The notes under the pieces are model-generated. The model searched no databases. It had not been told where the DNA came from and saw only the letters and a list, made by a program, of their open reading frames with translations. Positions 1 through 34,093 of a stretch of 34,093 bases of DNA are shown piece by piece. The translations under genes and the position numbers were made by a program. This DNA is from Tritrichomonas foetus. Lineage: Eukaryota > Parabasalia > Tritrichomonadida > Tritrichomonadidae. The number at the start of each line of letters is the position of its first letter. The first letter of the stretch is position 1. The stretch is from NCBI GenBank assembly GCA_001839685.1, contig MLAK01000755.1, positions 33,168-67,260 on the forward strand, written 5' to 3'.

Positions 1-60
1 TTTCATTCTTCATTTATTGTTTTCATCCTTCATTTATTATTTTCATTCTGCATTTTCTTA
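1..60. repeat. Three tandem copies of a ~20-bp T/C-rich unit at the window edge
   Basis: Bases 1-20, 21-40 and 41-60 align as three imperfect copies of a unit beginning TTTCATTCTTCATTTATT. The third copy is the most diverged. Each copy carries TCATT or TCATC, resembling the trichomonad initiator core. The array may continue to the left of the window. It lies 3' of the gene that ends at 192, so it could be an upstream element of a neighbouring gene or a simple minisatellite. Confidence 0.7.
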
Positions 61-191
61 CTTTCGCTCAACAAAATAAATTCACAAAGAGGAATGTAAA
101 TTTAAATTTTATTAATATAAAATAAAAAATAATAATAATAAAAAATGGAAAAATCGGAATTTAGTTTGGCAAAATAACAAAAAATTTAAGC

Positions 192-1202
192 TTATGTTGG
201 ATTTCCCTTTCGAGTTCCTTGCCCTCTTGTTGGAGTTGCGGCTTCTCCATGTGGCTGCTGCTTGTATACTACCTTCTTGTCCTCAATAATGTCTTTGAGG
301 TCGTTAAACCTATTTTCGATGTATTCCAGCATTTGTTCTTCTGTCACGTCTGTCTTCTTCTTTTCAGCCATATCAACACTTGTTCCTGACTTGTTTATTG
401 CTCTGTTATAGATTGTTCTAATTGAAGTTTTAATTGAAGATAACTCCACGTTTTTATCTTCGATTCTTTGAACGTCTTTAATTAAAGTTGTACGACGATA
501 TTCATTCAATTTTTTAGCTTGTGCAACTTTCGCCAGACCTTCATTATATTTCATCGTGCAATCAATTAAGTGGGATTTTCTGGATTCAAGTTGCTGAGTG
601 AGTTTGGCCTCATCTGTTCCATATCGCTGCATCAAATCCTGATATTTTTCAAGGTACTCAGCCCGAGTTGCCGCCAAAGTTTGGTGACGATTTAGAATCG
701 CTTCAATATTATCAAACGATTGACATGAGTCGACGACCGTTTGTAGATAATCGGCGCATGGACGGAGTTGGTCGAGTTCTTTTTGTAGGGTATCGTTTTG
801 TTGACGAAGTTCTTCTTCTTGTTCCATTAATTGCTTTAATTCTTTTTCGATGTTTCTGGCCTGGTTTATCTCTTCTTGCTCTCTGGCTTTGGCCTTCTCT
901 AAAGCGGACATCTGTTGAGTTGTGAAGGCGTCCAAGTGGCGCTTCTGATCTTCCAATGCGGCTTGCTTATCATCAACTTCTTTCTTCTTCCTTTGAAAAT
1001 TGGTTTTCCATGTTTCGAATTTATTGCGGGCTTCTTCGAGCTGATTGTTGGTCTTTACCATTTCCCTCTGCTTCTCAACAAGCTGGGGCGACAATCCTGG
1101 AAGGCCGACACGCTTTTCGCCGAGAGTTCCAAACCGTTCGAGGTATTTCATTTCGAAAGTCGATCGTTGTTTATGCGGACGAGTAAGGAAGGTGCGATCC
1201 AT
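192..1202 (-). CDS. CCDC42/CFAP73-like axonemal coiled-coil protein (DUF4200 family)
   Basis: This is a 336-residue, highly charged, almost fully helical protein. Residues ~40-160 follow the DUF4200 pattern of CCDC42/CFAP73 (MIA2): a leading L-x-E-K-Q-R-E-M, long E/K/Q-rich heptads, then a C-x-x-Y-L-x-x-V-V segment and an IL-x-RH-x-TL motif near residue 170. In other eukaryotes CFAP73 and CFAP100 form the MIA complex, which tethers inner-arm dynein I1/f on flagellar doublets; CCDC42 is a sperm-flagellum relative. A flagellar role fits a trichomonad. The tail after residue ~310 is Gly/Thr/Arg-rich and probably disordered. The ATG at 1202 is the first in frame. I see no clear initiator motif directly upstream. 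Family assignment is by pattern memory; paralogue identity is uncertain. Confidence 0.72.
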   Translation of the reverse strand: MDRTFLTRPHKQRSTFEMKYLERFGTLGEKRVGLPGLSPQLVEKQREMVKTNNQLEEARNKFETWKTNFQRKKKEVDDKQAALEDQKRHLDAFTTQQMSALEKAKAREQEEINQARNIEKELKQLMEQEEELRQQNDTLQKELDQLRPCADYLQTVVDSCQSFDNIEAILNRHQTLAATRAEYLEKYQDLMQRYGTDEAKLTQQLESRKSHLIDCTMKYNEGLAKVAQAKKLNEYRRTTLIKDVQRIEDKNVELSSIKTSIRTIYNRAINKSGTSVDMAEKKKTDVTEEQMLEYIENRFNDLKDIIEDKKVVYKQQPHGEAATPTRGQGTRKGNPT

Positions 1203-1704
1203 TCTTCACTTTTTGGTTTTGATTCGAAAAAAAAAATATACATCAATTCTAACGGACAAAAAATCTCATTTTCTGTGGTAAAATCGCCGGCCAAAATATT
1301 ACTGAATTAATATTGACGTGAAATTATCTATCTTCTTTGATCAAATAGAGCTTTTATAACAATGTTTCGTGTAGCGATGATACACACTTGTGAATATAAA
1401 AATGCGATCATGAGAAACTTATTTATTTGTAAATTGACAATCTGATTATGATTTATGGTAAACGTTTTGAATTTTTGTAATTTCAGTATTATTTATTTAT
1501 TGTAAAGAGCCTAACCAATACGTTAAGTTTGGATTGGAACAAAAATAAATGCATAGAGATAGATTTTTTTTTTATGCTATTATTTCTTATCTCTCATAAC
1601 TTCCTTTTAATGACATTACAATTCATCTACATGAGTTAAGAACGTCCTGTAATTAATCATTATATTCTTTCCCACTTTTTCAGGGTGTTGTCAAAATTCA
1701 TTTG
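1203..1704. other. Divergent intergenic region, no gene seen
   Basis: This is the shared 5' flank of the axonemal coiled-coil gene (leftward) and the basic coiled-coil gene (rightward). It is AT-rich with short A and T runs (1228-1237, 1565-1572). No RNA gene is recognisable. The only promoter-like signal I can support is the TCATT just before the rightward ATG. Confidence 0.6.
1698..1702 (+). promoter_or_regulatory. Initiator-like TCATT before the gene at 1705
   Basis: TCATT matches the trichomonad initiator TCA(+1)Y(T/A). If A1700 is +1, the 5' leader is five bases, in line with the very short leaders known for trichomonad genes. Confidence 0.5.
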
Positions 1705-2619
1705 ATGCGAAATCATCAAGAAAGTGATAGCGATAAGTCTCTGAGCTTTGAAAGTGAGTTTACAAAGCATGTTCTTTCCCTGTTTTGTTGTCTCTACGAT
1801 TGTCATGCTGCACCATATATTGGACATATTCCACACGATAATATTCATCCAACAGGAGAAGAAGAAGAAGAAGCATATGAAGCACCACCTGCATTTCATG
1901 ATAAGTTATGTGATTTCAGATTAGACAATTCTTACAAAGCTTATTTGAATGCACGAGAGCCAATGATTCAGGAATTATCTGCTAGAAAAGAAACATTAAT
2001 TGAAAATGTAAACAAATATAATGAAAGAAGGAATGGTACAGATAATAAAGCTGGTATTTCCGAAAGTTTTATAGATTCTGATGAAATCATTCTTGGAGAA
2101 AGGTTACAAGCTAGAACTGCATCTGGTAAAACATCTGAAGGTGAATTACATAAAAGAAGGCAAGAATTTATTGAAAAAAGCAGAAAATCAGCAGAAATAC
2201 GCCGAAAAAGATTGATTGAAAAAAGAAAGAACACCAAGTTTGAAAATGCTAAACAAGAGCGTGAAGTTTCAAAGGAATTGAAGAAATATAATGACAAAGT
2301 TAAAAACACAGAAATAAGAAACCGCAAAAAAGTTGCTGCTGAAAGGAGAGAAATCATGATTCAAAAGAGAAAGAAACAATTAAGAGCAAGAGCTGAAGAG
2401 TTCGATAAAGAAGAAGAAGCCAAGAAATCTTTAGGAAAAATATCATATCATTCTCAGAATATGGATCGTTCGGATTTCCATTCCAGAGAAAGAGATGCAC
2501 AAGATGAGAAATACAGATCAATGAGAGTGAAAAAAGAAACTGCCGAGCAAATAAATGAATATAATCACAATACAATAAAGCCAAAGCCTTCAGGTCGTAA
2601 AGTTATCTTTAGAAAATAA
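1705..2619 (+). CDS. Basic coiled-coil protein of unknown function
   Basis: This is a 304-residue protein not recognised as a known family. Residues ~1-50 contain a small Cys/His cluster (C-C-L-Y-D-C-H), followed by a run of glutamates near residue 52. From ~70 onward it is a long charged helix, very rich in Arg/Lys/Glu between ~150 and 250, typical of cytoskeletal or nucleic-acid-associated coiled coils. The C-terminus is basic and ends in an IFRK tail. I take ATG 1705 rather than the adjacent upstream TTG because eukaryotes need ATG and an initiator-like TCATT lies five bases before it. The stop codon overlaps TAAA, the reported trichomonad polyadenylation signal form. Residues 53-60 of the acidic run come from a GAA/GAG microsatellite. 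Confidence 0.7.
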   Translation: MRNHQESDSDKSLSFESEFTKHVLSLFCCLYDCHAAPYIGHIPHDNIHPTGEEEEEAYEAPPAFHDKLCDFRLDNSYKAYLNAREPMIQELSARKETLIENVNKYNERRNGTDNKAGISESFIDSDEIILGERLQARTASGKTSEGELHKRRQEFIEKSRKSAEIRRKRLIEKRKNTKFENAKQEREVSKELKKYNDKVKNTEIRNRKKVAAERREIMIQKRKKQLRARAEEFDKEEEAKKSLGKISYHSQNMDRSDFHSRERDAQDEKYRSMRVKKETAEQINEYNHNTIKPKPSGRKVIFRK

Positions 2620-3113
2620 AAAAACTACTAATTTCATTTCATTTTTTTTTTTTTTTCCATCTTCTTCTTTTTAATTCCAAATACATTATTAATAATTAGT
2701 TGTTCCTATCATTAACAAGAAGGATTTCGATTCTACATTAACTTGTTGAATAATTGATTCATTGCAAGAGAATGTCATGAATATATAATAGCCGTCATAG
2801 TTTTGGAAGAATGAATTTATTTCTAATTTATAAAGCTATCAGAAGCTTATGTTGGGGCTTAGAATAAATAACCAATTTAAAAAAATAAGGAGAATGTGAG
2901 TTGTGAGATTAGGTTCATGTTGAACATCAAATATTTCCTTACTCATACCAATCTGTCTGTTTAATAAACTTCTTTGGATATATATATATTCAAGTCAAAA
3001 AGACAGAAAGATATGAAACAATATTATCAAACCAATAGAATTTCATTATTAAACAAAAACAAAATTTTATTTATTGAAACAAAATCACCAAAAATCAAAA
3101 CTTTTGAACAAAC
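2620..3113. other. Convergent intergenic region with poly-T tract
   Basis: This is the 3' flank of two genes pointing toward each other. It holds a T run at about 2642-2656 and several TAAA words usable as poly(A) signals on either strand. No gene, RNA or mobile element is visible. Confidence 0.6.
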
Positions 3114-4238
3114 CTAGACATCTTTTCCAATGTTTCTCTTTCCTTCAATTGTAGAAAGTGCACTAAACATGAGAGCGTCAACAATTGCAGCAAATGAGAA
3201 GGCTCCACCGATGATTCCTCCAATGTGAGTGAGAAGAGTTCTGATGTTAGTTTTACTTTTAGTCGTAATTACTTTCATAGGCTGGAAGTCGTAATAAAAA
3301 TGAATTCCAGGCAAGCCTTTATTTGATCCCTTTGAGACAGTTCTTTGTGAAAACATTGCGGAATATCTATAAGAGTCGATGGCCTTCTTTTTAGTCACCC
3401 ATCGAGAAGGAACGATGTGGAGGAAATAAGAGACAAGCCAGTGTCCTTTTTCAGTTATTGGAAGTTGAACTTCAATATTGTCTAAAGGTGATTGAAAATC
3501 TGGCAAAGGCTGACCAATTCCGAAATATTTAATGGTATGATTAAGTGATGAAGAGTTTCCAATTGTTGACAAATCATGAAGATGCCCTTTTCCACTTGTT
3601 AAAGAGTTTGCACCAAGTCCGATGTGGAATTTTCCAGTTCCGCGCCTGATCTTGAGCGATCCTTTAATGCGACATTTTTCATTTCCAAAATCAATGAAAC
3701 CCTCCTTCACACATTGGTCCCATCGATCAGCACCAAGAAAAGACATGCCTTTGCGCTTATATGCATTCATTACGTCTGAGCATGAGTTACAACATTGGCC
3801 TTTTTCTGTAGCTGCATAGCATGAACCACAATAGCCTTCTGGATATTTTACATCTTTGTTATAATTTCCAGATTTGAATCTCCTTTCCATTGCGGTTTCA
3901 ATCAGCGTTCCGGTATAGTCAAGTCTTGTGCGCGTGATATTCTCGATAATATCGGCTTTTACTGTTCCATCATCTTCGAATAAATCGACGTGGAGATTAA
4001 CACACGAAGAATTGATTAAAATGTCGAAATCGATGTAGACTTTTCGTGGGCCTTGAATGGGATCGCTGTCGATGACAATTGACGATTCAATGTGCGTTTG
4101 AAGAAATGATTTAATTTCACCGGAAATTAAAAAAACAATCCACGCCGAAATTATGATGGTAATGAGACCACCGGAAAATGTATGAACTCGCGCGTTTCTA
4201 TCTGAGAATTTCGGGAAAATATCAAAGGCTTTAAGCAT
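3114..4238 (-). CDS. ERGIC3/Erv46-like ER-Golgi cargo receptor
   Basis: This 374-residue protein has the Erv46 architecture: a short cytosolic N-terminus with F-D-x-F-P-K, a first membrane segment at ~24-44, a large lumenal domain and a second membrane segment at ~335-358. The lumenal domain carries the family cysteine signature C-G-S-C-Y ... C-C-N-S-C-S-D-V at ~137-155, followed by a W-D-x-C motif near 172. Erv46 with its partner Erv41 cycles between ER and Golgi in COPII/COPI vesicles and retrieves or exports cargo. The C-terminal tail ends I-G-K-D-V and lacks a clear di-lysine KKxx signal, so retrieval may depend on other residues or a partner. An initiator-like TCATA lies 15 bases upstream of the ATG, which supports this start. 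Family call is strong; ERGIC2/Erv41 is less likely given the cysteine pattern. Confidence 0.92.
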   Translation of the reverse strand: MLKAFDIFPKFSDRNARVHTFSGGLITIIISAWIVFLISGEIKSFLQTHIESSIVIDSDPIQGPRKVYIDFDILINSSCVNLHVDLFEDDGTVKADIIENITRTRLDYTGTLIETAMERRFKSGNYNKDVKYPEGYCGSCYAATEKGQCCNSCSDVMNAYKRKGMSFLGADRWDQCVKEGFIDFGNEKCRIKGSLKIRRGTGKFHIGLGANSLTSGKGHLHDLSTIGNSSSLNHTIKYFGIGQPLPDFQSPLDNIEVQLPITEKGHWLVSYFLHIVPSRWVTKKKAIDSYRYSAMFSQRTVSKGSNKGLPGIHFYYDFQPMKVITTKSKTNIRTLLTHIGGIIGGAFSFAAIVDALMFSALSTIEGKRNIGKDV

Positions 4239-5041
4239 TTGACCAAATAATATGAAGTTAACAAATAAGTATTCAAACTGATTAGATGGTCAATATATGA
4301 TGAATTGTTTTACTGTTAATGTAAAACAAAATTTGCACAATTCATCAGTCAAAATCATCATTACTGAACCAAGTTTCATTATAAAATAAACTTATTTTAA
4401 TATTGTAGTATGCATTTCTGTATCTGAATTTCATATGCATCAATAAAAATTCATCATCATTCATATTTCAATCGATGAAGACAACATATATATATACATA
4501 CATGATTATCAATCATCAGTTATCAATGATAAAGCAACATGCTTAAATTTATGATCAACAAACATTAAATAAGATTGATGAATCAATGACAAAAAAACTA
4601 ATTTTATTTTTATCCCATCACAAATTCATGCCATACATTTCGATATAAGAATTAAATAACAATAAAAGATTTCTCATCTGATATTTTCTCTTCATTTAAA
4701 AAAAATAAATAAAATTGATGGCACAATCAATCTTCTTTAATGATTATATGCAGTACAGTGTTTGGAAAAAACTCTATAAACGGTGATAAGCATTGAACGC
4801 TTGAATTTGTGGATATGATTTGAAATGATTTGTTGAGAAATCTTTATGACCACGATTTTCGTTATCCAAAATCACTTTGGGCATAAGTGCAAACCCTAAT
4901 CAAATTTATTGTTTTGTTAATCAATAAAAAAAATTTAAAAATGTGATTCGAAATTAAATTTAACATAAAATAAGAATAAGTGACAAAAAAACAAAAAAAA
5001 TATTTCCGATAGAGTGATTCTATTCGAATCATTCATTAGCC
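4239..5041. other. 800-bp intergenic region, no gene seen
   Basis: The region separates two leftward genes. It is strongly AT-rich with many TCAT words between ~4430 and 4530 and a TATATATATA run near 4489-4497. No open frame with family resemblance, tRNA or repeat array is seen. A 12-bp perfect palindrome (AGCCTTAAGGCT, 5038-5049) spans its right edge and the stop codon of the next gene. Confidence 0.5.
4251..4255 (-). promoter_or_regulatory. Initiator-like TCATA before the Erv46-like gene
   Basis: On the minus strand this reads TCATA, matching TCA(+1)Y(T/A). It predicts a start at 4253 and a 15-base leader. Confidence 0.55.
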
Positions 5042-5563
5042 TTAAGGCTCATCAAAAAAATGCAAAATTTTTTCAAAATCTTTGGTTTTTGAGTACATGA
5101 TGCAGTAAATTTCCACAGGGATGCGTGTTTGACTACTTTTCTCCTGAAAATGTTTATAATGTGAAAGAGGAACATTCTTCAATATTTTATTCAGATATCG
5201 CTCTTCCAAGTATTCGGGATCATCATTTTTTTCCATCGAGTCTTCTTGCTCACTAGCGTTGGTTTTATCTCTTGCAAAACTGGTCGACATGCTGAGTAGA
5301 TTCTCCTGGAATTCTTTGCTTTGGGTGAACACATAAATTGGATATCCTTCTTTATAATGAATTTGTTCGAGCGTCAATTCAGGATTGACGAAAATTCCAC
5401 CGTAGAATAGTTTTGGCTTGATAATTTTGTACTGATTTTGAAGTTTATCGATATAGAATTGTAAAGTTTCGTCGGTTGGAAGTCGCTTGAGAGGCTTCTG
5501 TATTTTACCGTCATCAAGAGCAAATACAACGCGTTTCAAAGGATCTATCACCTGCTGTGACAT
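5042..5563 (-). CDS. Small protein with possible ubiquitin-like N-terminus
   Basis: This is a 173-residue protein not firmly recognised. Residues ~12-80 have the rhythm of a ubiquitin-like fold: an early hydrophobic strand, a T-D-E-T-L helix start, then I-K-P-K-L-F-Y-G-G-I-F-V-N-P-E-L-T-L and a final strand P-I-Y-V-F. This matches the 'lif-G-x-x-L-x-x-x-x-tL' core of Ubl domains. A charged linker (~90-120, with SEQEDSMEKNDDP) leads to a C-terminal segment rich in aromatic and basic residues with no known motif. No C-terminal Gly-Gly is present, so it would be a Ubl-domain protein rather than a conjugated modifier. ATG 5563 is used; a TTG four codons upstream is not a plausible eukaryotic start. 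TCACA and TCATA words lie ~57-67 bases upstream. Confidence 0.6.
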   Translation of the reverse strand: MSQQVIDPLKRVVFALDDGKIQKPLKRLPTDETLQFYIDKLQNQYKIIKPKLFYGGIFVNPELTLEQIHYKEGYPIYVFTQSKEFQENLLSMSTSFARDKTNASEQEDSMEKNDDPEYLEERYLNKILKNVPLSHYKHFQEKSSQTRIPVEIYCIMYSKTKDFEKILHFFDEP

Positions 5564-5931
5564 TTTATTATCCAATTTCTATTTTAATAAAATATAACCA
5601 CATTATTTTATAATTTTTTGTGAAAGATATGACATTTTTTAATGAGATGTTTACAAACATGAATGGACAAAATGCGAGATATACATCAGAGGGACAGAAA
5701 TAAAAAATTAAAGAGCACAATTATCATATTTTGGAAAGAGCACAATTATTAATTATATACCATTTTGATAATTCCACGATATATTAATTTCAAGGTTTTT
5801 AGATATTAAAATTGATTTTAATATGATATATATGCCGATTGAATGCATTAGATAATAATTTTGAAATAAGAAAATAAAAAACGAATTAATAAATAAAATC
5901 CATGAAGATAAAAAATAAACTAAAAAGGAAT
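5564..5931. other. Intergenic region between two leftward genes
   Basis: AT-rich flank between the kinase 3' end and the start of the small Ubl-like gene. It includes a near-direct repeat of AGAGCACAATTAT at about 5711-5723 and 5736-5748. No gene or RNA is recognised. Confidence 0.5.
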
Positions 5932-7587
5932 TTAAATAACAAAAGAAAGTTTCATGCCTGATTTCCGAAAGATAATTTTCTTAAATGGCGTTCTAACATG
6001 ATGTTGAATCGTAACTGTTTTAGTTCCAACAGTTGTTGTATCATTAGTTATCAAATATGGCCCTATTTTGAGAGGTTTCATTATCGGTTTTGGTGGCATG
6101 ATTGGCATGATTTGTTTTACAGAGTTTCCAGTAGATTTTAAACCAATGGCTTTAGGTGCTGCTTTTATTTGATTCATTTGGCGCAAATTTAATGGTAGTG
6201 GTAATGAGAATTGAAATATGAGTGTATCAATATCTTCATTTTGAGTGAAATAATTGTTCATTACATTTAGAAGTGCTAATCCAGTTTCTTGTTTCAATGT
6301 ATGGTAATTTTGAAGTAACACAGATGCACCAGGATCATGAATTGATTCCTCTTTAATTAATCTCAGTAAACATAAAATAAGAGAATAAAATCCATAAGCA
6401 TCAATATGAGAAAATGATCCATTTGAACTCTCTAATATTTGTTGGTATTCATTTTGTAGTTCTTCTTTCTTTTTTTCCATTTGTTGCATGAATAGCAATA
6501 TTAGATCAGCATCAACATTTAATGAAAAGAATAAATATTTTTTTTCATCTAGAATTCTATTAATAATTTCTTCAGCAGTTGGTCTGTTTTTAGCATTTTT
6601 ATCAATACACTGAACAATTAAACTTTTAATTGGAGCTTCATCATCGGGCTGAGAGAGTTCTGTGATAATTTCATCATAAAAATTGAGAACATTTTCATTG
6701 TCATCACCAGAATTTCCACTACTTTCCGCTTTGATATTCATTGAATGTACACCTTGTGACATTTGATATAAAAGAATTCCAAATGCGAAAATATCGCTTG
6801 CTTTCGAAGGAGATTCACCTGCCATGACTTCTGGTGCAATATAATACTTGGTTCCATAGGAAATATAAGCTTTCCCATCTTTCAAAAATCGCGCGTTTCC
6901 AAAATCTGCAACAAGTGGCTCAAAACCGTTTCTTCGCGCATCAATCAAAATGTTCTGTGGTTTTATATCACCATGAATGATTTCTCGTTCATGTATCATT
7001 TTAATAACATCGGTAATAACTAAAGAATAGTAGGTTTCCCTGAGATCATCAAATGTGTTGAGTGGCATATGAAATCGAGGGAAATCATCATCATTACATG
7101 AATCATCATCACATGAGTCATCATTACATGAATCATCATTTCCTGAATTCGTTGATTCAGGTGGTTTCATTTCAATCAATGTTGCAAGTGTCTGATTTTG
7201 GCAGTATTTGGTGATAATTCCTGGGCGCAATTTATTTTCGTTGTTTAAGAGAACAATACCTTCAATTTTGAGTAGATTTGGATGCGGAATTGTGGCTTGA
7301 ATTGCTGCTTCATTAAAGAAATTGATAACATCTGTTTTCAATTTTTCATTATCAGTTTTTTGGTCGTTTTGAGAGTTCAGCTGGTCGAAATCGATAAATT
7401 TGAGAATGAAAAAATTTTCGTCGTCATCGCTTTCTGAGAAATTCACTTTTCTGAGGTATCTGATATTCGGATATTCGAGAAAGGCATCATCAAATGGATC
7501 TACTTGCTCGTAATCATCAATGCTTCGAAACAGGAAGATAGGGAGTTGGAACTCGGGATTTGTTTCGGGTGTAGGTGGATTTGTCAT
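5932..7587 (-). CDS. Divergent serine/threonine-type protein kinase
   Basis: This is a 551-residue protein with a kinase domain at ~25-350. Visible landmarks are the beta-3 lysine in F-I-L-K-F (~62), an alpha-C glutamate in F-F-N-E-A-A, a catalytic loop H-G-D-I-K-P-Q-N (~203), DFG in V-A-D-F-G-N-A (~227) and A-P-E-V (~252). The catalytic Asp, Lys and Asn are all present, so activity is plausible. Two oddities stand out: the usual glycine-rich loop is replaced by a Ser/Asp/Glu-rich stretch without glycines, and HRD has become HGD. A D-D-S-C-N repeat interrupts the N-lobe/C-lobe junction. The C-terminal ~200 residues are helical with a basic proline-containing end and no known domain. I start at 7587 because an initiator-like TCACA lies 16 bases upstream; an ATG 19 codons further up (7644) would sit upstream of that signal. 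Confidence 0.88.
   Translation of the reverse strand: MTNPPTPETNPEFQLPIFLFRSIDDYEQVDPFDDAFLEYPNIRYLRKVNFSESDDDENFFILKFIDFDQLNSQNDQKTDNEKLKTDVINFFNEAAIQATIPHPNLLKIEGIVLLNNENKLRPGIITKYCQNQTLATLIEMKPPESTNSGNDDSCNDDSCDDDSCNDDDFPRFHMPLNTFDDLRETYYSLVITDVIKMIHEREIIHGDIKPQNILIDARRNGFEPLVADFGNARFLKDGKAYISYGTKYYIAPEVMAGESPSKASDIFAFGILLYQMSQGVHSMNIKAESSGNSGDDNENVLNFYDEIITELSQPDDEAPIKSLIVQCIDKNAKNRPTAEEIINRILDEKKYLFFSLNVDADLILLFMQQMEKKKEELQNEYQQILESSNGSFSHIDAYGFYSLILCLLRLIKEESIHDPGASVLLQNYHTLKQETGLALLNVMNNYFTQNEDIDTLIFQFSLPLPLNLRQMNQIKAAPKAIGLKSTGNSVKQIMPIMPPKPIMKPLKIGPYLITNDTTTVGTKTVTIQHHVRTPFKKIIFRKSGMKLSFVI
7088..7147 (-). repeat. 15-bp coding repeat encoding D-D-S-C-N units in the kinase
   Basis: Three near-identical 15-bp units (7088-7102, 7103-7117, 7118-7132) and a degenerate fourth (7133-7147) encode Asp-Asp-Ser-Cys-Asn/Asp repeats at residues ~147-166. 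They fall after the beta-4/5 region, before the helices leading to the catalytic loop. The length is likely polymorphic. Confidence 0.85.
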
Positions 7588-7598
7588 TTTTGACTTAT

Positions 7599-7605
7599 TA
7601 TGTGA
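7599..7605 (-). promoter_or_regulatory. Initiator-like TCACATA before the kinase gene
   Basis: The minus strand reads TCACATA, matching TCA(+1)Y(T/A). It predicts a start at 7603 and a 16-base leader to the ATG at 7587. This is the main reason for choosing the internal ATG as start. Confidence 0.55.
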
Positions 7606-8063
7606 CGTGTAAACTTTTTCAAAGGTTATAAGAATGGCAAGCATTTCACAAAATATGAATATTTCAATGAATATTGTATTTGAATTGATGAAATAACTAT
7701 ATTTAGCCTATAAATATCTAAATATAATATATTCACAAGATGTACTAATTGTGTCCTTCATTCAAATATCAATGATATTAAAAGTGATGCTAGCTGACTC
7801 TCTTTTTAAAAGATGCGATTAATAGCATGGTAGAACCTTTTGAGAGAGAATTAATACATATTGAAAGGGAGGCGATAATTTAATTTCAATTTCGAGAATT
7901 ATATCAATAATCTCATTATTTATTCATTCATTGATCTTACTATCAATGAAAGAAAATGTAAAGATCACCAGAAAATAAATCTTCCTTTGCGTTCCTGAGA
8001 AATTGAAACAATCAGTTTTATCTGAAAATGTAACCATGTGAACTTTTTGAATTTTCCGAAATA

Positions 8064-8087
8064 CCGTTTATTAATTAAAATAAACGG
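8064..8087. promoter_or_regulatory. Perfect inverted repeat with CCGTT/AACGG ends, just upstream of the tetrad-repeat gene
   Basis: CCGTTTATT (8064-8072), six bases, then AATAAACGG (8079-8087): nine perfectly paired positions ending nine bases before the ATG at 8097. The half-sites contain AACGG/CCGTT, which resembles Myb-type recognition cores used in trichomonad promoters. This gene has no clear TCAY(T/A) initiator nearby, so the palindrome is the best promoter candidate. Its role is inferred. Confidence 0.45.
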
Positions 8088-8096
8088 GATTGATTC

Positions 8097-11012
8097 ATGA
8101 TAGGGCTCTACAACATTTCTCCAAATTCTTCATCAGAGGTTGAAGAAGATACTCTTTTAGGTCAAGATGTTCAAGAGCTTCGAAGCGAAATTACAAAGTT
8201 GAAAAAACAAATAAAAAGACTTCAAAATAATAATCAACGAAGCGCAGATCACCAAAACGATAAAATCATTGCATTAACTGATATAGTTCAAGCTATATTA
8301 AATACGCCTGATCAATACGATTTATCTTCTTTAGCAATGCTGAAAAAAATCAGAAACGAAACCGATATAAAGAAAATAATTCAAGGCCTTCAATCGTTTT
8401 TTCAGCAGGAATCGCCAGAATCCACATCAAGATTATGTAAACAGTTACAAGGTCATGTTCACTTTTTGATAAGACTTGCCGAAACACCAGAATTACAATC
8501 CTTATTTTTAATCTCCCAAAACAGCGGAAATGTGTTTTTGTCAGAGACCACCCGTCATTTGCTTCTCGAACAAGCCGCTCGAACCACGGAATTTTTGACA
8601 AATTATAATTATAATATTATTTCGGAAAATGGCCAGGAAATGATTTTATCTCCGATCCCCCAAATAGAAGAACAGCTCGGAAGAGAGTTCGATCCAAAAA
8701 GAAGGCTTGATGATCTTTGCAAATTCCTACAAAATTCAAATATCAGCGGCCAAGAATTGAATTCAATGCTTTGGCAAGAATTCGTGATCGTTGATGCTTT
8801 GAGGCGTTTTGTTGAAAAGATTTCTCAACAAAACGAACAATTGAGAAATACAAAAATAAATAAAACCAAACTCGAAGCTGATTTACGACAAAAGATTTAT
8901 CGTGATATAAAAAATGAATTGAAAGCTAAACTGGCCTCAAAAATCGAAGCAAAGCTTCGTTTATCACTCCGAAATGAAATCAAAGATGATGTACGTTTAG
9001 AATTAATTGAAGAAATTGAGTCGGAATTGAGACCGAAAATTCAAAAGGAAATCACTCCTCAAATTGAGAAAAGGATGATTGAAAAAGTTGTTAATGATGT
9101 TAAAAAAGATCTAAAACCAAAAATTGAAGAGAAAATGCGAATTAAATTAACACCAATTATTCAAGAGGAACTTAGAGAAAATGTTCGTGAAGAAGTAAAA
9201 AATGAAATCATGCCAGAACTGACAAAACAAATTAAAAAGAATTTGAGACAAAAAGTGACAGATGAATTAAAACCGCAACTAACTGAAGAAATCACTCAAC
9301 AATTAGAATCAACACTCAAGAATCAACTTCGTGAACAGGTTCGTGCAAGTGTGAAGATGGAATTACGCGAAGAAGTTGAAAATAAAGTAAGAGATGAAAT
9401 TCGCGACGAGGTTGAAGAAAAAATTAAAAAAGATGTTAAAAGGGAATTAAAACCAAAACTCACACAGAAAATAGAAAATGAATTAAGACCTCAACTCATC
9501 AAGCAAATTCACATTGATGTAGAAAATGAATTAAAACCGAAAATTTTGAAAGAAACCGAGCAAAATTTGAGACCAAAATTGGCCAAAGAAATTGAAAAAC
9601 AAATCAAGCCGAAAATTTCAGAAGATTTGAGGAAGACGATAACTATTGAACTCAAAAATGAATTGAAACCAAAAATTGAAGAAAAAATGAAACCCAAATT
9701 AATTGAAAAAGTGAAAATTGAATTACAGCCAAAAATTGAAAAGAATCTACGTCCAAAAATCGAAAAAGAAACAGAAGATAGACTTCGGAAACAACTTTCC
9801 ATTCAAATTGAAGAATTCCTTCGTGAAAAACTAACTGATGAACTCACTCAACAATTAACTAGAGAATTGAACAAGACTATAAAGAAGCAATTACAGAAAG
9901 ATAAATCATTCATCTCAAAAATTGAAGACCAAATAACTCCACAAATTAAAGAAAAAATGGAGAATGATTTAAGAAAGCAAATCAAAAAAGAATTGAAACA
10001 ACAATTAAGACAAAAAATCGAAAAAGAAGTGAAACAACAACTTTTTGAAGAAGAAGAAGAAAGACTTGCAAATCTTTCCGCTTCAGAAAAAGAATTGAGA
10101 AAGAAAATCAAAAAGGAACTTGAGCCAAAATTGAGAGCAAGACTGACTGTTGAAATTCGTGAACAGATTGAAAACGAATCAATCCAAAATGACAAAATTA
10201 AAGAAATTGAAGCAAGACTTCGCCTTCAAATCGCAAAAGAATTTCAAAACAATCAAACACAAAAACACCAATCAAACACTTTTTCACATCATAAATCATA
10301 CAATCACACCAGCGATTCATCGGTCATTGAATCAGGAAACAACTCAGAAAACAATGACTCAGAATACAACGCAGAAAATGAATCAAACATTCACACAAAT
10401 CATTCATCAACAAAGCAATCCAAGATTCATTCGAATAGTCAAATGAATGGTGAATTACATAGTGATTTGAGTGATGCCTTAAATGTTGAAGAGGAAGAAG
10501 ACCTGAATAATTCAGAAATCTTCATGAACATCTCAAAGAAATCCAAACAAAGTACGAATAAATTTAATGAGAGTTTAAATCAATCAAATAAAAGTGGCCA
10601 TAATTTGGAACTTTCAGTTTTTGCTCAGATTTGTGAAGCACTTGGATTAACAAAAACATTTTCAAAGCAACGATTTTACAAACTTGCAGGAAGGCTGGCA
10701 AATGATGTTTTGGAAGTTAGGCAACACTGCAAACAACCAAAAGTTAAGTTGCTTCAATTGTTTATAGATTTGAATGCTCAAGTTGGACATCTTGACCAGC
10801 TCCACACTCAAACACGCGCACTCCTTGTCAGACAGGCACACATCATTTCCGAACTGCGCCAGCAAATAGGTGTGAAATCGTGGACTGTGTGGGCACAAAG
10901 AATAAACGAAATGCTTGGAGGACAAAACTCTGACGTGGAAAATAGCGTGGAACTCAGATTGAACATTGAAGAACTGATCTCAGTGATTATGGCGCGAAAC
11001 CAGAATGCTTGA
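8097..11012 (+). CDS. Large protein with a strict four-residue (tetrad) periodic region; unknown function
   Basis: This is a 971-residue protein I do not recognise. Residues ~20-45 form a short heptad coiled coil. Residues ~50-245 look globular and helical (H-F-L-I-R-L, R-H-L-L-L-E-Q-A). Residues 256-599 are 86 uninterrupted tetrads x-x-x-hydrophobic, such as K-N-E-L, R-P-K-I, E-E-K-M. Two shorter tetrad blocks follow in shifted register (~606-649 and ~663-690). Residues ~710-850 are a Ser/Asn/His/Glu-rich linker, probably disordered. The C-terminal ~110 residues are again helical and well mixed (A-L-G-L-T-K, L-L-Q-L-F-I-D-L, L-L-V-R-Q-A-H-I-I). A structural or scaffold role is likely, but no catalytic motif, signal peptide or membrane segment is seen. 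ATG 8097 is the first in frame. The gene is divergent from the kinase and convergent with the ArfGAP gene. Confidence 0.85.
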   Translation: MIGLYNISPNSSSEVEEDTLLGQDVQELRSEITKLKKQIKRLQNNNQRSADHQNDKIIALTDIVQAILNTPDQYDLSSLAMLKKIRNETDIKKIIQGLQSFFQQESPESTSRLCKQLQGHVHFLIRLAETPELQSLFLISQNSGNVFLSETTRHLLLEQAARTTEFLTNYNYNIISENGQEMILSPIPQIEEQLGREFDPKRRLDDLCKFLQNSNISGQELNSMLWQEFVIVDALRRFVEKISQQNEQLRNTKINKTKLEADLRQKIYRDIKNELKAKLASKIEAKLRLSLRNEIKDDVRLELIEEIESELRPKIQKEITPQIEKRMIEKVVNDVKKDLKPKIEEKMRIKLTPIIQEELRENVREEVKNEIMPELTKQIKKNLRQKVTDELKPQLTEEITQQLESTLKNQLREQVRASVKMELREEVENKVRDEIRDEVEEKIKKDVKRELKPKLTQKIENELRPQLIKQIHIDVENELKPKILKETEQNLRPKLAKEIEKQIKPKISEDLRKTITIELKNELKPKIEEKMKPKLIEKVKIELQPKIEKNLRPKIEKETEDRLRKQLSIQIEEFLREKLTDELTQQLTRELNKTIKKQLQKDKSFISKIEDQITPQIKEKMENDLRKQIKKELKQQLRQKIEKEVKQQLFEEEEERLANLSASEKELRKKIKKELEPKLRARLTVEIREQIENESIQNDKIKEIEARLRLQIAKEFQNNQTQKHQSNTFSHHKSYNHTSDSSVIESGNNSENNDSEYNAENESNIHTNHSSTKQSKIHSNSQMNGELHSDLSDALNVEEEEDLNNSEIFMNISKKSKQSTNKFNESLNQSNKSGHNLELSVFAQICEALGLTKTFSKQRFYKLAGRLANDVLEVRQHCKQPKVKLLQLFIDLNAQVGHLDQLHTQTRALLVRQAHIISELRQQIGVKSWTVWAQRINEMLGGQNSDVENSVELRLNIEELISVIMARNQNA
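8862..9893 (+). repeat. 86 consecutive coding tetrads (12-bp period), hydrophobic at position 4
   Basis: Translated from 8862, the region divides into 86 four-residue units without a register break. Position 4 is Leu, Ile, Val or Met in 84 units; the exceptions are two threonines (units 58 and 76). Positions 1-3 are mostly Lys, Glu, Arg, Gln, Asp or Asn. Fifteen prolines occur and all are at position 2 (R-P-K-I, K-P-K-I, T-P-Q-I, M-P-E-L and similar). At DNA level the copies are divergent, so this is a protein-level constraint rather than a young satellite. Confidence 0.92.
9912..10166 (+). repeat. Two further tetrad blocks in shifted register
   Basis: After a six-residue break, eleven more tetrads run from I-S-K-I to K-Q-Q-L. 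A Glu-rich spacer follows, then about seven more (E-K-E-L to R-E-Q-I). Each block has one proline, again at position 2 (T-P-Q-I, E-P-K-L). Confidence 0.8.
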
Positions 11013-11404
11013 TTTTTATTTTTATTTGTTGAATAAATTTGTAAGTTATTGCATAATTATTTTTACATCTTTGTTTATCTTTTTTAATATTTATTCATCT
11101 ATAGTTTTCAATTGTTATTATGAAAATCAATATGGTTGTCGTCTAGTGCATTCTTAATGCTATTAAACCAGATACTGTAAACTATAGAATTGTCTGTCGA
11201 AGTTTTTTCTCTAGAAACCAATGTAATATATGTTTTGATTTCTCCCATTTAATATTTGCAGTTATTTCGTATTGGTTCTTTCATATTCTTAATTGATTAA
11301 TACTATTGAAATTTCAGGATATAATTTAGAAAGAAATAAATGATACTAATCAATAGATTTCTCAAAAATCAATAAGCTCGATTAATTTTATTCAATAAAA
11401 AATT
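11013..11404. other. Convergent intergenic region
   Basis: This is the 3' flank shared by the tetrad-repeat gene and the ArfGAP gene. It contains several TAAA/AATAAA words and nothing else I can recognise. Confidence 0.6.
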
Positions 11405-13632
11405 TTAAAATTGGAGAGTTCCCAATATATCAAGTGAGGCGTACTTCTGGTTCACACTTTGAGTTACACCTATATCAGTCTGCACAGGAGGTTTAAACTC
11501 CTGATCTGGAACTGTGTCTGGATTTCCATCCCAGTAAGGCAGAAACATCGCAACAAGATTTGTTTTATTTTGTGACATTGCGATTTGGTAAGGATGTGCA
11601 GCTTTTGATAGTCGAGGATCACAGTTGTTTTGAATTAAACATTCACATGCCTCAGCATGACCATAGTATGTTGCATAAGAAAGTGGAGACCAGCCAGCAT
11701 CATCTAAAATATCTGGTGTTTTCATATTTGTCGCGATAATGTGACAAATTATTGGGTCACCGAGTGATGCTGCAAGATGAAGAGGTGTATAACCACTGGT
11801 TTGCATAGGCTTGCCTTGCTTTCTGTGCAAACATAAAGCATGAAGAACAGCTGGAGCATTTTTACTCCGAATTGCTTCTAAAATATCAACTTCTTTGGAA
11901 TCATCCACAAATTTGCATTTGATATATTTCCGACGAATGAATTCTTCTCGTTCTTCTTTGGAACAATTTGGTTCAATTTTATTATGGCCAATGTTTGCTT
12001 CAAGTATCGAATTGGCATTTTCGTTATTTAAAGCTTCCAATGCTCGTTTTGAATAATTGTCTAAACGATCAAGAGTCAAAGAACGAACTTTGGAAATTGG
12101 TGTGAACGAACGATGAATTCCAGAACAGTTAATACAAATACAGACACCCCAATTTATGCAACACCAAGTTGGACATTCAGCGCCACAATCAGCACAGTGT
12201 TTGTTGCATTCAAGTGCTAAAATATCACTCACTTTATCATTTTTACTCTGAACTGATTTCTCACTTTTTTCATCAGAATGATCAAGTAAATATTGAATGT
12301 TGTTTTTAATGACCGCCATCCATTCATCCATATCATATTTGGTTAATGCTTGTAAAGTGTATGTTTTACCAGTAGATATGATGGTGAAAGTGAAACGACG
12401 ATCAGAATCGACAATAGGTTTAATTGTTGTGAGTAAAAGTGGTAATTCACCTTGTGGTTTATCGCTATCATCAGCATTATGATAATAGGCAAGTTTATGA
12501 TTCTTACAAATGAAGTAACGCTTTTGCCAACTTTTTGTAAAGCCACTTCCCTTTTTCCATAAGTAGCCTTCATGTTCGAGAGCAGGTGTTGAAGGGAAGT
12601 CAACTTTCAATTTCTTCCAAAAAACATTATATACACTTTCAAGTGATTTTTCTTGTATACGCGTCTCATTTTCATGTTTTTGGAGTTGTTTCTGTAAATC
12701 TGCAATTGCAAATTGCAAAGTTTCAAATGACTTTTTTTGCTCTTCGAATTCAAATAAACATTCACGGTATGCAACACCAGCAAGATTAATAAAAGCAACA
12801 AACTGAATATTAGAAATATAAAATAAAAAATTATATATAATAATGAATTTCAACATTTCAAAAAATATTCATCATTATTCGTATTACAAGTTAAATATTA
12901 ATATTAAAAAGATAACAAAGAAAATATGATCAATGATTAATAATGACGATAAACGATTAATAATGACGATAAACGATTAATAATGACGATAGATGATGAA
13001 TAATGACGATAGATGATGAATAACGATGAATAATGATGATAGTGTTGAAATTAAATTATATATAATCAAAAGATACATACGTGTGCTAAAACTTCAATAA
13101 GTTTCCTCCTCTCAACCAAATCAAGTGATCGCATAAACAAATAATCGGAAAAACAAGCTTTTTTGTGACATTTTTTGAGTCTCACATCTGCTTCATCTAA
13201 TTCATTCTGTGGTTTCTTCTTTGATATCATTGTGTAGTTTTCGACAGTTTTGAAATATGCATCAATTGCTTTTGTTGCTTCTTTTCCTTTTTCTTCGACC
13301 GAAGTGATGTCATTTTTGACGTATTCTTTGAGCGGAGTTATGATGTGATCTTGAATTTGTTCGTAATGAATTTTTAACGAAGATTGGAATTTATTCAAAA
13401 GATCGGAAATTGCTTTCAATGCTGGATCGCTCTGAAACTCTTGATAATCTTGGAATGACGCAGAAAGCTTTGACATGCACGAACAGAGCTGTGCGCCGAC
13501 TTCTGAATATGCTTGGAATGTTTTCGATGTAGCATTGATGTGTTCTTTGAGTTGGGTCATTTCTTTCATTCGTACTGATAAAGAATTGAGGTGTAGGGGA
13601 GATAGATTTAGGAATTCAACATGATCATTCAT
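11405..13632 (-). CDS. BAR-PH-ArfGAP-ankyrin protein (ACAP/centaurin-beta-like), two exons
   Basis: Exon 1 is 13081-13632 and exon 2 is 11405-12802, giving 649 residues. Domains in order are: BAR (~1-240), whose helix 3 is cut by the intron; PH (~265-370), beginning H-E-G-Y-L-W-K-K-G and ending in the W-M-A-V-I helix; an ArfGAP zinc finger (~395-510); and two to three ankyrin repeats (~515-605; T-P-L-H-L-A-A-S and W-S-P-L-S-Y-A). The finger is C-x2-C-x16-C-x2-C with the downstream G-I-H-R arginine that stimulates GTP hydrolysis. ACAP-type proteins sense membrane curvature through BAR, bind phosphoinositides through PH and inactivate Arf GTPases on endosomes or the plasma membrane. The splice joins ...V-L-A-H to F-V-A-F-I in phase 0 and restores the BAR helix. 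The ATG at 13632 follows an in-frame TTG that I do not accept as start. Confidence 0.93.
12803..13080 (-). other. Phase-0 spliceosomal intron, 278 bp, in the ArfGAP gene
   Basis: The donor reads CAC|GTATGT and the acceptor reads TCTAATATTCAG|TTTG on the minus strand. GTATGT is the trichomonad donor consensus. The last 12 bases keep the layout of the published trichomonad ACTAACACACAG block, with 8 of 12 identities including CTAA and CAG. Reading through the intron meets a stop three codons after the donor, and splicing joins two halves of one BAR domain in frame. Confidence 0.88.
12935..13041. repeat. 20-bp minisatellite inside the ArfGAP intron
   Basis: The unit TAATGACGATAAACGATTAA, and its variant TAATGACGATAGATGATGAA, repeats with a period of exactly 20 bp for about five copies, ending in degenerate GAT-rich copies near 13041. 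It makes up over a third of the intron. Confidence 0.88.
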
Positions 13633-13652
13633 CAAGTTTTTTCTTTGAATAA

Positions 13653-13678
13653 TTTACATCACAACTTTTTGATATGAA
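13653..13678 (-). promoter_or_regulatory. Proximal copy of a duplicated 26-bp promoter segment with TCATAT
   Basis: The 26 bases here recur exactly at 13715-13740. On the minus strand each copy begins TTCATATC, containing an initiator-like TCATA. The proximal copy would give a start near 13675 and a leader of about 43 bases to the ATG at 13632. Confidence 0.5.
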
Positions 13679-13714
13679 ATGCGATTTGTTATTTCACTTT
13701 TTGAAGAGATTATT

Positions 13715-13740
13715 TTTACATCACAACTTTTTGATATGAA
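13715..13740 (-). repeat. Distal copy of the 26-bp promoter segment
   Basis: Exact copy of 13653-13678, 62 bp further upstream of the ArfGAP gene. It also carries TCATA in the same orientation. Confidence 0.85.
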
Positions 13741-14391
13741 TTTACAAACTGACATTTTTCAATTCAATTTCTATTGAAATTTATCTTACAGAAAATTCAC
13801 TTAAAAGTGCCAAAAAACGACAGAATCGATTATTTCGGTGTTTTGTTCTCATACAATTATAACGATTTATATTTATTTTTTGGTGAACGATTCTCGATTG
13901 ACAAGAAGGTGAAATGCATCAACAGTGCAAAAATACTCTATCAGGAATGAACGCGTACGTTTATATATTAACTGTTAATCTTTCATCAACCTTTTCTGTA
14001 TATATACGGTCGTTGTAAACTCGAAATGAATATTAAAATGGTGATGACTAATGTCACAAAAAGTTAGTATTTCTTATAAAATCAGAATTGAGTGGATATA
14101 AAATTTGCATCTGTTCAATTTTCAAATATCATTGAAAATTGTGAGCAATAGTGTCTTCATCAAAAAACGAAATACTCGATTATGGTTATGATAAAACATG
14201 CCAACTCAAATCAAAACATTAGTTATATTTGCACACCATTGCCTTTATTGCTACAGTTTCGAAAATTTTTGCCATTTGATTCAAAGGTTTGATATTTTTG
14301 CTTTTTTCTTTACCAGGATAAACTTGTTACATAATCGCCATTATTATTAGTGAATTATTCCATAATTTTTATACTAAAATGATTTTTGAAC

Positions 14392-14449
14392 AAGTAATCT
14401 GGCATTTTGCAATCCGAAAGTATTTCTCTACAAAAAGTGGAGATTACTT
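14392..14449. other. Inverted repeat / possible RNA hairpin
   Basis: AAGTAATCT (14392-14400) pairs perfectly with AGATTACTT (14441-14449) across a 40-base loop. A smaller CTAC/GTGG pairing around an A-rich loop is possible inside it. No known RNA family is recognised, and it may be chance in AT-rich DNA. Confidence 0.3.
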
Positions 14450-14582
14450 CCACCAGGCCAAATAATTAGCGTTATTTCACGTTTTCCCAATTAAAATTTC
14501 AGATTAACATATTTCAGTTCCTATTGAATTTTCAGAAGGGATAATCTGAAAAACTGAAAAATCTTTCAAAAGAATTCTTTTC

Positions 14583-14593
14583 TCATTTTCATT
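14583..14593 (+). promoter_or_regulatory. Tandem initiator-like TCATTTTCATT before the Ctu2-like gene
   Basis: Two overlapping-range TCATT words (14583-14587, 14589-14593) match TCA(+1)Y(T/A). They predict leaders of 29 or 23 bases to ATG 14614 and support starting the protein there. Confidence 0.45.
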
Positions 14594-14613
14594 TTGTGCT
14601 TGGATCAACACAC

Positions 14614-15327
14614 ATGAAAAAATATCCAAGGTTCTGCAGACAATTTGCAAAAGCTTGGACAGAATTTCATATGGTATCACCAACAGACTCAATTCTTCTT
14701 CCACTCGATGCAGATATCCCACATTTATCGCTTTGTATTGCAACACTTTCCCGAATCAACAAAATGGATTCGAAAGCACAACTCTCTATTGTTTATCTCC
14801 ACACCGAAACGAACATCAATCCCGAAGTGAAAGCGATTTTAGACCAATTTTCGAAAATTCGAAAAATTGCATATTTTTCTCGTCAAATTTCCCAGCCGAA
14901 AGACATGAATGACTTTCATCGAATACTCACGGAGGTGGCCCTGAAGGCCAAATGTAACAAAATCATTCTCACAGATTCATTAGATTATATCGATTCGATT
15001 CTCCTTTCAAATATGTGCTCAGTTGGTTCTTTCATTCCCGTTGAAATGGTTGAGAAAACGGAAAATGCCACTTTTATTCGGCCGTTTTGTTATTTGACAG
15101 ATGCAGAAATTATGAAATTTGGCGAAATCTCAAAACTGGCCGATCACGCGCCGTCCTTCGTTATTCCCGATGATGAAATAATGGCCAAATCAAAAGAGGC
15201 CATAAAGCTGATGACAGACGATACTAACAATATTCAAATGAATTTTCTGCATTCACAATTTCACGTGAAAAGGAAATTCATAGGCGTTGGCGAAGAGGGA
15301 TCGGATTTTATGCAGGATCCTTTTTAA
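14614..15327 (+). CDS. Ctu2/Ncs2-like cytoplasmic tRNA 2-thiolation protein, short and divergent
   Basis: This is a 237-residue protein with the layout of Ctu2 (Ncs2). It has F-C-R-x-F-A-K-A near the N-terminus, a first Rossmann strand S-I-L-L-P-L-D-A-D-I-P where active ATP-pyrophosphatases have the SGGxDS loop, L-S-I-V-Y-L-H-T-E as the next strand, and a K-C-N-K-I-I-L-T-D-S segment (~130). R-P-F-C-Y-L-T-D-A-E-I (~175) corresponds to the family's R-P-x-R-D-x-x-x-x-E-I region. Ctu1-Ctu2 thiolates U34 of Lys, Glu and Gln tRNAs using sulphur from Urm1; Ctu2 is normally the non-catalytic partner, so loss of the PP-loop is expected. Unusually, the paired CxxC zinc ligands of Ctu2 are absent and the protein is about half the usual length. 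An unannotated upstream exon or a reduced form are both possible. The frame stays open upstream to 14545 but without another ATG. Confidence 0.5.
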   Translation: MKKYPRFCRQFAKAWTEFHMVSPTDSILLPLDADIPHLSLCIATLSRINKMDSKAQLSIVYLHTETNINPEVKAILDQFSKIRKIAYFSRQISQPKDMNDFHRILTEVALKAKCNKIILTDSLDYIDSILLSNMCSVGSFIPVEMVEKTENATFIRPFCYLTDAEIMKFGEISKLADHAPSFVIPDDEIMAKSKEAIKLMTDDTNNIQMNFLHSQFHVKRKFIGVGEEGSDFMQDPF

Positions 15328-15711
15328 TTGTGGATTATTTGTAAATTGTAATTATTTTCTTAATTTATTTTTTGTTGATTTTGATCTTCATCATTATCTT
15401 ATTTTTCTTTCGCTAGTTTTGATTCCATTCTTTTTTGTCTCAGGGAATATCGAAAATTGTCGAATATTTCCTTTTATCTTTCAAAAACGATGAATTATCA
15501 TTCAGGAAGAAGAAATAATTATAAAAGGTATCTAAACTCTTTAGAAATATTCTCTTACATAAAAAGAAAGGCCAACTGTTCTTCTGTTATTCCCACATTA
15601 ATCATTTTATATGGTTCAGAAACAGAAAACAAAAAAAAAAAAAAAAAAACAATGAAAAGAAAATCCATTTTGTTATAAAAAGGGGAAAAAATTATGACTG
15701 AATTGGTTTTT
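15328..15711. other. Convergent intergenic region with poly-A tract
   Basis: This is the 3' flank of the Ctu2-like gene and of Nap1. It contains an A run of about 20 bases around 15631-15649 (plus strand) and TAAA words. There are no flanking target-site repeats or gene remnants that would suggest a retroposed sequence. Confidence 0.6.
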
Positions 15712-18700
15712 TTATTTCTTGGCTTTCTTCTCAACTGCATTATATGCAAAGTTGACTGTCCTACTTGGGAAGATTGCTTCAATTCTTTGATACTCGATTC
15801 CCATTATTTGCGGCACTTTGTCAGCTAGAATTGTGAATGAATTTACTGTATTTTGATTCTTTCTTGTTTGAACAATCTGTCCGAGGGCAGACACGAATGT
15901 TACAGTTGCATCAGCGTTAATCTTTCTAGAAGATTCTTTAAAGAGGAACTCAGATAAGTTTAAGAATGCTTTGGCTGTATAAGGAACTAGAAGTAGGTTT
16001 TCAGTGATGGCGTCAAATTCAGGCATGTAGACACATTCCTTGAATTGTTTTCCATTAAGCAAAAGGGCCAAGTAGAAGAAGAAGTGATTAATTGTTGAAT
16101 TGTAAGGCTGAACTCTCAACTTCTTCAAAATTTCTTCGACAAAGTGCAGATTGTTTGGATCACCAAGAACTGCTTCTGCAATAAGTACTTGTGCTTCTGT
16201 CTTCCAAACGTTATTGCAGCGTTTTTGGGCAGTTTCCATGAGCTCCTGTAAACCTGGAACAGCTTCACGAACAACAGAACTTAAAGCATTCAGTAAAAGC
16301 TCTCTCATCTTCAAACAAGCACCAATCAAAATAACTTTCTTACTTAGTTCGTCGACATTTATTCCACCTTTTTTAAGTTGGTCAATATCAGGGAGAACTC
16401 CCTTGTGGACAAAATCATTGTACCAATTCGATAGTTCAGGTGAATTTGTCATTCTGAACGCTGAATAGAGTTCATTGATAGTAGATGCAATTTTATGAAT
16501 GAAAATTCGATCGATTCTTAATCCAGCATAAATTCCAAGATTCTCAACAATGTAACGAAGTGATTGTTCAGTAAAGAATGAATTTTCGGTTTTGTTTTGA
16601 TTCTTATACCAAAATCCTTTAAGAGTTGGTAAATAAGTCATTTTCTCCCATTTACTGGAAACGAATTTATCGAACTTTTGCTCAATTTTTAGAATAAGTT
16701 CTGTTCTTTGCCATTGGATTTGTGCTTTTGGATCGCTTCCAAGTTTCTTTGTATTGATGTTTACTGGCTGATAATTAACTGTTCCATTGAATTCTTTAGT
16801 TTGTTCAGCAATGCTTGGATTGGCCGAAGCAGGCTTGCTGTTTGAAAGCCTACATTGATAGATTTGGTTTGGGAAGGATGAACCTAATTGGGCAAAAACT
16901 GGCCAAAGGAATTCTGTTGCAGCTGTGAAAGATCTATCCATGAGTGATGGATTTGGAACTTTATCAGGGAAGAGACAACTTGATAAGTTGTTCATTAATG
17001 TGTTGGTCATGAATTCAGCTGTACGATCAGTTTGATTGAACACGATAACATTTTGTGGAATCCTTTGGCAGAATGAATTCAATTGATTTGCTGCATTTGT
17101 TGATTTATATTGAATTTCAACAAGTTGGCGTGTGATACCTTTAGGTGTTGCAAAGTCTGTGCTATTGAAGATATTTTCTCTTCCACTGAAGTCATGTGTT
17201 TGAAGACCGATTTTGATGCCTTGGGCTGTTGGAAAGAAGTTTTGTGAAATGCTTCGACTCATTCGTTCGAAGACTTTTTGACGAATATGTGAATACATAT
17301 TTTGAAGACTTGTAACAACAGACAAAAGTTGTCTTAGACAGTTATGATCAAGTGAAAAGTATGTAAAAATGGATAAAATAGATGGAATATGTTGAAGTGG
17401 CATATTTTCATCTGTAATATGCCGAGTCCAAGTATTTTCATTGTAATTGCTTCCAGTATGCCTCCAAAGTGTTTGAATTGGACAATAAAGAAGGAAAGTA
17501 TCAAGTGCAGAAGTTGCCAATTTAATGTGGAAGTTAATTGTTGTTAAGTGTTCGAAAATTGGATCAAGGAATGAAACTCTTTCTCGTGTTTTAATGTCGT
17601 TGAAGATTCTTAGATACCTTGCATATGTAACATTAAAGGCTGTAAAGTCATACCTTGTTCCTTTATCATATTCACCGAGATCAACAACTTCGAGACTTTT
17701 TGCGAGATCTTTTAACAAAAGTGGAATATTAAGTTCTTTTGTATTATTTGCAATCTCGTCAAAACCGGCTGGACTCAATTGCTTCTTCAAAAATTGAAGG
17801 TCAACTGCTGCCAGGTTATAGGTAAAGAAACGTTCAACATCTTCTTGATTCTTAACAATGATATTGGAAAGTTCCAAAACAACAGAAAGTAATTCTAATG
17901 CTTCTGGACAACGTTGGTCATAAGTGAAGTATTGGTCAAGTTCGTAAAAGGCCAATCCAGAAAGTGCTATGATGTGATTCATTAATTGTGGAAGTTCACC
18001 AGTTCGAAAGTTGACAATGTTCAAAATGTCCTGAAGAAGAAAAGCGACATGTATCATTCTTTGAGTGTGGGATGTCCTGAATTTTTGATCAGTGATATCA
18101 CTGGCTGATTTCATAATACGGGTCGGAAGATGGCTAGATGAAGAGAAGCTGATCAAGTCCTGCAATGGGATCATAAACGTTTTAGAAAGGGATACTTTTG
18201 GCGATTCAGTGAAGATCGACTCAATGATCAATTCGAAACTCTGGCTGCCAGAGGAGGCTTCGTAGAAGATGAAAAGATAGAAAAATAACGTTTCTTTCAA
18301 TAACGAAAGATTTGAGAGAATGATGAACTCATCACTCATCAAGGTTGTTTCTACTTCACTTGGCTGTTTGTTGAATATTGAAAATTGCTGGAAATCTACT
18401 AATGGGAACGTCCCGAATAATCTGGCAAGGAAGGCGCCAACCGTGCCTGAAAGACGCGCCATCTGGTTTGAAAGGAAATCGACTCTTGTTTTCATGAAGT
18501 AAAATGGGTCGCCTGAGGCGCCAATTACGTAAACTAATATTTTGGTCACATCGTTTGGCGTGATGACTGATTTCTTGACTACATCGATCTGCGATGAAGA
18601 GTTGATCATAATCATGATGTATTTGATAACCGGATGCGTTTTTATGAAGAGGATGGTTTTGCAGTATTGTACGAATATTTGACAGCAGCGAATGGTGAGT

Positions 18701-19068
18701 GGCTGGTTCCACCTTAAATCAAAGTCTTTGATGATCTGGCATAAATTTCTGAGCTCGTGCTCAGTGAGATTGCAGAATTGATACATATATTTGATGACTT
18801 GCGCTTGAACAACAAGATCTTTGATTGTCGAGTTGATGAATGATTGGTGGGCCGCAAGGTTTGGTACACTGACTGGTTTATCAGTGAACAAGCTGGCGAT
18901 GTATGGGTCTACTGTCCTTTTGAATCTTTCTCCATTTGCCGAGCTTAGAGCCGCTCCAATGATCGATGCGTTGTTGGTCATTGTTTCGAAAATATCGAGC
19001 TTCGAGTTCAGCAAGTCGATATGGTTATAGAGAGCTTCCAGTTCTTCGATTCGCCCTGTAGCTGCCAT
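15712..19068 (-). CDS. Nap1/HEM (NCKAP1-like) subunit of the WAVE/SCAR complex
   Basis: This is a 1118-residue all-helical protein, the usual length for NCKAP1/HEM1. Co-linear family landmarks are: an N-terminal helix pair; a P-x-I-K-Y-I-M-I-M-I region (~155); R-F-F-T-Y-N-L-A-A-V-D-L (~410); F-N-V-T-Y-A-R-Y-L-R-I-F (~475); W-R-H-T-G (~535); and the C-terminal block I-V-E-N-L-G-I-Y-A-G-L-R ... V-I-L-I-G-A-C-L-K-M-R-E-L (~840-950). The last block matches NCKAP1's L-L-G-P-Y-G-M-K and I-I-G-V-I-L-S-F-R-x-L segments. Nap1 pairs with Sra1/PIR121 and, with WAVE, Abi and HSPC300, links Rac to Arp2/3-driven actin assembly at the cell cortex. It ends in a lysine-rich V-E-K-K-A-K-K tail. ATG 19068 is the first in frame; the nearest TCATT initiator-like word is ~52 bases upstream. 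Confidence 0.9.
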   Translation of the reverse strand: MAATGRIEELEALYNHIDLLNSKLDIFETMTNNASIIGAALSSANGERFKRTVDPYIASLFTDKPVSVPNLAAHQSFINSTIKDLVVQAQVIKYMYQFCNLTEHELRNLCQIIKDFDLRWNQPLTIRCCQIFVQYCKTILFIKTHPVIKYIMIMINSSSQIDVVKKSVITPNDVTKILVYVIGASGDPFYFMKTRVDFLSNQMARLSGTVGAFLARLFGTFPLVDFQQFSIFNKQPSEVETTLMSDEFIILSNLSLLKETLFFYLFIFYEASSGSQSFELIIESIFTESPKVSLSKTFMIPLQDLISFSSSSHLPTRIMKSASDITDQKFRTSHTQRMIHVAFLLQDILNIVNFRTGELPQLMNHIIALSGLAFYELDQYFTYDQRCPEALELLSVVLELSNIIVKNQEDVERFFTYNLAAVDLQFLKKQLSPAGFDEIANNTKELNIPLLLKDLAKSLEVVDLGEYDKGTRYDFTAFNVTYARYLRIFNDIKTRERVSFLDPIFEHLTTINFHIKLATSALDTFLLYCPIQTLWRHTGSNYNENTWTRHITDENMPLQHIPSILSIFTYFSLDHNCLRQLLSVVTSLQNMYSHIRQKVFERMSRSISQNFFPTAQGIKIGLQTHDFSGRENIFNSTDFATPKGITRQLVEIQYKSTNAANQLNSFCQRIPQNVIVFNQTDRTAEFMTNTLMNNLSSCLFPDKVPNPSLMDRSFTAATEFLWPVFAQLGSSFPNQIYQCRLSNSKPASANPSIAEQTKEFNGTVNYQPVNINTKKLGSDPKAQIQWQRTELILKIEQKFDKFVSSKWEKMTYLPTLKGFWYKNQNKTENSFFTEQSLRYIVENLGIYAGLRIDRIFIHKIASTINELYSAFRMTNSPELSNWYNDFVHKGVLPDIDQLKKGGINVDELSKKVILIGACLKMRELLLNALSSVVREAVPGLQELMETAQKRCNNVWKTEAQVLIAEAVLGDPNNLHFVEEILKKLRVQPYNSTINHFFFYLALLLNGKQFKECVYMPEFDAITENLLLVPYTAKAFLNLSEFLFKESSRKINADATVTFVSALGQIVQTRKNQNTVNSFTILADKVPQIMGIEYQRIEAIFPSRTVNFAYNAVEKKAKK

Positions 19069-19586
19069 TATTTTTTAACCTGAACTTTTTGAGGATGTAA
19101 ATTTCGTATAGAAATTTCAATGAAATTAATTGATGTGTTATTGAAAATTCATAATAAATGTAAAAAAGAATATTTCAAATCTCGATATTTTCATGTGTTA
19201 TTGAAGTATCGCAAATTTATCAAAAAGTTATATACTTATGAAATTTCCTACAGAATTTTCTTTGCATTCTCAATATTTTATCAAATCAAGATTGACAAAT
19301 GAGACAAAATATACATCAGATTCGAGACACTCTTTAAAATCACCTCACACTGAAATTGATTTATATTAATAACAAACACTATTTAATAAATATGAAAGGA
19401 AATCGCTCAATCGGAAAAGAAAAATCACAATAGTGAATTGTAATCAAGTTGGTTTGTATTTAATTACATATATTTGAGAATGTGGATTTTTTCACATTTC
19501 CACATTTTTTAACACAATACATATTTTAAAAAGTAGAAAATTAAGATATCTAACAATTTTACAAATATACAAAATAGAGTGGTGAT
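19069..19586. other. Intergenic region between Nap1 and the BEACH gene
   Basis: 5' flank of Nap1 and 3' flank of the BEACH gene. It is AT-rich. An inverted repeat, AATGTGGA (19479-19486) with TCCACATT (19499-19506), lies about 80-110 bases past the BEACH stop and could fold in the 3' transcript. No gene is seen. Confidence 0.5.
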
Positions 19587-22500
19587 TCATATCACGTTTT
19601 CTGAAATAGGTTCAACAATTATATTTCCATTCTGTGTAACAACAATTAATGATTTAAGATCCTTGCTATATTTCATTGCAATTATTGGCGACATGCACCT
19701 TTTTATGACAATTGAAAGTCTTAAATCGAAAGCTTCACAAGTAACAATTTTGCCTGATTCATCAGCAACAGCCAGAAAGTCAACACCATCACAATCACTG
19801 AATTCAATCATTAGATCAAGCTCAAATGATACCTTATTATATGCCAATGGCTTTCCAGAAAGTGTATGAGAAAATAAAGCTTTGATAACTTCTCCATTTT
19901 CCACTTTTTGTGCATAAGTCACAATGAAACCAAAGTTTTCTGTTATCACAATATGCTTTGGTGTAAATCCGCCTAATTCGATAACAGTCATAGAGAATCC
20001 ACTTTCCAATGGTGCAACAATCAATCGTCCTTCAGAACCAATAACAATTGTATGGAAAGATTCACTAATTGCAGCACATTTTGCAGGACTGTGATAAAAT
20101 CGATGTTTCAGAATTGGAGAGGCTAAATCTTTTTCATTATATATATAAACAGATGATGTATTAGGTGTCGTTAAAAGATGCGAATCTGAAGTAGCAATAC
20201 AATTAATACTTTCTTTAGCATCAAAGATGAAATTGGTATTAATATTTAATATTGATAATTTCATTCGCCTATCTAAAACCGCAATATAATGATCAGAAAG
20301 TTGTGAAAAACGAGCAGTTTTCCAGGTTTCATTGAATTGTTCAATAACATTTTCACTAGTTTCAATCTCATAAATATCAGTGTTTTCTTGTGTTGTAACT
20401 TTACCCTTTGAAAGAATGCCGTTAACACCAATCATGTTGATAGAAAATGAATTAATATCATCTTTTGATAACAAAATAGAAGCAAATAAAATACAACCAA
20501 TGTTTGTTTTGGCAAGTAGAGATTTCTGGATACGCATATTTCTGGGACTTCTCATCGTTAAAGTTTCATTAAAAACTTTAGAGACCCATAAATAAAGACT
20601 AGCAGAAACATCATCAGATTCTAAAGCTTTTCTTCGATTGTAATAGTTTCCTTTTTCTATATAATTATCAGCAGTACAATGATTTCCTTCTGCAAGAGTT
20701 TTATAAACATCAGAAAGTTTGATAATTTCTTTACCAAAAAGGTTATTTGGTGTAACTCTTCCAACACTACTGTGTGAAAATCGATGCATATTTACATCTT
20801 GATAAATTGGATGAGACATTTTCTTTGTCAACTGATTCGCAAATGGTGCATTAAAATGAACATCAGGCCTTCGTGAATTCGAATTAAATGACTTCAACAT
20901 ATAATTGCTACGTGCTTCACTAATATTAGTCACATATTCTGAATCAATTGGCTTTGAATCATCATTTTGGTCTTCAATTTCAGATTCATCATTTTCATCA
21001 TTATCATATTTATTTGGGGGATATTCATTTTCAGTTTGATTATTCATGGTTTGGGTATCACCATTTGAAACATTATGCATTATATCCACATTTGGATGGT
21101 TGTTGTTATCGCTGTGAATCACTTCATCGGATTCTGGTTCAATTAGAAGAAGTGGTAATATAGGAAGTTGGTGTGGAAAATTAAAACTACGATTTTTGCG
21201 TCGATTAAGTTTCAATAAAAATTCAAATGTGGTAATTTCTCGTCTGCGCCATTGTTTGAATATATCTACTGTTTCAATTTTTGTATGCTGCTTAAGGAGT
21301 TCACGCACAACATCACGAACATCAGGCTTCAAAAAGTTAATAAGAATCGATTTCCCGTCTTTCATGAAAATTTCAATTCCAGAACAGTTTCCTTGAATTT
21401 CAAATGTATTGAATTCAATAATATTTGAAAGAATGTACGTCTTAGATTTATAAGAATTAAAATGAATAATTATTGAATCTTGAAAAATTGCGACAGTTGC
21501 ATTTGTTATTCCAGTTACACGAATGATTTGACAAGGGACCATTAAAAGTGACAAAGGATCTGGTTCAAAAGGAAGTTCAGAATCAGCTTCAATGTTCCAA
21601 TTCGGCTTTTTGGACATTCCAGTTTTTGATCGTGCAGGAAATCCACATCCACAAAGTCTCATATCTTTTTTAAGATAAACATTATTGGAAGGATTATCTT
21701 GTCTTGGATTTATAAGTTTTTTATTCATAGCTTTACTTTCCCATGGTGCAAAAGGAAGTGTTAAACAGCGACTAAGTCGATGCCAGCGTTTTTCATTGAT
21801 CATTCTTTTACGAATGATTCTATGAATCGTTTCATTTTGGGAAATATTGCATTTATTTAATTGATCATTCATAATAATGGGGATATCTTTATAAATATTA
21901 CCACAATTAATAATGAATAATTGCGTGTCGTCTAAGAACGGCTGAACAGATTGATTTGTCCATTGATTCAATGATTTTGTAAAGTTTTCAAAAATATTAT
22001 CATCAACTTTGATGTTTTTCGTTGTTGATAATATTTTTGATTCAATCCCAAATCTGATCATTTTCTGACAAAGGATTCCAACGTAAGGATCGATTCCAAA
22101 TTCTTTGAACGGTGAATGAAGAGTAAAATCTCGAAAATGAGCTCGAACAAATTCAGTTTGATTATTAATTAGATAAAAAGCAAGAGTTAATTTAAAGTTC
22201 AAATTATGAGTGATATTTTTCTTTTCAAATAGCATGATAATTTTCATTGCGAGGCCTTCATCAAGCCAATTTTGATCTTTATCAAATCTCAAACCGAATC
22301 TCATATTTTGTTCTTCCATTGAAAATGATTCATATTTTGAAAATATTTCACTCATCGAAAGATTTTCATTCTCTTCATCAGTTTTTTCCTCCTTTGATGA
22401 AGAAAGATTAGAAAAAACTGAGCAATTTTCATTTTGTCCACGAAAAAAGATGAAGTTTTTGGCCATTTGAATATAAAATTTAATAGTGTTTGAATCAACA

Positions 22501-25500
22501 GTTTCCATTGTGAGTAAAATATCAGCTAAAACAATTAAAAAATCTGCTTCAAGTTGTCTAATTTTATCATTATACATTCTATTGACAATAGTAATCATTA
22601 TAAACATGTATTTCCATTTTTCTATGGAACAATTTGCAATAAATGACAAGACTGAATATCTTGCTTCTTTTTGCAAATGATGTGCAACTATAAAAGGAAA
22701 TAAAATATCATTATCATTCAAATATTTGGGTGATGGATGAATTAAATCAGTAATTCTAATCATTGAATTGTTATTTAGAACTTTACCACAAATACAACAA
22801 AGTGGGAATAATTGTGGTGCAATATTTGTGAGTCTTGCAACGTCTGTAAACAATTTTTGATCAACAACATTTTCTGGTAAGATTTTTAAAATAATAATAA
22901 CCTCTTCACGGAGAGATATATTTGTGATAAATTTCTTATGAATCATATGAACAATAACATCAATAGCTATTCCACAAATTCCCGGAATATTTAATAAAGT
23001 ATGAAGAAATGGTAAAAATTTAGGTTTTTCAGCTAAAGATGCAAGTGGAGAGGGTTCCATATGGGCAATTTCTTTTAGTACATTTGCAGCATCACATGCA
23101 TGATCATACGAAAGATTATCAGCTGCTAATTTATTAATATAGCTTATTAATAAAGCAAAATCTGAAAAACTGAAGGAAATTGTTGCCACAAAAGTTAAAA
23201 TCTGTGAAAGAATAGTTCTTATTTTGCTTACAATATGATTTTGCTGATCCAAATTTACATTCATTACATCATTTTTATTAAAATATATCATTATTTGGTT
23301 AAGTAATGATGAAAAAGGCATCATTGTTGAAACACAAGATACAAATGAAGGGAAAAGAGTTCTCATCCAATGTTTTACAATTAATAAGAAATTTTCAATT
23401 TTCGCATGAATCCAAAGGTCGAAATTCGTCATAATAGAGCCAAACAATTGTTGTTTTAGGGAATCTGTTTTAAGCATTTGCATTAATGTAAAGAATTTCA
23501 GATATAAATGGTAAGTTGATTGTGATCGATCATTTTCTTGAAGTAAATAGGCCACTGTTGAAAAACAGTCTGTATTAGCAAATTCAAGTTCCACACTTGA
23601 ATCAGTAACCAGCGCCGATGAAAATACTTCGAATGCAGAATCAAGCAAACTATCAATTACAGTGAATAATGGAAACAAAATAGTCAAACCAACTTGACCT
23701 GTTAAAACACGAGAAAAGCTTCGATTTTGATGTTCCAATCGATTGTTTCTATTATAAACATATATTGGCGAAACTGGTGCTTGATCAATAGAACGAATTC
23801 CTTTAGAAAATAACTCAGTCATTTGAGCTTCAGATAAAATTGGATAAATTGCTACTGGTCCCAAAACACAAGGAATTTCAGAATCAATTGAATCATTTAG
23901 TGATCCACCAATTCGGATTTTAACTGGGCCATTTATTGAATTCTTACCATTTTTTTCGATAATTTCATCACCATTGTTATTCACCATAGCAACTACATAA
24001 TAACAAGGCGGAATTATACTATAAGTTATTGTTACAAATGTCCATTGTCTCAATTCAACGGGCGTCATAATTTGTTCAGATTTAGACAGTGGATTCTCAT
24101 AATGCGAAACTCGTAAAGAATTGTATGCTAAAAATAAATGAAAATAGTGACCATTCAAATCCTGAAAAGATATAATTGATGGATAGTATTGTGTTGATGT
24201 TCTTTCTAAATAAATCCAAAAGGCAAGTGTAAATCCATTCGTTACAGAAAAATCAGCTTGTGGCTCAAATGAAGAAGATTTATTTAATCGAATTACAGTT
24301 AATGGCTCTTTTATATCAGCTGCAATCATTGATACAAAGCATTTCATAGCAGATTGAAAATAAGGTGGTACATCGCTTCCATCAAATTGAAAAAGAGAAA
24401 CATATTTTTCAACAACACATGGTGCAGATACACTTCCTGCAATTATGGATAATAATTGAAAACATAAACTTTCATATTCTATGTCATGTCCTTCTTTAAT
24501 TGTTGATATTAAAAATAAATCTACATCACCTTCTCGACATTTTTGGCAATTTCCAGTATGGTATTTACACAAATCTATTATAAAATTCAAAGAATCACCA
24601 AATTTAGGTGTATGGCGAAAAGTCATCAATAATAACCAAGTTGCAAATGGATGTCGAATAACAAATGATGTTGTTGATGTTGATAATCTATCACCTGCCA
24701 TTAACTGAACAATTTTGTTGAAAAATTGCTGATTAAAGTTTGGATTATAAGCAATTTTTATTCCATCAAATAATATTTCAAAATGAAATTTTTCAATTTT
24801 AAAAAAGTGAGAAGTTTCAGTCAAAAATTGAATCGAATCAAGAATAAAAGTAACACTTTCATTTGATGAATCGAGTTTCGAAAATCCTGAAAACAAAAGT
24901 GGTGAAATACTTGCAAATATTTCAATTAATGCAATTTGTTGATAGGAAATCATATCACTCATCATTTCCAGTAATTCATTAGCTAATATTAGTGATTTTG
25001 TTTCAGGAAAAGAAAGTTCAACTGTTCCAATAATCAATGAAAATCCTTCGCCAATTAATTTTTGTTGTTTTACTAATTCCAAAGACAAAAACTTTTTCAA
25101 TTGAGAAAAAATGAAATTTCGAAGAGGTATTTCAAAAGTTAAGCTTAATAACGCTCTCACAAACACAGAATCAGAAAAGAATTTCATTGCACATGGAATA
25201 TCGGCAAAACAATGCGATAAAAACAACAATAAAGTTGTTCTTATTTCGTCAATTTGTTCATTTCCTTCAAGTCTTGCTTTTTGATAATGAACTAAAGCAT
25301 TACTTATCAAACGAACAAGTTTTGTTGAGGTTGCAAAAAGTGGTAAAATTGGTTTTAGATTCGAGATACACCGTCGAATCAATTCTCCAAATAAATCAGG
25401 ATAAATTATCACACTTTTTAATAAAGAGAAAAATACATTTGATCCTTCATAAGCAAAAAGCTCTAGGGCTCCAGCACGTAGTGAGTTTAACTCAGACATT

Positions 25501-26795
25501 GAATCATTACAAATTACAGATGGATCAAAAATAATTGTATTATTCAGTATTTTTTCAATTGATGGAAGTGAATCTCCTTTTAAGTTCAAATATCTAAAAG
25601 AAAAAATTAAAATTGCATACAGATTTATAATTTTTGGATGATTTGAGTTTTCTTCAATAACACGAAGTAGAGCTTTACCATACTCAATAGAAAAGTCTGA
25701 ATTATCACCAATAATTAATAGAATTGAACGAACATCTGCTAAAATATCTTTTTCTATCAAAATTTCAATATTTTCTTGTTCAGAAAAAGGTATAAAATTG
25801 TTAATATCAAAACCATTTAAAAAAGTGGGGATTTGGGGAAATTGAATTGTGATGCCTAATGTATGTTCAGGTACATTATATATTTTAATGTTGGATTCGT
25901 CGCCTTTTGGTAAAACTATTTCAAACTCAGATTTTAATGAAATATCTGCAATAATAGCAGTTAATGTAATAACCATTTGAATCACTGTTTCTTTTGATAA
26001 AATTGGTGAAAGCACAGAAAACAAGAGTAGTGAGGTTTTATCAAGCTTTGAAAGAAAGGGTGAAAGTGCAACAAGGGTTTCTTCAGCTAGATGATGCGGA
26101 AATTCATCCTGACGTTTTGAAATGATTTGTAAAAGAATTTTAAAAAAAGATTGAATTAACTCATTTTCTTCATTTCCTTCATTTCTATCGTTTGACATGA
26201 ATTTGCAAATAATATATGGAAAAATAGCAAATGACGATTCTGGGAGAGTTGCTGTTTGAAAGAAAAAAGATCTAATGAGAGGTATGAATTGATCGAAATT
26301 TTTTAAATGACAACATTCAAAATACGATGCTGATATATACAAAAAACAAGATGAAGGAAGGGTCGAATTAGTTAAAGTAGAAATATATAGCAACGAATCT
26401 AGAATAAAAATTATTGATTCGATATTCGACGAATCAATACTATTTTCTTTCATATAATAAATTTTCCACGATATAAATAAATGCAAAATGTAATATAATG
26501 CAATTTCAGCTTCAGATGTCGTGATATGTGATCGATTTAAAAAAAAGCGAACTTTATCGTCGTTATAAGAAAAATCGTTCATTATCTCTTTAACAATATT
26601 GTCGAGTAACGGGTCATTTGTGTTTGATGATTTTATTTGATCTAAAATTTTGGGGTTAATAAATGGCAGGGGATTTTGTTCGACAAAATTGATTAGTTCG
26701 AGGTCATTTGTTAATTTGTTAACTTTTGGCAACGGCTTCATACATAATATCTTGACAGTTGGGTCAGGAAAGAATTGTAGAAGAGGTGCTGTCAT
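19587..26795 (-). CDS. BEACH-family scaffold (LvsA/LRBA/neurobeachin-like) with degenerate BEACH domain
   Basis: This is a 2402-residue protein. The N-terminal ~830 residues are alpha-helical armadillo/HEAT-like repeats. Residues ~830-1000 form a concanavalin-like (LamG-type) domain: G-F-T-L-A-F-W-I-Y-L ... Q-W-T-F-V-T-I-T-Y ... I-R-I-G-G. More helical repeats run to ~1720. A PH-BEACH-type domain (~1750-1825) is followed by the BEACH opening W-R-R-R-E-I-T-T-F-E-F-L-L-K-L-N ... P-I-L-P-L-L-L (~1845-1885), an Asn/Asp/Glu-rich linker (~1888-1950), and a remnant of the BEACH end A-L-E-S-D-D-V-S-A-S-L-Y-L-W-V (~2060). WD40-like repeats close the protein (~2110-2402). This is the order of the LvsA/NBEA/LRBA/WDFY3 group, which acts in lysosome-related traffic and membrane dynamics. 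The central BEACH core is missing. The ATG at 26795 has a TCATA word 39 bases upstream. Confidence 0.88.
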   Translation of the reverse strand: MTAPLLQFFPDPTVKILCMKPLPKVNKLTNDLELINFVEQNPLPFINPKILDQIKSSNTNDPLLDNIVKEIMNDFSYNDDKVRFFLNRSHITTSEAEIALYYILHLFISWKIYYMKENSIDSSNIESIIFILDSLLYISTLTNSTLPSSCFLYISASYFECCHLKNFDQFIPLIRSFFFQTATLPESSFAIFPYIICKFMSNDRNEGNEENELIQSFFKILLQIISKRQDEFPHHLAEETLVALSPFLSKLDKTSLLLFSVLSPILSKETVIQMVITLTAIIADISLKSEFEIVLPKGDESNIKIYNVPEHTLGITIQFPQIPTFLNGFDINNFIPFSEQENIEILIEKDILADVRSILLIIGDNSDFSIEYGKALLRVIEENSNHPKIINLYAILIFSFRYLNLKGDSLPSIEKILNNTIIFDPSVICNDSMSELNSLRAGALELFAYEGSNVFFSLLKSVIIYPDLFGELIRRCISNLKPILPLFATSTKLVRLISNALVHYQKARLEGNEQIDEIRTTLLLFLSHCFADIPCAMKFFSDSVFVRALLSLTFEIPLRNFIFSQLKKFLSLELVKQQKLIGEGFSLIIGTVELSFPETKSLILANELLEMMSDMISYQQIALIEIFASISPLLFSGFSKLDSSNESVTFILDSIQFLTETSHFFKIEKFHFEILFDGIKIAYNPNFNQQFFNKIVQLMAGDRLSTSTTSFVIRHPFATWLLLMTFRHTPKFGDSLNFIIDLCKYHTGNCQKCREGDVDLFLISTIKEGHDIEYESLCFQLLSIIAGSVSAPCVVEKYVSLFQFDGSDVPPYFQSAMKCFVSMIAADIKEPLTVIRLNKSSSFEPQADFSVTNGFTLAFWIYLERTSTQYYPSIISFQDLNGHYFHLFLAYNSLRVSHYENPLSKSEQIMTPVELRQWTFVTITYSIIPPCYYVVAMVNNNGDEIIEKNGKNSINGPVKIRIGGSLNDSIDSEIPCVLGPVAIYPILSEAQMTELFSKGIRSIDQAPVSPIYVYNRNNRLEHQNRSFSRVLTGQVGLTILFPLFTVIDSLLDSAFEVFSSALVTDSSVELEFANTDCFSTVAYLLQENDRSQSTYHLYLKFFTLMQMLKTDSLKQQLFGSIMTNFDLWIHAKIENFLLIVKHWMRTLFPSFVSCVSTMMPFSSLLNQIMIYFNKNDVMNVNLDQQNHIVSKIRTILSQILTFVATISFSFSDFALLISYINKLAADNLSYDHACDAANVLKEIAHMEPSPLASLAEKPKFLPFLHTLLNIPGICGIAIDVIVHMIHKKFITNISLREEVIIILKILPENVVDQKLFTDVARLTNIAPQLFPLCCICGKVLNNNSMIRITDLIHPSPKYLNDNDILFPFIVAHHLQKEARYSVLSFIANCSIEKWKYMFIMITIVNRMYNDKIRQLEADFLIVLADILLTMETVDSNTIKFYIQMAKNFIFFRGQNENCSVFSNLSSSKEEKTDEENENLSMSEIFSKYESFSMEEQNMRFGLRFDKDQNWLDEGLAMKIIMLFEKKNITHNLNFKLTLAFYLINNQTEFVRAHFRDFTLHSPFKEFGIDPYVGILCQKMIRFGIESKILSTTKNIKVDDNIFENFTKSLNQWTNQSVQPFLDDTQLFIINCGNIYKDIPIIMNDQLNKCNISQNETIHRIIRKRMINEKRWHRLSRCLTLPFAPWESKAMNKKLINPRQDNPSNNVYLKKDMRLCGCGFPARSKTGMSKKPNWNIEADSELPFEPDPLSLLMVPCQIIRVTGITNATVAIFQDSIIIHFNSYKSKTYILSNIIEFNTFEIQGNCSGIEIFMKDGKSILINFLKPDVRDVVRELLKQHTKIETVDIFKQWRRREITTFEFLLKLNRRKNRSFNFPHQLPILPLLLIEPESDEVIHSDNNNHPNVDIMHNVSNGDTQTMNNQTENEYPPNKYDNDENDESEIEDQNDDSKPIDSEYVTNISEARSNYMLKSFNSNSRRPDVHFNAPFANQLTKKMSHPIYQDVNMHRFSHSSVGRVTPNNLFGKEIIKLSDVYKTLAEGNHCTADNYIEKGNYYNRRKALESDDVSASLYLWVSKVFNETLTMRSPRNMRIQKSLLAKTNIGCILFASILLSKDDINSFSINMIGVNGILSKGKVTTQENTDIYEIETSENVIEQFNETWKTARFSQLSDHYIAVLDRRMKLSILNINTNFIFDAKESINCIATSDSHLLTTPNTSSVYIYNEKDLASPILKHRFYHSPAKCAAISESFHTIVIGSEGRLIVAPLESGFSMTVIELGGFTPKHIVITENFGFIVTYAQKVENGEVIKALFSHTLSGKPLAYNKVSFELDLMIEFSDCDGVDFLAVADESGKIVTCEAFDLRLSIVIKRCMSPIIAMKYSKDLKSLIVVTQNGNIIVEPISENVI

Positions 26796-27316
26796 TTTAT
26801 TATCTTTATAGATTTAATCTGAAAAATCTGGTATGACACGTTCAAACTATTGAAAATTATAAATTGCTTGAATTTTTTTCTATAACTTTCGTTACTTTTT
26901 GATAGAATAATTTTAATCGGCATTCAGAATAATTTCTGAAATATGAATCAAACAGAATTAATAATCCACATAAGTATCGCAAAATTTATAAATTAAAATC
27001 GTCATTTAATGAAATTATATGAATTGAATACCACTCCATATAATATTTTTAGAAATAAAAATCTTAAAATTTTGTTTTATGGTTGTCATTTATGAATAAT
27101 CACAATCAAGTCTTTTTTTTTCTTTGGCATACATTTCGCTTATTCACTTAAACAGTATTTTAATCCATAATATAACCGAATCCAATTTACCATATAGTTA
27201 AGTTAAAAATAATAGCAAAAGTTCGTATATGATAAATATTTAATAATACAAATAAATATGGAAACATATAACTAAATATAAACATATAATAATAGTAAAG
27301 AAAGATGTAAGGCTGG
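26796..27316. other. Intergenic region between the BEACH gene and TOR
   Basis: 5' flank of the BEACH gene and 3' flank of TOR. AT-rich, with a T run near 27112-27122. No RNA gene or open frame of interest. The short frame crossing 27187-27378 runs over the TOR 3' end in another register. Confidence 0.55.
26832..26836 (-). promoter_or_regulatory. Initiator-like TCATA upstream of the BEACH gene
   Basis: The minus strand reads TCATA, 38-39 bases before the ATG at 26795. The match to TCA(+1)Y(T/A) is exact, but such a short word can occur by chance. Confidence 0.35.
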
Positions 27317-30300
27317 TTACCAAAATGGACACCATCCTTGAAACATTTGACATAAATTTTTCGGATTTGTCGCTTCATGAATTAACAAATCAACTTGTTT
27401 GCTTACTGAAAGCATTTTTCCTTTGTCAAAGTCATCTCCAGTTAGTTTATCACGAATTCTACCTATGATTTTAATTGCTGAAAGGTCATTTGCATCTTTA
27501 GTCGTCCATTGAAGTAAAGGATCATAAATAAAAGCCTCTAAAAGTGCCATGATTTGTTCACCATTTTCTCTCATTATTTGCATCACATTTTCGCAGCAAA
27601 GTCGAAAAGTTCCTTCAATTTTAGAAACTTCTAAAGCATTCACCATTAAAGGTGATAATCTAAATGGAACCTTTTCTGGATATCTACTTCTATGCATAGC
27701 AACTTCAAAACAATCACCAAAATCAATATGAACAAGTTTCATTGTTCGATTAGTTACCATAATGTTTGAAAGATGACGATCACCTAAACCTAAAATGTAA
27801 CCAGCCATTGAAGTGGTTGCAAGAGAAGTTGTATAAATTGTTCGTCGTTCAAGCCAGTCTGCTGAATCAGTTGAATATTTAAGAGTAACTTTTCGAATAT
27901 CATCACCAGGGGTTGCCTTAATACCAAGTAAAAATGCTCTTTCACGTTGTTCAAGAGTAGCAGAATCATAATTTGGACAATATTTAGCAATTTTTGTCAT
28001 TTCTGCATTAGCATTTCGGCCTATACTCATTCTATAATGCCTAATTACTTCAAAGAGTGTTTGTGTATCAGTAACCCAACCAATTAAGCCAACTTTCTTG
28101 GAAAGTGGAACAACACGATATGCAGTTAAACATAAATTTGAAGCAAGTGGAACATCTGAAGCTTTAATAACATCACTAATATAAGTAAACAGCTGCATGA
28201 CACGTTCATCAAGACGTGTATCTTCATTCGGTTTCAAAAGGAAACTATATAAGTTACCATCAGTACCTCTTAAAGAAATTCTTCTTGGACGCTGCTTCGA
28301 ATTAATGATGATCACATCTTCACAGACGGATTCGATTCGAATAAGAGGTTTATCGAAATTATATGTTCCAGGAATCGTCAATTCTGTATTTCTTATTGAT
28401 TCAGCAAGTGAAACAGAAGCATCAGAAAGATCGAAATCATTCATCTGAGTGAGCATTGGCTTTATTATTCGGAAAATGTTAACATAAATACTCCAAGCTT
28501 GGTGGAATGATAGCATATTACTTGTATCTTTATAATCTTTAATTAATTCTTCAGCTTGAAGAAGCATAGAGCCGAATTGTGAAACAAATGAAACTTCAAA
28601 TAGAGTTTCAGGTGGTCGAGAAACAAGCTCATGTAATGGTAATAATAGATCAATTGTAGCTTGTGGATTTTTATGAAGAACAAATTGTTTGGATGTTTCA
28701 TCAATTGCGGCAACCCATGTTTCCCACCAACTACTTGCAATTCTTCTCATTTCAGAAGCAAGAAGAATGGCTTCATTTACAAGTGTCGGTGTTTTTGTGC
28801 GCATTCTATCAATTATACTTGTGGCAATTGGTCCTTTAGTAACTGATTCACTCAGATAAGGGACCATTAAACTATATAAAACAGTTTGTGGATGAGAATC
28901 AGCAAGCATTAAAAGTAATCTTTCAAGAATCTTATTTAGTTCCGCACTACTTAATTTAGCAATAATTTGTGGAAGAAGGGAAATCCAATAATTTATTGGA
29001 ATTTTGGTAAGATAACTTTCGAAAAGTGAATAAAGTGGTGTAGATCCATGTTGAAATATGATTGAAATTACTCGAAGTGTAAACAGCATTGGGTTTGGTG
29101 GTGATAAAGTTAGTCCTGTCAGAGTTGCTTCAAGGGCTGTTTTCAGAATTTCTGGATCAGGTGATGATTCATACAATGAAATATTAATTTTACTCCATTT
29201 CATCCAAACTAAAGGTGAATTGGGCAAATATTGGATTGTTTTTTGGAAAATAACCGATGCCTTTTCCAGTGATCCTTCAGAAATGTAACAATCACCAAGA
29301 ACACATAAATATTTTGGTAAAAGTGGAGATGATTCAGGAAGTTCAGCAACAAGTGAAGCCAGATCCCTTTTATGCATCAAGCATTCTGCAAATTTAACTT
29401 CATAATCATTTTTATCAACTTTATCAAAGGCAATTTCGGCAAGTTGTGTCATTCCATTAAGATTTGCTTCTAATTCGAGAAATTCGTAAAAGTATGAATC
29501 AATTCTCTTTTTATCTAAGTAAAGTGAACGAATACAAATCATTTCGAATAATTCTTTCGGTGTGGATCGAAGATGCTCAAAACGATCACGCCATTCAGTA
29601 CAGATCTTTTCAAATGCAGCAGAAGCTACATTCCTTTCAGTAGGTACGGCTGAAAATCGTTTTGGTTCATTTCGTTTCATTTCAATGATTTCTCGAAGTT
29701 CTGATAAAATGGATGCTTGACAGAAATCGCTAAAGCACTTTTCGTATTCATCTGCAATCAATGGAAATAGCTTTGAGCCATAAATTGTGTTTAATTTATC
29801 AATTAATGTTTCAGCTTCATCGAGATCATTTCTAATTATTTTCAAAATAATAATGTAAAACAAATTATCATTATTAGAACTATCTAAACATGAAGCAATT
29901 TCTATAAATTTATCTATCTTAAAAAGATGAAATGCAGCAGAGGCTGCAAATTTAGATTTTTCATCACCGACAAATTGTTCAAGATCTTTAAAGCGTGATA
30001 ATTGTTCAAGGCATTTCATTTTACCACGTCTGAATTCTTCGTTTGTTGGATCATCTTCAAGTCGTTCATCATAAATAACAAGTGCATCATCCCAAAGTCC
30101 AAGTCTTTCAGACAAGTTTTCTTGGAATTCATCAACATTAGCACATCTTAAAACTCCGCTTGCTGCGAGTTGAAGTCCTAAATTGAGATTAAGGAAAATT
30201 AAATCTTCTGCAGAGTGTTGCTGATCTTCAATAAATGCATATTCTGTATATCTGATTGCTTGAGGAAGCAATCCAGAAACAGAAGCTTTTTCACCTAAAA

Positions 30301-33300
30301 TAGACCACGGAATTGGAATAGGCATACTATTTATTTCTAAATATTCAACAACTGTCATAAAATGTCGAACAATAGATACTGGAACTTGTGGTTGAATGAG
30401 AACCGATACAAGAACTTGCATTAATTGAGTATCAGTTCTTTTTAATGCACAACAAAATGCATATGTGATAGGAAACAGAGAATTTCGAACAGCTATATTT
30501 TTTTCTGCAAGAGCAGCGCATGAAGTTATTGCTTTTGAGGGTGAGGTACTTAAGAAAACAGTAACAAGATCATCAAACCAATAACTCCATTCAAACGAAT
30601 CCCAATCATCTGAAGGTAATTTGAATTGGGGAAGTTCAGGAGTTCTCTTTATTTTATTTTTATTACTCGTTGATGGAGTTAATGTGGATTCACTTTTCTT
30701 TGGTTCTCTTCCAATTTCGGTAAATTTAGTCAATAAATTTGTCGGAATTGGTTGTCCCTGTGATAAACAATTAATAAGGAGCTTCAGATCTGTTAATATT
30801 TTGAGATCAAAAATAGAAGCAATTTCTTGAAGATAAACAAGGAAATTTTCTCCCATTTGAATACCAATTACAATAATTACATTACCAGCTGATTGAATCA
30901 GTCTTTCATTTCTTTGACAAATAAAATTTAAAGTACGAATTACCTCAGAGCAGTATCTATGGCAATTAGAATAAATCATTATTTCTCGTAAAGTTAAAAG
31001 TGCCTCAATTACAACAATATCATTATCACTTTGAATTTCAATCCATGATAATAATGCGGGAATTATCAAATAATCAACAGTTTTCATTAAATGACCAAAA
31101 GAAATAAATTTCTGGAAAATTTCATTGACAACTTTTGGTGATTGTGTCTTGATATCAGATAAGAAAAGTGTTACAACTCTATAAATATGATGGGCGAAAA
31201 TTTCAGGAACTCGAACAGATATCCATTCAATTGTACGAAGTAGTAGGCTTGTATCAAGCTTTCCCCAATTATTACAGACAATATCTATAATATGTGGTAA
31301 TAAAGGAGCAAGTTTATCACCAAAAACAGTCAACAGTGAAATAATATTCTGCATAATGATTGCAACTGTACCTGAACCGCTGTTCAAAATAATAGTATGG
31401 ATTTTATCAAGGAGAATTTCTTCAACGCCTTCACCAACATCTTTATAACTAAGTAAAATTGCTAAAAGTGCTTCAATTGCTGATGAATGAAGAGTTGAAA
31501 GTGATTCTTCATTCATTATATTTAATAAAATTGACAACGATACAAAAACTGCTGTATTCGTCATAAATGTCTCTGGTTTACTGTCAGACGATTTCTGGTT
31601 GATTAAAGTTAAAGCACCAAGAAGAGATTGTGTGGCTGATTTCACTTTACTTCCTGAAATAATGGCTTTCATGGTTGTTGTATTAATCGCACCAATTTTT
31701 TCAATTAGATTTAATAATAAATGACTTTCAATTTGATTTTTAGATAATTCAAACAATCTCGAAATGATAGAAGGATGATCATTGATAATTAATGAACGAA
31801 AATTAGTGAACTTTAATGAAGAAGCGAGGAGTTCCAATGTTGCATTAATTCTTTTTGCAGTTGCATGAAGTGATAAATTAGCATCAATATGATTCGCAAG
31901 TTGACATAAATCTGTCGACGATGAAGCAAATTGAAGTAAATTTGCAATTAATCTTAATGATGAAGATTTCAAATTTTGAACTTGAAGAAGGCGCCTTAAA
32001 AGAAATTGTGCGAAAGGTCGAACAAGCGAGGATTTCTGTTGTGTTGTAATTAATAAACAATAAATATGAGGACCATTTAATGCTTCAGTATGATCAACAA
32101 TTTGTACTAACTCACTGATATAATCAGAAATTAAAGAAGTTGCTGAATTAATGGTGCATAATTTTTGAAGTGCAGAATAACGAATGGTATAAATTCGATC
32201 ATGAAGTAAAGCATAAAGTGGCTCAACTAATTCATCAGATGGTTCAATACTATCAATGACTGTTAATCTTAATGGTTCTGATACTTCAGTTGATATATAT
32301 GAAATTAATTGCATTTTAATTTCAGGAAAGTTCTTTTGTTGAGAAAGTAAAAACATAACGGCGCTTTTTCGTACTTCAAAGTCTGAATCATTCAAAAAAC
32401 TACGATATTGAAATAAAAGATGAATTGATAATTCTGATCGATTGAAATTGAATTGTGTCATTGAATCAAAAGCACTTATTACAGCTAATTTTGATGTTTG
32501 TAGAATTAAAGATGATGAAAGAATAGGTAAAATTCGATTTCTTATTTGAGTTGCTTTTTGAGGCCATAGTTGGCAGTATCTGACAAAAGAGCTCATTGAA
32601 GATGCACTATTTGGTCGTTCTAAAATAGAATCGACAATAGCATGAAAATTATCGTCTCGTGGTGACAAAAGCGATAATAATGCAAACGACGTATCTGCAT
32701 TTTCAACATGAGATGCTTGAATTTTCTTAATAAGATGAATTCTTTGTGGGTAGTCCTGTATTTGTTGGCCAAGTAAGAATCCAAAATGACCAAGTGATTT
32801 AAATATTATTGTATCGCATTTATTGAAATCTATTTTATCGAAAATCGCAAAATAGAATTCAAATTCAGGTGGATGAAAAATTTCTGGTGAACAAAAAAGT
32901 GCGATTGGCAACAAACAAATTAAATGTGATTGATTTTTCTGAGAAACATCTGGAAGGGGTGGGCTTTCGAAATTAAAAGCATATGATATTGTTTTATTAT
33001 GTGAAAGAACCCATAAAATCGCCTTCACAAAATTTGCTGATGGTGGATTTGACTCATTCACCAAATTTTTCACAATTGTATTACATAAAGTTTCAATATG
33101 TAACGAATATGGTGAGTTTAACAATTTTAGAGCTGAACTTAACGCTTTAGCAGCTTTTTTTGTCACGTAATGTGATTGGTGTTGAAGAGAGCGAATAAGA
33201 AGGCTATTAATATTTTCAAAAGATGATGTCATAGCTGATGGGAATTCCCGTAAAAACAAATCAAGCATATCCATAGCGGCAATTATTGTATCTTCATCAG

Positions 33301-33790
33301 GCGAGCAATACCATGCCCATATTTTGTCTCTCAGCGGTTGTAATGTCAAATTTAATGTTGTTCCTAACGAATTTGATAGCCACTTCAGAATTCTTTCCAG
33401 ATACGAAATAGCGTTTGGATCTTTTGATGGAGGAAGTTGAGGTAATTCGCGAGTAATTCTCATGGCTTTTGAAAGTTTGCTACCGATATTTGCATCAATG
33501 AATAAAGTAAGGAATAATAAATAAAGTGTCGGGTTATTATTCATTGATGAAAGCGACGTTGCAGCAAAAATTTCTGTAATAAAATGTTGCTCGTTATTCA
33601 TGGATGTTTGAAGGCGGTATTGCGAATCTACAAAATTCAAGAAAGATTTAATCGAAAAGCGGTACTGAATTGAATTAGGATGAGAAGACGCAAGTTTGAC
33701 ATGATAGACATGATATGCGAATGTGTCTGGTGGGGGTTGTGGAGGAAGCTGAACCTTTGATGCGTCCTTCTCGCTTCCTCTTCTAAACAT
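27317..33790 (-). CDS. TOR: Target of rapamycin (TOR) PI3K-related kinase
   Basis: This is a 2157-residue protein, shorter than typical TOR (~2450). HEAT repeats fill ~1-1130 and FAT ~1150-1640 (including L-W-D-D-A-L-V-I-Y-D-E-R-L). An FRB-like bundle spans ~1685-1795 (W-W-E-T-W ... Q-A-W-S-I-Y). The kinase lies at ~1820-2100: the lysine of F-L-L-K-P (~1853), catalytic loop G-L-G-D-R-H-L-S-N-I-M (~2000), H-I-D-F-G-D-C-F-E (~2022). The FATC end is N-L-C-Q-M-F-Q-G-W-C-P-F-W, terminating on the conserved tryptophan. G-W-C-P-F-W and the FRB identify TOR rather than ATM, ATR or DNA-PK. TOR couples nutrient state to translation and growth through TORC1/TORC2. The insert between kinase and FATC that carries regulatory phosphosites in mammalian mTOR is absent here. 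A proline-rich N-terminus (~15-21) precedes the HEAT repeats. ATG 33790 is the first in frame. Confidence 0.96.
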   Translation of the reverse strand: MFRRGSEKDASKVQLPPQPPPDTFAYHVYHVKLASSHPNSIQYRFSIKSFLNFVDSQYRLQTSMNNEQHFITEIFAATSLSSMNNNPTLYLLFLTLFIDANIGSKLSKAMRITRELPQLPPSKDPNAISYLERILKWLSNSLGTTLNLTLQPLRDKIWAWYCSPDEDTIIAAMDMLDLFLREFPSAMTSSFENINSLLIRSLQHQSHYVTKKAAKALSSALKLLNSPYSLHIETLCNTIVKNLVNESNPPSANFVKAILWVLSHNKTISYAFNFESPPLPDVSQKNQSHLICLLPIALFCSPEIFHPPEFEFYFAIFDKIDFNKCDTIIFKSLGHFGFLLGQQIQDYPQRIHLIKKIQASHVENADTSFALLSLLSPRDDNFHAIVDSILERPNSASSMSSFVRYCQLWPQKATQIRNRILPILSSSLILQTSKLAVISAFDSMTQFNFNRSELSIHLLFQYRSFLNDSDFEVRKSAVMFLLSQQKNFPEIKMQLISYISTEVSEPLRLTVIDSIEPSDELVEPLYALLHDRIYTIRYSALQKLCTINSATSLISDYISELVQIVDHTEALNGPHIYCLLITTQQKSSLVRPFAQFLLRRLLQVQNLKSSSLRLIANLLQFASSSTDLCQLANHIDANLSLHATAKRINATLELLASSLKFTNFRSLIINDHPSIISRLFELSKNQIESHLLLNLIEKIGAINTTTMKAIISGSKVKSATQSLLGALTLINQKSSDSKPETFMTNTAVFVSLSILLNIMNEESLSTLHSSAIEALLAILLSYKDVGEGVEEILLDKIHTIILNSGSGTVAIIMQNIISLLTVFGDKLAPLLPHIIDIVCNNWGKLDTSLLLRTIEWISVRVPEIFAHHIYRVVTLFLSDIKTQSPKVVNEIFQKFISFGHLMKTVDYLIIPALLSWIEIQSDNDIVVIEALLTLREIMIYSNCHRYCSEVIRTLNFICQRNERLIQSAGNVIIVIGIQMGENFLVYLQEIASIFDLKILTDLKLLINCLSQGQPIPTNLLTKFTEIGREPKKSESTLTPSTSNKNKIKRTPELPQFKLPSDDWDSFEWSYWFDDLVTVFLSTSPSKAITSCAALAEKNIAVRNSLFPITYAFCCALKRTDTQLMQVLVSVLIQPQVPVSIVRHFMTVVEYLEINSMPIPIPWSILGEKASVSGLLPQAIRYTEYAFIEDQQHSAEDLIFLNLNLGLQLAASGVLRCANVDEFQENLSERLGLWDDALVIYDERLEDDPTNEEFRRGKMKCLEQLSRFKDLEQFVGDEKSKFAASAAFHLFKIDKFIEIASCLDSSNNDNLFYIIILKIIRNDLDEAETLIDKLNTIYGSKLFPLIADEYEKCFSDFCQASILSELREIIEMKRNEPKRFSAVPTERNVASAAFEKICTEWRDRFEHLRSTPKELFEMICIRSLYLDKKRIDSYFYEFLELEANLNGMTQLAEIAFDKVDKNDYEVKFAECLMHKRDLASLVAELPESSPLLPKYLCVLGDCYISEGSLEKASVIFQKTIQYLPNSPLVWMKWSKINISLYESSPDPEILKTALEATLTGLTLSPPNPMLFTLRVISIIFQHGSTPLYSLFESYLTKIPINYWISLLPQIIAKLSSAELNKILERLLLMLADSHPQTVLYSLMVPYLSESVTKGPIATSIIDRMRTKTPTLVNEAILLASEMRRIASSWWETWVAAIDETSKQFVLHKNPQATIDLLLPLHELVSRPPETLFEVSFVSQFGSMLLQAEELIKDYKDTSNMLSFHQAWSIYVNIFRIIKPMLTQMNDFDLSDASVSLAESIRNTELTIPGTYNFDKPLIRIESVCEDVIIINSKQRPRRISLRGTDGNLYSFLLKPNEDTRLDERVMQLFTYISDVIKASDVPLASNLCLTAYRVVPLSKKVGLIGWVTDTQTLFEVIRHYRMSIGRNANAEMTKIAKYCPNYDSATLEQRERAFLLGIKATPGDDIRKVTLKYSTDSADWLERRTIYTTSLATTSMAGYILGLGDRHLSNIMVTNRTMKLVHIDFGDCFEVAMHRSRYPEKVPFRLSPLMVNALEVSKIEGTFRLCCENVMQIMRENGEQIMALLEAFIYDPLLQWTTKDANDLSAIKIIGRIRDKLTGDDFDKGKMLSVSKQVDLLIHEATNPKNLCQMFQGWCPFW

Positions 33791-34093
33791 TGAATTCTTA
33801 ATTCTATCGTTATTCTCAAAATTGATTTTAGTTTCAATAAGATACCTGCTTTCCTGACTTCAAAATTGATCTGATTCTTATTCGTCGTTAGGTGAAGTTT
33901 TATTGATAAATGATCCAAAATACCTTGATTTGAGAAAGTAACACAAATAATATTTTCTGGATTTCGAAGAAAAATCCAATTTTTACGGAATTAGACTAAT
34001 GATTTATACAAATTACATACAATTATTGTAATATTTATTAATTTAAGGATGTAGTCCCATGCCGTTAACTATTAAAAAAATTGAATATGTGAT
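33791..34093. other. 5' flank of TOR to the window edge
   Basis: No TCAY(T/A) word lies within about 60 bases of the TOR ATG on the coding strand. An AACGATA word (minus strand), resembling a Myb-type site, lies ~14-20 bases upstream. No gene is seen before the window ends. Confidence 0.4.

Follow-up and report, generated by a model that had tools for sequence, protein, structure and literature searches.

A conserved four-residue hydrophobic pattern with position-locked prolines in a protein of Tritrichomonas foetus

Introduction

How is a protein organized in which a hydrophobic residue recurs at every fourth position for 344 residues, and in which all the prolines of that region occupy the same place in the four-residue unit? 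This question is raised by an open reading frame in a 34,093-nucleotide stretch of the Tritrichomonas foetus genome, the window of this analysis. Passages of PMC4786415 give coiled-coil periods a lower limit of 3.33 residues and an expected upper limit of ~3.9, place 4.0 outside the accessible range, and cite 3.8 as the most extreme natural case. A four-residue hydrophobic repeat has been published for Sac3, in which it winds right-handed round a single helix at two sites of ~25 residues (PMC2726291, in part), and the view of a first-pass annotation of the window that no family carries this signature must therefore be given up for the hydrophobic stripe.

Here, we describe a computational analysis of this protein, which we call the tetrad-rod protein (P0001), and of its relatives. 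The tetrad pattern is real, conserved, and unusual. Furthermore, we present evidence that the protein belongs, as a variant, to a large family of parabasalid coiled-coil proteins, and we weigh the structures that such a pattern might form.

Results

Organization of the tetrad-rod protein

The features of the protein are as follows.

8097..11012, plus strand: whole open reading frame of the tetrad-rod protein, 971 aa, no interruption
8154..8294, plus strand: probable N-terminal heptad zipper, residues ~20-66, on weak evidence
8322..8846, plus strand: conserved helical domain (NTD), residues ~76-250, aligned in relatives
8862..9893, plus strand: tetrad rod, 86 tetrads, residues 256-599
9912..10178, plus strand: two further tetrad blocks in shifted register, residues 606-663 and 664-694
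10278..10601, plus strand: S/N-rich linker, residues ~728-835, from pLDDT and an alignment gap
10620..10991, plus strand: conserved C-terminal helical domain, residues ~842-965, ending WxxWA...ELRxxIEE

The putative zipper is suggested by a spectral peak at 3.52 in residues 1-60, with a power of only 4.5, and by a helix at residues 17-68 in the AlphaFold2 model. The linker, which we take to be disordered, is much shorter or missing in relatives, where it appears as an alignment gap, and the model gives residues 723-834 a pLDDT below 50. A Pfam scan of the protein returned no family at E<=1.

A four-residue register that confines proline to one position

Our recount of the rod agrees exactly with the first-pass annotation: 84 of the 86 tetrads carry L, I, V, or M at position 4 (L40/I27/V14/M3/T2), and all 15 prolines lie at position 2, an arrangement with a chance of 2.9e-8 if prolines were placed at random among positions 1-3. 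The single proline claimed for each of the later blocks was likewise found at position 2 in both. The Fourier analysis that the annotation had named beforehand gave LIVMF power of 81.3 at a period of 4.0 and 96.6 at the harmonic of 2.0, compared with 0.1 at 3.5, 0.3 at 3.6, 0.1 at 3.667, and 0.6 at both 3.75 and 3.8; the highest maximum in 500 shuffles was 11.3. In sliding 60-residue windows the period stays at 3.96-4.07 across residues 241-600, and falls to 3.80-3.83 in two windows at the later register shift. In the protein, LIVM recurs at every fourth residue without a break for at most 57 positions, against no more than 10 in 2000 shuffles of the same protein and 2-8 in other open reading frames of the window (eight tested of the 11 of at least 150 aa).

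The hydrophobic stripe is one residue wide, with a single hydrophobic residue per tetrad. K, E, L, I, R, and Q are abundant in the rod, glycine is absent from it, and the LIVMFAWY share is only 31%. Proline-bearing tetrads are never neighbours (chance of 0.010 under random placement), and a scan of the rod for a higher-order period yielded no convincing one. The period of 4.0 also holds across stretches of 57 and 60 residues that lack proline, and the prolines are thus not needed for it.

The pattern is not the product of a recent DNA repeat

Since unrelated open reading frames of the same genome hold tetrapeptide-like arrays (NNQM, QPQL, KPDI), an origin of the rod in a 12-bp repeat was tested. 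Codon identity in pairs of identical residues at lags of 4, 8, and 12 codons matched that of synonymous shuffles (z of 0.2, 0.3, and 1.0). A recent 12-bp expansion is ruled out by this lack of codon memory, at z 0.2 for lag 4, which argues that the tetrad pattern is old and has been maintained at the protein level.

Conservation of the register in relatives

Protein searches recovered seven and then ten proteins. Of the ten, P0010, whose matches span 5% of the query, and P0011, an unrelated protein with proline-free tetrads, are left out of the counts below. Two of the relatives are named, T. foetus TRFO_36346 (P0004) and Histomonas meleagridis GPJ56_004247 (P0006), and the remainder come from unnamed or metagenomic sources. 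Tetrads were called in nine proteins, P0001 and eight relatives, with a segmentation model that treats proline as any other non-hydrophobic residue and has no preference among positions 1-3. Of the 102 tetrad prolines, 99 fall at position 2: 17/17 in P0001, 8/8 in P0009, 15/15 in P0004, 17/18 in P0006, 11/13 in P0002, 7/7 in P0003, 9/9 in P0005, 12/12 in P0007, and 3/3 in P0008, where the tetrads occur only in scattered blocks. Position 4 is looser in the relatives (LIVM in 81/97 in P0002), so that the register, the second property the annotation had asked to see in homologues, is kept but less strictly.

The nearest relative, P0009, shares an ungapped block of 126 residues with P0001. Within it, six of six prolines coincide, in six of the 32 columns for position 2 (hypergeometric 1.1e-6), and position 4 is LIVM in both proteins in 31 of 31 columns, whereas the non-proline residues at position 2 are identical in just 8 of 26. 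By inspection, the two other rod prolines of P0009 align with prolines 453 and 465 of P0001, given a deletion of 32 residues, or eight tetrads. The conservation of the rod is position-specific and persists at an overall identity of ~30%. Rod length varies from 309 to 439 residues, or 46-66 nm if alpha-helical, among seven proteins including P0001. The range omits the scattered blocks of P0008 and the chain of P0009, which ends early; the rod of P0001 would measure ~52 nm if fully alpha-helical.

A variant of a larger heptad coiled-coil family

Three paralogues in the same genome, L002, L003, and L005, all retain the NTD together with a C-terminal region; no tetrads were called in L003 and L005, and L002 has 13, all proline-free. 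Since the NTD is kept without the rod, the rod is dispensable for the wider family. Searching the genome with L003 identified 15 places. One is L003 itself, C359 (L002) accounts for two and the tetrad-rod protein for one, and the other 11 lie in long open reading frames of 987-1535 aa, with E-values down to 4.4e-8. Of these 11, the nine read (L034-L041 and L043) have best periods mainly of 3.5-3.6 and a longest tetrad run of 4-5, and five windows across three of them prefer a period of 4.0. A Pfam scan of five long heptad proteins gave one match, below its cut-off.

The NTD aligns with an inner helical domain of these nine proteins (hhalign Prob 97.9, E 3.6e-13, 124 columns), this being the region reported from the comparison of the tetrad-rod protein with them. 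At the C-terminus, residues 824-962 match the paralogue C549 at E 2.6e-16, and an alignment of 13 rows contains one Trp that is invariant and another that is almost so. The WxxWA region ties the tetrad-rod protein to the long heptad proteins via L003; the corresponding hhalign match (E 6.8e-7, 49 columns) is not independent, as one of its profiles already includes the row from the window. Used as a query, the C-terminal domain from a single long protein matches 38 genome places at E 0.01, a total that counts its own locus and L003; for three of the 38 the E-value is 0.002 or weaker. At this threshold the tetrad-rod protein is not among the matches.

On the strength of these profile matches, the tetrad-rod protein is homologous to a large, un-annotated family of ~1,100-residue heptad coiled-coil proteins, for which we coin the name parabasalid WxxWA long coiled-coil family. 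The nine long proteins resemble it in the helical domain and the C-terminal WxxWA...ELRxxIEE region, and differ in a middle that is mainly of period 3.5-3.6 with few windows at 4.0. Since its own middle is built of tetrads rather than heptads, the tetrad-rod protein is at most a variant member of this family.

In an NTD tree of 21 rows, drawn with a midpoint root and containing several long branches, the rod proteins form one group (98/94) with L002, L003, L005, and P0008. Rows with and without a rod are mixed inside this group, and the starred branches force at least two changes. As the tree stands, one branch of the heptad coiled-coil family, a subfamily, carries the rod; we read it as a single gain followed by several losses, and two independent gains are possible.

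Predicted structure

AlphaFold2, run on a single chain with 12 aligned sequences, returned a model of mean pLDDT 57 and pTM 0.22. Most of the rod is drawn as helix, with block means of pLDDT at about 40-71 and breaks near prolines 321, 505, 525, and 533, and the model thus weakly suggests an alpha-helical rod. At this confidence it carries no weight on packing, nor for or against the third refuting condition of the annotation, a confident plain single helix with prolines in unconserved positions. The NTD modelled alone from 21 sequences was all helical (mean pLDDT 76, pTM 0.42), and comparison of this model with the PDB gave no informative match. Searches of solved structures yielded no convincing homologue of the tetrad-rod protein: a profile of the rod tetrads, searched against the PDB to E 10, drew 11 matches with no Sac3 chain among them, and its matches to apolipoprotein E chains, at E 8.4 and 8.9, were non-significant.

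Geometry of a stripe of period 4.0

On a helix of 3.6 residues per turn, a stripe of period 4.0 precesses by 40 degrees per tetrad, and position 2 was computed to lie 160-200 degrees from it. A proline kinks a helix by 26 degrees, in the direction that we assume for the rod. Given where position 2 lies, the kinks should share one direction, each turning the helix toward the stripe. By a Crick-type estimate for a two-stranded rope of period 4.0, the radius of curvature of the axis would be 15-18 A with normal helices, and with underwound ones 42 A at 3.75 or 67 A at 3.8 residues per turn; the right-handed superhelix of such underwound helices would have a pitch of ~85-110 A. One kink of 26 degrees every 12-17 residues would itself produce a radius of 40-57 A, and this agreement with the underwound helix is suggestive.

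The period of the rod falls outside the coiled-coil range of 3.33 to ~3.9 (PMC4786415, passages), and since 4.0 lies beyond what is there thought tolerable for continuous coiled coils, coiling among sister chains would be strained. This range and the spectrum together bear out the annotation's argument that a stripe turning 40 degrees per unit is no ordinary coiled coil; its figure of 3.67 for right-handed coils is too low, as natural ones reach 3.8 according to the same passages. The right-handed coils described there (hendecad 11/3, pentadecad 15/4, and YadA 19/5) share with the rod a period above 3.63 and would share its handedness, but their periods of 3.67-3.8 differ from the 4.0 of the rod with its recurring prolines.

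Discussion

We tentatively favour, at somewhat less than even confidence, a cytoskeletal filament protein whose helical rod bears a right-handed stripe, is bent toward it by conserved prolines, and coils about either sister chains or a partner. The position-4 hydrophobics would form a right-handed spiral stripe along the alpha-helix, and the position-2 prolines, on the polar side opposite, would introduce kinks that curve the helix to the side of the stripe and so favour wrapping. The rod would then wind right-handed round sister chains, our first choice for an oligomer, or round a partner helix or filament, and the wound rods may make up a steep right-handed rope acting as spacer or cable. 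The stricter proposal of a natural right-handed superhelical rope with a true period of 4.0, in which prolines on the outer face make each kink add to the wrap, is doubtful.

The chief rival is an arrangement of the Sac3:Sus1 type, in which the rod would be a single, straight alpha-helix serving as a scaffold for several small partner proteins; each of these would wrap about it and hold ~25 residues of the stripe. The CID helix of Sac3, which binds Sus1 in TREX-2, likewise carries a four-residue hydrophobic stripe, right-handed with a pitch of ~40 A, on one alpha-helix inside wrapped partners (passages of PMC2726291), and the rod has such a residue in nearly every tetrad, on a helix predicted with low confidence. 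Additionally, EnY2/Sus1 homologues occur at three genome places over the Pfam cut-off, two of them near-identical. Yet Sac3 has two short sites, often with two hydrophobics per tetrad, compared with 86 tetrads and one hydrophobic in each here; these passages mention no locked prolines in the Sac3 helix, and the proline kink they note is in the wrapping partner rather than in the wrapped rod. No sequence relation to Sac3/GANP was found by Pfam at E<=1 or among the 11 PDB matches to E 10, although a remote one is possible, and ~14 partners per rod would be required, all hypothetical. We consider this arrangement unlikely. Somewhat less likely again is a charged exposed helix or flexible spacer that sets a distance and does no winding, its pattern being the fossil of a 12-bp repeat. 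Tetrapeptide-like arrays in several unrelated open reading frames, variable rod length, paralogues without a rod, and the low confidence of the predicted helix are consistent with such a spacer; absent codon memory, conservation by position at ~30% identity, and proline columns retained while neighbouring residues drift argue against it, and a neutral spacer would not need hydrophobic fourth residues in 84 of 86 tetrads.

An ordinary coiled coil that absorbs the pattern through delocalised stutters would suit the heptad relatives and the right-handed coils known up to 3.8 (PMC4786415, in part), but power of at most 0.6 at 3.5, 3.6, 3.667, 3.75, and 3.8 over 344 residues makes it highly improbable. 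The least probable reading is a string of short amphipathic helices that lie along a membrane or lipid surface and are separated by breaks at the prolines. Exchangeable apolipoproteins have amphipathic helices punctuated by proline, and apolipoprotein E appears among the non-significant profile matches. The rod, however, has power of only 0.1 at 3.667 and at 11, in place of the 11/22-residue period of apolipoproteins, and its proline-free stretches of 57-60 residues go on rotating. A one-residue stripe turning 40 degrees per tetrad leaves a flat surface, and with so small a hydrophobic share the membrane-lying helix envisaged by the first-pass annotation fits poorly. As for the undescribed solenoid fold that it also envisaged, the rod lies between domains shared with an otherwise ordinary heptad coiled-coil family, which makes a variant helical rod the more likely of the two.

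The tetrad-rod protein is probably a parabasalid structural protein, of a filament or rootlet. Histomonas, which is not known to have a costa, has the rod protein. As described, costains and other costa proteins of trichomonads are, like the tetrad-rod protein, large, mostly helical, and free of known domains (PMC13071381, passages). The same passages report that type B costae have a periodicity of 42-60 nm and main proteins of 100-150 kDa, and that a single T. vaginalis protein expressed in Tetratrichomonas gallinarum yields striated filaments. The rod length of 46-66 nm loosely matches this periodicity. Kinked coiled-coil filament proteins line the tubules of the T. vaginalis doublet microtubule (passages of PMC12041511), and their architecture differs from that of the tetrad rod. 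We found no account of the tetrad-rod protein in the literature on four-residue or tetrad repeats and coiled coils, a search with most subscription papers outside its scope, and no paper on the T. foetus and Histomonas locus tags of its relatives.

Within the large un-annotated parabasalid coiled-coil family, the rod is, as judged from homology, a variant. If it forms a real fibre, the known limit of alpha-helical periodicity would be extended from 3.8 to 4.0, and prolines, normally helix breakers, would be shown to be usable for building curvature. The striated fibres of trichomonads are poorly known, and the family itself offers candidate components of them.

Tetrads in other proteins

Four-residue units with a hydrophobic residue at position 4 (tetrads) occur in two further proteins:

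C1047:78649-79017, minus strand: tetrad-bearing protein of the same genome (L008)
P0011, residues 316-483: 42 tetrads, proline-free

The 24 tetrads of L008 are of the KPDI/KSDI type, with proline at position 2 in 14, and the N-terminal part of this protein appears, as judged by eye from its sequence, to be SET-domain-like. P0011, matched in the database search with the window protein P0001, is a metagenomic protein unrelated to it. Its tetrads precede a non-repetitive C-terminal part and are a separate, independent instance of period 4.

Other features of the window and genome

Window 12928-13039: tandem array between two ORFs, periods 20 and 40 bp
Window 19587-26795, minus strand: BEACH-domain protein, 2402 aa; partial profile match, in which the best stretch reaches only from position 1 to position 59 of a 276-position profile
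Window 27317-33790, minus strand: TOR-like kinase, carrying FAT, FRB and FATC domains as well as the kinase domain
C96 and C713, elsewhere in the genome: near-identical pair of EnY2/Sus1 genes (L045, L046)
C179: third EnY2/Sus1 gene (L047), diverged from that pair

The WxxWA family

A C-terminal WxxWA domain is common to long ORFs and is found at 38 places in the genome, in frames of 929-1677 aa except for L003, a rod-less paralogue of P0001 (423 aa). The family is large and un-annotated. Among these 38 places, nine long ORFs were read (L034-L041, L043), and their middles are mainly heptad. The members of the WxxWA long-ORF family are candidate filament proteins of parabasalids.
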